Positions 1-64,000 of a DNA stretch of 64,000 bases are shown in pieces. Made by a program: the position numbers and the translations under genes. How positions within the stretch are numbered: the stretch's first letter is position 1; each line of letters starts with the position of its first letter. The stretch spans positions 4,712,001 to 4,776,000 of the forward strand of contig NZ_CP063400.1 in the NCBI RefSeq assembly GCF_021729865.1, written 5' to 3'. The stretch is from Hydrogenophaga sp. SL48. GTDB taxonomy: Bacteria; Pseudomonadota; Gammaproteobacteria; Burkholderiales; Burkholderiaceae_C. The notes below the pieces were generated by a model. The model searched no databases. It was not told the DNA's origin and saw only the letters and a program-made list of their open reading frames with translations.

Positions 1-144
1 CAGTTCCCATGCGACGTTGTAGTCACCCATTGCGGCGCATTGTTCATCAGGTGGTAACGCCAAGAACTTCAGTGACATCAGGAACACGCTGTAGGAGGAG
101 TGGAATTCCTCTTCGTCTGAAAGTGGCTGCTTGTCAGTCGGCAT
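1..144 (-). CDS. Partial hypothetical protein, N-terminal part only
   Basis: A reading frame enters from the left edge on the minus strand. Its only in-window start is the ATG at 144-142. The 48 visible codons begin MPTDKQPLSDEEEF and continue through a patch with SLKFLALPPDEQCAAMGDYN. No stop interrupts the frame and the composition looks like normal protein. I do not recognise the family. It lies just beyond the acyltransferase insertion and reads the same way, so before that insertion it would have followed the LysR gene directly. No clear ribosome-binding site is visible, so the start is provisional. Confidence 0.55.
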   Translation of the reverse strand, partial: MPTDKQPLSDEEEFHSSYSVFLMSLKFLALPPDEQCAAMGDYNVAWEL

Positions 145-193
145 GGAGCGAAACAAGTTTGAAATTGTTGCGGCGATTCATTTTGCGCTTGGA

Positions 194-220
194 CTACCCC
201 CACACCGCATCCAGCGCCAC
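194..220 (-). pseudogene. Remnant of the LysR gene 3' end (8 codons plus stop)
   Basis: Read on the minus strand, this segment encodes VALDAVWG followed by TAG. The intact LysR gene ends ALDAVWG then TGA at 2340-2342. The shared DNA is a 23-base perfect direct repeat, at 196-218 and 2342-2364, on either side of the acyltransferase gene. It reads as a duplicated target-gene end left by insertion of the 2.1-kb segment between the copies. Confidence 0.6.
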
Positions 221-259
221 CGGCCAGGTGCCGCGCCACACGCCGTGGCACCTGGCCGG
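220..259. terminator. 13-bp perfect inverted repeat after the acyltransferase gene
   Basis: CCGGCCAGGTGCC at 220-232 is repeated inverted at 247-259 with a 14-base loop. It lies 17 bases past the acyltransferase stop and touches the LysR-end remnant. A stem this strong could end or stabilise the transcript, but there is no T run, so a simple intrinsic terminator is not certain. Confidence 0.4.
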
Positions 260-276
260 TGAGCGGGTCCCGGTGG

Positions 277-2208
277 TCAGGGGCCCAGCACACCGCGGGC
301 GGTCAGGAAGCGCTCCGTCGGTTCGGCCAGCAGGGCCGCGCCGGCCGTGTTGAGGTGGTCCCGGTCACGGTAGATCATTGTGCCGCCGTGCACCGGGGTG
401 CAAGTGCTTCCGGTGGCGGGACACAGGATGTCGAAGCTGCGGAACACATGGGCGTTGGGCTCTGCGGACAGCGCCTGCTCCAATGCCTGGTGCACCCGGT
501 CCACGCCCTGGGACAGGGTGTCGCGATCCTGTGCACAGGCGGCATTCGAAAACACGGTGCGCATGCACACCGCAGGGTGCTCGAAGTCGAACATGGGCGG
601 CGGGCCGACCACCACCAGTTGCATCTGGCGCGCGGCCAGCTCGCGGGCCAGTGTGCGCAGATCGGTCGCCCAGGTCGGCAGGTCACCGACCGGGTGTGTG
701 CTGCCGCGATCAAAGTAGAGGCGCGAAACCAGCAGCACGTCGCCCGGGCGGGCCTGGGCGTACATCGCCTCGACGATGCGTTGCCGGGGTTCGAAGACCC
801 CGCCCATGTGTGGGTACGGCCGTCCCGGGGTTTCGATCAGGTGCACGCCGACGCCGGTGGTCTTGTGCAGGCGGTACAGCATCCCCTGCAGGTGACCGGC
901 GTGGCTGTCGCCCATGGCCCAGACCGTCTGTCCACCGGGCACACGGGGCGCCTGCGTGCAAAGGTCAAAGGTGCCGGCTCCCAGGCGCCGCTGCTCGCCG
1001 TCGACCACACAGTGGGGGTTGTAGTTTTGGCCCTTCACCGGCAGGAAGGCCGGTGCGTCGCGCAGTGCTGGGTCCAGCGGCAGCAGCAGGCGGGGGTGCT
1101 GCGCCAGCAGCAACGCCATCATCGCCGTGACCACCAGCGACGCCCCCAGGCCGCGCGCCACCGCCCAGCGACCCGACCAGTGGCGCAGCGGGGACTCCAC
1201 CCAGCGGTAGGACATCTCGGCCAGGAGGAACATCGCCGCGATCAGCCAGGGCGCGTGCCAGGCATCGACGCCGGTGGACCAGCGCGCCAGCACCAGCACC
1301 GTCCAGTGCCACAGGTAGAGCGAATAGGAGATCAGGCCGATGTGACGCAACGGTGCCAAGGTCAGCACCCGCTGGCTCAGGCCGGTCGGTCCGAGGAGCA
1401 GCAGGCAGGTCAGCACCACTGCTGCGGTGCTGGCTGGGACCAAGTGTTGCACCGGCGCCCAGAGGCAGGCGATCAGCGCGATCAGCGGCAGCGGACCCAG
1501 CCGGGACAAACCGCGGCGCAGCAGGGTCGCCAGGGCGCTGTCGCGTCCCGCGTACAGCAGGCAGCCTGCGCCCAGCTCCCAGAAACGCAGCGGCGTGAAA
1601 AAGTAGGCTGCGGCGGGGCGCGACGCGAACACGTGGACGAAGAACACATAGGACAGCAGGCTCAGCCCACCGACCATCAGTGGCAAGGCCCGTTGCGGCC
1701 GACCCAGCCGCCCGCTCGCCGCGAGCCAGAACAGCGAGGGGTACACCAGGTAGAACTGCTCCTCGACCCCGAGGGACCAGGTCTGGGTGAAGGCGTTGGA
1801 CTGGGCCGCCGGGGCGAAGTAGTCGATCGCCTGGTGGTACAGGTAGATGTTGGAGAAGCCGAACAGCGCGTTGATGCCCGTCAGCAGGCTGGTGCGCGGC
1901 TGCGGGTCGAGCGCGCTGATCAGCACGGCGGTGACCAGCACGCAGACCAGCAGGGCTGGCAACAGCCGCTTGATGCGGCGCTGGAAGAACCCGCGCAGGA
2001 ACGGTCCGAGCGCTCCATGCGGTCGTGAAACGAGCGAGGCGGTGATCACGAAACCCGAGATCACGAAGAAGATGTCCACACCGAGGTAACCGCCGGGCAG
2101 CAGCGACTTGCTGAAGTGGTTGGCGATCACCGCCAGGACGGCGATGGCGCGCAGTCCGTCGATGTGGGCCTGGTAGGTCACCGGGCTCTGGGGGGTTGGG
2201 AGGGTCAT
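277..2208 (-). CDS. Membrane-bound acyltransferase, OafA/YrhL-like (acyltransferase 3 plus SGNH domain)
   Basis: 643 residues. The N-terminal half is a multi-pass acyltransferase-3 domain that opens HIDGLRAIAVLAVIANHF and has the family's SGFVI segment and many hydrophobic helices up to about residue 370. The C-terminal half is soluble and SGNH-hydrolase-like, with AMGDSHAGHL as the nucleophile block and DRDHLN as the probable Asp-x-x-His block. Relatives O-acetylate surface polysaccharide or lipopolysaccharide from the cytoplasmic membrane. I chose the ATG at 2208 because the homologous sequence begins just after it; the frame is open 47 codons further upstream. The substrate cannot be read from sequence. 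It stands alone between duplicated LysR-gene ends, which suggests acquisition as a single-gene cassette. Confidence 0.88.
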   Translation of the reverse strand: MTLPTPQSPVTYQAHIDGLRAIAVLAVIANHFSKSLLPGGYLGVDIFFVISGFVITASLVSRPHGALGPFLRGFFQRRIKRLLPALLVCVLVTAVLISALDPQPRTSLLTGINALFGFSNIYLYHQAIDYFAPAAQSNAFTQTWSLGVEEQFYLVYPSLFWLAASGRLGRPQRALPLMVGGLSLLSYVFFVHVFASRPAAAYFFTPLRFWELGAGCLLYAGRDSALATLLRRGLSRLGPLPLIALIACLWAPVQHLVPASTAAVVLTCLLLLGPTGLSQRVLTLAPLRHIGLISYSLYLWHWTVLVLARWSTGVDAWHAPWLIAAMFLLAEMSYRWVESPLRHWSGRWAVARGLGASLVVTAMMALLLAQHPRLLLPLDPALRDAPAFLPVKGQNYNPHCVVDGEQRRLGAGTFDLCTQAPRVPGGQTVWAMGDSHAGHLQGMLYRLHKTTGVGVHLIETPGRPYPHMGGVFEPRQRIVEAMYAQARPGDVLLVSRLYFDRGSTHPVGDLPTWATDLRTLARELAARQMQLVVVGPPPMFDFEHPAVCMRTVFSNAACAQDRDTLSQGVDRVHQALEQALSAEPNAHVFRSFDILCPATGSTCTPVHGGTMIYRDRDHLNTAGAALLAEPTERFLTARGVLGP

Positions 2209-2339
2209 GGCACGGGTGTCGGCCCGGAACGGTCGGTGCAAGGCAAGGCTCGGATTTTCGTTGGGGGGTGTGCAGGGCACCGCATCATCCCCGATCTTCC
2301 GGGGACCCCGGCCGGACCCGCCCGGCAGCGCCGCGGCGA

Positions 2340-3254
2340 TCACCCCCACACCGCATCCAGCGCCCCCAGCGCCGCCGCGATCACCGGCTCCCCCGCCCGC
2401 TCCGCGAGGCAGATGAAGCTCAGATCACATTCCAGCGCCACCTGATCGGCCACCACCAGCCCGTGGGCCTGCGCCTCGCGCATCGCGATCGCGTCGCGCG
2501 CCAGTGACAGACCGACGCCGCTTTTCACGAGGTCGAGCATCGACGCCTCCTGGTCCACCAGCGCCACACGCCGCGGCTCCATGCCGGTGAGCGAGCCCGG
2601 GCCGAAGACGCTGCGCTGCAGCCGGTGGTGCGCGCTGGCCGGGGGTGTGGCGAGCCAGGGCAGGGCGGCCAGCGCCTTCCAGTCTTTGCCTTTCACCTGC
2701 GGCCCCCAGCCGGCGGGCGCGAGCACGCGGTAGGTGAAGCGGGTCAGGGCGCGCAGCCGGTAGGGCGGGCCGAGCGGGTCCTGGGGCAGGTCGAGGAAGA
2801 AGCCCACGTCCAGCTCGCCGCGCGCGATGCGCGCGAGCGCGTCGCCGCTCATGCCCTGGCTCAGCTCGGTGTCGATCTGCGGCGCGGCCTCCACCAGCTG
2901 TTTGAGGAAGGCGCCGAGGCGAGTGAACTCGGGGTCGAGGATGGTGCCGATGCGCAGCGTGCCGCGCACGGTGGTGTGCAGGCGCGCGGCGGCCTGGCCG
3001 AAGTCCGCCAGCGCGGCGAGCGCGCGGTCGGCCAGCGGCAGCAGGGCGGCGCCGTCGCGCGTGAGCGCCATGCCCTGCGGCGTGCGCGTGAACAGCTGCA
3101 GCCCGGTGGCCTCGGCCAGGGTCTTGAGCTGCAGGCTCACGGCCGGCTGGCTCAGGTGCAGGCGCAAGGCCGCGCGCGAGACGTTGCCTTCGCGTGCCAC
3201 GGCGACGAAGGCGCGCAGGGTCTGGGGGTCGGTGGTGGGCAGGCGGGCGGTCAT
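2340..3254 (-). CDS. LysR-family transcriptional regulator
   Basis: 304 residues. A winged helix-turn-helix covers about residues 8-67, with LRAFVAVAREGNVSRAALRL and LSQPAVSLQLKTLAEATG as helix-turn-helix, followed by a periplasmic-binding-like effector domain. It is divergent from the GMC oxidoreductase gene, with 144 bp between starts, the usual LysR arrangement; it probably regulates that gene and itself. The gap contains an AT-rich stretch near 3264-3285 that could hold the operator. Its last 23 bases are repeated at 196-218 beyond the acyltransferase gene. The effector is unknown. Confidence 0.9.
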   Translation of the reverse strand: MTARLPTTDPQTLRAFVAVAREGNVSRAALRLHLSQPAVSLQLKTLAEATGLQLFTRTPQGMALTRDGAALLPLADRALAALADFGQAAARLHTTVRGTLRIGTILDPEFTRLGAFLKQLVEAAPQIDTELSQGMSGDALARIARGELDVGFFLDLPQDPLGPPYRLRALTRFTYRVLAPAGWGPQVKGKDWKALAALPWLATPPASAHHRLQRSVFGPGSLTGMEPRRVALVDQEASMLDLVKSGVGLSLARDAIAMREAQAHGLVVADQVALECDLSFICLAERAGEPVIAAALGALDAVWG

Positions 3255-3398
3255 GGTGGCTTCATTATTTGCTGAACTTATAGCCTGGCTTGTTCGATTT
3301 CATTGGAAAACCGGCGCCCGTTCCGGCACAGTGCACGCTCAGTCGGGCGCTGCGCCATGAGATTGACAAATGAACACAAGACGCGAGGAGACCGCTGC

Positions 3399-5081
3399 AT
3401 GAACGACACCGCCTTTGATTTCGTGATCGTCGGCGCCGGCACCGCCGGCTGCCTGCTCGCCAACCGCCTGAGCGCCGATGCCTCCAAACGTGTGTTGTTG
3501 ATCGAGGCCGGCCGCAAGGACGACTACCACTGGATCCATATCCCGGTCGGTTACCTCTACTGCATCGGCAACCCGCGCACCGACTGGCTCTACCAGACCG
3601 AGGCCGACCCGGGGCTCAATGGACGGAAGCTGCGCTACCCGCGCGGCAAGACGCTGGGCGGCTGCTCCAGCATCAACGGCATGATTTACATGCGCGGCCA
3701 GGCGCGCGACTACGACCAGTGGGCGCAGCTGAGCGGCGACAGCGACTGGCGCTGGGAGCGCTGCCTGGCCGACTTCCGCGCGCACGAAGACCACCACAGG
3801 CTCGACGGCGGCAGCGACAGCCTGACCAACCCCGCCTTCGCCCAGCTGCACGGCAACAAGGCCGTGGGCAGCAGCGGCGAGTGGCGCATCGAGAAGCAGC
3901 GCCTGCGCTGGGACGTGCTCGACGCCTTCGCCCAGGCCGCGCAGCAGGCCGGCATCCCCGCCACCGACGACTTCAACCGCGGCGACAACGAGGGCGTGGG
4001 CTACTTCGAGGTGAACCAGAAAGCGGGCTGGCGCTGGAACGCTTCCAAGGCCTTTCTGCGCCCGGTGATGCAGCGGCCCAACCTCACGGTGTGGACCGAG
4101 ACGCAGGTCGAGCGGCTCACGCTGGCGCGCGATCCGTCGGGCGCGCTGCGCTGCACCGGCGCCGAGCTGCGGCGCGGCGGCCAGCGCGTGGCGGTGACGG
4201 CCGCGCGCGAGGTGGTGCTGAGCGCGGGCAGCATCGGCTCGGTGCAGGTGCTGCAACTCTCAGGCATCGGCCCCTCGGCCGTGCTGCAGGCCGCGGGCGT
4301 GCCGGTGCAACACGATCTGCCCGGCGTGGGCGAGAACCTGCAAGACCATCTGCAGATCCGCTCGGTCTACAAGGTCAAGGGCGCGAAAACGCTCAACACC
4401 CTGGCGAACTCGCTCTGGGGCAAGGCCATGATCGGGCTCGAATACGCGCTCACGCGCAGCGGGCCCATGAGCATGTCGCCCAGCCAGCTCGGTGCCTTCA
4501 CCCGGAGCGACCCGGCCCAGCCGCACGCCAACCTCGAATACCACGTGCAGCCGCTCAGCCTCGACGCCTTCGGCGAGCCGCTGCACGGTTTCCCGGCGTT
4601 CACGGCCAGCGTGTGCAACCTCAACCCCACGAGCCGGGGGCATGTGCGCATCCAGTCGCCGCGCTGCGAGGACGCACCCGCCATCGCGCCGAACTACCTG
4701 TCCACGGCGGAAGACCGGCAGGTCGCGGCCGACAGCCTGCGCGTGACGCGGCGCATCGTGGGCCAGCCGGCGATGGCGAAGTACCGGCCCGAGGAGTTCA
4801 AGCCCGGTGTGATGTACCAGAGCGACGACGAACTCGCGCGCCTGGCCGGCGACATCGCCAGCACCATCTTCCACCCGGTGGGCACGACGAAGATGGGCCG
4901 CGTGGAAGGGCAGGGCAGCGACCCGATGGCCGTGGTGGACAGCCACCTGCGCGTGCGCGGCGTGGCGGGGCTGCGCGTGGTGGACGCGGGTGTGATGCCG
5001 ACCATCACCAGCGGCAACACCAACTCGCCGACGCTGATGATCGCCGAGAAGGCGGCGCGCTGGATCGTGTCCGGAGTGTGA
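3399..5081 (+). CDS. GMC-family FAD-dependent oxidoreductase (choline/alcohol dehydrogenase-like)
   Basis: 560 residues. The FAD-binding dinucleotide fold is at the N-terminus (VIVGAGTAGCLLANRL at about residues 8-23, with the acidic LLIEAGRKD after it). The GMC signature follows (YPRGKTLGGCSSINGMIYMRG), then a substrate domain and the C-terminal catalytic block with FHPVGTTKMG and VDAGVMPTITSGNTNSPT. The family oxidises alcohols or choline-like substrates and passes electrons to a quinone or oxygen; the substrate is not determinable here. The ATG at 3399 is chosen because GAGGAG lies 9 bases upstream and the frame upstream is not homologous. The 3' end has a diverged copy at 7685-7741. Confidence 0.9.
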   Translation: MNDTAFDFVIVGAGTAGCLLANRLSADASKRVLLIEAGRKDDYHWIHIPVGYLYCIGNPRTDWLYQTEADPGLNGRKLRYPRGKTLGGCSSINGMIYMRGQARDYDQWAQLSGDSDWRWERCLADFRAHEDHHRLDGGSDSLTNPAFAQLHGNKAVGSSGEWRIEKQRLRWDVLDAFAQAAQQAGIPATDDFNRGDNEGVGYFEVNQKAGWRWNASKAFLRPVMQRPNLTVWTETQVERLTLARDPSGALRCTGAELRRGGQRVAVTAAREVVLSAGSIGSVQVLQLSGIGPSAVLQAAGVPVQHDLPGVGENLQDHLQIRSVYKVKGAKTLNTLANSLWGKAMIGLEYALTRSGPMSMSPSQLGAFTRSDPAQPHANLEYHVQPLSLDAFGEPLHGFPAFTASVCNLNPTSRGHVRIQSPRCEDAPAIAPNYLSTAEDRQVAADSLRVTRRIVGQPAMAKYRPEEFKPGVMYQSDDELARLAGDIASTIFHPVGTTKMGRVEGQGSDPMAVVDSHLRVRGVAGLRVVDAGVMPTITSGNTNSPTLMIAEKAARWIVSGV

Positions 5082-5181
5082 CCCCACGCTCCGCCGCTGC
5101 GCGGGTCGCTGCCCCAAGACCGGGAGGGGGCCCGGTCTGCGCCGGTCCCAGAGGCTGATCCGCCTTGGGGCGGCCCGGCGG
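5082..5181. repeat. Dispersed palindromic repeat R1, type B
   Basis: A GC-rich element begins CCCCACGCTCCGCCGCTGCG right after the GMC stop and ends CTTGGGGCGGCCCGGCGGCT at the kinase stop. The same head and tail recur at 7742, 35208 and 42246, and inverted at 23722, 36288 and 58502. This copy contains extra inverted sequence in the middle. It separates two convergent genes. Confidence 0.7.
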
Positions 5182-6354
5182 CTATTCGCTTTCCCAGAAC
5201 ACCACCTCGTGTGCCTCGGTGGGCAGTGGCGCTTCCCAGCGGGTCAGCATCTTCAGCAGCTTGGCGTTGCTGAGGGTCGTGTCGCGCTGCTGGTTGCGCC
5301 GCAGCAGTTCGGGCAAAGGCTGTTCCAGGTGGACGATCTCCACCTGCGCGTCGTAGGCGTACAGCAGCTCCAGTGTCTTGCTGCGCATCTGCTGCGACAG
5401 GTGCGTGGCGTTCCATACAAAGTCCTGCTTCTGGCGAAGCCAGTGCCGGGCGTCGTCATGGGTACGGTGCGCCACCATGCCTTCGTTCTTGCCGTGCGAA
5501 AGGCCCAGGTCTTCGCGAGCGTCATCGAACGACACCACCGGCAAGCCGGGCCGATGCTGCGATACCCAGGTGTTTTTGCCGCTGGCGGGCAGCCCGCACA
5601 TCACCGTGACGCGCGAACCCGGCCGCTGAAACAGGGCGGCATCGGGGAACAGCTCAGCGCCACGGAAGTACGCCAAGGCGGTGTGCCGGTCGGCAAATTG
5701 GCGGGGCGCTTCCCAGGCCCCTTCGTCACGCGCCAGCACCTCGAAGAGATCGATGTCCTGCAGGTGTTGCGATTGCGTGGCGCAGATGCGGCCCTGCATG
5801 TCGGCTCGGGCCACCGTGACCAGTTCGGCCACGCACAGTTCCCAAGAGAGCTTTCGCGCGGTGTACTCGGGCGCTTGACCCTTGCGGTTGTCGAAGACGA
5901 AGAACGGCACCTGGTGCACCGCGATGATCCGGCAGATCGCCTCGCGCAGTGCCACCGGAACACCTGCCTGCCAGAGCAGCAAGCGCGCATCCACGCAGCC
6001 ACGCCGCGAGTGGCCCGGCTGGGAGATGCGTCCGGAGATCGGGTCGATCACCGTCGTGTCGGGCTTGGCGATGTCGTGCAGCAGCGCCGCCATGAACATC
6101 ACCCATTGGCGTTCGAACGCCGCCTGGGCGAAGTAGGGGCTTTGCCGCAGGCTGTGAATGACCATGCGGGTGTGCAAGCCCACGTTCCCCTCTGCGTGAT
6201 GAACAGGGTCTTGCGGCGTGGCCTCCAGCCGGGCCAGTGCCGGAATCAGCTGACAACAGCGCGACCAATCCAAGGGGTCGCCGTTGCCTGGCAGCAAAGA
6301 CTGGAGGGCCAGATAGCCGTCTTTCGCGGTCGTGTGATGTGTCGAATTTTTCAT
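5182..6354 (-). CDS. HD-domain phosphohydrolase fused to a polynucleotide-kinase-like P-loop domain
   Basis: 390 residues. An HD domain covers about residues 50-200, with the metal doublet in AALLHDIAKPDT (H93-D94) and further histidines at GHSRRG. A P-loop kinase domain runs from about residue 248, with GLPASGKNTW as Walker A (254-263), an acidic SFDDARED block and a basic region near RRNQQRD that could be the lid. HD-kinase proteins of this type, such as Deinococcus radiodurans DRB0098, heal nucleic-acid ends: the HD part removes 3' or cyclic phosphate and the kinase adds 5' phosphate. It starts 4 bp inside the end of the RNA-ligase gene (ATGA overlap), so the two are translationally coupled and likely act as healer and sealer. 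Start at 6354 is supported by AAGGAA just upstream. Substrate is inferred. Confidence 0.82.
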   Translation of the reverse strand: MKNSTHHTTAKDGYLALQSLLPGNGDPLDWSRCCQLIPALARLEATPQDPVHHAEGNVGLHTRMVIHSLRQSPYFAQAAFERQWVMFMAALLHDIAKPDTTVIDPISGRISQPGHSRRGCVDARLLLWQAGVPVALREAICRIIAVHQVPFFVFDNRKGQAPEYTARKLSWELCVAELVTVARADMQGRICATQSQHLQDIDLFEVLARDEGAWEAPRQFADRHTALAYFRGAELFPDAALFQRPGSRVTVMCGLPASGKNTWVSQHRPGLPVVSFDDAREDLGLSHGKNEGMVAHRTHDDARHWLRQKQDFVWNATHLSQQMRSKTLELLYAYDAQVEIVHLEQPLPELLRRNQQRDTTLSNAKLLKMLTRWEAPLPTEAHEVVFWESE

Positions 6355-7286
6355 GGTTTGTTCCTTCGGATGCGGCGCTGGTCTTGCGTGCGGTCGGCCA
6401 TGGCTTCGCGCAAGGCGTCCAGGCCAAACAAGGTGACCAGGCCCAGGTGCTCCCAGCTCAGGGTCAGTTGAGGTGCATACAGATCCACTCCCGCGGACAA
6501 CTGGTTGGGCAGGGTGGGTCGTTCGCTGTGGTGCGATCCCGAGTCCAGGATGGTCTGCACGAAATCCGGGCGAACCAGCTTGAACCGGCCTTGCACACCG
6601 TTCTCGTCTTCCAGTTTCAGATACAGCCCTTCGGCCAGATCCGACGCATCGGTCTGACGCCAACCGGTGGCGGTGTCTTGGCGGTGTTGCGCCAGCGCCT
6701 GCTCGAAGCGGACTTTCCAATGGTTCGACTTGGCCAACGAATGCCGAACGAGGCTCCACAGGAGCCTGGCCTGCACCGGCATCGGCCCCGCGTACAGCAC
6801 CGGCACCGACAGCACGGGCAGGCCGGCCAGCAGGTCTTGGCGCCTGGGCGTCGACAGAAAACACGAGGTCTGCCGGTCCCAGACATCGAACTCGTGGAAG
6901 TAGTGCGGCAACCGGTCGTAGAAGACCGAGTGTTTGGCGTAGGCCCATTCGCCGTACATGACGTACCGGTCGCCCAAGCGTTCGAACAGCCGATCGGCAT
7001 GTGTGTTGGCCCAGACATGCAAGGGCGAAAACTGCCGCTCGCGCGCGCCACCCATCAGGTAGTGACCACGCGACTGCAGCAGCAACCCGCCGTTCGCGGT
7101 GAAGGACACGGCGCAGTTGGCGCCATCGATCTTTTCTTCCACCACAACGTGGCTGCCGGCGAGGTCTGCCAAGCGCTGCACTCCGGGCTCGTCGCCCGTC
7201 TGCAGGCGGGAGCCCTCAAGGTGGATGGTGCGTGGGTACCGCAGCAATGCGGTCGATGCCAGAACACTGGCATGAAGTGAGTTCAT
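6351..7286 (-). CDS. ATP-dependent RNA ligase, Rnl2-like nucleotidyltransferase
   Basis: 311 residues. The covalent nucleotidyltransferase motifs appear in order: motif I EKIDGANC with adenylation lysine K52, motif III near YGEWAY (111-116), motif IIIa FHEFDVWD (130-137), motif IV EGLYLKLE and motif V GRFKLVRPDF. This is the RNA-ligase set of the T4 Rnl2-like family. It is first in a two-gene minus-strand operon with an HD/kinase protein, which suggests a self-contained RNA end-repair module. No RtcR-type activator or RtcB is present nearby. The gene starts at 7286 with AGGAGA in its leader. The module sits between the GMC gene and a diverged copy of the GMC 3' end. RNA is the expected substrate from the family; DNA nick sealing cannot be ruled out. 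Confidence 0.85.
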   Translation of the reverse strand: MNSLHASVLASTALLRYPRTIHLEGSRLQTGDEPGVQRLADLAGSHVVVEEKIDGANCAVSFTANGGLLLQSRGHYLMGGARERQFSPLHVWANTHADRLFERLGDRYVMYGEWAYAKHSVFYDRLPHYFHEFDVWDRQTSCFLSTPRRQDLLAGLPVLSVPVLYAGPMPVQARLLWSLVRHSLAKSNHWKVRFEQALAQHRQDTATGWRQTDASDLAEGLYLKLEDENGVQGRFKLVRPDFVQTILDSGSHHSERPTLPNQLSAGVDLYAPQLTLSWEHLGLVTLFGLDALREAMADRTQDQRRIRRNKP

Positions 7287-7684
7287 GGTGATCTCCTGAA
7301 AACAAATTCAAGAGCCACATGCCCGGTACGCAAAACGCAAGCGGGGCATGGAGGCTTCTCAGGGGAAGCCGATCACCGGGGGCAGTCAGTGTGCTTGCTG
7401 CTGCTGTGGGACACGGGTATCGCCATTGCAAGAACTGGCCAGGTCATGGCACCTGGAACAGTTCATGTGGGCAACACCGTGTCGCGACAGCGGGTATCGA
7501 CTTCAGACAGTGGTGATGCAGCGGGACACTTCAGACTCCTGGGGATTTCCGATGGGACGACGCTCACCATGAGCGGTCGCAGGAAATGCAAGGGGCGCAT
7601 TCTCGGTGGGGCCAAGCGCAGGCGTCAATGGACACGTTGTCGTGTCGCCACACGCGACGTACCCGCTGGGCGGGCAAGAAGGGT
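7287..7684. other. Non-coding leader region of the RNA-repair operon
   Basis: About 400 bp with no convincing gene on either strand. It must hold the promoter of the leftward RNA-ligase operon. Visible structure: a GGCTTC/GAAGCC hairpin at about 7352-7369, an inverted repeat CCAGGT-N6-ACCTGG at 7439-7456 that resembles an operator, and two near-copies of CGGGTATCG near 7418 and 7493. Base composition is less GC-rich than the flanking genes, consistent with acquired DNA. Confidence 0.4.
7439..7456. promoter_or_regulatory. Operator-like inverted repeat upstream of the RNA ligase
   Basis: CCAGGT and ACCTGG form a perfect 6-bp inverted repeat with a 6-bp spacer, about 155 bp upstream of the RNA-ligase start. 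The size suits a dimeric regulator, but no cognate regulator is encoded in the cassette. Assignment is by symmetry only. Confidence 0.25.
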
Positions 7685-7741
7685 AGCCCCACTTTGATGA
7701 TTGCGGAGAAGGCGGCGCGGTGGATCGTGGCCGGAGTGTGA
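7685..7741 (+). pseudogene. Diverged remnant of the GMC oxidoreductase 3' end (18 codons plus stop)
   Basis: The frame reads SPTLMIAEKAARWIVAGV then TGA. The intact GMC gene at 5025-5081 ends in the same 18 residues except for one Ser-to-Ala change. Most base differences are synonymous third-position changes (CTG/TTG, ATC/ATT, GCC/GCG, CGC/CGG), so this is an old or foreign allele rather than a recent duplicate. Homology continues past the stop into the adjoining type B repeat on both sides. The RNA-repair operon lies exactly between the two copies. Confidence 0.85.
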
Positions 7742-7816
7742 CCCCCACGCTTCTCCGCTGCGCGGGTCGCTGCCCCCCGAGGGGCTGGGCCTGCCTTGGG
7801 GCGGCCCGGCGGCTGG
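7742..7816. repeat. Dispersed palindromic repeat R2, type B
   Basis: It starts with CCCCCACGCTTCTCCGCTGC and ends CCTTGGGGCGGCCCGGCGGC, matching the head and tail of R1. It directly follows the GMC 3'-end remnant, just as R1 follows the intact GMC gene. The remaining bases to 7963 hold the promoter region of the next two-component system, with no gene seen. Confidence 0.7.
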
Positions 7817-7963
7817 CCCGATGAACCCCACTCCACCTTGGCACTGCCTTGCGGCGGATCGTGTCCACTGCGTAAAGAAGCTGACACACAGCCTTCCGTC
7901 GGTCCTCCTTGCCTACACTGGCACGCTGAGCGCTTTTCCCGGCACCCCTGGCGGTGCGGTCCC

Positions 7964-8692
7964 ATGCCCGAGACCCCTTCTTCCCCGACCCCCCTGATCC
8001 ATTGCCTGCTGGTCGACGACGACCCGGACATCCGCGAGTTGCTCACCGGTTTCCTGCGGCCCTTCGGCATGGTGCTCGACACCGTGGCCGACGGCGTGGC
8101 GCTGCGCCAGCGCCTGCCGGCCGGCGGGGTCGATGTGCTGTTGCTCGACCTGATGCTGCCCGGCGAAGACGGGCTGAGCCTGTGCCAGTGGCTGCGGCCG
8201 CTGTGGCCCCGGCTGCCGGTGATCATGCTCACCGCTCAGGGCGACATGCACTCGCGCGTGCTCGGCCTGGAGCTGGGCGCCGACGACTACCTGCCCAAGC
8301 CCTTCGAGCCGCGCGAGCTGGTGGCGCGCATCCGCGCGGTGCTGCGCGGCGGCCCCGGGCCGGCCGTGCCACCCGTGCGCCACCGCATCGGTGGCTGGAT
8401 CTTTGACCGTGTGCAACGCCGCCTGCAGTCGCCCGAGGGTGTGGTCACCCCGCTGTCGGCCGCCGAGTACCGCCTGCTCGTGGCCTTCATCGACCACCCG
8501 GGCCAGGGGCTCTCGCGCGAGCGCCTGCTCGAACTCACCCGCGCGCCCGGCGTGGACGCCAACGAACGCAGCATCGACCTCGCGGTGTCGCGCCTGCGCG
8601 CGAAGTTCGGCGGCACCGACGGGCTGTCGGGTCCGATCCGCACCCTGCGTGGCATGGGCTATGTGTTCCAGCCGCTGGAGGGCTCGCGATGA
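7964..8692 (+). CDS. OmpR-family two-component response regulator
   Basis: 242 residues. A receiver domain spans about 13-125, with acidic VDDD (17-20), phospho-acceptor D62 in LLLDLMLPGEDG, the Thr of MLTAQ and the Lys of LPKPFEPRE. A winged-helix DNA-binding domain of OmpR/PhoB type follows and ends TLRGMGYVFQPLE. The ATG at 7964 puts the protein start a few residues before the receiver fold; the frame is open further upstream but that part is repeat and spacer. Its stop overlaps the start of the kinase gene, so the pair forms one operon. The signal is unknown. Confidence 0.92.
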   Translation: MPETPSSPTPLIHCLLVDDDPDIRELLTGFLRPFGMVLDTVADGVALRQRLPAGGVDVLLLDLMLPGEDGLSLCQWLRPLWPRLPVIMLTAQGDMHSRVLGLELGADDYLPKPFEPRELVARIRAVLRGGPGPAVPPVRHRIGGWIFDRVQRRLQSPEGVVTPLSAAEYRLLVAFIDHPGQGLSRERLLELTRAPGVDANERSIDLAVSRLRAKFGGTDGLSGPIRTLRGMGYVFQPLEGSR

Positions 8693-9882
8693 TGAAGCGC
8701 TGGCGTGAACGCCTGGGGCGGCTGGACTCGCTGTTCCTGCGCCTGTTCCTGCTGATGTGGTTCACGCTGGTGCTCAGCCAACTGGTGGCGTTCTCCGTGG
8801 TGTCGCCGGTCGGCATGCAATGGATCGGGCGCCTGTCCACCGACGGCGCCGCCGCCCTGCCGCCGTTGCCCTCGTTGCCGCCGGGCAACCCGCTCACGGT
8901 CGGTGCGGGCGATGGTGCGCCGCCCCCGTGGCCGGCGTGGCGTCCGCCCGTGCCCCCGGTGCTCGGGCCTGAAGGCGAACACCCGCCGGCTGGCTGGGGC
9001 GGCATGCCGGCGCGGTCGCTGTGGCTGGACTACGCGCTGCGCGCGCTGCTCATCGGCGTGGGCGCGGCCATCGGCGCGCGCTGGCTGTCGGTGCCCATGC
9101 GGCGCCTCGCGCAGGCCTCGACCACGCTCTCGCAAGGCCTGGCCGAAGGCCGCGACCCGCCCGCGCTCGACGAGGCCCACGGCACGGTGGAGGTGCGCGA
9201 TTCGGCCCGCGCCTTCAACCGCATGGCCCAGGCCCTGAAACACCAGTTCGACCAGCGCAGCCTGCACATGGCCGCGGTCTCGCACGACCTGCGCACGCCG
9301 CTCACGCGGCTGCGCCTGCGCCTGGAGCAGCTGCCGAGCGACGCGGCCCGCGCGGCGGGCGCCGACATCCGCGCCATGGACGAGCTGATCGACGCGTCGC
9401 TCGCCGTGGTGCGCGAGCAGTCCACCGCCGCAGGGCCCGAGCTGCTCGACCTGGGCGCGCTGCTGCAGTCGCTGACCGACGACCTGGCCGAGCAGGGGCT
9501 GCCGGTCTCGCTCGCGGGCGACGCTGAGGCCACCCCGGCCCTGCGCGTGCGGGCGCACCCGGCCTCGCTGCGCCGGGTGGTGGACAACCTGGTGGACAAC
9601 GCCCTGCGCCATGGTGGTGTGGCACGGCTGGGTTGCCGGCAGGTCGGTGGCTGGGTCGAGGTGACGGTGGACGACGACGGGCCGGGCATCGCGCCCGCGC
9701 AGCTGGAGCGCGTGTTCCAGCCCTGGGTGCGCCTGCCGGACGGCGCCGGCGCGAGCGGCAGCGGCAGCGGCCTCGGGCTCGCCATTGCGCGCGACCTGGC
9801 GCAGCGCGACGGCGCCACCCTCACGCTCGACAACCGCCCCGAGGGTGGGCTGCGCGCGCGCCTGCGACTGCATTTGGAGTGA
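8689..9882 (+). CDS. EnvZ-like sensor histidine kinase
   Basis: 397 residues. First membrane helix about 15-38, a proline-rich periplasmic loop of about 70 residues (57-105), a second helix about 113-131, then HAMP, a dimerisation/phosphoacceptor domain with AAVSHDLRTPLTRLRL (H199) and a HATPase domain with VDNLVDNALRHGG, DDDGPGI and GSGLGLAIARD. It partners the regulator upstream through an overlapping ATG/TGA. The short, Pro-rich sensor loop has no recognisable ligand fold, so the stimulus cannot be assigned. Confidence 0.92.
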   Translation: MMKRWRERLGRLDSLFLRLFLLMWFTLVLSQLVAFSVVSPVGMQWIGRLSTDGAAALPPLPSLPPGNPLTVGAGDGAPPPWPAWRPPVPPVLGPEGEHPPAGWGGMPARSLWLDYALRALLIGVGAAIGARWLSVPMRRLAQASTTLSQGLAEGRDPPALDEAHGTVEVRDSARAFNRMAQALKHQFDQRSLHMAAVSHDLRTPLTRLRLRLEQLPSDAARAAGADIRAMDELIDASLAVVREQSTAAGPELLDLGALLQSLTDDLAEQGLPVSLAGDAEATPALRVRAHPASLRRVVDNLVDNALRHGGVARLGCRQVGGWVEVTVDDDGPGIAPAQLERVFQPWVRLPDGAGASGSGSGLGLAIARDLAQRDGATLTLDNRPEGGLRARLRLHLE

Positions 9883-9964
9883 TCAGCCCGAACGGGTTGC
9901 TCTGTGTCCGCCGGTACACAAACCGCAGCAACAGGGTTCACACGCGCTGAACAGAATGCGGCCC

Positions 9965-10633
9965 ATGCACCCCATGGCCACCGTCCTGCCCACCGCCCTC
10001 CCGCCCGGTCGAGAGGTCGAGCCCGAACCCGAGGTCCCGCTGCTGCAGGTGCGGCCCACGCGCCGCCCCTACCCGCTGCCCGAGTTCGTGGACGCGTCGC
10101 CCGCACTGCGCAGCGACCTGGCGCCGCCGGGCCTGGGCGTGGCGCTGACCCTGGCGTTGCGACTGCACGACGGCGCGGGCCAGGCGATCCAGCGCGCGGC
10201 GGTCTACATCTGGCACTACGACCCCTGCTGCTGGCTGTTGGACGCCGGCGACGACGAGCTCAGGGCCGTGGCCATGATGCGCGGCATGCAGCTCAGCGAC
10301 GCCGACGGCCATGTGTGCTTTCACACCGTGTACCCGGGCCGCTACCGCGACAACACCGTGCCGGTGGTCCTGCAGGTCTATTTCAACGACGGGCGCCACG
10401 TGATCGCGCGCGCCGACGCCTGCCTGCTGATGCCGGCGCTGGCCGTGGGCGCGGCCGAGGAGTGGGCGCTGGCGCCGCCCGCACCACCCAGCCTGCGCCC
10501 GCCGCGCTTCGGCGCCGCCCGCGACGTGTCGACGCTGGTGCCCGACCGCCTGGTGGCCGACCCCGAGCGCGGTGGCCTGCGCGCCGAGCTGTCGATGGGC
10601 ATCGCGCTCGATCACGCACAGCCGACCCACTGA
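9965..10633 (+). CDS. Intradiol-dioxygenase-like protein, probably without the iron site
   Basis: About 222 residues. The central part follows the intradiol ring-cleavage dioxygenase fold: AAVYIWHYDPCCWLL (79-92), MMRGMQLSDADGHVCF (104-119) and TVYPGRYRDN (121-130). In active enzymes the strand after YPG-x-Y carries a His-x-His pair that binds iron; here it reads TVPVVLQVYF with no histidine. The Tyr that usually follows the WH-x-D motif is also absent. I infer a catalytically altered or structural homologue. A proline-rich N-terminus precedes the fold. Candidate starts are ATGs at 9956, 9965 and 9974; none has a strong ribosome-binding site. It is 82 bp after the kinase gene and could be part of that operon. 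Confidence 0.65.
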   Translation: MHPMATVLPTALPPGREVEPEPEVPLLQVRPTRRPYPLPEFVDASPALRSDLAPPGLGVALTLALRLHDGAGQAIQRAAVYIWHYDPCCWLLDAGDDELRAVAMMRGMQLSDADGHVCFHTVYPGRYRDNTVPVVLQVYFNDGRHVIARADACLLMPALAVGAAEEWALAPPAPPSLRPPRFGAARDVSTLVPDRLVADPERGGLRAELSMGIALDHAQPTH

Positions 10634-10717
10634 CCACCCCCTCGCGCTCTCGGGCTGGTGGACACGACGGCTTCGTGCCCGCCGCTGGAGCGGTTCGCGT
10701 GATGCGCTGACGGGGGG

Positions 10718-11038
10718 TCAGCGCAGCCGGCCGATGTAGCGGGTTTCCAGGTCGGCGGCGGTCGATGGCGCCTTGAGCCTGCCTTCGATCACCGTCAGCA
10801 GCGGAACCGGCGGCGCGGCGGGTCTTCGTGCCGGAAGCACCAGGGCTTCCAGGCGCTCGGCCAGCGGCAGCAGGTCGTCGTGCCCGTCTTCGCTCGCCTT
10901 GTCCCGCGCGAAGCGGACGATGGCCTGCGCGTACTCAGGGTTGTGGACCATCCACTCGGTGTCGGTCACCCGACCGGTCTTGCGCCTGAGCAGCACATGC
11001 AGGTGCGCTGCGGCGGCAAACGCCTCGTTTTGCGACAT
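10718..11038 (-). CDS. Conserved-looking small hypothetical protein
   Basis: 106 residues, beginning MSQNEAFAAAAHLHVLLRRK. The ATG at 11038 has AAGGAAAA 6-13 bases upstream, which decides it over the longer open frame. The protein is charged and mostly helical, with a Pro-rich patch (PARRPAAPPVP) after residue 70. No signal peptide, membrane segment or known motif is visible, and I do not recognise the family. It is transcribed alone, away from the hydrogenase locus. Confidence 0.65.
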   Translation of the reverse strand: MSQNEAFAAAAHLHVLLRRKTGRVTDTEWMVHNPEYAQAIVRFARDKASEDGHDDLLPLAERLEALVLPARRPAAPPVPLLTVIEGRLKAPSTAADLETRYIGRLR

Positions 11039-11254
11039 GGGTTTTCCTTTTCCAACGACAGGCCGGGATCTGCATTTCCCGTGCCATGCCTCGCGAGCGC
11101 TGCCGGGGGCGCCCGCCTGCACCATGGCAGGGATTTCAGGCCAGGGGCGGTGCGGCGGTTTCGCTGCACGCGTGGCGAGCAGGGCCTCGAAGTCCCGTGA
11201 CACCCAAGGGAAAGCCCCGATGCACAGGGCTGGTGCGGGCCGCTATATTTCCGT

Positions 11255-11390
11255 CACTCGCGAACGGTGCCCAGCACCGGTGACCGCGGGGGACCGAGGA
11301 GACAACCCCGTCCAACTAGAACATTGTTTCAGCGTCCCCAGAGATGCAACTGATCACAAACCGACCTCACAAGGGTCGGTTTTTTTTCGC
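11255..11390 (+). ncRNA. Possible small RNA ending at an intrinsic terminator
   Basis: A rightward terminator at 11359-11387 has no rightward gene before it that could need it; the nearest, ending at 10633, is separated by a leftward gene. Upstream sequence has a TATATT box near 11244 and a CGGTGC-cca-GCACCG hairpin near 11264-11278. These would fit a transcript of roughly 130 bases. No known RNA family is recognised. Confidence 0.3.
11359..11387 (+). terminator. Rho-independent terminator
   Basis: AACCGACC pairs with GGTCGGTT across a 7-base loop, followed by a run of eight T. It insulates the sigma-54 promoter downstream from any transcript arriving from the left. Confidence 0.85.
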
Positions 11391-11509
11391 CTGTTGCCCG
11401 GTGATCGGTCGGCGCCCGAGTGGATGAATGGTTTCCGGTTTGTCCGGTCAACTGGAAGATTGTCTGATCCTCCCGGCAAGGGAGAGTCGCCAGAGGGCGA
11501 TGGTCTCTG

Positions 11510-11522
11510 TAAAAAATTGTTG
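11510..11522 (-). promoter_or_regulatory. Possible IHF site between activator and sigma-54 promoter
   Basis: Read on the minus strand, CAACAATTTTTTA resembles the IHF consensus with two mismatches. It lies about 55-65 bp before the -24 element, where IHF usually bends DNA at sigma-54 promoters. The local A/T run stands out from the GC-rich background. Weak on sequence alone. Confidence 0.3.
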
Positions 11523-11575
11523 TGAAACAAGGGCTTGAAGAGGCCTGTTGGTGTTTTCCCTTGGTTGGCCCATCG

Positions 11576-11590
11576 TGGCCTGGCGATTGC
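11576..11590 (+). promoter_or_regulatory. Sigma-54 (-24/-12) promoter of the hydrogenase locus
   Basis: TGGCCTGGCGATTGC has GG at -24 and GC at -12 with exactly the ten-base spacing that RpoN requires, and matches TGGC-N7-TTGC. The start of transcription should fall near 11602, leaving a leader of about 59 bases to the hoxK ATG. The activator HoxA encoded in the same locus has the sigma-54 contact motif. In Cupriavidus necator (Ralstonia eutropha) HoxA drives the equivalent promoters, which supports the same wiring here. Confidence 0.75.
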
Positions 11591-11660
11591 AAACGGTCAC
11601 ACACCTGCCTGCAACGGCGGGGCCCGGTTCTGCCCCACACCAGCCAACGGAGACAACCCC

Positions 11661-12752
11661 ATGATGGAAACCTTTTACGAGGTGATGCGCCGCAAGGGCA
11701 TTTCGCGCCGCAGCTTTCTGAAGTACTGCTCGCTCACCGCCACCTCGCTCGGGCTGGCGCCCTCGTTCGTGCCGCAGATCGCGCACGCCATGGAAACCAA
11801 GCCGCGCACGCCGGTGCTCTGGCTGCACGGTCTGGAATGCACCTGCTGCACCGAATCGTTCATCCGCTCGGCGCACCCGCTGGCCAAGGACGTGGTGCTG
11901 TCCATGATCAGCCTGGACTACGACGACACCCTGATGGCTGCCGCCGGCCACCAGGCCGAGGCGATCCTCGAAGAGATCATGACCAAGTACAAGGGCCAGT
12001 ACATCCTGGCCGTGGAAGGCAACCCGCCGCTGAACGAAGACGGCATGTTCTGCATCCAGTCGGGCAAGCCCTTCATCGAGAAGCTCAAGCACGTGGCGAA
12101 AGACGCCAAGGCCATCATCGCCTGGGGTTCGTGCGCTTCGTGGGGCTGCGTGCAGGCCGCCAAGCCCAACCCGACGCAGGCCACGCCGATCCACAAGGTC
12201 ATCACCGACAAACCCATCATCAAGGTGCCGGGCTGCCCGCCCATCCCCGAGGTGATGACGGGCGTGATCACCTACATGCTGACCTTCGACAAGATCCCCG
12301 AGCTGGACCGCCAGGGCCGGCCGAAGATGTTCTACAGCCAGCGCATCCACGACAAGTGCTACCGCCGCCCCCACTTCGACGCCGGCCAGTTCGTCGAGAC
12401 CTGGGACGACGAGTCCGCGCGCAAGGGCTACTGCCTCTACAAGGTCGGCTGCAAGGGCCCGACCACCTACAACGCCTGCTCCACCGTGATGTGGAACGAG
12501 GGCACCAGCTTCCCGATCAAGGCCGGCCACGGCTGCATCGGCTGCAGTGAAGACGGCTTCTGGGACAAGGGCTCGTTCTACGACCGCCTGACCGACATCC
12601 ACGCCTTCGGCATCGAAGCCAACGCCGACGAGATCGGCGGCACGGCGGCCGGTGTGGTCGGTGCCGCGGTCGCGGCGCACGCCGCCATCTCGGTGGCCAA
12701 GCGCGCCCGCGACAAGGCCGTCGAGGCCAAAGCGGCGTCCACCAACAGCTGA
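11661..12752 (+). CDS. hoxK: Membrane-bound [NiFe] hydrogenase small subunit (HoxK/HupS), oxygen-tolerant type
   Basis: 363 residues. It carries the iron-sulfur relay of the periplasm-facing uptake hydrogenase. A Tat signal is present (ISRRSFLKY at 14-22, cleavage after AHA at residue 43). In mature numbering the proximal-cluster cysteines are C17, C19, C20, C115, C120 and C149, from [17 protein letters not shown] and PGCPP. The two extra ones, C19 and C120, define the [4Fe-3S] cluster of oxygen-tolerant group 1d enzymes. Medial and distal cluster ligands lie in the Cys-rich 270-310 region. A C-terminal alanine-rich helix precedes a basic tail for membrane and cytochrome b contact. ATG at 11661 has GGAGA before it. 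First gene after the sigma-54 promoter. Confidence 0.97.
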
Positions 12753-12776
12753 TCCAGACACACGAGGAAGAACACC

Positions 12777-14636
12777 ATGGGTGCTTACGAAACACAGGGC
12801 TTCAAGATGGACAACACCGGCCGGCGCATCGTCGTCGACCCGGTCACGCGCATCGAGGGCCACATGCGCTGCGAGGTCAATCTCGACAGCAACAACGTCA
12901 TCCGCAACGCGGTGTCCACCGGCACCATGTGGCGTGGCCTGGAGGTGATCCTGAAAGGCCGCGACCCGCGCGACGCCTGGGCCTTCGTGGAACGCATCTG
13001 CGGCGTCTGCACCGGCTGCCACGCGCTCACCTCGGTGCGCGCGGTGGAAGACGCGCTGGGCATCCGCATTCCGCTGAACGCCCACCTGATCCGCGAGATG
13101 ATGGCCAAGACGCTGCAGGTGCACGACCACGCGGTGCACTTCTACCACCTGCACGCGCTGGATTGGGTCGACGTCGTGTCCTGCCTGCAGGCCGACCCGA
13201 AGAAGACCAGCGACCTGCAGCAGATGGTGTCGCCCGCGCACCCCATGTCGTCGGCCGGCTACTTCCGCGACGTGCAGAACCGCCTGAAGAAGTTCGTCGA
13301 GAGCGGCCAGCTCGGCCCGTTCGCCAACGGCTACTGGGGCAGCAAGGCCTATGTGCTGCCGCCCGAGGCCAACCTGATGGCCGTGACGCATTACCTGGAG
13401 GCGCTGGACCTGCAGAAAGAGTGGGTCAAGGTGCACACCATCTTCGGTGGCAAGAACCCGCACCCCAACTACCTGGTGGGCGGCGTGCCCTGCGCCATCA
13501 ACCTCGACGGCAACGGCGCGGCCGGCGCCCCGATCAACATGGAGCGGCTGAACTTCGTGCAGGCCCGCATCCAGGAAATGATCGACTTCAACAACAACGT
13601 CTACATCCCGGACGTGCTGGCCATCGGCACCATCTACAAGAACGCCGGCTGGCTGTACGGCGGTGGTTTGAGCGCCACCAACGTGGCCGACTACGGCACC
13701 TACGAAAAGGTGCCTTATGACCACAGCACGCACCAGCTGCCCGGCGGCGTGATCCTCGACGGCAACTGGGACAAGATCCACGCCATCGACCCGCGCGATC
13801 CCGAGCAGGTGCAGGAATTCGTGAGCCACAGCTGGTACAAGTACGGCGATGAAACCAAGGGCCTGCACCCCTGGGACGGCGTCACCGAAGCCAACTACGC
13901 CCCCGAAGGCCCGAACTTCAAGGGCACGCGCACCAAGATCGAAAACCTGGACGAAAGCGCCAAGTACTCGTGGATCAAGAGCCCGCGCTGGCGCGGCCAC
14001 GCGGTCGAGGTCGGCCCGCTGTCGCGCTACATCCTGGGTTATGCCCACGCGATGCAAGGCAACAAATACTGCCAGCGCGTGAAGGAGCAGGTGGACGGCG
14101 CGGCGGTGGCGATCAACAGCGCCATCCCCAAGGCCCTGGGCCTGCCGGAAACCAACTTCTCGCTCAAGCAGCTGCTGCCCACCACCATCGGCCGCACCCT
14201 GGCCCGTGCGCTGGAGAGCCAGTACGCCGCCGAGATGATGATGGACGACTTCAAGCAGTTGATCGGCAACATCAAGGCCGGCGACACCAGCACCGTCAAC
14301 GCCGACAAGTGGGACCCGTCCACCTGGCCGAAAGAAGCCAAGGGCGTGGGCACGGTCGCCGCACCGCGCGGCATGCTGGGCCACTGGATCAAGATCAAGG
14401 ACGGCAAGATCGAGAACTACCAGTGCGTGGTGCCCACCACCTGGAACGGTTCGCCGCGCGACACCAAGGGCCAGATCGGCGCCTTCGAGGCCTCGCTCAT
14501 GAACACGCCCATGGTCAACCCCGAGCAGCCGCTGGAGATCCTGCGCACGCTGCACAGCTTCGACCCCTGCCTGGCCTGCTCGACGCACGTGATGAGCGAA
14601 GACGGGCAGGAGATGGCGAAAGTGACCGTCCGGTGA
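12777..14636 (+). CDS. hoxG: Membrane-bound [NiFe] hydrogenase large subunit (HoxG/HupL)
   Basis: 619 residues, the usual length for this family. It holds the Ni-Fe(CN)2CO site that splits H2 and is carried across the membrane with HoxK. N-terminal ligands are C75 and C78 in [13 protein letters not shown]-terminal ligands are in DPCLACSTH. The 15 residues after that histidine ([15 protein letters not shown]) are the peptide removed by the HoxM protease after nickel insertion. It follows hoxK by 24 bp with a GAGGAAGA ribosome-binding site, and a repeat (R3) separates it from hupE. Confidence 0.97.
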
Positions 14637-14637
14637 C

Positions 14638-14736
14638 CCCCCCCTGCGCCGCTTCGCGTCTTCCCCCCAGAGGGGGGACGCACCCAGTGGCCCGGCAAAG
14701 CCGGTTCCACGGGTGCCCTGGGTGGGACACGCGCTC
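14638..14736. repeat. Dispersed palindromic repeat R3, type A
   Basis: It begins CCCCTGCGCCGCTTCGCGTC, has a CCCCCCAGAGGGGGG hairpin, then GGCCCGGCAAAGCCGGTTCC. It sits between hoxG and hupE, where it may form a stem that protects the upstream structural-gene message. Same orientation as R4, R6, R7, R10 and R17. Confidence 0.75.
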
Positions 14737-14792
14737 CGGCGCCGCCCACAGGGTCATCTGATGCAATGAGTCGTCAATACAAGGAGAAAGAC

Positions 14793-15395
14793 ATGCAATC
14801 GAAAAACATCCGTCGCGCGGCCACCGCTGCGCTCTTGGCCGGTCTGGCCGGCGCCGCGCAAGCCCACACCGGTCACGGCACCCACAGCCTCATGGAGGGC
14901 CTGGTTCACCCCTTCGGTCTGGACCACCTGCTGGCCATGGTCGCCGTGGGCGTGTGGTCGGTCTCGGCCCTGCCGCAAGGCAAGGCCTGGCAAGGCCCCG
15001 CCACGTTTCTGCTGGCGCTGGTGGCGAGCGCGGCGCTGGGCGCGGCGGGCGTGAGCCTGCCGTTCCTGGAGCAGGGCGTGGCGCTGTCGGTGGTGCTGTT
15101 CGGCGCCATGCTGGTGCTGGCCCGCCAGCCGATGCCGGCGGCCGTTGGCTTGGGGCTGGTGGCCGCGGCGGCTTCGCTGCACGGCCTGGCGCACGGCGCT
15201 GAAACACCGGCCACGGGCTTCGCGGGCTATGCCGCAGGCTTTTTGCTGACCACGGCCGCGCTGCACGTTGGCGGCGTGGTCGCGGGTCTCGGCATCCGCC
15301 GCGCGCTGGTCGAGCGCAGTGGCTGGGCGCTGAGCGGCCTGGGCGTGCTGCTGGGCTCAGCAGGCCTGGTGCTCTTCGGTCAGCTGGCGGCCTGA
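14793..15395 (+). CDS. hupE: HupE/UreJ-family nickel (metal) permease
   Basis: 200 residues. A signal peptide ends near AAQAH, so the mature N-terminus begins HTGHGTHS, a short metal-binding run. It is followed by the HupE signature HPFGLDHLLAMVAVG and about six hydrophobic helices. HupE proteins of rhizobia import nickel for hydrogenase; the position after hoxG fits that role here. AAGGAG 7 bases before the ATG at 14793 decides the start over an earlier in-frame ATG at 14766. Confidence 0.9.
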   Translation: MQSKNIRRAATAALLAGLAGAAQAHTGHGTHSLMEGLVHPFGLDHLLAMVAVGVWSVSALPQGKAWQGPATFLLALVASAALGAAGVSLPFLEQGVALSVVLFGAMLVLARQPMPAAVGLGLVAAAASLHGLAHGAETPATGFAGYAAGFLLTTAALHVGGVVAGLGIRRALVERSGWALSGLGVLLGSAGLVLFGQLAA

Positions 15396-15436
15396 CGGCC
15401 ACCCCGATCCACGGCAACCGTTTTCTGGAGGCCACC

Positions 15437-16165
15437 ATGTCCACCACATCCGAACAACTGATCGACGCCACCGGCATCGACGAAAGCGCCGTCTCGCACG
15501 GCCAGACCACCAAGTCGGTCTATGTGTACGAAGCGCCCGTGCGCCTCTGGCACTGGATCAACGCGGCGTCCATCACCGTGTTGGCGCTCACCGGCTACTT
15601 CATCGGCAGCCCGCTGCCGACCATGCCGGGCGAGGCCAGCGCGCACTACCTCATGGGCTACATCCGCTTCGCGCACTTCACGGCGGGCTACCTGCTGGCC
15701 GTGGGCCTGATCGGTCGCACCTACTGGGCGCTGGTGGGCAACCACCACGCGCGCGAAATGTTCTGGGTGCCGGTCTTCCAGAAGGCCTACTGGAACGAGG
15801 TGCTCACCATGCTCAAGTGGTACGCCTTCCTGATCCCGAGGCCGGGCCGTTACGTGGGCCACAACCCGCTGGCGCGTTTTGCCATGTTCTCGGGCTTCCT
15901 CATGCTCACGCTCTTCATGATCGTCACCGGCTTCGCGCTCTACGGCGAAGGCGCGCAGATGGGCTCGTGGCAGGAGCGCATGTTCGGCTGGGTGATCCCG
16001 CTGATGGGCCAGAGCCAGGACGTGCACACCTGGCACCACCTGGGCATGTGGGCGCTGATCATCTTCATCACGCTGCACGTGTACGCCGCGATCCGCGAGG
16101 ACATCATGGGTCGGCAGAGCATCGTCTCGACCATGATCTCTGGCCGCAGAACGTTTAAAGACTGA
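15437..16165 (+). CDS. hoxZ: Hydrogenase cytochrome b subunit (HoxZ/HupC)
   Basis: 242 residues with four hydrophobic helices. It anchors HoxKG in the membrane and passes electrons from H2 to quinone. Haem-binding histidines occur in VRLWHWINAA, RFAHFTAGY and in the late segment TWHHLGMWALIIFITLHVYAA. The C-terminal REDIMGRQSIVSTMISGRR is typical of the family. TCTGGAGG just upstream of the ATG serves as ribosome-binding site. Confidence 0.96.
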   Translation: MSTTSEQLIDATGIDESAVSHGQTTKSVYVYEAPVRLWHWINAASITVLALTGYFIGSPLPTMPGEASAHYLMGYIRFAHFTAGYLLAVGLIGRTYWALVGNHHAREMFWVPVFQKAYWNEVLTMLKWYAFLIPRPGRYVGHNPLARFAMFSGFLMLTLFMIVTGFALYGEGAQMGSWQERMFGWVIPLMGQSQDVHTWHHLGMWALIIFITLHVYAAIREDIMGRQSIVSTMISGRRTFKD

Positions 16166-16169
16166 AGTC

Positions 16170-16493
16170 ATGAAGCCGGTCGCCGCCAGCTGGACCATCC
16201 CCCCGCGGGGCGTGCCGGTGCGCACGCCCATGCACCCGGGGCGGCTGCTGGCGCGCACCTGCCTGGCGCCGCTGGGCTTGAGCCAGAGCGAGGCGGCCCG
16301 CGTGCTGGGCCTGTCGCGCCGCCGGCTGCACGAGCTGGTGCACGGCCAGCGCGCGATGTCGCCCGACACCGCCATCCGCTGCGCGCGGCAGTTCGGCATC
16401 GACGCCGGCTTCTGGCTTGCGCACCAAGCTGCCTGGGACAGCTTCCACGCCTGGAAGCGCCTGTGCGCGCCGACGCCTTCTTCCTCCCACTGA
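16170..16493 (+). CDS. HigA-like XRE-family DNA-binding protein, orphan within the hydrogenase operon
   Basis: 107 residues. It resembles the HigA antitoxin / addiction-module antidote family: HPGRLLARTCLAPLGLSQSE leads into a helix-turn-helix ARVLGLSRRRLHELVHGQR and the closing block DTAIRCARQFGIDAGFWL. No HigB-type toxin gene adjoins it; neighbours are hoxZ (4 bp upstream) and hoxM (22 bp downstream), all one transcript. It may be a domesticated regulator of the operon or a stray antitoxin. The start at 16170 has no strong ribosome-binding site, so translation may be coupled to hoxZ. Confidence 0.85.
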   Translation: MKPVAASWTIPPRGVPVRTPMHPGRLLARTCLAPLGLSQSEAARVLGLSRRRLHELVHGQRAMSPDTAIRCARQFGIDAGFWLAHQAAWDSFHAWKRLCAPTPSSSH

Positions 16494-16515
16494 CCGCTTG
16501 ACGGGACCACCCACC

Positions 16516-17187
16516 ATGAGCCTTCTTCCGTCTGAAACCACCTGTCACCCCGGTGGTGACACCCCCGCCCAGCCGCAGACCATCGTGGTGCTCGGCATCG
16601 GCAACCTGCTCTGGGCCGACGAAGGTTTTGGCGTGCGCTGCATCGAAGCGCTGCAGCGCCGCTTCGAGTTCGCCGAACACGTCTCGCTCATCGACGGCGG
16701 CACGCAGGGCCTGTACCTGATCCAGCACGTGCAGGCGGCCGACGCGCTGCTGATCTTCGACGCCATCGACTACGGCCTCGAACCCGGCACCCTGAAGCAG
16801 GTGCGCGACGACGCCGTGCCGCGCTTCATGGGCGCCAAGAAGATGAGCCTGCACCAGACCGGTTTCCAGGAGGTGCTGTCGCTCGCGCAGCTCACCGGCA
16901 AGTACCCGACGAACGTGTTGCTGATCGGCTGCCAGCCGCAGGAGCTGGAGGACTACGGCGGCAGCCTGCGCCCGGTGGTGAAGGCCGCGATGGAAGAGGC
17001 GCTGGCCCTGGGCGTGGACCAGATCGCGCGCTGGGGCGGTGAGCCCGCACCGCGCCGCACGCCGCTGGGCGAACGCGAGGCCGTGACCCTGGACGAACTC
17101 GCGCTGGCCGCCTACGAAACCCAACGGCCCGCATCCGACGCGGCCTGCCGGATCGGCGACGACCGCTTCATGCCCAAGGAAGCCTGA
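16516..17187 (+). CDS. hoxM: Hydrogenase maturation endopeptidase (HoxM/HupD)
   Basis: 223 residues. Cytoplasmic HybD-type protease that cuts the HoxG C-terminal peptide once nickel is in place. IVVLGIGNLLWADEGFGVRC holds the metal-binding Glu/Asp, LIDGGTQGL and LLIFDAIDYG hold the next acidic residue, and SLHQTGFQEVL holds the histidine. The 20 residues before IVVLG and about 40 at the C-terminus are longer than in the shortest members. The ATG at 16516 is chosen from the open frame because the fold begins soon after it. Confidence 0.95.
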   Translation: MSLLPSETTCHPGGDTPAQPQTIVVLGIGNLLWADEGFGVRCIEALQRRFEFAEHVSLIDGGTQGLYLIQHVQAADALLIFDAIDYGLEPGTLKQVRDDAVPRFMGAKKMSLHQTGFQEVLSLAQLTGKYPTNVLLIGCQPQELEDYGGSLRPVVKAAMEEALALGVDQIARWGGEPAPRRTPLGEREAVTLDELALAAYETQRPASDAACRIGDDRFMPKEA

Positions 17188-17190
17188 GCC

Positions 17191-17496
17191 ATGTGCATCG
17201 GTTTGCCCATGCAGGTCACCACCACCGAGCCCGGCCACGCCTGGTGCGAAGGCCGCGGCGAGCGCCGCCGTGTCACCACGGCGCTGGTCGGTCCGCTGGA
17301 GCCCGGCGACTGGTTGCTGGTGTTCCTGGGCGACGCGCGCGAACGCATCGACGCCACCCGCGCCGCTGAAGTCAACACCGCGCTGGACCTCGTGCTCGGC
17401 GCCATGCAGGGCTTCGATGCCAGCGGCGACGCGGGCTTCACCCTGCCTTCCCAGATGACGGCCGAACAGCTGAAACAGCTCTCCGGTCAGCTTTAA
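17191..17496 (+). CDS. hoxL: HypC/HupF-family hydrogenase chaperone (HoxL)
   Basis: 101 residues. The essential N-terminal cysteine is present (MCIGLPMQV), followed by the beta-barrel of the HypC family with GDWLLVFLGDARERID. HoxL works with HypC in handing the Fe(CN)2CO unit to the oxygen-tolerant large subunit. It starts 3 bp after hoxM. A second, separate HypC is encoded at 23496. Confidence 0.94.
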   Translation: MCIGLPMQVTTTEPGHAWCEGRGERRRVTTALVGPLEPGDWLLVFLGDARERIDATRAAEVNTALDLVLGAMQGFDASGDAGFTLPSQMTAEQLKQLSGQL

Positions 17497-17516
17497 AACT
17501 TCACTCAGGAGACCCC

Positions 17517-18023
17517 ATGAACACTGCCACAGAAACCCCCAGCCGTGCCTTTGCGCTGCCCGTGCCCGACACCAACCCCGCGCCCCCGCTGGTGATGCGT
17601 CTGGCGCGCGACTTCGGTGCCGCCTGGGTCGAAGAGACCACCGTGGCCGCCTGGAGCGCGGGCGGCGGTGACCGCGTCGTGCTGCTCGCCGGCGACCCGG
17701 TGCGTTTCCCCGAAGGCCAGGACGTGGCGGCGGTGTTGCCCGAGCTGATGAAGAGCTTCCCCAACCGCTTCCAGATCGCCGTGGTGCCGCGCGACAACGA
17801 GGACGCGGTGGCGCGCCGCTACGGCTCGCAACGCTGGCCCACGCTGCTGTTCTTTCGCGACGGCCAGTACGTCACCGCCATCGCCGGCATGCAGGACTGG
17901 GACGTGTACCTGAACGGCGTGGCCGCCGCGCTCACCATGCCGCCCTCGCGCCCGCCCACCATCGGCATCCCGGTGGTGAGCCAGGGCGGCGCTGGCGCCA
18001 GCAGCGACAGCAGCTGCCACTGA
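17517..18023 (+). CDS. hoxO: HyaE-family thioredoxin-like chaperone (HoxO/HupG)
   Basis: 168 residues with a thioredoxin-like fold but no CxxC pair. The region RFQIAVVPRDNEDAVARRYG and the cis-Pro strand RWPTLLFFRDGQYV match the HyaE/HupG family. These proteins bind the Tat signal of the small subunit and hold it back until both subunits mature, so HoxK is the likely partner. A Ser/Gly tail (GASSDSSCH) ends the protein. Confidence 0.92.
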   Translation: MNTATETPSRAFALPVPDTNPAPPLVMRLARDFGAAWVEETTVAAWSAGGGDRVVLLAGDPVRFPEGQDVAAVLPELMKSFPNRFQIAVVPRDNEDAVARRYGSQRWPTLLFFRDGQYVTAIAGMQDWDVYLNGVAAALTMPPSRPPTIGIPVVSQGGAGASSDSSCH

Positions 18024-18049
18024 ACCCCACAGACCACCAAGGACACCCC

Positions 18050-18931
18050 ATGAAAGACTTCCCCATTCCGCTCGTCGCCCTCGGCCCGGGCACCCAGTCC
18101 GAAGACGAGTCGCTGGACTACCTGCCCATGCCCAAGGACATGGACACCTACCGCCCGCCGGTGTTGCCCGAGCCCGAAGAGCTGGCCGGTCGCGACGCGG
18201 CCCGCGCGGTGCTGGACCAGGTGCTGGCGCTGCTCGACCGCACGGCCGAGCGCGGCCCGGGCGGCCAGGTGTCGCTGACCGCGTTGCCCGCGGCCGACCT
18301 GCGGCTGGTCAACCAGATCATGGGCGAGGGCGAGGCCAGCGCCCTGGTGCGCGAAGAAGACGGCGCGCTCGAAGTGCGCATCCAGGAGGCGGTGCTCGCG
18401 GGCGTGTGGCGCCTCATCACCTTCCGCACGGTGGACGGCGAACGCATGCTGATCGACGACGTGATCGAGGTCGGCCCGGTGCCCGCGCTGCTGCGCGCCA
18501 TCGCGGTCGACGATGTGTGGCCCCAGGGCAGCATGCCGCAGTGGGCCGGCCCGCTGCCGCCCAACGTGCAGAACGCGCCCCTGCTGGTGGAAGAGATCCG
18601 CGACCAGGTCGCGGGATGGAAACCCGGCCAGGTCTCGCACGTGGTCAACCTCACGCTGCTGCCGGTCACGCCCGAAGACATCGGCTTTCTCGACCACCAC
18701 CTGGGCACCGGCCGCGTGCTCATGCTCTCGCGCGGTTACGGCAACTGCCGCATCTCCAACACGCGCTTGCCCAACTGCTGGCGCGTGGTGTACTACAACT
18801 CGATGGACAAGGTGATCCTCAACACGGTCGAGGTGGTGGACATGCCCGAGGTGGCCATGGCCGCTCCCGAAGACCTGCGCGATTCGCACGAGCGCCTGCT
18901 CGACGTGGTGACCTACCTCGAAGGGGTGTGA
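18050..18931 (+). CDS. hoxQ: HyaF-family hydrogenase maturation protein (HoxQ/HupH)
   Basis: 293 residues. A family-specific maturation factor for the small subunit of oxygen-tolerant hydrogenases. Recognisable blocks are FPIPLVALGPGTQSEDE at the N-terminus and, in the C-terminal half, LSRGYGNCRISNTRLPNCWR and YYNSMDKVILNTVEVV. HoxO and HoxQ together are thought to guide HoxK Fe-S assembly. A ribosome-binding AAGGA precedes the ATG. Confidence 0.94.
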   Translation: MKDFPIPLVALGPGTQSEDESLDYLPMPKDMDTYRPPVLPEPEELAGRDAARAVLDQVLALLDRTAERGPGGQVSLTALPAADLRLVNQIMGEGEASALVREEDGALEVRIQEAVLAGVWRLITFRTVDGERMLIDDVIEVGPVPALLRAIAVDDVWPQGSMPQWAGPLPPNVQNAPLLVEEIRDQVAGWKPGQVSHVVNLTLLPVTPEDIGFLDHHLGTGRVLMLSRGYGNCRISNTRLPNCWRVVYYNSMDKVILNTVEVVDMPEVAMAAPEDLRDSHERLLDVVTYLEGV

Positions 18932-18933
18932 AC

Positions 18934-19176
18934 ATGGCCGGCGCGGACCTCTCCAACGGATTCGAGGGCTTCGAAGGCTCGTACCTGGGCAACCGCGATG
19001 TGCTGCGCCCCGGCTCGCGCCTCGAATGCAAGATCTGCTGGTGGGTCTACGACCCGGCGCTCGGCGACCCGCAATGGCAGATCGCCCCCGGCACACCGTT
19101 CGCCGACTTGCCGCCGCACTGGCGCTGCCCGAACTGCGATGGCGATGCCGAGCAGTTCCTGATGCTGGAGGATTGA
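18934..19176 (+). CDS. hoxR: Rubredoxin (HoxR/HupI)
   Basis: 80 residues. Two iron-binding pairs, LECKICWWVYDP and WRCPNCDGD, frame the rubredoxin knuckle, with GDPQWQIAPGTPFADLPPHW between them. In oxygen-tolerant systems this rubredoxin helps mature the special proximal cluster in air. The ATG is 2 bp after hoxQ. WW replaces the usual Gly-Tyr after the first CxxC, as in other hydrogenase rubredoxins. Confidence 0.95.
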   Translation: MAGADLSNGFEGFEGSYLGNRDVLRPGSRLECKICWWVYDPALGDPQWQIAPGTPFADLPPHWRCPNCDGDAEQFLMLED

Positions 19177-19177
19177 G

Positions 19178-19762
19178 ATGAACTCCCTGCGCCGCTCCGC
19201 GTCTTCCCCCTTGCAGGGGGACCTCACCAGCAGCCCGGCAGAGCCGGCGCTGCGGTGTGTGCTGGACATGCGCGTGCAGACCCTGGTGGACTTCTACCGC
19301 CACGTGCAGACCGAGCGCATGGTGGGCATCCCTTTGCTGAACCCGGCCCTGTGCGTGGAGGCGGTCGGCTTCGAGTGGGCCGAAGGAGAAGAGGGCGCCG
19401 AGCCCGTGGCCGAAGGGGTGCTCATCACGCCCTGGTTCATGAGCCTGCTGCGCCTGCCTTCGATGAACCTCCCCCACGGCCACCGCGTGGGCTGCAAGTT
19501 CGTGCGGAACTTCGGCAGCGAACGCTTTGATTTCATCGGCGCACACGATCCCGCCATCGGCTACCACGAGACCTGTGCGCTGTTCTCCCCCATGAACGGT
19601 TTCACCGGCCAGGACCTGGCGCGCGAGACCGCGCAGGCTTCGCTGGCGCTGGTCCGTCCCCAGCCCGAACCCGACGCGGTGCCGCCCGTGGCGGCCGAGC
19701 CGCTGCCGCCGCGCCGCGGATTTTTCATGGCCCGCCGCCCGGACGCGGGAGCATCCGCATGA
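19178..19762 (+). CDS. hoxT: Hydrogenase maturation protein HoxT/HupJ with a repeat-derived N-terminus
   Basis: 194 residues. HupJ family, associated with maturation of the uptake hydrogenase: RVQTLVDFYRHVQTERMVGI, ALCVEAVGFEWAEG, TPWFMSLLRLP, GSERFDFIGAHDP and the closing TCALFSPMNGF. Residues 2-27 (SLRRSASSPLQGDLTSSP onward) are encoded by a type A dispersed repeat (R4) that runs in frame. The ATG at 19178 has GGAGG 8-12 bases upstream inside hoxR, so the extension is probably translated. An alternative start near 19268 would give a normal HupJ but lacks a clear ribosome-binding site. Confidence 0.9.
   Translation: MNSLRRSASSPLQGDLTSSPAEPALRCVLDMRVQTLVDFYRHVQTERMVGIPLLNPALCVEAVGFEWAEGEEGAEPVAEGVLITPWFMSLLRLPSMNLPHGHRVGCKFVRNFGSERFDFIGAHDPAIGYHETCALFSPMNGFTGQDLARETAQASLALVRPQPEPDAVPPVAAEPLPPRRGFFMARRPDAGASA
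19182..19253. repeat. Dispersed palindromic repeat R4, type A, within hoxT coding sequence
   Basis: CCCTGCGCCGCTCCGCGTCT, a CCCCCTTGCAGGGGG hairpin and GCCCGGCAGAGCCGG match the type A consensus. It lies between the hoxT ribosome-binding site plus ATG and the conserved part of the gene, in frame. Confidence 0.7.
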
Positions 19763-20931
19763 GCTTGGTCACCCCGGTGAACGATCTGTCCGCGCTGGCC
19801 GGCCGCCTGCGCGTGGCGCCGGGCGCGCCGCTGCCGCTGGCCTTGCAGAGCAGCCGCCAGGACTGGGCTCCAAGGCTCGCACGCGGGCAGGCCGCGAGCG
19901 CCTTGCCCGGCCTGACGGCCAGCCTGTTCAACCTCTGCAGCCACGCGCACCGCCTGTGTTCGCAGCTCGCCATCGAGGCCGCCGCGCCCGGCCTGCTGCC
20001 CGCGCCCTCGCAGGTGGCGCAGCGCCTGCGCACCGAGACCGCGCAGGAACACATCCGCCGCATCGGCCTGGACTGGCCGCGCCTGCTGGCCACCGACGCG
20101 CAGGGGTCGTGGGCCACCCTGGCGCAGGCCGCCCTGCAGGCCTGTCCGCTGCTCGCGCCCACCGCCGCAGCCGACCCCTGGCCCGCCACGCTCGCCTGGC
20201 TGGAGGATCAGCTGCTGCAGATGCCGGCCACCACCTGGCAACGTGCCTGGCAGGCCTGCGGTGCCGACTGGCTGCTCGACTGGAGCCACCGCCACACCGG
20301 CTGGCTGCCCACGCTGCTGCGCGTCGCGCGCGAGGCCGACACGGCGGCCCTGCTGGACCCGGCCACGGCCTTGCGTGCCCACGCAGACCTTGTGGGCCAA
20401 CGCAGTTTGTCCGCTGCGCTGGCACTCACGCCCGGCTTCGCGCTGCTCCCCCTGTGGCACGGCGCCCCGGCCCACACCGGCCACTGGACGCGCCTGAACG
20501 ACCTGCCCGGCGGCCTGCCGCTCACGCCCTGGGCGCTGCTGGGCAGCCGCATCGCCGAACTGATCCGCCTCTGCAAGCCCGATGCGCCAGGGCAGGGCGG
20601 CGCGGCCTGGCTGTCCTTCGGGTCGCTGAACACCGGGCCGCACCAGGGCATGGCCTGGGTGGAGATGGCGCGTGGCCTGCTGGTGCACCAGGTGGAGATC
20701 GACCGCGCAGATGGCGGCGCGCGCGCGGCCGATTGCCGTGTGCTCGCACCGACCGAATGGAACTTCCACCCGCAGGGTGTGGTGGCCCAACACATCGCCG
20801 GGTTGAACGCCACCGAACCCGCCGCGACCGTGGAGCGCCGCGTGCGCCTGCTCATGGCCGCGTTCGACCCCTGCGTGCCGTTTGACGTGGCGCACGGTGT
20901 ACCCACCTCGAAGGAGGCACACCATGCATGA
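19759..20931 (+). CDS. hoxV: Hydrogenase expression protein HoxV/HupK, large-subunit-like scaffold
   Basis: 390 residues. A distant relative of the large subunit that lacks the full Ni site and is thought to hold the Fe(CN)2CO unit during assembly. Conserved traces are LFNLCSHAHRLCSQLAIEA in place of the N-terminal CxxC block, EWNFHPQGVVAQ, and FDPCVPFDVAHGV near the C-terminus in place of the last CxxC. The start overlaps hoxT by 4 bp. Middle portions are Ala/Leu-rich and poorly conserved. Confidence 0.92.
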   Translation: MSLVTPVNDLSALAGRLRVAPGAPLPLALQSSRQDWAPRLARGQAASALPGLTASLFNLCSHAHRLCSQLAIEAAAPGLLPAPSQVAQRLRTETAQEHIRRIGLDWPRLLATDAQGSWATLAQAALQACPLLAPTAAADPWPATLAWLEDQLLQMPATTWQRAWQACGADWLLDWSHRHTGWLPTLLRVAREADTAALLDPATALRAHADLVGQRSLSAALALTPGFALLPLWHGAPAHTGHWTRLNDLPGGLPLTPWALLGSRIAELIRLCKPDAPGQGGAAWLSFGSLNTGPHQGMAWVEMARGLLVHQVEIDRADGGARAADCRVLAPTEWNFHPQGVVAQHIAGLNATEPAATVERRVRLLMAAFDPCVPFDVAHGVPTSKEAHHA

Positions 20932-21271
20932 AGCCAGCCTCGCCGGCGGCGTGTTGCAGCTGGTCGAAGACACGGCGGTGAGCGAAGGGTTTTCGCGCCT
21001 GCTGTCGCTGCGGCTCGAAGCCGGCCAGCTCGCGGGGGTGGACGTGCGCGCCCTGCGTTTTGCGCTGGAGAGCCTGGCGCCCGGCACCGTGCTGGAGGGC
21101 GCTGTGATCGATATTGAAGAACCGCCCGGCCAGGCCTGGTGCATGGGCTGCGCCCAGACCGTGGCCATCCACCAGCGCGGCGACGCCTGCCCGGGTTGCG
21201 GCAGCTACCAGCTGCAACCCACGGGCGGCATGGAATTGCGTGTGATTGACATGCAAGTCAGTGATGATTGA
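20924..21271 (+). CDS. hypA: Nickel insertion protein HypA
   Basis: 115 residues. It begins MHEASLAGG; His2 and Glu3 bind nickel. Two CxxC pairs (WCMGC and ACPGCG) form the structural zinc site. It delivers nickel to the large subunits with HypB. The ATG at 20924 has AAGGAGG in front and lies 8 bp inside hoxV. Confidence 0.96.
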   Translation: MHEASLAGGVLQLVEDTAVSEGFSRLLSLRLEAGQLAGVDVRALRFALESLAPGTVLEGAVIDIEEPPGQAWCMGCAQTVAIHQRGDACPGCGSYQLQPTGGMELRVIDMQVSDD

Positions 21272-21290
21272 ATGAACCAGGAGACAGACC

Positions 21291-22340
21291 ATGTGTGTTG
21301 TGTGTGGATGCAGTGACAACAGCCCGGGCCATGCCCGGCATATCCAGACCCACGCGGGCGAGGCCGGCGTGGTGCAGGTGAACCCTGGCAACGGCGACCT
21401 GCACTTCGGTGCCGGCGCGGCCCGCGTGTCGGTGCCCGGCATGAGCCAGGCCCGCGCCATCAAGCTGGAGACCGACATCCTCGGCGCCAACAACCGCGTG
21501 GCCCAGCAGAACCGTGCGCACTTCGAAGCGCACGGCGTGACCGCGCTCAACCTCGTGTCCAGCCCGGGCTCGGGCAAGACCACGCTGCTGTGCGCGACCA
21601 TCGAAGCGTTGAAAAAGCACGCGCCCGGCCTGCACGTCGCGGTGATCGAAGGCGATCAGCAAACCAGCTTCGACGCCGACCGCATCCGCGCCACCGGCGC
21701 GCCCGCGATCCAGGTCAACACCGGCAAGGGCTGCCACCTCGACGCGCCCATGGTGAGCGAGGCCTTTGCGCAGCTGCACAGCCACGACGATCACGGCCAT
21801 CACAGCCATCACAGCCATCACAGCCATCACAGCCATCACAGCCATGACCACGACCACCACGATCACGGGCATGGTCACCACCACCATGACGGTGCGCACA
21901 GCCTGCTGTTCATCGAAAACGTAGGCAACCTCGTCTGCCCCGCCGTGTGGGACCTGGGCGAGGCCGCCAAGGTCGCCATCCTCTCGGTGACCGAGGGCGA
22001 AGACAAGCCGCTCAAGTACCCCGACATGTTCGCTGCGGCATCGCTCATGGTGCTCAACAAGACCGACCTGCTGCCGCACGTGAAGTTCGACGTGGCGCGC
22101 TGCATCGAGCTTGCCCGGCGTGTGAACCCGACAATTGAAATCATTCAGCTCTCGGCCACCACGGGCGAAGGCATGGACGCCTGGTTGCACTGGCTCGACC
22201 ACGCCATGGGCCAAGGCCATCACCACCACGAAGAACCTGCGCCTTCGGCGTCTGAAGCTGCGTTGCGTGATCGTGTGGCACAGCTCGAAGCCGAGCTGGC
22301 GCAAGCCCGCGCAGCCTTGTCTGCAGACGCCACGCATTGA
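21291..22340 (+). CDS. hypB: Nickel-handling GTPase HypB with an internal histidine-rich loop
   Basis: 349 residues, longer than usual. The N-terminal nickel motif is CVVCGC (2-7). The G domain follows with [10 protein letters not shown] (91-100), [14 protein letters not shown], the Zn/Ni switch residues C148-H149 in [16 protein letters not shown] and NKTDLLP. Between [14 protein letters not shown] and LLFIENVG, residues 163-203 contain 24 histidines in 41. In most HypB proteins a His-rich stretch lies near the N-terminus, not here. A second HHHHEE and a coiled coil end the protein. It likely stores nickel as well as inserting it. GGAGA lies 7 bases before the ATG. Confidence 0.96.
21792..21845 (+). 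repeat. 9-bp tandem repeat encoding HHS units in hypB
   Basis: One imperfect copy and five perfect copies of CACAGCCAT lie head to tail. They encode the His-His-Ser units of the HypB loop. The array is in frame in multiples of three codons, so slippage would lengthen or shorten the loop without breaking the gene. Confidence 0.9.
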
Positions 22341-22353
22341 CTCTGGGCCAACG

Positions 22354-23505
22354 ATGAACCGCGCTGCTTTGCCCACCGTGCTCGCCTGCGGCGCCTGGCT
22401 GAAAAACGCCGCCTGCCTGCTGGTGGATGGCCCGCCGGTCTGGTCGGCGGTGCACGGAGACCTCAGCGACCCGGCGGCCTGCGCCGCACTCGAAGCTTCG
22501 GTGCAGGCCCTGCTGGCTGAACACGGCGCGCCCATCGCGGCGGTGGCGCACGACCTGCACCCGGACTTCTTCAGCACCCAGCTCGCGGTGCAGCTCGCCG
22601 CCACGCTCGGCGTGCCCGCCATCGGCGTGCAGCACCACCACGCACACATCGCGGCCGTGGTGGCCGAACACCGCATCGAAGGCCCCGTCATTGGCCTCGC
22701 GCTCGATGGTGTGGGCCTGGGCACAGACGGCCAAGCCTGGGGTGGTGAACTGCTCTGGGTGGACGGCGCGAACTGGCAGCGCCTGGGCCACTTCACGCCC
22801 CTCGCCTTGCCCGGCGGCGACCGCGCCGCGCGCGAGCCCTGGCGCATGGCGGCGAGCGCCTTGCACGCGCTCGGCAGAGGCGATGAAATCACCACCCGTT
22901 TCGCGCCGCAAGTCGGTGAGGCCGTGGCGTCAGTCGTGCAGCAGATGTTGGCCAAAAACCTGAACTGCCCCGTCACCAGCAGCACCGGCCGCTGGTTCGA
23001 CGCGGCGGCCGGTGCGTTGGGCCTGAGCGTGCGCCAGACCGACGAGGCCCAGGCCGCCATCGCACTCGAAGCCGCCGCCGCGCGCTGGCTCGCCCAACAC
23101 CCCCACACCGCGCCGCTGCCCGGCGCGGTCATCGACGCCCAGAACCGCCTCGACCTGCGCGGCCTCATGCTCGCGCTGTTCGACGCCGGCCCCGATGGCG
23201 TGGACGCTGCGGCCGCGGGCTTCCACCTCGCGCTGGCCGATGCGCTGGCCGAGTGGGCTGTCCGTGCCGCCCAAGAACGCGGCAGCCGCGACGTGTGCCT
23301 CGGCGGCGGCTGCTTCTTCAACCGCATCCTGCGCGAGCGGATCACCGAGCGTCTGCAGGTGGCGCACCTGCGTGTGCACCGGCCACTCGACAAAGGCTGC
23401 GGCGACGCCGGCCTCGCGCTCGGCCAGGCCTGGGTCGCGGCCCGGCAGCTGGCCGCGATCACTTCACAAGAACAACCCACGAAAGAGACCGAACCATGTG
23501 TCTAG
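22354..23505 (+). CDS. hypF: Short HypF: carbamoyltransferase domain only
   Basis: 383 residues, about half of a standard HypF. Only the C-terminal Kae1-like carbamoyltransferase domain is present: VQHHHAHIAAVVAEH (metal site), LALDGVGLGTDGQAWGGELL, TSSTGRWFDAAAGALG and CLGGGCFFNRILRERI. The acylphosphatase, zinc-finger and YrdC-like domains are absent. Cupriavidus necator (Ralstonia eutropha) has a short HypF1 of this kind beside its hydrogenase genes. Carbamoyl phosphate activation would then depend on another protein. ATG at 22354 is 13 bp after hypB. The 3' end overlaps hypC by 10 bp. Confidence 0.92.
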   Translation: MNRAALPTVLACGAWLKNAACLLVDGPPVWSAVHGDLSDPAACAALEASVQALLAEHGAPIAAVAHDLHPDFFSTQLAVQLAATLGVPAIGVQHHHAHIAAVVAEHRIEGPVIGLALDGVGLGTDGQAWGGELLWVDGANWQRLGHFTPLALPGGDRAAREPWRMAASALHALGRGDEITTRFAPQVGEAVASVVQQMLAKNLNCPVTSSTGRWFDAAAGALGLSVRQTDEAQAAIALEAAAARWLAQHPHTAPLPGAVIDAQNRLDLRGLMLALFDAGPDGVDAAAAGFHLALADALAEWAVRAAQERGSRDVCLGGGCFFNRILRERITERLQVAHLRVHRPLDKGCGDAGLALGQAWVAARQLAAITSQEQPTKETEPCV

Positions 23506-23816
23506 CCATTCCCGCCCAGCTGGTGGAGCTGCGCCCCAACGACCAGGCCGTGGTCAACCTCGGCGGCATCCGCAAAGAGATCTCCATCGCGCTGGTGGAG
23601 GGTGTGCAGGTGGGCGACTACGTGATCGTGCACGTGGGCCACGCCATTGGCGTCATCGACCCGGAAGAGGCCGAACGCACCTTGGCGCTGTTCGCCGAGA
23701 TGCAGTCGACCGGGGAGGAGGGACCCAGCGCCGGGCCGCCCCAAGCTGGGTCAGCCCCCTTGGGGGGCAGCGAACCACACGAAGTGGGGAGCGTGGGGGC
23801 GGAGGTCCTTTCATGA
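23496..23816 (+). CDS. hypC: HypC chaperone with a repeat-encoded C-terminal tail
   Basis: 106 residues; the usual length is about 80-95. The N-terminal MCLAIPAQLVEL with the essential Cys2, then GGIRKEISIALVEGVQVGDYV and VHVGHAIGVIDPEEAERTL are standard. From about residue 74 the frame runs through a type B repeat (R5) and adds roughly 30 residues rich in Gly, Pro and Ser (GPSAGPPQAGSAPLGG) before stopping inside the hypD start. HypC with HypD carries the Fe(CN)2CO group. Confidence 0.94.
   Translation: MCLAIPAQLVELRPNDQAVVNLGGIRKEISIALVEGVQVGDYVIVHVGHAIGVIDPEEAERTLALFAEMQSTGEEGPSAGPPQAGSAPLGGSEPHEVGSVGAEVLS
23722..23803. repeat. Dispersed palindromic repeat R5, type B inverted, coding the HypC tail
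   Basis: GCCGGGCCGCCCCAAGCTGG, CCCCCTTGGGGGG and a closing GAGCGTGGGGGC are the reverse complement of the type B repeat. The hypC frame reads through all of it and ends in the hypD start codon. Confidence 0.7.
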
Positions 23817-24982
23817 AATACATCGACGAATTCCGCGACGGCGACCTCGCCCGCCAGATCGGCGCACGCATCGCCGCCGAAGCCCGCCCGGACCGCCGCT
23901 ACAGCTTCATGGAGTTCTGCGGTGGCCACACACACGCCATCAGCCGCTACGGCGTGCTGGAACTGCTGCCGTCCAACGTGCGCATGATCCACGGCCCGGG
24001 CTGCCCGGTCTGCGTGCTGCCCATCGGCCGCATCGACCTCGCGATCCGCCTCGCGCTGGAGCGCGGCGCCATCGTCTGCACCTACGGGGACACCATGCGC
24101 GTGCCTGCCAGCGACAGCCTCTCGCTCATCAAGGCCAAGGCGCGCGGCGGCGACATCCGCATGGTCTATTCTGCGGCCGACGCCATGGCCATCGCCCGCG
24201 CGAATCCGCAGCGTGAGGTGGTGTTCTTCGCCATCGGTTTCGAGACCACCACGCCGCCCACGGCGCTCGCCATCCGCGACGCGGCGCGCGAGGACCTGGC
24301 CAACTTCAGCGTGTTGTGCTGCCACGTGCTCACGCCCTCGGCCATCACCCACATCCTCGAATCGCCCGAGGTGCGCCAGCTCGGCACGGTGCCCATCGAC
24401 GGCTTCATCGGCCCGGCGCACGTGAGCATCGTGATCGGCTCCGCGCCCTACGACCACTTCGCCGAGGAATACCGCAAGCCGGTGGTGATCGCCGGCTTCG
24501 AGCCGCTGGACGTGATGCAGGCCATCCTGATGCTGGTGCGCCAGGTCAACGAGGGCCGAGCCCACGTGGAAAACGAATTCACCCGCGCCGTCACGCCCGA
24601 GGGCAACCTCAAGGCCCAGGCCCTGGTGTCCGAGGTGTTCGAGCTGCGGCCGAGCTTCGAGTGGCGCGGCCTGGGCGAGGTGCCCTACAGCGCGCTCAAG
24701 ATCCGCGAGGCCTTTGCCGCCTTCGACGCCGAGCGCCGTTTCGACCTGAGCTACACGCCCGTGGCCGACAACAAGGCCTGCGAGTGCGGCGCGATCCTGC
24801 GCGGCGTGAAGAAGCCGACCGACTGCAAGATCTTCGGCACCGTCTGCACGCCCGAAAACCCGGTCGGCTCCTGCATGGTGTCGAGCGAAGGCGCCTGCGC
24901 CGCGCACTACACCTACGGACGCTTCAGGGACATCCCCATCGTCGCCGCCACCGCCCCTGTCATCGAGGAGGCCACTCCATGA
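23813..24982 (+). CDS. hypD: Hydrogenase maturation protein HypD
   Basis: 389 residues. It is the scaffold on which Fe(CN)2CO is built. Conserved blocks: FMEFCGGHTHAI, MIHGPGCPVCVLP, FFAIGFETTTPPTA and the C-terminal [4Fe-4S] cysteine set in ACECGAILRG, DCKIFGTVCTPENPVGSCM and EGACAAHYTYGR. The ATG overlaps the hypC stop by 4 bp; GGAGG precedes it inside the repeat-coded hypC tail. Confidence 0.97.
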   Translation: MKYIDEFRDGDLARQIGARIAAEARPDRRYSFMEFCGGHTHAISRYGVLELLPSNVRMIHGPGCPVCVLPIGRIDLAIRLALERGAIVCTYGDTMRVPASDSLSLIKAKARGGDIRMVYSAADAMAIARANPQREVVFFAIGFETTTPPTALAIRDAAREDLANFSVLCCHVLTPSAITHILESPEVRQLGTVPIDGFIGPAHVSIVIGSAPYDHFAEEYRKPVVIAGFEPLDVMQAILMLVRQVNEGRAHVENEFTRAVTPEGNLKAQALVSEVFELRPSFEWRGLGEVPYSALKIREAFAAFDAERRFDLSYTPVADNKACECGAILRGVKKPTDCKIFGTVCTPENPVGSCMVSSEGACAAHYTYGRFRDIPIVAATAPVIEEATP

Positions 24983-26091
24983 GAACCGACATTCACGAAG
25001 CCGGCGGCGGCGAGGCGCCCGCGCCCAGGCCGGTGAAAAAGAACTACATCCGGCCGCTCGACATCAAACACGGCCGCATCGACATGGGCCACGGCGCGGG
25101 CGGCAAGGCCGCTGCGCAGCTGATCGAGGAGCTGTTCCTCGCGGCCTTCGACAACCCATTCCTGCGCCAGGGCGATGACGGCGCGGTGCTGTCGCTGCCG
25201 GCCTTCGACCCCGCCGAAGGGCGGCTGGTGATGGCGACCGACGGTCACGTGATCTCGCCGCTGTTCTTCCCCGGTGGCGACATTGGCTGCCTTTCGGTGC
25301 ACGGCACGGTGAACGACGTCGCGATGTGTGGCGCCAAGCCGCTGTACCTGAGCGCGAGCTTCATCATCGAAGAAGGCTTTCCGCTGATTGACCTGCAGCG
25401 CATCGTGAAGTCCATGGCCGCCGCCTCGCGCGAGGCCGGTGTGCCCGTGGTCACGGGCGACACCAAGGTGGTGGAGCAGGGCAAGGGCGACGGCGTGTTC
25501 ATCAGCACCACCGGCGTGGGCGTGCTGCCGCCGGGTGTGTCGATCAGCGGGCGCAACGCGCGGCCCGGCGATGTGGTGGTGCTCTCCGGCAGCATTGGCG
25601 ACCACGGCGTGGCCGTGCTCTCGCAGCGCGAGTCGCTGGCCTTCGAGACCACGATCGAAAGCGACACCGCCGCGCTGCACACCCTGGTGGCCGCGATGCT
25701 GGCCGCAGCCCCGGGCGCCGTGCGCGTGCTGCGGGACCCCACGCGCGGGGGCCTCGCCACCACGCTCAACGAGGTGGCGCGCCAGTCGGGCGTGGGCATG
25801 CTGCTGCGGGAGGCCGCCATTCCCGTGAAGCCGCAGGTGGACGCGGCGTGTGAGCTGCTGGGTCTGGACCCGCTCTACGTCGCCAACGAAGGCAAGCTGA
25901 TCGCGGTGGTGGCGCCCGAGGCGGCCGACGCGGTGCTCGCCGCGATGCGCGCGCACCCGCTGGGGCAGGACGCGGCGCGCATCGGCGAGGTCACGGCCGA
26001 CCCGCACCACTTCGTGCAGATGGCCACGCGCTTCGGCGGGCGGCGGGTGGTGGACTGGCTGAGTGGGGAACAGTTGCCGAGGATTTGTTGA
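24979..26091 (+). CDS. hypE: Hydrogenase maturation protein HypE (thiocarbamate dehydratase)
   Basis: 370 residues. It dehydrates a carbamoyl group on its C-terminal cysteine to thiocyanate, the CN source. The PurM-like fold shows MGHGAGGKAAAQLIEELF, GDDGAVL, GVPVVTGDTKVVEQG and RDPTRGGLATTLNEVA, and the protein ends LPRIC with the catalytic cysteine last. About 20 extra N-terminal residues (GGGEAPAPRPVKKN) precede the usual start. ATG overlaps hypD by 4 bp. Confidence 0.97.
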   Translation: MRTDIHEAGGGEAPAPRPVKKNYIRPLDIKHGRIDMGHGAGGKAAAQLIEELFLAAFDNPFLRQGDDGAVLSLPAFDPAEGRLVMATDGHVISPLFFPGGDIGCLSVHGTVNDVAMCGAKPLYLSASFIIEEGFPLIDLQRIVKSMAAASREAGVPVVTGDTKVVEQGKGDGVFISTTGVGVLPPGVSISGRNARPGDVVVLSGSIGDHGVAVLSQRESLAFETTIESDTAALHTLVAAMLAAAPGAVRVLRDPTRGGLATTLNEVARQSGVGMLLREAAIPVKPQVDAACELLGLDPLYVANEGKLIAVVAPEAADAVLAAMRAHPLGQDAARIGEVTADPHHFVQMATRFGGRRVVDWLSGEQLPRIC

Positions 26092-26106
26092 TCCCCGTGC
26101 ATTGTT

Positions 26107-26205
26107 GACCCCCCCGCGCCGCCTTCGGCGTCACCCCCCCCAGGGGGCAACGCTGGCGGCCCGGCGAAGCCGGTTCCGCGGCGTTCTGGGTTGGGGCACT
26201 TCGCG
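26107..26205. repeat. Dispersed palindromic repeat R6, type A
   Basis: CCCCCGCGCCGCCTTCGGCGTC, a run of C and G as the hairpin, then GGCGGCCCGGCGAAGCCGGTTC. It fills most of the 178-bp gap between hypE and the next gene and marks the boundary between the hyp genes and the hoxX/hoxA part. Confidence 0.7.
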
Positions 26206-26269
26206 TCGGGTGATGAGCGCCATGTCGGTTGAGGTCGGGGCCCAAAACAAAAGAGACGAGGAGACGGGC

Positions 26270-26791
26270 ATGTCGAGTGGGGTGTTTCAGAAGACCGAGA
26301 GCGGCAAGGCCGAGATCGCCCGGCGGCAGGCGGGGCTGTCGGCCGCCACGCGCACGGTGCTGATCATGGTGAACGGCAGCGATTCGGTGTCGGCCCTGAT
26401 GGCGCGTGGGCTGCCGCAGCTGCAGGGACATCTGGACACGCTGCTGGCGCTGGGGTTGATCGAGCCGGTGGTGGCGCGTGCCGCGCCGGCGGCGCCGCCC
26501 ACGGCACCGTCCGTCACGCTACCGCCCGTGGCGCCTCTTCCGAGCGAGGTGCCGGCGAACGCCTCGCCGCTGGCCGCAGGGCCCAGCCTTGATGCCCTGC
26601 GCCGCAAAGCCCTGGTGCATCTGGGCAACCATTTCGGACCCGACACGCCCCTCGTGGCGAAGGCCCTGCTCGCCGCGCGCACGGCCGCCGAGTTCAACGC
26701 CGCGCTGGACGGCATCGAGTCCAAACTCGCCATCTACATGGGGCGCAAGCAGGCCGCGCGCGAGCTGCAGGCACTGCGCCCCGCCACCTGA
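26270..26791 (+). CDS. Hypothetical protein between hypE and hoxX
   Basis: 173 residues. The N-terminal third (FQKTESGKAEIARRQAGLSA through LLALGLIEPV) has the look of a winged-helix-like unit common in uncharacterised Burkholderiales proteins. A Pro/Ala linker of about 50 residues follows, then a helical C-terminus with RKALVHLGNHFGPDTPLVAK. No catalytic or metal motif is visible. The ATG at 26270 has GACGAGGAG 8-14 bases upstream. It ends 7 bp before hoxX, so it is transcribed with it. I do not know its role; a link to regulation is possible but unproven. Confidence 0.75.
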   Translation: MSSGVFQKTESGKAEIARRQAGLSAATRTVLIMVNGSDSVSALMARGLPQLQGHLDTLLALGLIEPVVARAAPAAPPTAPSVTLPPVAPLPSEVPANASPLAAGPSLDALRRKALVHLGNHFGPDTPLVAKALLAARTAAEFNAALDGIESKLAIYMGRKQAARELQALRPAT

Positions 26792-26798
26792 ACACCCG

Positions 26799-28553
26799 AT
26801 GAACCCCTTGCGCATCCTCCTGCTCTGCCACAGCTTCAACAGCCTCACCCAGCGGCTTTTCGCCGAGCTGCGCGCGGCGGGCCACACCCTGAGCGTGGAG
26901 CTCGACATCGCCGACAGCGTGACCGAAGAGGCCGTGGCCCTGTTCCGGCCCGACCTGGTGCTGGCGCCGTTCCTCAAGCGCCGCATCCCGGCCACGGTGT
27001 GGCAGCGCGTGACCTGCCTCGTGGTGCACCCCGGACCGCCCGGTGACCAGGGGCCGTCGGCGCTGGACTGGGCGGTCTGGCGCGGCGAGCCGCATTGGGG
27101 CGTGACGGTGCTGCAGGCCAATGGCGATTTCGATGCTGGCCCGGTCTGGGCGCACGCGGCATTTCCCCTGCGCGAGGCCACCAAGGGCAGCCTGTACCGG
27201 CGCGAGGTCACCCAGGCCGCGCTGCAGGCCTCGCGGGCCGCCGTGCAACGCTTCGCTGGTGGCGAGCGCGAAGCACCGGCGTGGACCGACGGGGCGCCGC
27301 TGGTGCGCTGGCAACCTCTCTTGCGCCAGAACGAACGCGCGGTCCACTGGGCCGAAGACAGCACCGCCACCGTGCTCGCCAAACTCCGCAGCGGCGACGG
27401 CCAGCCCGGCGTGCTCGACGCGCTCTGGGGCCAGCCCTGTTACCTGGGCGATGCTCACCCGGCCAGCGCTGCCACCATGGCCGAGTTCAGCAATGCCGAA
27501 CCCGGCGCCTTGCTGGCCGTGCGCGACGGCGCGCTGCTGCGCCGCACAGTGGATGGCGGCGTCTGGATCGGCCAGGCACGCCGTGCCGACCCGCCTGGCA
27601 CAACGCCTGCGCAGTGCAGTTTCAAGCAGGTGGCGGCCGAGCTGTTCGCCAGCGAAGCCGCGGGTCTGCCGCAGCGCCCGGTGTCGCCGGAGCGGGCGCC
27701 CGACGAGTGGGGCGAACTGCGCTACACCGAACACGGCCCCGAGGGTGCGCGTGTGGGCTGTCTGAGCTTCGACTTCTACAACGGCGCCATGTCCACCGCA
27801 CGTTGCGAACGCCTGCGCGATGCGCTGCTGCGGGTGCGCGAGCGCGACACCCAGGTGTTGCTGCTGCTGGGCGGCGAAGGCTTCTTCAGCAACGGCATCG
27901 ACCTCAACAGCATCGAGGCCGCGGCCCACCGCCCGGGCGACAGCGCCGCCGACGCCTCCTGGCGCAACATCCACGCCATGAACGACGTGGCGCTCGGTGT
28001 GCTGCAGACCACCGACCGGCTCACCGTCAGCGTGCTGCGCGGCAACGCGGGCGCGGGCGGCGCCTTCCTCGCGCTGGCGGCCGACCAGGTCTGGGCGCAC
28101 GGCAGCGTGGTGCTCAACCCGCACTACAAGAACATGGGCAACCTCTACGGTTCCGAGTACTGGACCTACCTGCTGCCGCGCCGCCTGGGCGAGGCGGGCG
28201 CGAAAGACCTGATGGCGCAGCGCCTGCCGCTGCTGGCCGCCGAAGCACTGAGGATCGGCCTGATCGACCACGACGATGAGGGGCCGCGCGAAGGCTTCGA
28301 AGAACGTTGCCTGGAGCGCGCGCTGGCGCTGGCCGCCTCCTACAATCAAAGTGGCGCGTTGGCAGCCCAACAGGCCCGGCGCGAGCAGGACGAAGCCCAT
28401 CGTCCGCTGGCCCACTACCGCGAACAGGAACTGGCGCGCATGCACCGCAATTTCTACGGCTTCGATCCCAGCTACCACGTGGCACGCCACCACTTCGTGC
28501 ACAAGCAGCCGCACGCCTGGACGCCGCGTCATTTGGCTGTGCATCGGCTGTGA
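26799..28553 (+). CDS. hoxX: HoxX/HypX: formyl-transferase-like and enoyl-CoA-hydratase-like maturation enzyme
   Basis: 584 residues. The N-terminal domain resembles formyl-THF hydrolases/transferases (LCHSFNSLTQRL, LVVHPGPPGDQGPSALDWA, NGDFDAGPVW). The C-terminal domain is crotonase-like (LLLGGEGFFSNGIDLNSIE, GNAGAGGAFLALAADQVW, HYKNMGNLYGSEYW). HypX makes carbon monoxide from formyl-THF via formyl-CoA as the CO ligand under air. Its presence agrees with aerobic hydrogenase synthesis. The stop overlaps the GTG of hoxA. Confidence 0.94.
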   Translation: MNPLRILLLCHSFNSLTQRLFAELRAAGHTLSVELDIADSVTEEAVALFRPDLVLAPFLKRRIPATVWQRVTCLVVHPGPPGDQGPSALDWAVWRGEPHWGVTVLQANGDFDAGPVWAHAAFPLREATKGSLYRREVTQAALQASRAAVQRFAGGEREAPAWTDGAPLVRWQPLLRQNERAVHWAEDSTATVLAKLRSGDGQPGVLDALWGQPCYLGDAHPASAATMAEFSNAEPGALLAVRDGALLRRTVDGGVWIGQARRADPPGTTPAQCSFKQVAAELFASEAAGLPQRPVSPERAPDEWGELRYTEHGPEGARVGCLSFDFYNGAMSTARCERLRDALLRVRERDTQVLLLLGGEGFFSNGIDLNSIEAAAHRPGDSAADASWRNIHAMNDVALGVLQTTDRLTVSVLRGNAGAGGAFLALAADQVWAHGSVVLNPHYKNMGNLYGSEYWTYLLPRRLGEAGAKDLMAQRLPLLAAEALRIGLIDHDDEGPREGFEERCLERALALAASYNQSGALAAQQARREQDEAHRPLAHYREQELARMHRNFYGFDPSYHVARHHFVHKQPHAWTPRHLAVHRL

Positions 28554-30010
28554 CACCGCCCCTCATCTCAGAAGCCCTGCCCACCGTGCTCGTGGTGGAC
28601 GACGAGGTGCGTTCGCAGGACGCGATGCGGCGCACGCTGGACGAGGACTTCACGGTCTTCACCGCGAGCAGCGCCGACGAGGCGCGTGGCCTGCTGCAGC
28701 GCCAGCCGGTGAGCGTGATCCTGTGTGACCAGCGCATGCCCGGCGTGACGGGCGTGACCTTTCTGAAAGAGGTGCGCGAGCAGTGGCCGGAGACCGTGCG
28801 CATCGTGATCTCGGGCTACACCGATTCCGAGGACATCATCGCGGGCATCAACGAGGCCGGCATCTACCAGTACATCCTCAAGCCCTGGGCGCCCGACCAC
28901 CTGCTCGACTCGGTGCGCAACGCCGTGGAAGCCCAGGCCCTGCAGCGCCAGACCAGCCGGCTCGACCTGGAGCTGCGCACCAGCAACCGCGTGCTGCGCC
29001 AGCGCACGGCCACACAGATGGCGCAGGCGCGCAGCAGCTTCGGCTTCGACCGCATCGTGCGCGCGCCCGGCAGCCCGCTGGACCTGGTGTGCGAGATGGC
29101 CGGGCGTGTCGCGCGTTACGACATCCCGGCGCTGGTGCTGGGCGAGTCCGGCACCGGCAAGGAACTGCTGGCGCGCGCCATGCACTACGCCTCGCGCCGC
29201 CAGTCCGGGCCGTTCGTGGTGGAGAACTGCGCCGCCATCCCCGACTCTCTGCTCGAATCCGAGCTCTTCGGCCACAAGCGCGGCGCCTTCACCGGCGCCT
29301 TCGAAGACCACCTCGGCCTGTTCCAGCGCGCCAGCGGCGGCACCGTGTTCCTCGACGAGATCGGCGAGACCTCGCCGGCGTTTCAGGTGAAGCTGCTGCG
29401 TGTGCTGCAGGAGGGCGAGGTGCGGCCCGTGGGCGGTGCGCGCCCGGTGCCGGTGGACGTGCGCGTGATCGCCGCCACCCACCGCCACCTGGAGCAGCGC
29501 GTGCGCGACGGCCTGTTCCGCGAAGACCTGTACTACCGCATCGCCGGCATCACCATCACCGTGCCACCGCTGCGCGAGCGCGTGGCCGACATCCCGCCCA
29601 TCGCGCGCCAGATCGCGCTGGACGTGGCGGCCGAGCTGGGCCACCCCGGCGCCAGCCTGACCGACGAAACCCTGGCCTGCCTGCTGGCCTACCCCTGGCC
29701 CGGCAACATCCGCGAGCTGCGCAACGAGATCGCGCGCGCCATGGCCTTGCACGAAGGCGCGCAGCTGCCGCCCGGCGCCTTCTCGCCGCGCGTGCTGCAG
29801 GGCCGCGCCGCGGGCGGCGCCGACAACCTGGCCGCCGCCATCCCGAGCAGCGGCACGCTCACCGAACGCCTGGACGTGATCGAAGCCATGCTGCTGCGCG
29901 AAACCCTGCTGCGCCAGCGCTGGAACAAGACCCGCGCGGCCCAGGAACTGGGCCTGTCGCGCGTCGGCTTGCGCAGCAAGATGCAGCGCTTCGGTCTCGA
30001 CAAGCCATGA
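28550..30010 (+). CDS. hoxA: Sigma-54-dependent response regulator HoxA
   Basis: 486 residues. Receiver domain with VVDDE (16-20) and the phospho-acceptor D60 in VILCDQRMPG; AAA+ domain with GESGTGKE (198-205), GAFTGA (245-250) and FLDEIG; C-terminal Fis-type helix-turn-helix WNKTRAAQELGLSRVGLRSK. It activates hydrogenase transcription with RpoN and responds to the HoxBC-HoxJ sensor. In related systems the non-phosphorylated form is active. The GTG at 28550 is taken as start: it overlaps the hoxX stop (GTGA), gives the usual length and leaves only about 12 residues before the receiver fold. Confidence 0.95.
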   Translation: MTPPLISEALPTVLVVDDEVRSQDAMRRTLDEDFTVFTASSADEARGLLQRQPVSVILCDQRMPGVTGVTFLKEVREQWPETVRIVISGYTDSEDIIAGINEAGIYQYILKPWAPDHLLDSVRNAVEAQALQRQTSRLDLELRTSNRVLRQRTATQMAQARSSFGFDRIVRAPGSPLDLVCEMAGRVARYDIPALVLGESGTGKELLARAMHYASRRQSGPFVVENCAAIPDSLLESELFGHKRGAFTGAFEDHLGLFQRASGGTVFLDEIGETSPAFQVKLLRVLQEGEVRPVGGARPVPVDVRVIAATHRHLEQRVRDGLFREDLYYRIAGITITVPPLRERVADIPPIARQIALDVAAELGHPGASLTDETLACLLAYPWPGNIRELRNEIARAMALHEGAQLPPGAFSPRVLQGRAAGGADNLAAAIPSSGTLTERLDVIEAMLLRETLLRQRWNKTRAAQELGLSRVGLRSKMQRFGLDKP

Positions 30011-31830
30011 CCGCTTTCGACCAGTCCCGTGCCTTCCACGCCGCCGAAGCGGCACTCGCCCGCTGGGGCCACGACCCGCACGCGCTCGTGCAGGTGCTGC
30101 GCGAGACGCAGGCACAGACCCACTGGTTGCCGCGCGCCTTGTTGACGCACATCGCACAAGCCTTGCACCTGCCGCTGGCCCAGGTCGAAGGCGTGGCCAC
30201 GTTCTACCGCTTCTTCCACACCCGGCCGGTGGGGCGGCTGCGGGTGCTGTTCTCCGACAACATCACCGACCGTTTGCTCGGCAGCGAGGCCCTGCTGGCC
30301 CGCCTGTGCAAGCGGCTGGGCCTGGCGCCGGGCGAGACCGATGCCCAGGGCCGGTTCAGCGCCGACCGCGCTTCGTGCACCGGCCTGTGCGACCAGGGGC
30401 CGGCGCTGCTGGTCAACCACCACCAGGTCATCACCCGCCTCGACGCCGACCGGGTGGACGCGCTCGCCGCGCTCATGTTGTCAGAGGTGCCGGTGGGCGA
30501 CTGGCCCGCCGACTGGTTCCAGGTGCACAACACGGTGCACCGGGCCGATGCGCTGCTGAGCGGCCTGCCGGCCGACGAGCCCGCGCTGCCCGCCGTGCTC
30601 GCGCGCGAACCGCAGGCCCTGATCGACGAGGTGGCTCGGGCCGGCCTGCGCGGGCGTGGCGGCGCCGGCTTTCCGACCGCGCGGAAGTGGCAGGCCTGCA
30701 GCGATGCCAGCGGGCCGCAACGCTGCGTGGTCTGCAACGCCGACGAAGGTGAGCCCGGCACCTTCAAGGACCGCGCCCTGCTCAGCGACCACGCCGACGC
30801 GGTGTTCGACGGCATGACCATCGCCGCGCGCGCCGTCGGTGCGCAGCAGGGCTGGCTCTACCTGCGCGGCGAATACCGTTACCTGCTGCCGCACCTGCAG
30901 GCCGTGCTGGAGCGCCGCCGCGCGGACGGCCTGCTGGGCGCCAACGCCGCCGGCCTGCCCGGATTTCACTTCGACATCGGCATCCACCTTGGCGCCGGCG
31001 CCTACGTCTGCGGCGAGGAGTCGGCCCTGATCGAGTCGCTGGAAGGCCAGCGCGGCGCGCCTCGCATCCGCCCGCCGTTTCCGGTGGAGCGCGGCTACCT
31101 GGGGCGCCCGACCGTGGTCAACAACGTCGAGACCTTGGTGGCGGTGGCCCACATTGCGCGGCGCGGCGGCGCCTGGTGGTCCGGCATCGGCCTCGCGTCG
31201 TCCACCGGCACCAAGATCCATTCGGTCTCGGGCGACTGCGAGCGCCCGGGCCTCTACGAATACCCGATGGGCACACCCATCGCGCAGATCCTCGCCGACT
31301 GCGGCGCCCACGACACCCAGGCGGTGCAGGTGGGCGGCCCCTCGGGCACCTGCGTGCCCGCCTCGGGCTTTCACCGGCGCATCGCGTTCGACGACGTGCC
31401 CAGCGCCGGCGCCTTCATGGTGTTCAACGCCACGCGCGACCTGTTCGAGGTGGCGCGCCACTTCGCCCGCTTCTTTGCGCACGAAAGCTGCGGCCTCTGC
31501 ACGCCCTGCCGCGTCGGCACCGAGCTGGTGGTGCGGCGGCTGGACAAGCTGGCCCACGAACGCGGCGCCGGTCGCGGCTCGGCCTTCGACCTGGAACGCC
31601 TGCACGAGCTGGATGAGCTGCTGCACAGCGGCACGCACTGTGGCCTCGGCGCCTCGGCCTGCAACCCGCTGCGCGACACCCTGGCCCACTTCGGGCAGGC
31701 CTACGCCTCGCGTACCACCACGCCGCGCTTTGAGCCCGAGCTGAACCTCGACGCCGAACTCTCGGCCGCGCGCCGTGTCACGGGGCGCACCGACCCGGGT
31801 GCCCACCTGCACACGGAGGACTCTCCATGA
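30007..31830 (+). CDS. hoxF: NAD-reducing hydrogenase diaphorase subunit HoxF
   Basis: 607 residues. Fusion of a NuoE-like N-terminus (1-160) and a NuoF-like domain. The NADH/FMN part shows RGRGGAGFPTARKW (215-228), NADEGEPGTFKDR and GAGAYVCGEESALIESLEG; the cluster-binding block is ESCGLCTPCRVGTEL with a further Cys in GTHCGLGASACNP. In the NuoE-like part only the second cysteine pair remains (SCTGLC at 123-128). It transfers electrons from the hydrogenase module to NAD+ in the cytoplasm. ATG overlaps the hoxA stop by 4 bp, so regulator and soluble hydrogenase are co-translated. Confidence 0.96.
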   Translation: MTAFDQSRAFHAAEAALARWGHDPHALVQVLRETQAQTHWLPRALLTHIAQALHLPLAQVEGVATFYRFFHTRPVGRLRVLFSDNITDRLLGSEALLARLCKRLGLAPGETDAQGRFSADRASCTGLCDQGPALLVNHHQVITRLDADRVDALAALMLSEVPVGDWPADWFQVHNTVHRADALLSGLPADEPALPAVLAREPQALIDEVARAGLRGRGGAGFPTARKWQACSDASGPQRCVVCNADEGEPGTFKDRALLSDHADAVFDGMTIAARAVGAQQGWLYLRGEYRYLLPHLQAVLERRRADGLLGANAAGLPGFHFDIGIHLGAGAYVCGEESALIESLEGQRGAPRIRPPFPVERGYLGRPTVVNNVETLVAVAHIARRGGAWWSGIGLASSTGTKIHSVSGDCERPGLYEYPMGTPIAQILADCGAHDTQAVQVGGPSGTCVPASGFHRRIAFDDVPSAGAFMVFNATRDLFEVARHFARFFAHESCGLCTPCRVGTELVVRRLDKLAHERGAGRGSAFDLERLHELDELLHSGTHCGLGASACNPLRDTLAHFGQAYASRTTTPRFEPELNLDAELSAARRVTGRTDPGAHLHTEDSP

Positions 31831-32531
31831 GTGGACCGCGCAACGACCCGCCTTCGGTGTTCCAGTTCGACGGCCAGCCGGTGCCGCTGCAGCCTGGTGA
31901 CACCATCCTGCAGGCCGCGCAGCGCGCCGGCCACGAGGTGCCCCATCTGTGCTGGCACCCCGAGGTCTCGGCCAGTGCCTCGTGCCGGGTCTGCACGGTG
32001 CACGTCGACGGCCGGCCCGCCGCGGCCTGCACCACCGCCGCGGCCGCCGGCCAGCGCGTGGACTGTCACACCGCCGACCTGCGCACCCAGCGCCTGCGCC
32101 TGTTGCAGATGCTCTTCGTCGAGGGCAATCACTTCTGCCCCGGCTGCGAGAAAAGCGGTCACTGCCTGCTGCAGGAACAGGCACAACGCGCCGGCATGAC
32201 CGACCTGCATTTCGAAGCGCTCAACCCCGAGCGCCCGGTCGACGCCAGCCACCCCGACGTGCTGTTCGAGCCCAACCGATGCATCCTGTGCCAGCTCTGT
32301 GTGCGCGCCAGCGACGAGATCGACCACAAGCAGGTCTTCGCCATCGGCGGCCACGGCATCGCCACGCGGCTGCTGATCAACAGCGACAGCGGCCGGCTGG
32401 GCGACAGCGCGCTGTCGGCGGACGACCGCGCCGCCCACATCTGCCCGGTGGGCGCGCTGCTGCCCAAGCGGATCGGCTTTGCGGTGCCCATCGGCCAGCG
32501 CCGGTTCGACGATGCGGAGACGCGTGGATGA
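31827..32531 (+). CDS. hoxU: NAD-reducing hydrogenase subunit HoxU
   Basis: 234 residues. Equivalent to the N-terminal part of NuoG. A [2Fe-2S] ferredoxin-like domain (HLCWHPEVSASASCRVC), a His-Cys cluster region (GNHFCPGCEKSGHCLLQ) and a [4Fe-4S] region (EPNRCILCQLCVRASDE, with HICPVGALLPKR) carry electrons between HoxHY and HoxF. Overlaps both neighbours by 4 bp. GGAGGA precedes the ATG. Confidence 0.96.
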   Translation: MSGPRNDPPSVFQFDGQPVPLQPGDTILQAAQRAGHEVPHLCWHPEVSASASCRVCTVHVDGRPAAACTTAAAAGQRVDCHTADLRTQRLRLLQMLFVEGNHFCPGCEKSGHCLLQEQAQRAGMTDLHFEALNPERPVDASHPDVLFEPNRCILCQLCVRASDEIDHKQVFAIGGHGIATRLLINSDSGRLGDSALSADDRAAHICPVGALLPKRIGFAVPIGQRRFDDAETRG

Positions 32532-33061
32532 GCACAGACACCCAAGCCCCCCGCAAGCTGCGCGTGGCCACGGTCTCGCTGGCCGGCTGCTTCGGTTGCC
32601 ACATGTCCTTCCTCGACATCGACGAGCGCCTGTTCGAGCTGATCGAGCTGATTGAATTCGACCGCTCGCCGCTGACCGACATCAAGACCGTGGGGCCGTG
32701 TGACATCGGCCTGGTCGAGGGCGGGCTGTGCAACGCCGAAAACGTCGAGGTGCTGCGCGCCTTCCGCGCCAACTGCCGTGTGCTCGTGGCGGTCGGCGCC
32801 TGCGCCATCACCGGCGGCCTGCCGGCCTTGCGCAACCACCTCGATGTGGGCGACATGCTGCAGGCCGTGTACGGCACCGTGCCCAACGACCCCGAGCTGC
32901 CGCTGCCGCTCAACCGCGTGCTGCCGATCCACGAGGTGGTGCAGATCGACCACGCGCTGTCGGGCTGCCCGCCACCGGCCGACGCCTTCTGGCAGCTGTT
33001 GCAGGACCTGATGGCCGGGCGCGAACCCGCTCTGAAAAAGGGGTTGATCCGCTATGACTGA
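32528..33061 (+). CDS. hoxY: NAD-reducing hydrogenase small subunit HoxY
   Basis: 177 residues, much shorter than HoxK and with no signal peptide, as expected for a cytoplasmic enzyme. Only the proximal cluster ligands are present: SLAGCFGCHMSFLD, VGACAITGGLPALRN and SGCPPPAD. An FMN-like site is known in this subunit family. ATG overlaps hoxU by 4 bp. A repeat of about 90 bp (R7) separates it from hoxH. Confidence 0.95.
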   Translation: MSTDTQAPRKLRVATVSLAGCFGCHMSFLDIDERLFELIELIEFDRSPLTDIKTVGPCDIGLVEGGLCNAENVEVLRAFRANCRVLVAVGACAITGGLPALRNHLDVGDMLQAVYGTVPNDPELPLPLNRVLPIHEVVQIDHALSGCPPPADAFWQLLQDLMAGREPALKKGLIRYD

Positions 33062-33063
33062 AT

Positions 33064-33152
33064 ATGGAGCCCCCCTGCGCCGCTTCGCGTCTTCCCCCCG
33101 GGGGACGGCACTGGCCGTCCGGCAAAGCCGGCCCGGCGGTGCCCCTGGGTGG
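33064..33152. repeat. Dispersed palindromic repeat R7, type A
   Basis: CCCCTGCGCCGCTTCGCGTC, a CCCCCCGGGGG hairpin and GTCCGGCAAAGCCGGCCCGG lie between hoxY and hoxH. The hoxH frame is open through it from an upstream ATG at 33064, but the true hoxH start is taken as 33202. Confidence 0.75.
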
Positions 33153-33201
33153 CGTTGTGCCATGCGTCGTGTGTCGCGCTCAGCGCGGTGGATCAACTGC
33201 C

Positions 33202-34722
33202 ATGAACCCCTCTTCTCTCGAAACCGCCGCCGACCCGCAGGGCCTTCGCCGCATCGTGATCGACCCGGTCTCGCGCGTCGAAGGCCACGGCAAGGTCACG
33301 CTGCTGCTGGGGGATGACAACCGCATCCAGCAGGTGCGGCTGCACATCGTCGAGTTCCGTGGCTTCGAGCAGTTCATCGTCGGCCGGCCCTACTGGGAGG
33401 TGCCGGTGATGGTGCAGCGCCTGTGCGGCATCTGCCCGGTCTCGCACCACCTGGCCGCCACCAAGGCGCTCGACCGCGTGGTCGGCGGCTGGCCGGTGCC
33501 CGAAGCCGCCGACAAAATCCGCCGCCTCATGCACTACGGGCAGATCGTGCAGAGTCACGCGCTGCACTTCTTCCACCTGTCTTCGCCCGACCTGCTGTTC
33601 GGCTTCGACGCCGCCGTCGCGCAGCGCAACATCGTCGGCGTGGCGATGGCGCACCCCGAGGCCGCGCGCCAGGGCGTGATGCTGCGCAAGTTCGGGCAGG
33701 AGTGCATCCGCATCACCGCCGGTAAGCGGGTGCACGGCACCGGCTCGGTACCCGGCGGCATGAACCGCGCCGTGGATGCGACCGAGCGCGACACCCTGCG
33801 CGCGCAGCTGCCCCAGGTGCTGGCCTGGGCCGAGGCGGCGGTGGACCTGGCACAGCGCCTGCACACCGGCTTGCCGCCGCACCTCGTCGGCTTTGCCGAG
33901 ACCCCGGCGGCCATGATGTCGCTGGTCGGTCCCGGCGGCGCGATGGAGTTCTACGACGGCACGCTGCGCGTGCGCGAGGCCGACGGTCGCATCGCGGTCG
34001 ACGGCTTCGAAGACCAGCGCTACCGCGAGCTGATCGGCGAAGGCGTCAAGCCCTGGACCTACATGAAGTTTCCCTACCGCCTGACGCTCGGACCCGACGC
34101 CGGCTGGTACCGCGTCGGCCCGCTGGCGCGGCTGCAGAACTGCGACTTCATTCCCACGCCCCGCGCCGAAGCGCGGCGCCAGGCCTTCGTGGCCGCGCAC
34201 GGTGGGCGGCCGGTGCACGCGGTGCTGGCGACGCACTGGGCGCGCATGATCGAGCTGCTGCACGGCGTGGAGGTGATCGCGCAGTTGCTGGACGACCCGG
34301 CCATCCTCGGCGGTCCGCTGCTCGCCAGCGGCGAGCGCCAGCGCGGTGGCGTGGGCATCATCGAAGCGCCGCGCGGCACGCTGATCCACGAGTACGAGGT
34401 GGGCGACGACGATCTGGTCACGAGCTGCAACCTGATCGTCTCCACCACCCACAACAACCAGGCCATGAACGAAGCCGTGCGCTCGGTGGCCTTGCAGTAC
34501 CTGGACGGCCAGACCATCACCGAACCGCTGCTCAACCACATCGAGGTCGCCATCCGCGCCTACGACCCCTGCCTGTCCTGCGCCACGCACGCGCTGGGCC
34601 AGATGCCGCTGGCGGTGACGCTGCGCAACGCCCGCGGCGAGGTGCTCGACCACGTGCACCGTTCGTCCCGCGGCGACACCGTGCGCGACACCCGGCCGCA
34701 CTCGGCGGAGGACGCGTTGTGA
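33202..34722 (+). CDS. hoxH: NAD-reducing hydrogenase large subunit HoxH, with a long C-terminal extension
   Basis: 506 residues. Ni-Fe site ligands are in QRLCGICPVSHHLAATKA and DPCLSCATH. The peptide after that histidine is 43 residues, beginning ALGQMPLAVTLRNARGEV; the Cupriavidus necator (Ralstonia eutropha) homologue has about 24. The extra part (SSRGDTVRDTRPHSAEDAL) is polar and would be removed by HoxW. ATG at 33202 is 140 bp after hoxY because of an inserted repeat; homology begins at RRIVIDPVSRVEGHGK soon after it. HoxH splits H2 in the cytoplasm. Confidence 0.96.
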   Translation: MNPSSLETAADPQGLRRIVIDPVSRVEGHGKVTLLLGDDNRIQQVRLHIVEFRGFEQFIVGRPYWEVPVMVQRLCGICPVSHHLAATKALDRVVGGWPVPEAADKIRRLMHYGQIVQSHALHFFHLSSPDLLFGFDAAVAQRNIVGVAMAHPEAARQGVMLRKFGQECIRITAGKRVHGTGSVPGGMNRAVDATERDTLRAQLPQVLAWAEAAVDLAQRLHTGLPPHLVGFAETPAAMMSLVGPGGAMEFYDGTLRVREADGRIAVDGFEDQRYRELIGEGVKPWTYMKFPYRLTLGPDAGWYRVGPLARLQNCDFIPTPRAEARRQAFVAAHGGRPVHAVLATHWARMIELLHGVEVIAQLLDDPAILGGPLLASGERQRGGVGIIEAPRGTLIHEYEVGDDDLVTSCNLIVSTTHNNQAMNEAVRSVALQYLDGQTITEPLLNHIEVAIRAYDPCLSCATHALGQMPLAVTLRNARGEVLDHVHRSSRGDTVRDTRPHSAEDAL

Positions 34723-35204
34723 CCCGCCCAGAGGTGGCGCCGCTGCTGGTGTTCGGCTGGGGCAACCCGAGCCGGGGCGACGACGCGCTGGGTCCGTTGC
34801 TGGTCGAACAGCTGGCCAGCCACGCGCAGGTGTTGCTGCCGGCGGGGCGGCTTGAATGCCTCACCGACTTTCAGTTGCAGGTGGAACACACGCTCGACCT
34901 CGTGGGCCGCGAGCGCGTGCTCTTTGTGGACGCCGCCATCGACCTGCAGACGCCGTTTGCGGTGAGCACCGTGCTGCCCGCGCCGGTGGCGGGATTCACC
35001 ACCCACGCGCTCGCGCCCGAGGCGCTGCTGCAGGTCTACCGCGACCTGGAGTGCGCCGAGCCGCCGCCTTGCACGCTGCTCGCCATCCGCGCGCAGCGCT
35101 TCGAACTCGGCGAGGCGCCAGGCGAGCAGGCCCTGGCCGATCTCGCCTTGGCCCTGGCCTGGGCAACCGAGTGGGCACAGCTGCCCGAGGAGATGCTGAC
35201 ATGA
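34719..35204 (+). CDS. hoxW: Hydrogenase maturation protease HoxW
   Basis: 161 residues. HybD-like endopeptidase specific for HoxH: VFGWGNPSRGDDALGPLL holds the first metal-binding acid, LFVDAAIDLQ the second and FTTHALAPEALL the histidine. It starts with GTG at 34719 in a GTGA overlap with the hoxH stop, which couples it to its substrate. Confidence 0.94.
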   Translation: MTRPEVAPLLVFGWGNPSRGDDALGPLLVEQLASHAQVLLPAGRLECLTDFQLQVEHTLDLVGRERVLFVDAAIDLQTPFAVSTVLPAPVAGFTTHALAPEALLQVYRDLECAEPPPCTLLAIRAQRFELGEAPGEQALADLALALAWATEWAQLPEEMLT

Positions 35205-35207
35205 AAC

Positions 35208-35278
35208 AACCCCCACGCTCACTTTGTTCGCTGCCCCCCGAGGGGGCGCGTCAGTGGCTTCGGGCGGCCGGGCGCCAC
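35208..35278. repeat. Dispersed palindromic repeat R8, type B
   Basis: CCCCCACGCTCACTTTGTTC, GCTGCCCCCCGAGGGGGC and GGGCGGCCGGGCGCC fill the 78-bp gap between hoxW and hoxB, the border between the soluble hydrogenase and the hydrogen-sensing genes. Confidence 0.65.
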
Positions 35279-35282
35279 TGAC

Positions 35283-36278
35283 ATGAACGTGCTCTGGCTT
35301 CAAAGTGGCGGTTGTGGCGGCTGCAGCATGTCGCTGCTGTGCGCCGACACCACCGACTTCCAGGGCCACCTGCGCGACGGTGGCGTGAACCTGCTCTGGC
35401 ACCCCTCGCTGTCGATGGCGAGTGGCGAAGAGGTGATCGCGCTGCTGCACTCGGTGCTGGACGGCGGCATCCGGCTCGACGCGCTGTGCGTCGAAGGCTC
35501 CCTGCTGCGTGGCCCGAACGGCAGCGGGCGTTTCCACATGCTGGCCGGCACCGGCCTGCCCATGATCCACTGGGTGCGCGAACTCGCGGCGAAAGCGAAC
35601 CACGTGCTGGCCGTGGGCAGCTGCGCGGCCTGGGGCGGCATCACGGCCGGCGGCGACAACCCCACCGACGCCTGCGGCCTGCAGTTTGAGGACGACCGCA
35701 TCGGTGGTCTGCTCGGCGCGGACTTCCGCTCATCCAGCGGCCTGCCGGTGATCAACATCGCGGGCTGCCCGACGCACCCGAGCTGGGTGATCGACACGCT
35801 CATGGCGCTGGCCGCCGACGGCTTCGCGGCCGACGACCTCGACCCGCTGAACCGCCCGCGTTTCTACGCCGACCAGCTGGTGCACCACGGCTGCACGCGC
35901 AACGAGTACTACGAGTTCAAGGCCAGCGCCGAAAAGCCGTCCGACCTCGGCTGCATGATGGAACACATGGGCTGCAAGGGCACGCAGGTGCACGCCGACT
36001 GCAACACCCGGTTGTGGAACGGCGAAGGCAGCTGCACGCGCGGCGGCTACGCCTGCATCGCCTGCACCGAGCCGGGTTTCCAGGAGCCCGGCCACCCGTT
36101 CCACGAAACGCCCAAGCTCGCCGGCATCCCCATCGGTCTGCCAACCGACATGCCCAAGGCCTGGTTCGTCGCGCTGGCTTCCTTGTCCAAGAGCGCCACG
36201 CCCAAGCGGGTGAAGAACAACGCGGTGGCGGACCACCTCGTTGTCAAACCCGCAGTTCGAAAAACGAGGTTGAAATGA
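35283..36278 (+). CDS. hoxB: Regulatory (H2-sensing) hydrogenase small subunit HoxB/HupU
   Basis: 331 residues. No Tat signal: the protein begins MNVLWLQSGGCGGCSMSLLC with the first cluster cysteines already at residues 11 and 14, so it stays in the cytoplasm. Further ligands are in VGSCAAWGG, IAGCPTHPS, HHGCTRNEYYEF and GYACIACTEPGFQ. Lacks the extra C19/C120-type cysteines of HoxK. It dimerises with HoxC and signals to HoxJ; the Lys/Arg-rich tail (SKSATPKRVKNN) may be a contact site. The stop overlaps hoxC by 4 bp. Confidence 0.96.
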   Translation: MNVLWLQSGGCGGCSMSLLCADTTDFQGHLRDGGVNLLWHPSLSMASGEEVIALLHSVLDGGIRLDALCVEGSLLRGPNGSGRFHMLAGTGLPMIHWVRELAAKANHVLAVGSCAAWGGITAGGDNPTDACGLQFEDDRIGGLLGADFRSSSGLPVINIAGCPTHPSWVIDTLMALAADGFAADDLDPLNRPRFYADQLVHHGCTRNEYYEFKASAEKPSDLGCMMEHMGCKGTQVHADCNTRLWNGEGSCTRGGYACIACTEPGFQEPGHPFHETPKLAGIPIGLPTDMPKAWFVALASLSKSATPKRVKNNAVADHLVVKPAVRKTRLK

Positions 36279-37816
36279 GCAGACCGAGCGACGCCGGGCC
36301 GCCCCAAGGCGCGAGCGCCCCCTTGGGGGGCAGCGCAGTACGCGAAGCGACAAGCGTGGGGGCACGTTTGCTCGTTGGACCTTTCAATCGCGTCGAGGGC
36401 GATCTCGAAGTCCAGCTCGACATTGCCGACGGCCGTGTCACCTCGGCCCAGGTCAACGCGACCATGTACCGCGGCTTCGAGCAGATCCTGCAGGGCAAGG
36501 CGCCGCACGACGCGCTGGTCTATGTGCCGCGCATCTGCGGCATCTGTTCGGTGTCGCAGTCGGTGGCCTCGGCGCGTGCGCTGGCCGATCTGGGCGGCAT
36601 CAGCATGCCGGCCAACGGACAGCACGCGACCAACCTGATCCTGGCCACCGAAAACCTGGCCGACCACCTGACGCACTTCTATTTGTTCTTCATGCCGGAC
36701 TTCGCCCGCCCGGTCTACGCGGGTCACCCCTGGCATGCCGAAGCGCAACGACGCTTCGCGCCCGACCACGGTGAGCAGGTGCGTGCGGCCACGGCGGCGC
36801 GCCAGCGCTGGCTCACGCTGCTGGGCACGCTGGGCGGCAAGTGGCCGCACACGCAGTCGGTCGAACCGGGTGGATCCACCCGCGCCATCGACGCGGCCGA
36901 GCGCGTGCGCCTGCTGGCGAAAGTGCGCGAGTTCCGCAGCTTTCTGGAGCGCCAGCTGTTCGCCGCGCCGCTCGAAGCCGTGGCCGCGCTGGAGACCGAA
37001 GCCGCGCTCTGGGACTGGCACGCACAGGACCCGCTGGGCGGCGACCTGCGTTTCTTCCTCACCCTCGTGTGCGACCTGCGGCTCGACACACTCGGTCCCG
37101 GTCCGGGCCGCTACCTGAGCTATGGCGCTTATGCCCAGCCCGGTGGCGGCTGGGCGCTGCCCGGTGGGGTGTGGCGCGCGCGCGAAGCGCGGCTCGATGC
37201 GCTGGACGCGCACAGCATCACCGAGGACGCGACCCACGCCTGGCTGGCCCACGCACGCGAGCCGCTGCACCCGCTGCACGGCATCACCCGGCCCGAGCCT
37301 GACAAGCCCGGCGCCTACACCTGGAACAAGGCGCCGCGCCTGGGCGGTGAAGTGGTCGAGACCGGCGCCATCGCCCGCCAGCTGGCCAGCGGCATGCCCC
37401 TGGTGCGCGACGCGGTGGCGCACCACGGCGGCACGGTCTACACGCGCGTGCTGGCGCGGCTGGTCGAGCTCGCGCGTGTGGTGCCGATGATGGAAGCCTG
37501 GCTGCAGGCGATCCGCCCGACCGAGGCGTTCTGTGTGCCGGCGGAGCTTCCGGAAGAGGGCAGTGGCGTGGGCCTGAGCGAGGCCGCGCGCGGCAGCCTG
37601 GGCCACTGGCTGGTGGTGCGGCGCGGCCGCATCGCCAACTACCAGATCGTCGCGCCCACGAGCTGGAATTTTTCGCCGCGCGACGCCGCCGGCACGCCCG
37701 GTGCGCTGGAGCAGGCGCTGGTGGATGCGCCGGTGCGGGAAGGCGAAAAAACCCCTGTCTCTGTCCAGCACATCGTGCGCTCGTTCGACCCCTGCATGGT
37801 CTGCACTGTGCATTGA
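36275..37816 (+). CDS. hoxC: Regulatory hydrogenase large subunit HoxC/HupV with a repeat-coded N-terminus
   Basis: 513 residues. Active-site ligands are in VPRICGICSVSQS and FDPCMVCTVH. The protein stops exactly at that histidine, so no peptide is removed, as expected for sensor hydrogenases. Ile in CGIC and Phe in HFYLFF are the bulky gas-channel residues that make sensor enzymes oxygen-insensitive. Residues 5-30 (SDAGPPQGASAPLGG onward) are encoded by a type B repeat (R9) lying in frame after the overlapping ATG; the conserved part begins LLVGPFNRVEGDLEV. Confidence 0.95.
   Translation: MSRPSDAGPPQGASAPLGGSAVREATSVGARLLVGPFNRVEGDLEVQLDIADGRVTSAQVNATMYRGFEQILQGKAPHDALVYVPRICGICSVSQSVASARALADLGGISMPANGQHATNLILATENLADHLTHFYLFFMPDFARPVYAGHPWHAEAQRRFAPDHGEQVRAATAARQRWLTLLGTLGGKWPHTQSVEPGGSTRAIDAAERVRLLAKVREFRSFLERQLFAAPLEAVAALETEAALWDWHAQDPLGGDLRFFLTLVCDLRLDTLGPGPGRYLSYGAYAQPGGGWALPGGVWRAREARLDALDAHSITEDATHAWLAHAREPLHPLHGITRPEPDKPGAYTWNKAPRLGGEVVETGAIARQLASGMPLVRDAVAHHGGTVYTRVLARLVELARVVPMMEAWLQAIRPTEAFCVPAELPEEGSGVGLSEAARGSLGHWLVVRRGRIANYQIVAPTSWNFSPRDAAGTPGALEQALVDAPVREGEKTPVSVQHIVRSFDPCMVCTVH
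36288..36363. repeat. Dispersed palindromic repeat R9, type B inverted, within hoxC coding sequence
   Basis: GCCGGGCCGCCCCAAGGCGC, CCCCCTTGGGGGG and AAGCGTGGGGGCA match the inverted type B repeat. It lies between the hoxC start codon (which overlaps hoxB) and the conserved part of hoxC, in frame. Confidence 0.7.
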
Positions 37817-37821
37817 TGGAA

Positions 37822-37908
37822 CACCCCCGCGCCGCTTCGCGTCACCCCCTCAAGGGGGCGACACCAGCCGTCTGGCAAAGCCAGCCCGGCGGTGTCCTTG
37901 GTGGAGTC
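37822..37908. repeat. Dispersed palindromic repeat R10, type A
   Basis: CCCCCGCGCCGCTTCGCGTC, CCCCCTCAAGGGGG and GTCTGGCAAAGCCAGCCCGG lie between hoxC and hoxJ. Confidence 0.7.
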
Positions 37909-37934
37909 ACGGCATCCTCAATCATGGCTTCGTC

Positions 37935-39278
<1,344 letters not shown>

Positions 39279-39343
39279 CGCTGAACGCTGCACGGCAATA
39301 GCCAACCCCTCACCGGAGCGCGTGCCTGAGCCCAGCACACGCC

Positions 39344-39417
39344 GAGGATCCGGCTCTGCCGGTCCCAGGGCGTGGTCCCCCTGGGGGGAAGCCGCGCAGC
39401 GGCGCAGGGGGGTGACA
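39344..39417. repeat. Dispersed palindromic repeat R11, type A inverted
   Basis: GATCCGGCTCTGCCGGTCCC, CCCCCTGGGGGG and GCGCAGCGGCGCAGGGGGG are the reverse complement of type A. It lies between hoxJ and the permease gene, at the right border of the hydrogenase locus. Confidence 0.65.
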
Positions 39418-39425
39418 ATCTCTGC

Positions 39426-40184
39426 ATGGAATTGCTGCTCGTCTCAATAGCTTCGTTGTTCGCCGGTTTTGTGGATTCGATCGTCGGTGGCGGCGGGCTG
39501 ATCCTCGTCCCGGCGCTGTTCGCGGTGTTTCCCAACACCCACCCGGCCACGCTGTTCGGTGTCAACAAAGGCGCGTCGATCTGGGGCACGGGGGTGGCCA
39601 CGGTCCAGTACGCGCAGCGGGTGCAGATGCCCTGGCGCGCGCTGCTGCCAGCGGCGGCCGTGTGTTTCGCCGGCTCGATGCTGGGTGCGTGGACGGTGAC
39701 CATCATCTCACCCGATTTCCTGCGCCGCGCGCTGCCGCTGGTGCTGCTCGGTGTGCTGCTCTACACCCTGGCCCGCAAGGACCTGGGTCGGCATCACACA
39801 CCACACTTCACGGGCCGTCAGGAGGCGATGGCCGCCGCCACGCTGGGCGCCACCATCGGTTTCTACGACGGTTTCTTCGGCCCCGGCACCGGCAGTTTCT
39901 TCGTGTTCCTGTTCGTGCGCTGGCTGGGCTACGACTTCCTGCACGCCAGCGCCAGCGCCAAGCTGCTCAACACCACGTCCAACCTGGCGGCGCTGATGCT
40001 GTTCGCCTGGAAGGGCCACGTCTGGTGGCATTTCGCACTGGTGATGGCCGTGGCCAACGTGGTCGGCAGCCTGCTCGGCACGCGACTGGCGCTCAAGCAC
40101 GGCAGCGGCTTCGTGCGCGCGGCGTTCATCGTGGTGGTTAGTGCGTTGATCCTGAAGACGTCTTACGACGCATGGCTGCGGTAG
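39426..40184 (+). CDS. TSUP (TauE/SafE)-family membrane permease
   Basis: 252 residues with about seven hydrophobic helices. The duplicated family signature is present: FAGFVDSIVGGGGLILVPAL near the N-terminus and GATIGFYDGFFGPGTGSFF in the second half. Relatives move sulfite, sulfonates or other organic anions. It lies 147 bp after hoxJ in the same direction, with a repeat between, so co-transcription is possible but a hydrogenase link is not shown. The ATG at 39426 starts the first helix directly. Confidence 0.88.
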   Translation: MELLLVSIASLFAGFVDSIVGGGGLILVPALFAVFPNTHPATLFGVNKGASIWGTGVATVQYAQRVQMPWRALLPAAAVCFAGSMLGAWTVTIISPDFLRRALPLVLLGVLLYTLARKDLGRHHTPHFTGRQEAMAAATLGATIGFYDGFFGPGTGSFFVFLFVRWLGYDFLHASASAKLLNTTSNLAALMLFAWKGHVWWHFALVMAVANVVGSLLGTRLALKHGSGFVRAAFIVVVSALILKTSYDAWLR

Positions 40185-40209
40185 CGTAGCCGACGCGCGA
40201 TGTCTCAGC

Positions 40210-40289
40210 GAGGATGCGGTGGAACCGGCTTTGCCGGGCCACTCGCATCGCCCCCTGTCAGGGGGTCGCGCGCAGCGCGGCGGGGGTGC
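40210..40289. repeat. Dispersed palindromic repeat R12, type A inverted, overlapping the mrdA 3' end
   Basis: GCGGTGGAACCGGCTTTGCC, CCCCCTGTCAGGGGG and GCGCGCAGCGCGGCGGGGG match inverted type A. The mrdA stop lies inside it, so the last nine or so residues of PBP2 are repeat-coded. Confidence 0.7.
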
Positions 40290-42243
40290 TTTCCTGTGCA
40301 GGCGGCCATTGAACCGTGCTGGCCTTGAGCGGCGTGCCGATGGGGGCCGATGCCTCGCCCTTCTGCACCGCGGCCAGATCCTGCGGGTTCGGATACTGGT
40401 CCATCAGCAGGAAGTCGAACACCCGGCGCGCGATCGGGGCGGCGCTGGCGGCGCCGAAACCGGCGTTCTCCACCACCACGGCCAGCGCGATGCGCGGTTG
40501 TTCCACCGGGGCAAAGGCGATGTAGAGCGAGTGGTCGCGCTGGTGCTCTTCGAGCTTGCGTGCGTCGTAGCGGTCTTTCTGGCCGATGGTCACGGCCTGC
40601 GCGGTGCCGGTCTTGCCGCCACTGGTGTAGCCGGCGCCCGCGAACACGCGCGTCGAGGTGCCTTCGGTGGTCACGGCCTGCATCGCGCGCAGCACGACGT
40701 TGATGTTCTCGCGCTGGTAACCCATGTCCACCGGCGCCTCCAGCGGCAGCGGCGTGCGTTCACGGGTCAACACGTTTTCGGTCGCCAGCGTCAGATGGGG
40801 TTTGTATTTGATGCCGCCATTGGTGAGCGTGGCCAGGGCGTGTGCGACCTGCAGCATGGTGAAGTTGTTGTAGCCCTGACCGATGCCCAGCGAGATGGTC
40901 TCGCCCGCGTACCAGCGCTGCTGCTCCGGCCGCTTGTAGTTGGTGCGCTTCCATTCCTGGTTGGGCAGCACGCCACGCACTTCGCCGCGCAGGTCGATGC
41001 CGGTGATCTGGCCAAAACCCAGCGGGGCCATGAAGTCGTGCATCGCCTCCACGCCCATGTCGTTGGCCAGCGAGTAGTAGTAGGTGTTGCTCGACTTGAC
41101 GATGCTGCGGTGCATGTCCACCGCACCCAGGCCGCCGTCGCCGTGGCTGCGGAAGCGGTGGTTGCCGAACATCCAGTAGCCCGGGTCGTTGACGATGGTG
41201 GTGGCGCTGCGGGTGCCGGTTTCCAGGGCGCCGAGGGCCATGAAGGGCTTGTAGGTTGAGCCGGGCGGGTAGGTGCCGCGCAAGGCGCGGTTCAGCAGGG
41301 GTTTGTCGAGCGACTCGTTGAGCATGCGCCAGTTTTCGACGTCGATGCCCTCGACGAAGAGGTTGGGGTCGAAGGTCGGTTTGCTCACGAAGGCGAGCAC
41401 CTCGCCGTTGCGCGGGTCGATCGCCACCAGCGCGCCCCGGCGGTCGCCGAACATGTCCTCGACCAGCTTCTGCAGTTTGATGTCGATCGCGAGCACCACC
41501 GTGTTGCCAGGCGTGGCGGGGGTGTTGGCGAGTGAGCGCACGGCGCGCCCGCCGGCCGAGGTCTCGACCCGGTCGAAGCCGGTGACGCCGTGCAGCTCGC
41601 GTTCGTAATGCTGCTCGGCGCCGAGCTTGCCGATGTACTCCGTGCCACGGTAGTTGGCCTGTTCTTCTTCCGGCCAGTCTTCGATGGACTCCTTTTCGCG
41701 CTGGTTGATGCGGCCGATGTAGCCCACGACGTGGCTGGCGATTTCGCCGTACGGGTAGTGCCGGATCAGGCGCGCGCGAACGTCCACACCGGGGAAGCGG
41801 TAGCGCTGCACGGTGAAGCGCGCCACCTCGTCGTCGGTGAGGCGCGTGCGGATGGGCAACGAGTCGAAGCTGCGCGACTCTTCCAGCAGCTTGCGAAAGC
41901 GGCGCTTGTCGCGCGGCTCGATGTTCACCAGGGTGCCCAGCGCGTCGATGGTGGCGTCAAGGTCCTCGACCTTGGACGGCGTGATCTCCAGCGTGTAGGC
42001 GGAGAAATTGGTCGCGAGCACGCGGCCATGGCGGTCCAGGATCTGGCCCCGGTTGGGCACCACCGGCAGCACCGCCGTGCGGTTGCTCTCGGCCTGCGCG
42101 TCCAGGTCTTCATGGCGCAGCACCTGCAGGTACACCATGCGCGCGGCCACCAGGCCAAACGCAAACACCACCGCCAGCCCCGCCACCAGCACCCGGGTGC
42201 GGAACTGCGCCAGGTCGGCTTCGACGTTGCGAAGTTCAGTCAA
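40258..42243 (-). CDS. mrdA: Penicillin-binding protein 2 (MrdA), elongation transpeptidase
   Basis: About 661 residues. One N-terminal membrane helix (VLVAGLAVVFAFGLVAARMVYL), a dimerisation domain (VVPNRGQILDRHGRVLATN), then the transpeptidase domain with GSTYKPF (catalytic Ser), SSNTYYY and GGKTGTAQ. It cross-links peptidoglycan along the cell cylinder with RodA and MreBCD. The TTG at 42243 gives TELRNVEADLAQFR, the usual family start; an in-frame GTG at 42258 is the alternative. Start region overlaps repeat R13, and the C-terminal TPAALRATP is coded by R12. Last gene of the leftward mreBCD-mrdA run. Confidence 0.93.
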   Translation of the reverse strand: MTELRNVEADLAQFRTRVLVAGLAVVFAFGLVAARMVYLQVLRHEDLDAQAESNRTAVLPVVPNRGQILDRHGRVLATNFSAYTLEITPSKVEDLDATIDALGTLVNIEPRDKRRFRKLLEESRSFDSLPIRTRLTDDEVARFTVQRYRFPGVDVRARLIRHYPYGEIASHVVGYIGRINQREKESIEDWPEEEQANYRGTEYIGKLGAEQHYERELHGVTGFDRVETSAGGRAVRSLANTPATPGNTVVLAIDIKLQKLVEDMFGDRRGALVAIDPRNGEVLAFVSKPTFDPNLFVEGIDVENWRMLNESLDKPLLNRALRGTYPPGSTYKPFMALGALETGTRSATTIVNDPGYWMFGNHRFRSHGDGGLGAVDMHRSIVKSSNTYYYSLANDMGVEAMHDFMAPLGFGQITGIDLRGEVRGVLPNQEWKRTNYKRPEQQRWYAGETISLGIGQGYNNFTMLQVAHALATLTNGGIKYKPHLTLATENVLTRERTPLPLEAPVDMGYQRENINVVLRAMQAVTTEGTSTRVFAGAGYTSGGKTGTAQAVTIGQKDRYDARKLEEHQRDHSLYIAFAPVEQPRIALAVVVENAGFGAASAAPIARRVFDFLLMDQYPNPQDLAAVQKGEASAPIGTPLKASTVQWPPAQESTPAALRATP

Positions 42244-42245
42244 AG

Positions 42246-42331
42246 GACAAGCCCCCACACTCCACCGCTGCGCGGGTCGTTGCCCCCCAAGGGGGTCGTT
42301 TCGCCTTGGGGCGGCCCGGCGGAGAAACGTG
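42246..42331. repeat. Dispersed palindromic repeat R13, type B
   Basis: CCCCCACACTCCACCGCTGC, GTTGCCCCCCAAGGGGG and CCTTGGGGCGGCCCGGCGG lie at the mrdA start, between mreD and mrdA, immediately followed by R14. Confidence 0.7.
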
Positions 42332-42356
42332 TCCGGCGCGGGAAGTTTTCACGCCA

Positions 42357-42442
42357 GGATGCGGTGGAACCGGCTTTGCCGGGCCACTCGCATCGCCCCC
42401 CTTGAGGGGGGAGACGCCGAAGGCGGCGCAGGGGGTGTTCCA
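42357..42442. repeat. Dispersed palindromic repeat R14, type A inverted
   Basis: GATGCGGTGGAACCGGCTTT, CCCCCCTTGAGGGGGG and GAAGGCGGCGCAGGGGG. Together with R13 it makes a double repeat between mreD and mrdA, the only place in the window with two adjacent copies. Confidence 0.7.
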
Positions 42443-42443
42443 T

Positions 42444-42974
42444 CTAGAGCGGCCGGTTGTCGTCGGGGTTGGGCGCGCGGCGCTGAGGCGCGAGCAGCAT
42501 CACGCTGGCCACCGGCCAGAGCGCGGCGTCGATCACCGGCGCCAGCAGGTAAGACCAGCCCGGAAAGGCGCCCCCCGCGATCATGCCGACCAGCAACTCC
42601 AGCAGGTGCGCCGCGAAAAACAGCGGCAGCACCTGCACCGCCTGGGTCGGCACGCCGAACCACAGCAGGCGCCGGTGCATGAAGACCGAGGCGTAGCCGA
42701 GCACCGTGTAGGCGAGCGCATGCTGGCCCAGCAAGGCGCCCTGGTGCACATCCATGGTCAACCCGAACAGGAAGGCCACGCCCACGCTCACGCGCAGGGG
42801 CTGGTGCACGCTCCAGAACACCAGCACCACCGCCAGAAGGTCAGGCACCCAGGCGCCTCGACCCCACAGACCCATGTTCATGACCATGTTCAACAGCAGG
42901 GCCACGAACAGGCTGAACCAGATGAAGGCGGGGTTGGCGGGCAGCAGCAGCTGCTGTCCGGGGCGCATGATCAT
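42444..42974 (-). CDS. mreD: Rod-shape-determining membrane protein MreD
   Basis: 176 residues with about five hydrophobic helices, starting MIMRPGQQLLLPANPAFIWF. PDLLAVVLVFWSVHQPLRVS and FLFGLTMDVHQGALLGQHAL are the family's conserved region. Links MreC to the elongation machinery. ATG overlaps the mreC stop by 4 bp. Confidence 0.9.
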   Translation of the reverse strand: MIMRPGQQLLLPANPAFIWFSLFVALLLNMVMNMGLWGRGAWVPDLLAVVLVFWSVHQPLRVSVGVAFLFGLTMDVHQGALLGQHALAYTVLGYASVFMHRRLLWFGVPTQAVQVLPLFFAAHLLELLVGMIAGGAFPGWSYLLAPVIDAALWPVASVMLLAPQRRAPNPDDNRPL

Positions 42975-43912
42975 GGCGCGCTCCTCGCATTGGCCGTGTC
43001 GCTGGCCGGGCGCCGGGGTTTGGCGGCGGCATCCGGCAGCGGCGACGGCGGCAGGCCCTGACCCACGGGGGTGAGCACCAGCACATGCAGCGCACCCTGC
43101 ACGCGCGCGAGCGGCGTGCAGTTGATGCGGGTGAACGACGATTCGGCGCGGCGCTCGACGCGGGCGATTTTCGCGACCGGGAGGCCAGCTGGGTAGACGC
43201 CATCGACACCGCTGGTGGTGAGCAGGTCGCCTTCGGCGATGTCGGCATTGGACAGCGTGTAGCGCAACTCCATGCCATCGCCGTCCACCCCGGGCTGGCC
43301 GTAGACCACACTGCGCACGCCGGTGCGCGAGTTGAGCACGGGGATCGCCTGATCGCGGTCGATCAGCAGCGTCACCTCCGACACCAGCGGGTAGACGCGC
43401 GTCACCTGCCCCAGCACGCCGCTGTCGTCGATGACGGGCGAGCCCGCCACCACGCCGTGGGTCTGCCCCCGGTCGATCACGACCTTGCGCGAGTACGGGT
43501 CGGCCGCGTCGTAGAGCACCTGGGCGCCGGTGGTGGGCGTGGTGATGCGCTCGCGCATCACCAGCAGCTCGCGCAGGCGCCGGTTTTCCAGCTCGAGTTG
43601 TTCGAGCTGCAGGGAGCGTTCAGCCTGCGACGCCAGCTTCTTCTGGGCCAGGGCTTCATTCTGCTGGGCCTGGTGCAGGCTGGTGAAATAACCGCCCGCC
43701 TGACCGACCGCTTCAATGGGCTGCAGCACCAGCCACTGCACCGGGTACAGCGCCGTGGCCAGCGCGCTGCGCAGCGGCGCGGTGACGCCGAAGCGCGTGT
43801 CCGCCACCATCAGGAACAGCGCCACGGCGCTGAAGACCATCAGTTTGGACAGGGCCGATGGCCCCTGTTTGAAGAACGGGGGAGGCGTGCGGTCCAGGGT
43901 GCCCAGTGGCAT
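42971..43912 (-). CDS. mreC: Rod-shape-determining protein MreC
   Basis: 313 residues. N-terminal membrane helix (LSKLMVFSAVALFLMVADTRF), a coiled coil around 70-105, then the two beta-barrel domains with QVLYDAADPYSRKVVIDRGQ, VAGSPVIDDSGVLGQVTRV and GDLLTTSGVDGVYPAGLPV. Periplasmic scaffold that contacts PBP2. The Pro-rich C-terminal 45 residues are variable in the family. Confidence 0.93.
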   Translation of the reverse strand: MPLGTLDRTPPPFFKQGPSALSKLMVFSAVALFLMVADTRFGVTAPLRSALATALYPVQWLVLQPIEAVGQAGGYFTSLHQAQQNEALAQKKLASQAERSLQLEQLELENRRLRELLVMRERITTPTTGAQVLYDAADPYSRKVVIDRGQTHGVVAGSPVIDDSGVLGQVTRVYPLVSEVTLLIDRDQAIPVLNSRTGVRSVVYGQPGVDGDGMELRYTLSNADIAEGDLLTTSGVDGVYPAGLPVAKIARVERRAESSFTRINCTPLARVQGALHVLVLTPVGQGLPPSPLPDAAAKPRRPASDTANARSAP

Positions 43913-43965
43913 GGATGGGTGGGCTCGCTAGGGCGTGATTGGAGCCGGGAACCGGCGCCGTGCCT

Positions 43966-45272
<1,307 letters not shown>

Positions 45273-45572
45273 ATGTCCCTGACCTTGTCCGACATCGGGC
45301 GCATCGCCAATCTGGCGCGCCTTGAACTCTCCGGGCCCCAAAGCGAGCGCATGCTGGGCCAGCTCAACGGCTTCTTCGACATCGTTGACCAGATGAACGC
45401 GGTGGACACCACCGGCGTGGAGCCGCTGGCCCACCCCACCGCCGTGATCGACCACGTGAGCCTGCGTCTGCGCCCGGACGTGGCCAGCGAACCCAACAAC
45501 CGCGAAGCCAACCAGAGGAGCGCCCCCGCCGTTGAGCGCGGCCTGTTCCTCGTGCCGAAAGTGATCGAATGA
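45273..45572 (+). CDS. gatC: Asp-tRNA(Asn)/Glu-tRNA(Gln) amidotransferase subunit C
   Basis: 99 residues. [19 protein letters not shown] and [21 protein letters not shown] are the GatC signature; it ends with the usual FLVPKVIE. It stabilises the GatAB complex. The stop overlaps the gatA start (ATGA). Confidence 0.96.
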
Positions 45573-47065
45573 GTTCCAAGCAGATCCATGAGATGGGCGT
45601 GGCCGAACTGGCTGGCGCCATCGCCGACAAGACAACGTCCGCCGCCGAGGCGGCGCAAGCCCTGCTGGCGCGCGCGAAGCAGCACGCTGGGCTGGGCGCC
45701 TACCTGGCGTTCAACGAAGACCTGACGCTCGCGCAGGCGAAGGCCGCCGACGCGCGTGTGGCTGCGGGCGAACGCGGCCCGCTGCTCGGCGTGCCGCTGG
45801 CGCACAAGGACATCTTCGTCACCCAGGGCTTTCCCTCCACCGCCGGCAGCAAGATGCTGGCCGGTTACCAGAGCCCGTTCGACGCCACCGTGGTGAGCCA
45901 GCTCGCCGCCGCCGGCGCCGTGACCCTGGGCAAGCTCAACTGCGACGAGTTCGCCATGGGCTCGGGCAACGACAACTCGGCCTACGCGCCGGTGCACAAC
46001 CCCTGGGACACGGCCCGCGTGCCCGGCGGCTCCTCGGGCGGCTCGGCCGCCGCCGTGGCCGCTCGCCTGGTGCCCGCCGCCACCGGCACCGACACCGGCG
46101 GCTCGATCCGCCAGCCCGCCAGCTTCACCGGCATCACCGGCATCAAGCCCACCTACGGCCGTTGTTCGCGCTACGGCATGGTGGCCTTCGCCTCCAGCCT
46201 CGATCAGGCCGGTCCGATGGCGCGCAGCGCCGCCGACTGCGCCACGCTGCTGACGGCGATGGCCGGCCCCGACATCGACCGCGATTCCACCAGCCTCGAC
46301 CACCCGGCCGAGGACTACACGCGCTTGCTGGGCCAGCCGCGCGAAGGAGCCAGCGCTGCTCAGCCGCTCAAGGGCTTGCGCATCGGCCTGCCGAAAGAGT
46401 TCTTTGGCGAAGGTTGCGCGCCCGACGTGCTGGCCGCCGTGCGCGCCGCGTTGTCCGAATATCAAAAGCTCGGCGCCACGCTGGTCGACATCTCGCTGCC
46501 GCGCACCGAGCTGTCCATCCCGGTCTACTACATCATCGCGCCGGCCGAAGCGTCGTCCAACCTCAGCCGCTTTGACGGCGTGAAGTTCGGTCACCGCGCC
46601 GCCAAGTTCGACGACCTGGCCGACATGTACAAGAAGTCGCGCAGCGAAGGCTTCGGGCCCGAGGCGCAGCGCCGCATCATGATCGGCACCTATGTGCTGA
46701 GCCACGGTTACTACGACGCGTACTACCTCAAGGCGCAACAGATCCGCCGCCTGATCGCTCAGGACTTCCAGAGTGCCTTTGCGCAGTGCGACGTGATCGC
46801 CGGCCCGGTGGCGCCCACGGTGGCCTGGAAGATCGGCGAGAAGAGCGACGACCCGGTCGCCAACTACCTGGCCGACATCTACACCCTGTCCACCTCGCTG
46901 GCCGGCCTGCCGGGCATGAGCGTGCCGGCCGGTTTCGGCGCTGCGAACATGCCGGTGGGCCTGCAACTGGTGGGCAACTATTTCAAGGAAGGTGAATTGC
47001 TGCAGACCGCGCACGCCTTCCAGCAGGCCACCGACTGGCACACCCGCACGCCTTCGGGATTCTGA
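45569..47065 (+). CDS. gatA: Asp-tRNA(Asn)/Glu-tRNA(Gln) amidotransferase subunit A
   Basis: 498 residues. Amidase that releases ammonia from glutamine. The catalytic Ser-cisSer-Lys triad lies in VPLAHKDIF and [18 protein letters not shown], with [17 protein letters not shown]. It acts with GatB to make Gln-tRNA or Asn-tRNA by transamidation. Two bases separate it from gatB. Confidence 0.97.
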
Positions 47066-47067
47066 TC

Positions 47068-48606
47068 ATGAGCAACACAAGCAAATCCCTCCTGGTGCAA
47101 GGCTACGAAGTCGTGATCGGCTTCGAGACCCACGCCCAGCTCGCCACGCAATCCAAGATCTTCAGCCGCGCGCCCACGGCGTTTGGCGCCGAGCCCAACA
47201 CGCAGGCCTGCGCGGTGGACCTGGCCCTGCCCGGCACGCTGCCGGTGATGAACCGCGGCGCGGTCGAGCACGCCATCCGCCTGGGCCTCGCGCTGGGTTC
47301 GCACATCGCCGAGCAGAGCGTGTTCGCACGGAAGAACTACTTCTACCCCGACCTGCCCAAGGGCTACCAGATCAGCCAGTTCGAGATCCCGGTGGTGCAG
47401 GGCGGCGAGGTGAGCTTCTTCCTCGGTGACGAGAAGAAGACGGTGCGCCTGGTGCGTGCTCACCTCGAAGAAGACGCGGGCAAGAGCCTGCACGAAGAGT
47501 TCCACGGCCAGAGCGGCATCGACCTGAACCGCGCTGGCACGCCGCTGCTGGAGATCGTGACCGAGCCCGACATGCGCTCCAGCGCCGAGGCGGTGGCCTA
47601 CGCGAAAGAGCTGCACAAGATCGTGACCTGGATCGGCGTCTGCGACGGCAACATGCAGGAAGGTTCGTTCCGCTGCGACGCCAACGTCTCGGTGCGCAAG
47701 CCCGGTGCGCCGCTGGGCACCCGCCGCGAGATCAAGAACCTGAACTCGTTCAAGTTCATGCAGCAGGCGATCGACTACGAGATCCGCTGGCAGATCGAGC
47801 AGATCGAAGACGGCCACGCCATCCAGCAGGCCACGGTGCTTTTCGACCCCGACACCGGCGAGACGCGCGCCATGCGCACCAAGGAAGACGCGGCCGACTA
47901 CCGCTACTTCCCCGACCCGGATCTGCCGCCGCTGGTGATCGCGCGTTCGTGGGTGGATGAGGTGAAGGCCGGCATGCCCGAGCTGCCGCGCCAGATGGCC
48001 GAGCGCCTGGTGCAGACCTATGGGCTGCCCGAATACGACGCCACCACGCTCACGCAGAGCCCGGCGATGGCGGCCTACTTCGAGACCACGGCCAAGGCCA
48101 GCGGCCAGTCCAAGATGGCCAGCAACTGGATCATGGGCGAGGTCTCGCGCCGCCTGAACAACGAAGAGAAGGACATCGCCCAGGTGCCTGTGGGCGCCGA
48201 CACGCTGGCTGCGCTGCTCAAGCGCATCGCCGACGGCACGGTGTCCAACAACGCCGCCAAGCAGGTGATGGACGCGCTGTGGGCGGGAAAGGATGCGTCG
48301 TTGCTCGCGGGCTCACTACCGGCGATTTCCGGTCAGTTTGTGTCGGGAGAAAGCACTGCACTTGAGAAAAGCCTCGATGTCATCGATCGACTTGTTGACG
48401 AAATGGGCCTCAAGCAGATGAACGACAGCGGTGCGCTGGAAAAAATCATCGACGAGGTGATGGCCGCCAACGCACCCATGGTCGAGCAGTTCCGCGCAGG
48501 CAAGGACAAGGCATTCAACGCCCTGGTGGGCCTGGTCATGAAGGCCAGCAAGGGCAAGGCCAACCCGCAACAGGCCAACGACCTGCTGCGCCAGAAACTG
48601 CAATAG
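47068..48606 (+). CDS. gatB: Asp-tRNA(Asn)/Glu-tRNA(Gln) amidotransferase subunit B
   Basis: 512 residues. [40 protein letters not shown] and [18 protein letters not shown] mark the kinase-like catalytic domain. A helical and YqeY-like tail ([19 protein letters not shown]) binds tRNA. Last gene of gatCAB; a repeat separates it from the convergent DUF4124 gene. Confidence 0.97.
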
Positions 48607-48627
48607 GGAAAGGGGGCGCACGACCGG

Positions 48628-48737
48628 CTGCCCAGCCGGAGCGCGTGCCCCAACCCAGAAAACGCCGTGGAACCGGCTTCGCCGGGCCACTGGCGTTGTT
48701 CCCCAGGGGGGAGGCCGCGTCAGCGGTGCAGGAGGGT
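48628..48737. repeat. Dispersed palindromic repeat R15, type A inverted
   Basis: AAACGCCGTGGAACCGGCTT, TTCCCCAGGGGGGAGGCCGC and AGCGGTGCAGGAGGG fill the gap between convergent gatB and the DUF4124 gene, where a stem could act as a two-way terminator. Confidence 0.65.
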
Positions 48738-49408
48738 TACCTCGCCGTCCAGAGCGTCTTCAGCTTGGCCAGCTCTTCGTCAAACCGCGCATTGACGCGC
48801 TGTTTTTCCTTGCCCTGATCGTTCAGGAAGCGGGTTTGTATCTGAATCTGCTCCGCGTTGTCCTCGATCTTCCGCTTGAGCCAGGACGGCGCCTTGGTGA
48901 CGTCGTTCTGATAGAACTCCAGTTCGATGTCGATGTCTCGACGCTGTTTGACCAGTTCTTCCCCACGCTTCTTCACCGCACCGATCACGTCGTCGATCTG
49001 GGCCAGTGCCTCGGCGCGTTCCTTGTCGTGCACCGCCTGGTTGGGGTAACGGATCAGCAGCGCTCGGTCCCGTCGTTTTTCTTCTGCCGCACGCGAACGT
49101 TCGGCGTCTTCCTGTTTTTTCTGCGCATCGAGGCGGGCGCGCTCCTCGGCGGTGTAACTCGGGGGCAGCACCCGTTTGACCACGCCGGAGCTGTTCAGCT
49201 CGCGCTGTTCGCGATCCAGACAGTCGACGATGGGGCGGTCGGAGGTGATGCGTCGCCCTTTGCTGTCGACGCAGCTGTAGATGCCCGCCTTGCCTTTGTC
49301 CTGCGCCAGCGCGACAGAACAGAGCGACATCGCCACAACACCCAGCGCCGCATGTCGCAGCGCGTGGGCCACCGGGATCGAAGTGAAAACGGGCAAGGGA
49401 TTCCTCAA
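48737..49408 (-). CDS. DUF4124-like exported protein
   Basis: 223 residues. An N-terminal signal peptide (LGVVAMSLCSVALAQ) precedes a short DUF4124-type domain, IYSCVDSKGRRITSDRPIVDC, then a long charged coiled coil (ARLDAQKKQEDAERSRAAEE onward). Probably periplasmic; function unknown. The TTG at 49408 overlaps the pyrE stop; a GTG at 49372 would give a tidier signal peptide, so the start is uncertain. Follows pyrE in the same direction. Confidence 0.8.
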   Translation of the reverse strand: MRNPLPVFTSIPVAHALRHAALGVVAMSLCSVALAQDKGKAGIYSCVDSKGRRITSDRPIVDCLDREQRELNSSGVVKRVLPPSYTAEERARLDAQKKQEDAERSRAAEEKRRDRALLIRYPNQAVHDKERAEALAQIDDVIGAVKKRGEELVKQRRDIDIELEFYQNDVTKAPSWLKRKIEDNAEQIQIQTRFLNDQGKEKQRVNARFDEELAKLKTLWTAR

Positions 49409-50121
49409 GCGACGCCGTAGCGTTCGCGGTAGGCCAGTACGCGGTCGCGGTGGCTGGTTGGTTCGTCTCCCATGTGCATCGTCAGATAGTGCAGCAAATC
49501 CGACAGCCTCGCAATGGCGCAGACCTGCATCCCCAGCTGGCGTTGCACATATTGCACCGCACTGTGGTCCACGTCACGCACCTGTCCGTCGGGGCCCACT
49601 TCGGTGGCTTTCTCCTGGCGGTCCAGCGCGATCACCACCGCGTGCGGTGTGGCGCCGGCGGCCTGGATCAGCGCGATCGACTCGCGCGCAGCGGTGCCGG
49701 CGCTCATGACGTCGTCGACGATCAGCACCCTGCCCTTGAGTGGCGCGCCGACCAGCGAACCGCCTTCGCCGTGGTCCTTGGCTTCCTTGCGGTTGTAGGC
49801 AAACGGCACGTTGCGTCCCAGGCGCGCGAGTTCGATCGCGACCGCCGCGCCCAGCGGGATGCCCTTGTAGGCGGGGCCGAAGATCATGTCGAATTCGATG
49901 CCGCTCTGAACCAGGGCTTGTGCATAAAATTGCGCGAGCCGGCCGAGTTTGGCGCCGTCGTCGAACAGGCCGGCGTTGAAAAAGTAGGGCGAGAGCCGCC
50001 CGGCCTTGGTCTTGAACTCGCCAAAGCGCAGCACGCCCGAGTCCACGCAGAACTGCACGAAGTCCTGCGCCAGCGCACCGTCTTTTGTTCCGGCAGCCGC
50101 CGAGCCCGCTTCCAACACCAT
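49405..50121 (-). CDS. pyrE: Orotate phosphoribosyltransferase PyrE
   Basis: 238 residues. Converts orotate and PRPP to OMP in pyrimidine synthesis. The PRPP-binding motif is VLIVDDVMSAGTAARES; upstream FGPAYKGIPLGAAVAIEL and YNRKEAKDHGEGG are family blocks. ATG at 50121 has AAGGAA in front; its codon overlaps the divergent xthA start in one CCATGG. Confidence 0.96.
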   Translation of the reverse strand: MVLEAGSAAAGTKDGALAQDFVQFCVDSGVLRFGEFKTKAGRLSPYFFNAGLFDDGAKLGRLAQFYAQALVQSGIEFDMIFGPAYKGIPLGAAVAIELARLGRNVPFAYNRKEAKDHGEGGSLVGAPLKGRVLIVDDVMSAGTAARESIALIQAAGATPHAVVIALDRQEKATEVGPDGQVRDVDHSAVQYVQRQLGMQVCAIARLSDLLHYLTMHMGDEPTSHRDRVLAYRERYGVA

Positions 50122-50923
50122 GGGGAATTCCTTGTTCAAACTGACCAGCCTCAACCTCAACGGCATCCGCTCCGCCAGCAACAAAGGGCTGGAGGCGTGG
50201 CTCGCCGGGCACCAGCCCGATTGTATTTGTGTGCAGGAAGTCAAGGCCCAGGCGCCGGACGTGGGCGGGCGCTTCGAGGCCATCGCCGGTCTCAAGGGGC
50301 ACTTTCACTTCGCCGAGAAGAAGGGCTATTCCGGCGTCGCCGTGTACACGCGCCATGAGCCCAGCGACGTGGTGGTGGGCTTCGACGGCGGCGAGTTCGA
50401 TGCCGAAGGCCGCTACGTGGAGCTGCGCTTCGACACGCCCAAGGCGAAGCGCTCCATCATCAGCGTGTACTGCCCCAGCGGGTCTTCAGGCCCCGAGCGG
50501 CAGGAGGCCAAGTACCGCTTCCTCGACGTGTTCTACCCGCACCTGATGGCGCTGAAGGGCCAGCGCGACTTCATCATCTGCAGCGACGTCAACATCGCGC
50601 ACCAGAACGCCGACCTGAAGAACTGGCGCAGCAACCAGAAGAACAGCGGCTTCCTGCCCGAAGAGCGCGCCTGGATGACCAAGCTGCTGAGCGAGGGCGG
50701 GCTGGTGGACGTGTACCGCCAGCTCCAGCCCGACACCACCGACACCTGCTACACGTGGTGGAGCAACCGAGGCCAGGCCTACGCGAACAACGTGGGGTGG
50801 CGGCTCGACTACCACCTGGCCACGCCGGCGCTGGCGGCCCACGCCAAAACCGAATCCATCTACAAGGCCGAGAAGTTCAGCGACCACGCGCCCATCACGA
50901 TCGAATACGACTTCAGCCTCTGA
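50120..50923 (+). CDS. xthA: Exodeoxyribonuclease III / AP endonuclease (ExoA type)
   Basis: 267 residues. LTSLNLNGIRSASNKGLEAWL, CVQEVKAQ (catalytic Glu), SDVNIAHQNADLKNWRSN and RLDYHLATPAL with SDHAPI close the exonuclease-endonuclease-phosphatase fold. Repairs abasic sites. The ATG at 50120 lies in the same CCATGG as the pyrE start on the other strand; a TTG at 50132 is a possible alternative. Each gene's promoter must therefore lie inside the other. Confidence 0.93.
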   Translation: MGNSLFKLTSLNLNGIRSASNKGLEAWLAGHQPDCICVQEVKAQAPDVGGRFEAIAGLKGHFHFAEKKGYSGVAVYTRHEPSDVVVGFDGGEFDAEGRYVELRFDTPKAKRSIISVYCPSGSSGPERQEAKYRFLDVFYPHLMALKGQRDFIICSDVNIAHQNADLKNWRSNQKNSGFLPEERAWMTKLLSEGGLVDVYRQLQPDTTDTCYTWWSNRGQAYANNVGWRLDYHLATPALAAHAKTESIYKAEKFSDHAPITIEYDFSL

Positions 50924-50940
50924 GCTGAATCGGATTGTTT

Positions 50941-51279
50941 TCAGTGGCGTGTCGGCAGCTGCGCCTGCAGCGAGCGCACCTGCTGCTCCAGCGTCTCGAT
51001 GCGCTGGATGTGGTCCAGCAGCAAGGCCACGGCAAACAGGTCGAGATCGAAGTCCAGCCGCAGCTTGCTGACGGTGCGCATGCGCGTGACGCAGTCGGCG
51101 CTGAACAGGCGCAGGTCCGCCTCGGACGGGCCGGTCTGCAGCGGCCGCAGTGCGCCGTATTCCACCAGCTCGTCCACGTCGGCGGTGGTGATGCCGCAGA
51201 CCCGCGCCAGCTCGGGCAGCGTGACGCTCTGCACCTCGTCGAGCCAGACCCATTCAACGGCTTGCATGTTGGTGTTCAT
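50941..51279 (-). CDS. cbpM: Chaperone modulator CbpM
   Basis: 112 residues. A MerR-like helical domain with VTLPELARVCGITTADVDELV and YGALRPL, then a C-terminal helix (IQRIETLEQQVRSLQAQ). It binds the J-domain of CbpA and holds its activity down. ATG overlaps the cbpA stop by 4 bp. Confidence 0.9.
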   Translation of the reverse strand: MNTNMQAVEWVWLDEVQSVTLPELARVCGITTADVDELVEYGALRPLQTGPSEADLRLFSADCVTRMRTVSKLRLDFDLDLFAVALLLDHIQRIETLEQQVRSLQAQLPTRH

Positions 51280-52187
51280 GAAGTGGCTCCTGTTGGCGCG
51301 GTGCGCGGGTGGAATGAAGAGTCTTTGGCGAGTGCTTCGAATAGCTCGCGTTCGCGCTCGGTGAGGGTGGCGGGCACGTCGATCAGCACCACGGCGTAGA
51401 GGTCGCCCGGGGCACTGCGGCCGTTCGCCAGGCCGCGCCCGCGCAGCCGCAGCTTGCGGCCCGAGCGCGTGCCGGGTGGCACGGTCAGCGTCACCGGGCC
51501 GTCCAGTGTGGGCACCTCGGCTTCCGTGCCCAGCGCCGCTTCCCAGGGCGTGAGCATCAGGTCGAAGTACAGGTCCTGGTGGTCGGTGCGGAAAATGCGG
51601 TGCGGCGCCAGCGTGATGTGCAGGTAGATGTCGCCATCGGCGCCGCCGTTCTGGCCCTTGCCGCCTTGGCCGCGCAACCGCAGCTTCTGGCCATCGCGCA
51701 CACCGGGCGGCACGGTCACTTCCAGCGTGCGCTCCTGGCCACCGTCGTCCAGGCTCAGGTGCACGGTGCGTCCGCGGTGGGCGTCTTCCAGGCTGATGCG
51801 AATGGTGGTTTCCAGATCGCGCCCGTCCCGGGGCAGCGGGCCCTGGCGCGGATCGCGGCGGCCCCGGCCCATGGCGGCGAGCAGGTCTTCGAGGTCCATC
51901 TCGTCAAACGCCGAGCCGTTGGTGGCGTGGTCGTGGCCCCATTGAGGCGGCGGCGAAAACGGCTCACCGGCGGGGTGCCTGCCCAGCTCGTCGTAGGCGG
52001 CGCGTTTTTCGGGGTCCTTCAGCGTCGCGTAGGCCTCGGCCACTTCCTTGAAGCGGGCCTCGGCCCCGGGCGCCTTGGACATGTCCGGGTGGTGCTCGCG
52101 GGCGAGCTTGCGGTAGGCCTTCTTGATGGCGTCGAGGCCCGCGTCGCGCGGCACGCCCAGGGCGGCGTAATAGTCTTTGTACTTCAT
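51276..52187 (-). CDS. cbpA: DnaJ-family curved-DNA-binding protein CbpA
   Basis: 303 residues. J-domain with YYAALGVPRDAGLDAIKKAY and HPD at 33-35, a Gly/Pro-rich linker, and two substrate-binding beta-domains (DLETTIRISLEDAHRGRTVH, LDGPVTLTVPPGTRSGRKLR). No zinc-finger region, as in CbpA rather than DnaJ. Co-chaperone and nucleoid-associated protein. ATG at 52187 begins MKYKDYYA, the family start. Operon with cbpM. Confidence 0.94.
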   Translation of the reverse strand: MKYKDYYAALGVPRDAGLDAIKKAYRKLAREHHPDMSKAPGAEARFKEVAEAYATLKDPEKRAAYDELGRHPAGEPFSPPPQWGHDHATNGSAFDEMDLEDLLAAMGRGRRDPRQGPLPRDGRDLETTIRISLEDAHRGRTVHLSLDDGGQERTLEVTVPPGVRDGQKLRLRGQGGKGQNGGADGDIYLHITLAPHRIFRTDHQDLYFDLMLTPWEAALGTEAEVPTLDGPVTLTVPPGTRSGRKLRLRGRGLANGRSAPGDLYAVVLIDVPATLTERERELFEALAKDSSFHPRTAPTGATS

Positions 52188-52661
52188 GCAGGACTCCCGG
52201 GGGACAGCTTGGTGGAGCTGAAAAAGCGGGTCTGTGCGCTGGCGCACCCTGGGTCTCAAGCACGCCCCTTGCAGCTGGCTGAAGCGCTGCTGTCCTTCGC
52301 TGCGATGGCACCCTGGGTGGATTCTGCCGCTGCGCCGGTTCACGCTGCAAGCAGCGTCTTCAGTTTGCCCGAAGCGATCAACCGACTCAAGTCGGTGCCT
52401 TCGTCGAACCGTCCCGCTCTGCGGTTGGAACCTCGGTGCCGAGGAGCCAAAGGCCCCGCACTTCCGGTAAGAGGTGCTTTTTGCCGGCATCGGGTGCCTG
52501 GTCGGCGGGTGTCTTCCGGCGGGTGGCTGGAAGAGATGGTCGGCAAAGTTGGTGAACGCATTACAGTGGCGCCAGCGTCATCTGTCCAATACCGATTGTG
52601 TGACGTGCCATCTTGAAGCAAGATGGATGACGCCGTCCTGACCCCCCATTCCTTATCCACC
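52188..52661. other. Intergenic region between cbpA and the LysR gene
   Basis: 474 bp holding the two divergent promoters. On the minus strand a frame at 52340-52561 ends RFDEGTDLSRLIASGKLKTL followed by two Ala, which looks protein-like; upstream of that the frame is poor. It may be a small gene or a decayed fragment. An inverted repeat lies at 52608-52626 just before the LysR start. Confidence 0.4.
52608..52626. promoter_or_regulatory. Inverted repeat upstream of the LysR gene
   Basis: CCATCTTG and CAAGATGG form a perfect 8-bp inverted repeat with a 3-base centre, 36-54 bp before the LysR ATG. The place and symmetry suit an autoregulatory operator. Confidence 0.4.
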
Positions 52662-53618
52662 ATGGAACTTCGACAGCTGCGCTACTTTGTGGCCATCGCC
52701 GACAGCGGCAGCTTTTCCAAGGCGGCCGAACGGGTGTTTGTCGCCCAGTCGGCGCTCAGCCACCAGGTGGCCCAGCTCGAAGACGAGCTGGGTGTCGGGC
52801 TCTTTCACCGCTCACGCCGCGGTGTGGAGCTGACCGACGCCGGGCAGCGCTTTTTCCCGCACGCGGTGTCGATCCTGCGGCAGGCCGAGGAGGCGCTGCG
52901 CAGCGCGCGCGACACCGACGACGAGCCGCGTGGCAAGGTGGTGTTTGGCATCCCGCACAGCGCCTCCAACGCGCTGGCGCTGCCGCTGCTGCGCGAAGTC
53001 CACCAGCGCTTCCCCCGGATCGAGCTCGAACTGACCGAGGAACTCACGGGCAACCTCACGCGGCAGCTGCGCACCGGGCAGATCAACCTGGCCGTGTTGT
53101 TCGACGATGGCCACCTGGGCGGTTTCACCAGCGCGGGCCTGCTGAGCGAGCAGCTGTGCCTGATCGAGCCCGCCGGGCCCGGCACCACCTCGGCCGCGAC
53201 GATCACGCTGGCCCAGGCACTGGCGCGGCCGCTGATCCTGCCGGCGAGTCCGCACGGCGTGCGCCCCCTCATCGAGGCGGCTGCGGCCCGGGCCGGTCTG
53301 GCGCCGCCCCAGGTGTTTGCCGACATCAGCTCCATCAGCATCCTGCGCACCACGCTGCTGGCCGGGCTCGGCCGCACCTTGTTGCCCGTCATGCCGCTGC
53401 GGCCGGAAATCGAAGCCGGTCTGCTGGTGGCGACGCCGGTGGTGAACCCGCCCCTGGAGCGGGTCCTGGTGCTCTGCGCATCGGTCCACATCCCCTTGTC
53501 ATCCGCGTCCCAGGCCGTGGCCGGGCTGGTGGTGGCGCTGGTGCAGCGCCTCTGCACCGAGGGGCACTGGCCGGGTGGAACCCTGCTGCGTGGCGATGCC
53601 AGCGTTCCACCGACCTGA
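52662..53618 (+). CDS. LysR-family transcriptional regulator (CynR/NAC-like)
   Basis: 318 residues. MELRQLRYFVAIADSGSFSK and FVAQSALSHQVAQLEDELGV form the helix-turn-helix; a substrate-binding-like domain follows. ATG at 52662 is the family start. No divergent metabolic gene adjoins it except cbpA 474 bp away, so its target is unclear; it is followed 43 bp later by an MBL-fold hydrolase gene that could be co-transcribed. Confidence 0.9.
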   Translation: MELRQLRYFVAIADSGSFSKAAERVFVAQSALSHQVAQLEDELGVGLFHRSRRGVELTDAGQRFFPHAVSILRQAEEALRSARDTDDEPRGKVVFGIPHSASNALALPLLREVHQRFPRIELELTEELTGNLTRQLRTGQINLAVLFDDGHLGGFTSAGLLSEQLCLIEPAGPGTTSAATITLAQALARPLILPASPHGVRPLIEAAAARAGLAPPQVFADISSISILRTTLLAGLGRTLLPVMPLRPEIEAGLLVATPVVNPPLERVLVLCASVHIPLSSASQAVAGLVVALVQRLCTEGHWPGGTLLRGDASVPPT

Positions 53619-53661
53619 TTGATACAGTACCGCCAGTCCCTCAAAGCCGACCCCGAGACCC

Positions 53662-54300
53662 ATGTTCCAGTACCGCACCGTTCCCGTCACCGCTTTTGCC
53701 CAGAACTGTTCCATCGTCTGGTGCGATGAAACGATGGACGCCGCCATCATCGACCCGGGGGGCGATCTGGAGCGCTTGCTGGCCGAGGTGAAGCGCCTGG
53801 GCGTCACGCTCAAGGCGATCTGGCTCACCCACGCCCACATCGACCACGCGGGCGGCACGGCCGAACTCGCCGCCCGGCTGAATCTGCCGATCATCGGCCC
53901 GCACCCCGGCGACCAGTTCTGGATCGACGGCCTGCCACAGCAGAGCGCCATGTTCGGTTTTCCGCCGGCGGGACATTTCACGCCCACGCGCTGGCTGGCC
54001 GATGGCGACACGGTGCAGATCGGCCACTGCATCCTCAACGTGCGCCATTGCCCTGGCCACACGCCGGGCCATGTGGTGTTTCAGTCGCCGGAGGCGCAGC
54101 GCGCGTTTGTGGGCGACGTGCTGTTCGCCGGCAGCATCGGGCGCACGGACTTTCCGCAAGGGAATCATGCGCAGCTGATCAGCAGCATCCGGGAGCGCCT
54201 CTGGCCCATGGGCGACGAGACGGTGTTCATCCCCGGGCATGGCCCGGAGAGCACGTTGGGCGAAGAGCGGCGGTTCAATCCGTATGTGAACGGGGGCTGA
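53662..54300 (+). CDS. Metallo-beta-lactamase-fold hydrolase (glyoxalase II-like)
   Basis: 212 residues. The zinc-binding motif is THAHIDHAGG (H57, H59, D61, H62), followed by RHCPGHTPGHVVF, VGDVLFAGSIGRTDFP and IPGHGPESTLGEE. This is the short glyoxalase-II-like group that hydrolyses thioesters; the exact substrate is unknown. ATG at 53662 starts MFQYRTVPVTAFAQNC. Confidence 0.9.
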   Translation: MFQYRTVPVTAFAQNCSIVWCDETMDAAIIDPGGDLERLLAEVKRLGVTLKAIWLTHAHIDHAGGTAELAARLNLPIIGPHPGDQFWIDGLPQQSAMFGFPPAGHFTPTRWLADGDTVQIGHCILNVRHCPGHTPGHVVFQSPEAQRAFVGDVLFAGSIGRTDFPQGNHAQLISSIRERLWPMGDETVFIPGHGPESTLGEERRFNPYVNGG

Positions 54301-54320
54301 GTGCCCGCCTTTTCACTGGA

Positions 54321-54557
54321 TCAGAGGCCGAGCAGCTTCTTGGCGTCGCCGAGGGCCTTCATGGACGCGTCGTGCTTGCCTTCCTTGTGCATTTTTTCGC
54401 CTTCCGCGCGCAAGGATTTCACCTTGTCCATGTCGCTCATGGACAGGCTCGGGTTGGTGCCGAGCTTGGCATCGATGGCCTTCATTTCGTTGGGGCAGTT
54501 GTGGGCAAACGCCACGGAGCAGAACAGCAGGGCGGACGCGGTCACCAGGGTTTTCAT
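54321..54557 (-). CDS. Small exported hypothetical protein
   Basis: 78 residues. Signal peptide MKTLVTASALLFCSVAFA, then a 60-residue helical, charged protein (AHNCPNEMKAIDAKLGTNPS). It has one cysteine in the mature part. GGAGACACCCC before the ATG gives a ribosome-binding site. I do not recognise the family. Reads in the same direction as the M48 protease upstream, 47 bp away. Confidence 0.8.
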   Translation of the reverse strand: MKTLVTASALLFCSVAFAHNCPNEMKAIDAKLGTNPSLSMSDMDKVKSLRAEGEKMHKEGKHDASMKALGDAKKLLGL

Positions 54558-54604
54558 GGGGTGTCTCCTTCGGGTGGGTGCCGGCAAGCGCCGACAGGCG
54601 GATG

Positions 54605-55453
54605 CTAGCCCCGCCGGGCCCGCTCGTACAGGCCCTGCACCTTTGGCACGTTCGCCTGCAGCTCCCTGATGCGGTTGGGCCCGCTCGGGTGGGTGGAGAG
54701 AAACGCCGGGCCGCCGCCCTTGTTGGCCGAGGCCATCTTCTGCCACAGGCTCACGCTGGCCTGGGGCTGGAAGCCGGCGCGGGCGGCCAGCTCCAGGCCC
54801 ACGAGGTCGGCCTCGCTCTCGTCTTCCCGGCTGAACTTGAGCGTGAGCAGCTGGGCGCTCAGGTCGGCGGCGACGGTGCCGATGTTGCCCAGGCCCAGCA
54901 ACTCGGCGCCCAGGCGCAGGCCGAGGTTGGTGGCGCTGCTTTTGGCCAGGCGCTCGCGGGCGTGTTCGCGCAGCGCGTGGGCCATCTCGTGGCCCATGAT
55001 CATCGCGGCTTCGTCGTCCGTGAGCTTGAGCTGGCTCAGGATGCCGGTGTAGAAGGCGATCTTGCCACCGGGCAGGCAGAAGGCATTGATCTGGTCGCTG
55101 TTGATCAGCGCCACTTGCCATTGCCAGTCCTTGGCGCGCGGGTTCCAGGCGGCCGCAAACGGAATGATGCGTTTGGCGATGGCATGCAGCCGCTGGGTCT
55201 GCGGATGGTTGGCGGGAACGAGCGCGTTCTTTTGCTTCGCTTCCTGCACGGTCTGGACGAACTGCTGGCTGCCAGCCTTCTCGATCTGGTCGGCGGGCAC
55301 GAGCTTGCGCATGCTGGAGGCTTTGCCCACATCGACCTGCGCCACGGCGGGCAGGGCGGCCGCCGCAGCCCCCGCGAGCACGAAGGCGCGGCGCACCTGC
55401 CAGGGGCCGCGCTGTGGAGCGGAGGATGTCTTGAGGTCGCAGAGAAAACACAT
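54605..55453 (-). CDS. M48-family metalloprotease
   Basis: 282 residues. N-terminal export signal with twin arginines (QVRRAFVLAGAAAAALPAVAQ), then a zinc peptidase with HEMAH at 155-159 and the third ligand in EDESEADLVGLELA. Similar to periplasmic LoiP/BepA-like proteases. The fold begins about residue 45. Divergent from the AmpG-like gene, 47 bp apart. Confidence 0.9.
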   Translation of the reverse strand: MCFLCDLKTSSAPQRGPWQVRRAFVLAGAAAAALPAVAQVDVGKASSMRKLVPADQIEKAGSQQFVQTVQEAKQKNALVPANHPQTQRLHAIAKRIIPFAAAWNPRAKDWQWQVALINSDQINAFCLPGGKIAFYTGILSQLKLTDDEAAMIMGHEMAHALREHARERLAKSSATNLGLRLGAELLGLGNIGTVAADLSAQLLTLKFSREDESEADLVGLELAARAGFQPQASVSLWQKMASANKGGGPAFLSTHPSGPNRIRELQANVPKVQGLYERARRG

Positions 55454-55500
55454 GGGTCAATAATAGGCAAAGCCCCAGCCGGGCGCACCCACCTGTCGCA

Positions 55501-56910
55501 ATGACCGAGAACGCCGTCACGCTTTCGAGCCCCGAAACCACTGCCCGACCCACCTGGGGCGAGACGCTGCGCGCTTACCTGGAGCCCGCCAGCCTGCGCA
55601 TGTTCGCGCTCGGCTTCTCGGCCGGGCTGCCGCTGCTGCTGGTCTTGGGCACGCTGAGCTTTCGCTTGCGCGAGGCCGGGCTGGACCGAACGACCATCGG
55701 TTACCTGAGCTGGGTGGGGCTGGCGTATGGCTTCAAGTGGTGCTGGTCGCCGCTGGTGGACCGCCTGTCGATCCCGATGCTCACGCGCTGGATGGGGCGG
55801 CGTCGCAGTTGGTTGCTGCTGTCGCAGGGCGCGATCATGGCGGCGCTGGTGGGCATGGCGCTGTCGGACCCGCGCACCGGGCTGAACGTGGTGGTGTGGT
55901 GCGCGCTGGCGGTGGCGTTCGCCTCGGCCACGCAGGACATCGCGCTGGACGCCTTCCGCATCGAGTCCGCCGACGCGCGGCACCAGGGCGTGCTCGCCGC
56001 GACCTACCAGACGGGCTACCGGCTGGCGATGATCTGGGCGGGCGCGGGGGTGTTGTGGCTGGCGGCGCGGGCCGAGGTGGCGCCGGCCGCGGTGGCGGCG
56101 GTCACGGCAGCTGCCGATGCCGCGAAGCCGGCGCCCGGGTCGCTGTACCAGAACGCGGCTTGGACCACGGCCTACCTCGTCATGGCCGCGAGCATGCTGG
56201 TGGGCGTGGTCACGGTGCTGTTCTCGCGCGAGCCCGTGCAGCTGGCCGTGCCGCCCGCACGCAATGCGGCCGAGTGGTTCCGGGGCGCTTTCGTCGAGCC
56301 CTTTGCCGACTTCCTGAAGCGCTACGGCCATCAGGCGCTGCTGATCCTGGCGCTGATCGGCGTTTACCGCATCAGCGACGTGGTGATGGGCATCATGGCC
56401 AACCCGTTCTACGTGGACATGGGCTACACCAAGGACGAGGTGGCGGCGGTCACCAAGGTCTACGGCGTGATCATGACCCTGGTGGGCGCCTTCATCGGCG
56501 GCGCGCTGTCACTGCGCTGGGGCGTGATGCGGGTGCTGATGCTGGGTGCCATCCTGTCGGCCGCGAGCAACCTGCTGTTCGCCTGGCTGGCTGGTCATGG
56601 CCACGACGTGACGGCGCTGATCGCCGTGATCTCTGCCGACAACCTGAGCGCGGGCGTGGCCTCGGCCGCGTTCATTGCCTACCTTTCCAGCCTCACGAAC
56701 GTCACCTACTCGGCCACGCAGTACGCACTGTTCAGTTCCATGATGCTGCTTGCACCCAAGTGGCTGGCGGGGTACTCGGGCGCGTTTGTCGATGCCCATG
56801 ACTACCCGACCTTCTTCACCGCGACAGCCTTTCTCGGTGTGCCGGTGTTGCTCCTGATCTGGTTGGCCACCCGGCTCATTCCTGTGCCGGAACGTCCAGC
56901 AGGGTCTTGA
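55501..56910 (+). CDS. ampG: AmpG-like MFS permease
   Basis: 469 residues, about 12 membrane helices. FALGFSAGLPLLLVLGTLSF, WVGLAYGFKWCWSPLVDRL and ATQDIALDAFRIE are AmpG signatures. AmpG imports anhydro-muropeptides for wall recycling. Two periplasmic loops are Ala-rich. Its 3' end overlaps the convergent acyl-CoA ligase gene by 35 bp. Confidence 0.9.
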   Translation: MTENAVTLSSPETTARPTWGETLRAYLEPASLRMFALGFSAGLPLLLVLGTLSFRLREAGLDRTTIGYLSWVGLAYGFKWCWSPLVDRLSIPMLTRWMGRRRSWLLLSQGAIMAALVGMALSDPRTGLNVVVWCALAVAFASATQDIALDAFRIESADARHQGVLAATYQTGYRLAMIWAGAGVLWLAARAEVAPAAVAAVTAAADAAKPAPGSLYQNAAWTTAYLVMAASMLVGVVTVLFSREPVQLAVPPARNAAEWFRGAFVEPFADFLKRYGHQALLILALIGVYRISDVVMGIMANPFYVDMGYTKDEVAAVTKVYGVIMTLVGAFIGGALSLRWGVMRVLMLGAILSAASNLLFAWLAGHGHDVTALIAVISADNLSAGVASAAFIAYLSSLTNVTYSATQYALFSSMMLLAPKWLAGYSGAFVDAHDYPTFFTATAFLGVPVLLLIWLATRLIPVPERPAGS

Positions 56911-58429
56911 GCGCGGCCTTCTGCACCTTGCCCAGCGCGGTCTTGGGCAGGGCGTCCACCCGCAGCCAGCGCCGGGGCCACTTGTAGCGCGCCAGCCGGC
57001 CGTCGAGGAAGTGCTGAAAGGGCGCGGCCCAGTCGCCGCCCACCGATGCATCGGGCCGCAGCACCAGCACGGCGACCGCCACCTCGCCCCAGCGCGCATC
57101 GGCCTGCCCGACCACGCTGCACTCGATCACGGAAGGGTGTTGCAGCAGCAGGTTCTCGATCTCGGCCGGGTAGATGTTTTCGCCGCCGGAAATGATCATG
57201 TCCTTGGCGCGGCCGACCACCGTGTAGCTGCCGTCGGTGGCCTGCTGCGCGAGGTCGCCGCTGTGGAAGAAGCCGTTGGTGTCACAGGCCGCTCGGTCGG
57301 GCCAGTAGCGCCGCACGACGTTGGGCGCGCGCAGGCAGAGCTCGCCAACCTCGCCGGGCGCCACCACTTCACCCAATGCGCTGCGCAGCGTCACTTCCAC
57401 ACCCGGTGCAGGCCAGCCACACGAGCCGGCGTGCGACACCGCGCGTTCCGGCGGCAGCGCGATGGAGAACGGTCCGGTCTCGGTGCTGCCGTACACGTTG
57501 CACACCGGCACACCGCGCGAATGAAATGCGGCCAGGGGAGCGGGCGGCAGCACGCTGGAGCCCGCCCACACGGCGCGCAGGCAGGTCAGATCGGTGGCCG
57601 CCCACAACGCATGTTCGGTCAGTGCCTTCAATGTGGCCGGCACCTGCAGCGTGAGGGTGGGGCGATCGGTGGTGATGGCCCGCAGCGTGGCGCTGGCGTC
57701 GAAGCGGCTGTGCAGCAGCACGTGCGCGCCCACCGAGAGCGCGGGCAGGGTCTGGATGCACAGACCGCCCACGTGGAACAGCGGCAGCACGGTGAGCACC
57801 GTGTCGCTGGCGGTCAGGCCCTGCACCTGCGCCGCCATCGCCATGTTGGCCAGCAGGTTGCCCTGCGTGTGCACGGCGGCCTTGGGCGCACCGGTGGTGC
57901 CCGAGGTGTAGACCAGCATCACGGGGAGGTCCGTTGCCTCGGTCACTGGCGCGGGGAGGGCGGTGAAGGCTGCCTGCGTGTTCAGCTCGCGCAGCGCGAC
58001 GCAGACCGGGCCACCCGGTACGGCGCACAGGGCGGTGGCAGCGTCGGCAAACGTCGCGTCGTGCACCAGGCAGCGCGGCGCGCAGTCGGCCAGCACCGCC
58101 GCCCACTCGGCCGGTGCGAGGCGGTGGTTGAGCGGCACGAGCATGGCACCCAACCGCGCGAGCGCGAACAGCAGTGCGATCTGGGTCGGGTGGTTGAGGC
58201 CCAGCCAGGCGACGCGGTCGCCCGGCTGAACGCCCCAGCGGGTGGCGAGGTCCTGCGCCAGCGCGTCGGCCTGTTGCATCAGATCCGAATAGCTCAGGGT
58301 GGGCATCGCCGCTTGTCCGGGCTCACGGCCACTGAGCGCCGGTGCATCGGGTCGGGCCGTCGCCAGGCCGCGCAGGAGGGCGGTCAGCGAAGGGGCGGGC
58401 AGCGGCGGCGGGGCGGTTGGGGTGAACAT
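56876..58429 (-). CDS. AMP-forming acyl-CoA ligase
   Basis: 517 residues. ANL-family adenylating enzyme: the phosphate loop is LVYTSGTTGAPKAAVHTQGN, the A5 motif is VYGSTETGPFS, A8 is DMIISGGENIYPAEIE, and the catalytic lysine lies in LPKTALGKVQK. It activates a carboxylic acid as an acyl-AMP and then as the CoA ester; chain length and substrate cannot be read. Divergent from the two-component genes. Confidence 0.92.
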   Translation of the reverse strand: MFTPTAPPPLPAPSLTALLRGLATARPDAPALSGREPGQAAMPTLSYSDLMQQADALAQDLATRWGVQPGDRVAWLGLNHPTQIALLFALARLGAMLVPLNHRLAPAEWAAVLADCAPRCLVHDATFADAATALCAVPGGPVCVALRELNTQAAFTALPAPVTEATDLPVMLVYTSGTTGAPKAAVHTQGNLLANMAMAAQVQGLTASDTVLTVLPLFHVGGLCIQTLPALSVGAHVLLHSRFDASATLRAITTDRPTLTLQVPATLKALTEHALWAATDLTCLRAVWAGSSVLPPAPLAAFHSRGVPVCNVYGSTETGPFSIALPPERAVSHAGSCGWPAPGVEVTLRSALGEVVAPGEVGELCLRAPNVVRRYWPDRAACDTNGFFHSGDLAQQATDGSYTVVGRAKDMIISGGENIYPAEIENLLLQHPSVIECSVVGQADARWGEVAVAVLVLRPDASVGGDWAAPFQHFLDGRLARYKWPRRWLRVDALPKTALGKVQKAALKTLLDVPAQE

Positions 58430-58501
58430 TCACGCAACTTTACGCGAGCGATCCACGCGCTTCACGCGCGTGCGTGACGATGGGCTTGGCGTCACCCGTT
58501 C

Positions 58502-58612
58502 AACGATCCGCCGCCGGGCCGCCCCAAGGCGGATCAGCCCCCGGACCCGGGTTGCACCGGGGCCCTCCCCATTGCATGGGCAACGCCCCTGCGGTGGAGT
58601 GTGGGGGCCACC
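58502..58612. repeat. Dispersed palindromic repeat R16, type B inverted
   Basis: CGCCGCCGGGCCGCCCCAAG with an extended hairpin part (CCCCCGGACCCGGG and CCATTGCATGG) and a closing GTGGAGTGTGGGGG. It lies between the acyl-CoA ligase and response-regulator starts, in a region that must also hold both promoters. Confidence 0.65.
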
Positions 58613-58633
58613 TACCTCGCTACACTGAAAGCC

Positions 58634-59365
58634 ATGAACGCTCCCAGCCCCACCCGCCTCCTGATGATCGAAGACGACGCGCGTCTGGCGCAGATGGTCA
58701 CCGAGTACCTGGCCCAGTCCGGCTACGCGGTCATCCACGCGAGCGACGGTGAAAAAGGCCTGGAGCAGCTGCCGCTGCTGCAGCCCGAACTCGTGATCCT
58801 GGACCTGATGATGCCGGGCATTGATGGGCTCGAAGTCTGCCGCCGCATCCGCGCGCTGCCCAACGACAGCGCGCGCGTGCCGGTGCTGATGCTCACCGCC
58901 AAGGGTGATCCGATGGACCGCATCATCGGTCTCGAACTGGGCGCCGACGACTACCTGCCCAAACCCTTCGAGCCGCGCGAGCTGCTGGCGCGCATCCGCG
59001 CGGTGCTGCGCCGCCGGGGCGAGCCCACGGGCACCGCGACCGCCACGCGCAGCACGCCGGTCTTGCGCTTCGGTTCGCTGGAGATCGACCGAGACGCCCG
59101 CACGGTGCAGGTGGGCAGCGGTGTGTGCGACCTGACCTCCTACCAGTTTGATCTGCTGGTGGCGATGGCCGAGCGCGCCGGGCGCGTGCTCACGCGCGAC
59201 CAGATCATGGAGGCCGTGCGCGGGCGCGAGCTGGAGGCGTTTGACCGCAGCATCGACGTGCACATTGGCCGCATCCGCAACGCCATCGAAGCCGACAGCA
59301 AGGAGCCCAAGCGCATCCTGACGGTGCGGGGCGTGGGTTACGTGTTCGCGAAACAACAGGACTGA
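58634..59365 (+). CDS. OmpR-family response regulator (RstA/OmpR-like)
   Basis: 243 residues. Receiver with IEDD (12-15), D57 in LVILDLMMPGIDG, MLTAKGD and PKPFEPRELL; winged-helix DNA-binding domain ending ILTVRGVGYVFAKQQD. ATG at 58634. It pairs with the kinase at 59616, but a 250-bp gap filled by a repeat separates them. Confidence 0.93.
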   Translation: MNAPSPTRLLMIEDDARLAQMVTEYLAQSGYAVIHASDGEKGLEQLPLLQPELVILDLMMPGIDGLEVCRRIRALPNDSARVPVLMLTAKGDPMDRIIGLELGADDYLPKPFEPRELLARIRAVLRRRGEPTGTATATRSTPVLRFGSLEIDRDARTVQVGSGVCDLTSYQFDLLVAMAERAGRVLTRDQIMEAVRGRELEAFDRSIDVHIGRIRNAIEADSKEPKRILTVRGVGYVFAKQQD

Positions 59366-59368
59366 TGG

Positions 59369-59545
59369 TGACCCCCCTGCGCCGCTTCGCTCGCCTTGCA
59401 GGCCGCAGCATGGGACAGAGCCCATGCTTCTTCGGGCTGTCCGAGCCTGCGCAGGCAGGCTCAGAGCCGCGGCCCTCAGCCCCCCGGGGGGACAACGCCT
59501 GCAGCCCGGCGAAGCCGGTTCTGCGGCGTTCTGGGGTGGGGGGCA
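59369..59545. repeat. Dispersed palindromic repeat R17, type A, expanded
   Basis: CCCCCTGCGCCGCTTCGC at the head and GCCCGGCGAAGCCGGTTCTG at the tail match type A, but about 80 bp of extra palindromic sequence lies between, including AGCATGGGACAGAGCCCATGCT and GAGCCTGCGCAGGCAGGCTC. It sits between a response regulator and its kinase. Confidence 0.7.
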
Positions 59546-59615
59546 CTTCTCTGGCGCCACATGGTGGGTGCACGCATCTGCATCTGCGTCGCTGGTTCGG
59601 CTTTGGAGCGCGACC

Positions 59616-60869
59616 ATGAAAGGTCTGTGGGGTCAGCGCCTGTACCTGCGCATCTGGCTGGCGGTGGTGGCGGCGGTGGCGGTGCTGGCGCTGATGGCAG
59701 GCTGGTTGTGGCAGATGGCGCTGGACCGCGACCGCGAGGAGCGCGATGCGCGGACGGCGCGCGAGATTTTTCTGCGCAACGGCGCGGGCGAGATCGTCGG
59801 CCAGGCGCCCGCCCAGGCGGTGCGTGTGCCCGGCCAGGGGCTGGAGTTCCAGGTGCAGATGAAAGACGGCCAGACGCTGTACATCCAGCTGCCCCGGCCC
59901 AATCGCCCGCCCGGAAGCACCGCATCGAACCGCCGCAGCCTGTTTGGCCTTCAGTCGCCGTATGGGTTTGCCTGGCTGCTGGGTCTGGTCGCGCTGGCCG
60001 TGGCACTGGGCGCGTATCCCATCGTGCGCCGCCTGACCAAGCGCCTGGAGGGCTTGCAGCGTGGTGTGGAGCGCTGGGGGCAGGGTGATCTGAGCACGCG
60101 CCTGCCGGTGTCGGGGGAGGACGAGGTGGCCTTTCTGGCCGAGCGTTTCAATTCGGCGGCTGAACGAGTGCAGACGCTGATGCTCTCGCACAAGGCCTTG
60201 CTCGCCAACGCATCGCACGAACTGCGTTCGCCACTGGCGCGCATCCGCATGGGGCTGGAGCTGCTGGGCCATGACGCGGCGCACGCGAGCCAGCGCGCCG
60301 AGGTGGCCCGCAACATCGAGGAGCTGGACCAGCTGATCGACGAAATCTTGCTTGCGAGCCGGCTGGACGTGCGCGACGCCAACGAGGCCTCGGCCATCGG
60401 CCCGACCGAAGAGGTGGACCTCGTGGGGCTGGCGGCCGAGGAGTGCTCGCGCACCGGCGCCGAGCTCGATGTGGCCGAAGGCATTTCGCCGGTGCTGGTT
60501 CAGGGCCACGCCAAGCTGCTGCGCCGCCTGCTGCGCAACCTGCTGGAAAACGCGCGCCGCTATGGGCAGCCGGTGGGGGCGGGCGGTGTGGTCGAGCCGG
60601 TGCGGCTGGGGATCGCGATGCACACGACCGGTCTCGCGCCGGCCATGGTGCGGGTGAGTGTGGAAGACCGGGGCCCTGGCGTGCCGGCCGCGCTGCGTGA
60701 GCGCATCTTCGAGCCTTTCTACCGGCTGCCCGGCGCCAGCGAGAGCGTGGGTGGCGTGGGCCTGGGCCTGTCGCTGGTCAAGTCGATCGCCACCCGCCAC
60801 CAAGGTCGCGTGCATTGCGAAGACCGGCCCGGGGGGGGCGCGCGTTTTGTGGTGGACCTGCCTTTGTAA
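59616..60869 (+). CDS. Sensor histidine kinase (RstB/EnvZ-like)
   Basis: 417 residues. Membrane helix about 11-33, an 80-residue periplasmic part, second helix about 115-136, HAMP, then the phosphoacceptor block LLANASHELRSPLARIRM (H201) and a HATPase domain with LLRNLLENARRYG, EDRGPGVP and GVGLGLSLVKSIA. ATG at 59616 is the first after repeat R17. Confidence 0.92.
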   Translation: MKGLWGQRLYLRIWLAVVAAVAVLALMAGWLWQMALDRDREERDARTAREIFLRNGAGEIVGQAPAQAVRVPGQGLEFQVQMKDGQTLYIQLPRPNRPPGSTASNRRSLFGLQSPYGFAWLLGLVALAVALGAYPIVRRLTKRLEGLQRGVERWGQGDLSTRLPVSGEDEVAFLAERFNSAAERVQTLMLSHKALLANASHELRSPLARIRMGLELLGHDAAHASQRAEVARNIEELDQLIDEILLASRLDVRDANEASAIGPTEEVDLVGLAAEECSRTGAELDVAEGISPVLVQGHAKLLRRLLRNLLENARRYGQPVGAGGVVEPVRLGIAMHTTGLAPAMVRVSVEDRGPGVPAALRERIFEPFYRLPGASESVGGVGLGLSLVKSIATRHQGRVHCEDRPGGGARFVVDLPL

Positions 60870-61142
60870 CTGCAGGTAATTACTGTTTCCTTGGCGTACA
60901 TGCGAGCAACGGTCCACACCGTGTGTTCATAGGCCTTTGGACGTGTTTTTGATGAAATCAGAGCGTTGATTTCCATCGAAGTGCCGCGTTTCTCCCCCAA
61001 ACGGGGGATGTACGAAATACTTATTGCAACGCACAATTTACGGGTTGCTGTCACAACATCAATCAAAGATCCGGCAAACACCAATACGTCTTTGCAACGT
61101 TTGAAACTGGTCTCCCAACGACGTCCTTCCAAGGACTTTCAA

Positions 61143-61168
61143 AGCCACCGCGAGGTGGCTTTTTTTTT
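61143..61168 (+). terminator. Rho-independent terminator, rightward
   Basis: AGCCACC and GGTGGCT pair around a GCGA tetraloop, followed by T9. It ends either the kinase transcript, 270 bp upstream, or an unrecognised RNA from the AT-rich region. Confidence 0.85.
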
Positions 61169-61181
61169 GTCTGTGCGCAAC

Positions 61182-61207
61182 AAAAAGGGCGTCCGAAGAC
61201 GCCCTTT
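61182..61207 (-). terminator. Rho-independent terminator, leftward
   Basis: Read on the minus strand, AAAGGGCGTC and GACGCCCTTT pair around a TTCG tetraloop and lead into T5. It is 30 bp past the stop of the zinc-finger gene, which it terminates. Confidence 0.85.
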
Positions 61208-61237
61208 GACTGTGTGAAGCGGTGTCGAAATGAAATC

Positions 61238-61444
61238 TCAGTGTCCGTGGGACACCACCTCGCCGGCCTTCAGCTGGTACACCGTGCCGCAGTAAGGGCA
61301 GCGGGCGGTGCCCGTCTTCGCCACATCCAGGTAGACCTTGGGGTGGCTGTTCCAGAGCTTCATGTCGGCCTTTGGGCTGGGGCAGAAGATGCCGCCCTGG
61401 TGGTTCAGGTCGGCGGCGGCCAGTTCGATCGTTGCGTTTTTCAT
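61238..61444 (-). CDS. Zinc-finger domain-containing small protein
   Basis: 68 residues. A C-terminal zf-CHCC-type site of three Cys and one His is visible: ADLNHQGGIFCPSP, SHPKVYLDV and ARCPYCGTVYQL. It resembles the mitochondrial complex I assembly protein NDUFS6. Common next to ilvE in related bacteria. ATG at 61444 gives MKNATIELAAADL. Confidence 0.9.
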   Translation of the reverse strand: MKNATIELAAADLNHQGGIFCPSPKADMKLWNSHPKVYLDVAKTGTARCPYCGTVYQLKAGEVVSHGH

Positions 61445-61489
61445 ATCAAACACCTGTCTTGAAAAGAGGGGGAGCAGCGTCCAGAACAT

Positions 61490-61560
61490 CGCGGAACCGG
61501 CTTTGCCGGGCCGCAGATGTTGCCCCCTTGAGGGGGTCGCGCGAAGCGCGGCGGGGGTGG
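61490..61560. repeat. Dispersed palindromic repeat R18, type A inverted
   Basis: GCGGAACCGGCTTTGCCGGG, CCCCCTTGAGGGGG and GCGAAGCGCGGCGGGGG lie between ilvE and the downstream zinc-finger gene. Confidence 0.7.
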
Positions 61561-61561
61561 G

Positions 61562-62500
61562 TCACACCTTGCTCAACCAGTGGGCGTACTTGGGATTGCG
61601 GCCATTGACGATGTCAAAGAACGCGCTCTGGATTTTTTCGGTGATCGGGCCGCGCGAGCCGCTGCCCAGCTCGATGCGGTCGAGTTCGCGGATCGGGGTC
61701 ACTTCGGCGGCGGTGCCGGTGAAGAAGGCCTCGTCGGCGATGTAGACCTCGTCGCGCGTGATGCGCTTCTGAATGATTTCCAGCCCCAGGTCCTTGGCGA
61801 TGTGGAACACGGTGTTGCGGGTGATGCCGTTCAGGGCACCGGCCGACAGGTCGGGCGTGTAGATCACGCCGTTCTTCACCACGAAGATGTTCTCGCCGGC
61901 GCCCTCGCTCACAAAGCCCGAGCTGTCCAGCAGCAGGGCTTCGTCGTAACCCTCGTCGGTCACTTCCATGTTGGCCAGGATGGAGTTGGTGTAGTTGCTC
62001 ACCGCCTTGGCCTGCGTCATGGTGATGTTGACGTGATGGCGGGTGTAGCTGCTGGTCTTGACGCGGATGCCGCGCTTCAGGCCCTCTTCACCCAGATAAG
62101 CGCCCCAGGCCCAGGCAGCAACCATCAGGTGGATGGTGTTGCCCTTGGGGCTGACGCCCAGCTTCTTGTCGCCGATCCAGGTCAGCGGGCGGATGTAGCA
62201 GCTCTCCAGCTTGTTTTCGCGCACCACGGCCTTCTGGGCTTCGTTCACTTCTTCCTTGGTGAACGGCAGCTTCATGCGCAGGATCTTGGCGCTGTTGAAC
62301 AGGCGCTCGGTGTGTTCTTCCAGACGGAAGATCGCCGTGCCGCCCTGCGCGTTGTAGGCGCGCACGCCTTCAAAGGCGCCGCAGCCGTAGTGCAGCGTGT
62401 GGGTCAGCACATGGATCTTGGCGTCGCGCCAGTCGACCATCTGGCCGTCCATCCAGATCTTGCCGTCGCGGTCGGACATCGAGGGAACTACGGGGCTCAT
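61562..62500 (-). CDS. ilvE: Branched-chain amino acid aminotransferase IlvE
   Basis: 312 residues. Last step of Leu, Ile and Val synthesis, PLP-dependent. HTLHYGCGAFEGVRAY, the PLP lysine K165 in MTQAKAVSNYTNSILA, LLLDSSGFVSEGAGENIFVV and FFTGTAAEVTPIRELD are all present. ATG at 62500 has AAAGGAC upstream. Followed by the zinc-finger gene. Confidence 0.96.
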   Translation of the reverse strand: MSPVVPSMSDRDGKIWMDGQMVDWRDAKIHVLTHTLHYGCGAFEGVRAYNAQGGTAIFRLEEHTERLFNSAKILRMKLPFTKEEVNEAQKAVVRENKLESCYIRPLTWIGDKKLGVSPKGNTIHLMVAAWAWGAYLGEEGLKRGIRVKTSSYTRHHVNITMTQAKAVSNYTNSILANMEVTDEGYDEALLLDSSGFVSEGAGENIFVVKNGVIYTPDLSAGALNGITRNTVFHIAKDLGLEIIQKRITRDEVYIADEAFFTGTAAEVTPIRELDRIELGSGSRGPITEKIQSAFFDIVNGRNPKYAHWLSKV

Positions 62501-62557
62501 GCATGCGTCCTTTGAAATGGGAGGGCGGCCTCGGGGAGGGCCTGCCAACCCGCCATT

Positions 62558-62989
62558 TTACGGCGCCGCGTCGACGGCTGGGTCTGCTGGCGCGGCTTCA
62601 GCGCTCGGGCGCTGGAGGGACCATTCCCGCAGCCGCCCGCCACGGAAACTCGCCGTGACCGACGAGTCGCTGCCGTCGGTCCAGCGGAATTGTTCCGGCT
62701 CTTCGCCTTCCGGCGTCAGGCGCTCGCCCAGCGAACGCGTCATCGCCAGCACGTGCATCAGCGTCACCCCAGGCTTGAGCTTGGCGTTGAGCATGACGGC
62801 GCTGTCCACGTGGCCGATGGGCCGGCTCGACGCGCGTTTGAACACCGTCATCAGCCGCGTGACGTGCAGCAGCAGCCACATGACCAGACCACCGGTCACC
62901 ACGGCCACGCCGGCCCAGCCGTATTTCTGGTGGGCCAGGACCAGCAGCGCGGCGCCGGCCAGCGGAATCACAAATCTCTGGAAGTTCAT
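62558..62989 (-). CDS. Small membrane-anchored hypothetical protein
   Basis: 143 residues. Two N-terminal hydrophobic helices (FVIPLAGAALLVLAH and GVAVVTGGLVMWLLLHV), then a cytoplasmic or periplasmic part with KLKPGVTLMHVLAMTRSLGE. Not recognised. Lies between radA and ilvE, same direction. ATG at 62989 is preferred over one 15 codons earlier. Confidence 0.8.
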   Translation of the reverse strand: MNFQRFVIPLAGAALLVLAHQKYGWAGVAVVTGGLVMWLLLHVTRLMTVFKRASSRPIGHVDSAVMLNAKLKPGVTLMHVLAMTRSLGERLTPEGEEPEQFRWTDGSDSSVTASFRGGRLREWSLQRPSAEAAPADPAVDAAP

Positions 62990-63067
62990 GCCTTGAATTG
63001 TCGTGGCTGTCGGCGGGCGGGCTGTTGCGGACAACGCTTACCCGCTGCAGCCCAGCGCGGGGGCACT

Positions 63068-64000
63068 TCAGGCCAGGCTGCGGGCCAGCTCCATGGCCTC
63101 TTCGATGCGGTCGACGCCGTGGATGGTCAGGCCCTCGAAGGCCTTGTCGTTCTTTTTCGGCGCGTTGGCCTTGGGCACCACCGCGACGCTGAAGCCGAGC
63201 TTGGCCGCCTCTTTCAGCCGCTCCTGACCGCGCGGCGCGGGGCGCACTTCGCCGGCCAGGCCGACCTCGCCAAAGGCGATGAAGCCCTTGGGCAGCGCCT
63301 TGCCGCGCAGGCTGGAGGTGATGGCCAGCATCACGGCCAGGTCGGCCGCCGGCTCGCTGATTCGCACGCCGCCCACTGCGTTGACGAACACGTCCTGGTC
63401 CATGCAGGCCACGCCGGCGTGGCGGTGCAACACTGCCAGCAGCATGGCCAGGCGGTCGCGGTCCAGGCCGACCGACAGGCGTCGCGGCGACGGGCCGCCG
63501 CTGTCCACCAGCGCCTGGATTTCCACCAGCATCGGTCGCGTGCCTTCGAGCGTCACCATCACGCAGCTGCCCGGCACGGGCTCCGAGTGTTGCGACAGAA
63601 AGATCGCGCTCGGGTTGCTCACGCCCTTCAGGCCACGCTCGGTCATGGCGAACACGCCGATCTCGTTCACTGCGCCGAAGCGGTTCTTGATGGCGCGGAC
63701 CAGTCGGAAGCTGGAATGCGTGTCGCCCTCGAAATACAAGACCGTGTCCACCATGTGCTCCAGCACGCGCGGACCGGCGAGCGCGCCTTCCTTGGTCACG
63801 TGGCCCACCAAAACGATGGCCGTGCCGCTGGACTTGGCCGCGCGCGTCAGGTGGGCCGCACATTCGCGCACCTGCGCCACCGAGCCGGGCGCGCTGGTGA
63901 GCTGCTCGGAGTACACGGTCTGGATCGAGTCGATCACGGCGATGGCTGGCTTGGTGTGGTCCAGCGTGGCGAGGATCTTCTCCAGCTGGATCTCGGCCAG
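63068..64000 (-). CDS. radA: DNA repair protein RadA, 3' part (runs off the right edge)
   Basis: 311 codons are visible and the frame is open to the window edge; the N-terminal zinc finger and most of the ATPase core lie outside. Present are the end of the RecA-like ATPase (IAVIDSIQTVYSEQLTSAPG, VLVGHVTKEGALAGPRVLEH), the RadA-specific KNRFG motif in RAIKNRFGAVNEIG, and the Lon-like C-terminal domain (VFVNAVGGVRISEPAADLAV, FGEVGLAGEVRP). It helps process recombination intermediates. Confidence 0.95.
   Translation of the reverse strand: MAEIQLEKILATLDHTKPAIAVIDSIQTVYSEQLTSAPGSVAQVRECAAHLTRAAKSSGTAIVLVGHVTKEGALAGPRVLEHMVDTVLYFEGDTHSSFRLVRAIKNRFGAVNEIGVFAMTERGLKGVSNPSAIFLSQHSEPVPGSCVMVTLEGTRPMLVEIQALVDSGGPSPRRLSVGLDRDRLAMLLAVLHRHAGVACMDQDVFVNAVGGVRISEPAADLAVMLAITSSLRGKALPKGFIAFGEVGLAGEVRPAPRGQERLKEAAKLGFSVAVVPKANAPKKNDKAFEGLTIHGVDRIEEAMELARSLA

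Follow-up and report, generated by a model that had tools for sequence, protein, structure and literature searches.

Gene content and predicted function of the operon

In the 64,000-nucleotide stretch of Hydrogenophaga sp. SL48 DNA analysed here (the window), a small operon predicted to repair RNA lies between two copies of the end of one GMC oxidoreductase gene, which raises the questions of how it arrived there and what could switch it on. The joint reading that we favour, with modest confidence, is that the operon was acquired into the interval between the GMC gene and a response regulator gene, most likely after the split from the genus relative G041, and that it is controlled by a leader on which ribosomes stall.

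The operon lies on the minus strand, with a predicted ATP-dependent RNA ligase gene (6351..7286; Pfam RNA_ligase, 1.3e-36; Foldseek) followed by a gene for a predicted HD-Pnk (5182..6354; Pfam, profile and structure matches), which combines an HD phosphoesterase domain with a P-loop polynucleotide kinase. The ligase carries EEKIDGAN, a form of the motif EEK[LIVMF]DGAN found in 77/77 sequences (KxDG nucleotidyltransferase motif), and its AlphaFold model (pLDDT 88.4) has RNA ligases as best Foldseek matches (TM about 0.44). At E ≤ 0.01, Pfam AAA_33 was found in 18/18 members of the kinase family and HD in 17/18, the window's own HD match lying under the Pfam cut-off (16.9 vs 22 bits). Profile searches matched the HD-Pnk to the HD part of poly A polymerase, the Pnkp kinase and T4 Pnk, and Foldseek matched its AlphaFold model (pLDDT 92.7) to PNKP and Pnkp kinases and to an HD-bearing tRNA processing enzyme. 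Residues H53, H61, D94, H115, H147 and D185 are invariant. A P-loop usually ends in GK[S/T]; here it ends in GK[N/D] in 69/77 relatives, the other eight being unmatched by the pattern used. The kinase was found in 77 of the 80 named loci and adjoins the ligase in 20/20 loci taken (19 of the 20 family loci at at least 53% besides the window, counted with one genus fragment). By family membership, we infer an RNA end-healing and sealing pair. HD-Pnk converts 2′,3′-cyclic-phosphate and 5′-OH RNA ends into 3′-OH and 5′-phosphate, and the ligase then seals them; judging from these families, the substrate mended by the predicted HD-Pnk and ligase would most likely be cleaved tRNA.

An empty site in close relatives

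As the earlier note had described, the cassette fills the interval between the duplicated gene ends, positions 5182-7684 being taken up by the kinase, the ligase and a leader of about 400 nt, and no integrase is present: ligase and kinase are the sole Pfam-recognised genes of the interval, and the six other ORFs, which overlap them, had no Pfam match above cut-off. No tRNA gene was found within the 64-kb window, and PADLOC matched no defence system. GC content is lower across the interval (0.60-0.67) than in the genes next to it, the GMC body and the regulator (0.69-0.77).

The resident GMC gene (3399..5081, plus strand; Pfam GMC_oxred_N/C) is intact, with 94% DNA identity to its match in G041, and the response regulator gene (7964..8692, plus strand; Pfam, comparison with relatives) is the right neighbour of the empty site. 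The prediction that related strains would hold one GMC end and no ligase or kinase genes at this site was borne out in the six genus genomes found in which the two genes adjoin contiguously (G041, G017, G007, G014, G006 and G052). Near full-length ligase DNA was present in 2/67 genus genomes, that of the window and G007, the latter at 68% and on a different contig; in a third genome the ligase DNA is cut by a contig end, and 13 further genomes gave only short matches of 23-88 nt. The cassette is likewise patchy in the bacterial family (34/399 genomes), and a class-wide genome set gave matches in 3/369, the window's genome included. Relatives occur in 36 plasmid records, 13 of which cover >80% of the query and none of which reaches at least 60% identity. 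A phage origin was also considered and set aside; 11 viral loci were found, and among the best three, which were examined, two hold both genes. The empty sites, the two bracketing GMC ends and the patchy distribution support acquisition of the operon into this interval.

Two copies of the GMC gene end

The last 18 codons and stop of the GMC gene (copy A, 5025..5081, plus strand) recur, as claimed, at 7685..7741 (copy B, plus strand, truncated on its 5′ side), with 47/57 nt identical. Eight codons differ, seven of them synonymously, in line with the mainly synonymous differences reported before and in excess of expectation (expected fraction 0.265, binomial P 0.00057). A repeat search within the window delimited a direct repeat of 58 nt at 88% (5028-5085 / 7688-7745), with two further stretches in the part after the stop (47 nt, 83%; 22 nt, 100%). 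The post-stop sequence was at first taken as part of the duplicated block, and here the claim has to be narrowed. When a 160-nt query (5025-5184) was compared with its own genome, 78 matches were obtained; all but two, the GMC gene and the copy at 7685, fail to reach back beyond query position 48 and belong to the post-stop repeat. The gene end is thus specific, whereas the repeat after the stop (5082..5183 behind copy A, reaching 2 nt into the kinase stop codon, and 7742..7816 behind copy B; both plus strand) is a REP-like element dispersed genome-wide, and because of this dispersal it is by itself no evidence of duplication. Copy B does not terminate some longer GMC gene, since the matches stop at 7685.

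The best matches of copy B are with the GMC ends of two close relatives, G041 (7695-7745) and G017 (7685-7729), at 96% each, and the two ends in the window are mosaic, copy A being G041-like in its first codons and copy B in its last. Farther right lies a third, older relic of the GMC end (remnant C, 7856..7875, plus strand; frame W-I-V-S-T-A-stop), which is common to the window's genome and G041, matches the intact GMC end of G017 and was displaced earlier by a REP-like repeat. Such an older event behind a REP-like repeat would be a precedent for the view that the GMC end was duplicated locally, whether by the REP-like element or in the course of insertion, and then diverged. We consider this improbable, since the copies differ at seven synonymous codons, including a change from TCG to AGC, and copy B has AGC CCC ACT TTG in common with G017; these differences and shared codons argue that copy B evolved elsewhere under coding constraint.

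Route of entry

An incoming molecule may have come with a close relative's GMC 3′ end and REP-like repeat, and a single Campbell-like crossover within this block would then account for a restored GMC gene at one side of the operon and copy B at the far side. The base mosaic fits a single crossover between the resident and the incoming GMC end, a reading that draws on about eight markers and requires extra mutations for the private changes in A (GCC) and B (ATT, CGG). Alternatively, donor DNA could have entered by ordinary homologous or illegitimate recombination, such as transformation in which only one of the two DNA ends is homologous, with the second GMC end an incidental flank. This is a serious alternative, somewhat on the doubtful side, and it agrees with the lack of an integrase in the interval and the sharp end of copy B at 7685. 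It is also favoured by the rarity of gene-end brackets: the scan of loci for duplicated flanks gave only two, in the window and, as a parallel case around the operon, in Roseibium album (L245). In these two the operon points in opposite directions with respect to the bracketing gene, contrary to one att-type mechanism. However, the reciprocal A/B mosaic is as expected from a single crossover inside the block, and illegitimate joining predicts a purely donor copy B, yet its 3′ half is G041-like.

Direct-repeat scans of the flanks, in DNA (20 loci including the window and 77 named loci, the genomes partly overlapping) and in translation (75 named loci plus 20), found no conserved att-type site. 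Short flank repeats of 15-23 nt in L122, L126/L205 and L238, inverted matches in L117 and L119, a 24-residue match in L232 and distant paralogs in L184/L121 were left out of the bracket count. Of the acquisition with a donor-derived gene end that the earlier note had suggested, the acquisition is supported by the empty sites and the bracket; the choice between an integrating element and plain recombination, and the parts derived from a donor, are matters of interpretation, the ends being mosaic. The bracketed insertion is a fresh example of chromosomal entry, at the 3′ end of a gene, by a small repair cassette that brings no integrase.

A leader with a short ORF and a helix

Inside the interval lies a feature that had been missed before, the operon leader (7287..7545, minus strand), marked by a strong fold of 7260-7545 (z -4.59) and by homologous leaders. 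Sequence and folding suggest a leader ORF of eight codons, GTG...TGA (7503..7529), with AGGAG ahead and the peptide VSRCITTV, whose stop codon is overlapped by arm 1 (7496..7504) of a candidate long-range helix, P1; arm 2 (7365..7373) can also pair with 7353-7358, as the 5′ strand of a local hairpin. Upstream of the ORF is a promoter-like TTGACG-18-GAGAAT (7599..7628, a consensus match), all of these being on the minus strand. A pattern scan of upstream regions found no consistent sigma-54 promoter. Rfam reported nothing at the window leader at E up to 1, two sub-threshold ALIL matches lying inside genes; a search of 12 of the 80 named loci at gathering thresholds gave no leader match either, its single find being RNase P next to the H. 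flava operon.

Leaders were scanned in the 80 named loci and the window, and 69 loci had a 7-10-codon candidate, with 7 (2 loci), 8 (44) or 9 (23) codons before the stop; the starts in L178, L179 and L236 were assigned by hand. The remainder comprised L231, dropped as ambiguous, L254, without a candidate, and ten alphaproteobacterial loci with ATG followed directly by a stop; an eleventh, L250, was counted in the 69 with a candidate that is probably spurious. The ATG-stop form occurs in 11/11 Alphaproteobacteria against 0.52 expected. Many candidate ORFs, not all, are preceded by an SD-like sequence. No such leader was found in five plasmid relatives with more distant ligases (seven plasmid relatives examined), and the ATG-TAA/TAG form, the one scanned there, is absent from the two viral loci with both genes.

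RNAalifold, given 34 leaders aligned by plain MAFFT, predicted P1 as the only helix. P1 was paired in 95.4% of cells against at most 65.1% in slid controls, a fraction biased by the choice of the 34 from 55 leaders passing the helix filter, minus near-duplicates and the longest. Both sides had changed in 17 cells against 4.5 after shuffling (0/500), and two of five covariation measures failed against shuffles (119/500 and 101/500). Taken singly, P1 beat dinucleotide shuffles at p ≤ 0.05 in 38/68 loci, the shuffles not repeating the choice of ORF. The window passed this test (p 0.005), and its nearest relatives H. flava, Ideonella, Acidovorax and L182 (p 0.38-0.72), as well as Pelomonas and Delftia, did not. 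Folding of the window leader has the local hairpin outcompete P1, whose probability is at most 0.01. Among all the leaders, the case is weakest for the window and its nearest relatives.

Proposed control of the operon

The leader looks like a translational attenuator, as far as folding models can tell. A ribosome at the leader stop would cover arm 1, leaving arm 2 and its neighbourhood to help hide the ligase start (OFF); one held early on the leader would leave arm 1 free, so that P1 could form and the ligase start be exposed (ON). Stalling, for example when tRNAs are cut, would then switch the repair operon on. In the energy test, which favours such hiding of the start across the set without being decisive for the window, and which used ribosome footprints of our choosing, a ribosome at the stop rather than early made the ligase start harder to open by 4.2 kcal/mol on average (controls 0.2), with a cost above 1 in 56/69 loci and above all 12 controls in 44/69; three loci had the opposite sign, and the window's shift of 5.5 is less than its highest control (6.5). 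The effect was smaller against naked RNA, the start being harder to open by >0.5 in 43/69 loci and easier in 11, and P1 probability with an early ribosome exceeded 0.5 in only 32/69.

We tentatively propose that ligase/HD-Pnk operons in Proteobacteria are under an undescribed translational attenuator, in which the stop of a 7-9-codon ORF (ATG-stop in Alphaproteobacteria) abuts P1 arm 1, and in which early-held ribosomes, for example at cleaved tRNAs, would allow P1 to form and the ligase start to open; failing translation would then itself activate RNA repair, with no protein sensor. A search of titles and abstract beginnings found no description of such a leader. It is rather unlikely that the leader instead works by transcription attenuation or mRNA protection, the small ORF being incidental. 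A T-rich stretch after arm 2 in several Pseudomonas and Burkholderia leaders would suit that explanation, as would the lack of conservation in the leader peptide sequence; against it, the window leader has no terminator-like site, the ORF length and the position of the stop beside arm 1 are kept while the peptide varies, and the alphaproteobacterial form retains only ATG-stop. To our knowledge, bacterial sensing of broken tRNA is understood in few systems. If the proposed attenuator is real, a repair operon with an RNA switch that ribosomes read would have its sensor built from the very machinery that fails.

Comparison with known systems

Some genomic islands integrate at gene 3′ ends and restore the gene, likewise leaving an intact gene on one side and a displaced 3′ fragment on the other; the insert in the window differs in being very small, without an integrase and without a conserved site among relatives. 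In erm leaders, the position of a ribosome on a short ORF determines which of the mutually exclusive helices forms, and hence whether the following start is hidden or exposed. The same logic is proposed for the ligase/HD-Pnk leader, whereas its peptide is not conserved, it is reduced to ATG-stop in Alphaproteobacteria, and it would serve RNA repair rather than drug resistance. Runella slithyformis reportedly has an HD-Pnk with an N-terminal HD and a C-terminal P-loop kinase in one protein, its gene adjacent to that of an RNA ligase. The window operon, known from sequence, has the same domain order and neighbouring ligase, and the P-loop of its relatives ends in GK[N/D] instead of the usual form.

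Deinococcus radiodurans DRB0098-DRB0100 is described (PMC1997131) as a putative operon of an HD and polynucleotide kinase protein with an adenylating ligase, which resembles the window operon in these two components and, unlike it, has a third gene, the weakly macro-domain-like DRB0099; its expression was reported to be upregulated upon irradiation, and its ligase bound AMP with no DNA or RNA ligation seen (PMC1997131). The Salmonella RtcB/RtcA operon with RtcR (PMC7790460) is an RNA-repair system induced by RNA damage in the form of tRNA fragments, to which the window operon may be likened. Salmonella uses a different ligase and the protein activator RtcR (PMC7790460), whereas an RNA leader is proposed in its place for the window operon.

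Locus layout and the duplicated gene end

The genome holding the window is a single contig of 5.43 Mb. In the window, a GMC oxidoreductase gene (3399-5081, forward strand) ends in a segment of 18 codons and a stop (copy A, 5025-5081) and is followed by a REP-like repeat (5082-5183). The repair operon comes next, with the genes for the kinase HD-Pnk (HD phosphoesterase/polynucleotide kinase, 5182-6354) and the RNA ligase (6351-7286) both on the reverse strand and overlapping by four bases. A leader of about 400 nt separates the ligase gene from the second GMC end (copy B, 7685-7741), behind which lie another REP-like repeat (7742-7816) and, to its right, a response-regulator gene (7964-8692).

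Copies A and B share 47 of 57 bases, and seven of the eight codons that differ between them encode the same amino acid (P = 0.00057 under random change), confirming the earlier note in that the differences are mainly synonymous. The same note took the gene end and the following repeat as duplicated together. This holds for the coding end, which is common to only two sites in the genome, copies A and B, but not for the post-stop sequence, which is one of many dispersed copies of a REP-like repeat (CCCCCACGCTCCGCCGCTGCGCGGGTCGCTGCCCC...) present genome-wide; a 160-nt query gives 78 matches in the genome, and relatives such as G004 and G024 have the repeat in tandem arrays (~80-84 bp). When 7675-7745 was searched against 67 genomes of the genus, matches were found in 49, and the left edge of copy B was set at 7685 because most of them begin there. 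The best matches outside the own genome were in the relatives G041 (7695-7745, 96%) and G017 (7685-7729, 96%). A third, older remnant of the GMC end (7856-7875), common to G041 and the window, lies behind the REP-like repeat.

Empty site and probable order of events

The GMC gene was matched in 65 of the 67 genus genomes, in a few through paralogs only, and besides the window's genome the response-regulator block aligned at length in G041, G017, G007, G014, G006, G016 and G052 among the leading listed matches. G016 has ~6 kb of other sequence between the GMC end and this block. In the other six it lies within ~140 bases of the GMC end, and the ligase is absent from the junction in all six, which provides the empty site that had been expected in relatives. 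The two window flanks overlap by ~80 bases in G041, representing a single copy of the end and repeat, while the GMC end of G017 passes directly into downstream sequence; at the point where the G017 end continues, G041 and the window have the REP-like repeat, with the older end remnant beyond. The apparent entry point of this repeat is the GMC stop codon. Because G041 and the window share both repeat and remnant and the G017 end is uninterrupted, the repeat was probably there before the operon, having arrived in an ancestor that G041 and this genome share.

Measured against G041, the resident type shows in the first codons of copy A and in the last codons of copy B, whose first codons resemble those of G017. 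A single crossover within the block, between the resident and the incoming end, would produce such a mosaic; we infer from about eight markers that this one-crossover account explains the pattern. The bracket formed by the two gene ends is an ordinary instance of acquisition at the 3' end of a gene.

Operon surroundings in other genomes

Gene-end brackets are rare, being found at two of the loci scanned, the window and Roseibium album (L245). In the latter, an intact gene, putatively HAD-phosphatase-like by its DLDGTLTDP motif, precedes the operon, and the operon runs straight into a decayed 3' copy of this gene (252 nt, 74%), in which the kinase reading frame stops (5469). A gene of this kind also precedes the operon in a sister species (L244), where no fragment was detected. 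In Hydrogenophaga flava (L178), the operon, with its kinase end at 5524, adjoins the 3' end of the RNase P RNA gene (rnpB, 5561-5941, other strand).

Other arrangements were also observed. A Pelomonas genome (L126, L205) has a 23-nt direct repeat (87%) on both sides of the operon, and on a Variovorax megaplasmid (L260) a hypothetical protein (3966-4310) lies between ligase and kinase, with no leader seen.

Leader ORF and helix P1

No Rfam 15 family matched the leader in the window or in 12 of the 80 named operon loci, and no leader of this kind was found described in literature titles and abstract openings, a coverage outside which most subscription journals fall. A small candidate ORF upstream of the ligase is common to many relatives, with eight codons in 44 of 69 candidates, nine in 23 and seven in two. 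The peptide sequence is not conserved (VSRCITTV in the window; VPRFAVITL, VPRFFAITC, MPVVNTLS, VPANIRPFA, VSAIRQFA and MSRRTRSC in relatives), but the stop keeps its position beside arm 1 of a long-range helix, P1, whose arm 2 lies near the ligase start. The segment beside the stop is typically GCCGACGAC and the complementary segment near the ligase start GTCGTCGGC; the arms are GCCGACAAC with GTTGTCGGT in Variovorax and GCTGACGA with TCGTCAGC in Janthinobacterium.

In an unguided alignment of 34 leaders, RNAalifold predicted P1 and nothing else; the paired fraction of 95.4% is biased, since these leaders were picked among those where the scan had found the helix. P1 was supported by doubly changed cells (17 with both sides changed versus 4.5 shuffled in the 34 leaders), the covariation score and slid versions. 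Doubly changed pairs (3 versus 2.0 shuffled, 119/500) and pair types (11 versus 9.9 shuffled, 101/500) gave P1 no support. Per locus, with shuffles that did not repeat the ORF choice, P1 reached p<=0.05 in 38 of 68 and p<=0.01 in 22 of 68, and p 0.005 in the window (arms GAAGTCGAT / ATCGGCTTC). The shuffle test failed in Pelomonas and Delftia, as well as in the window's nearest relatives, namely H. flava, Ideonella, Acidovorax and L182.

In all 11 alphaproteobacterial loci, the 190 nt before the ligase match instead contained ATGTAA or ATGTAG, for which shuffles gave an expectation of 0.52; ATG-TAA/TAG was absent from two phage contigs holding both genes. Seven plasmid relatives were examined by eye after the main leader set. 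The P. aeruginosa plasmid pF051 has both ORF (VPCTSQLA) and helix, and one cyanobacterial plasmid relative has two ATGTAA; the five others, whose ligases are more distant, had neither kind of feature near the gene.

A proposed ribosome-dependent switch

A ribosome early on the leader would leave arm 1 free, whereas one at the stop would cover it. In the models, opening the ligase start costs on average 4.2 kcal/mol more with the ribosome at the stop than with it early, versus 0.2 kcal/mol in controls whose covered segment had been shuffled. This shift was >1 in 56 of 69 loci and below -1 in three, and exceeded all 12 controls in 44 of 69. The effect of the at-stop ribosome was smaller relative to naked RNA, with the opening cost up in 43/69 loci and down in 11/69. 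Because the P1 probability was >0.5 most often with an early ribosome (32/69, versus seven with none and zero at the stop), an early-held ribosome is predicted to favour P1. This modelled effect fits a switch that would turn repair on upon elongation failure. The window leader has the parts yet predicts the switch poorly; in its model a local hairpin is favoured over P1, whose probability is at most 0.01.

Proteins, distribution and relation to known systems

Ligase relatives occur in 34 of 399 family genomes, 20 of which, the window's included, hold a near full-length ligase at >=53% identity. The ligase matches Pfam RNA_ligase (1.3e-36), and its EEKxDGAN motif is present in 77/77 relatives. 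No solved chain matching it by sequence was found; the structure closest to its model (pLDDT 88.4) is Naegleria RNA ligase, T4 Rnl2 also ranks high, and the TM-score is modest (~0.44). The second protein is HD-Pnk from profile and structure-model matches. In profile comparison it matches poly A polymerase over the latter's HD part, and Pnkp and T4 Pnk over their kinase parts. The structure model (pLDDT 92.7) matches mammalian PNKP and the Clostridium thermocellum Pnkp kinase, with the HD part matching tRNA processing enzyme structures.

The operon adds a new member to an already known kind of system. The usual ending of a Walker A motif is GK[S/T]; for this kinase, 69 of 77 relatives have a P-loop that ends GK[N/D] instead, and the other eight fell outside the search pattern.
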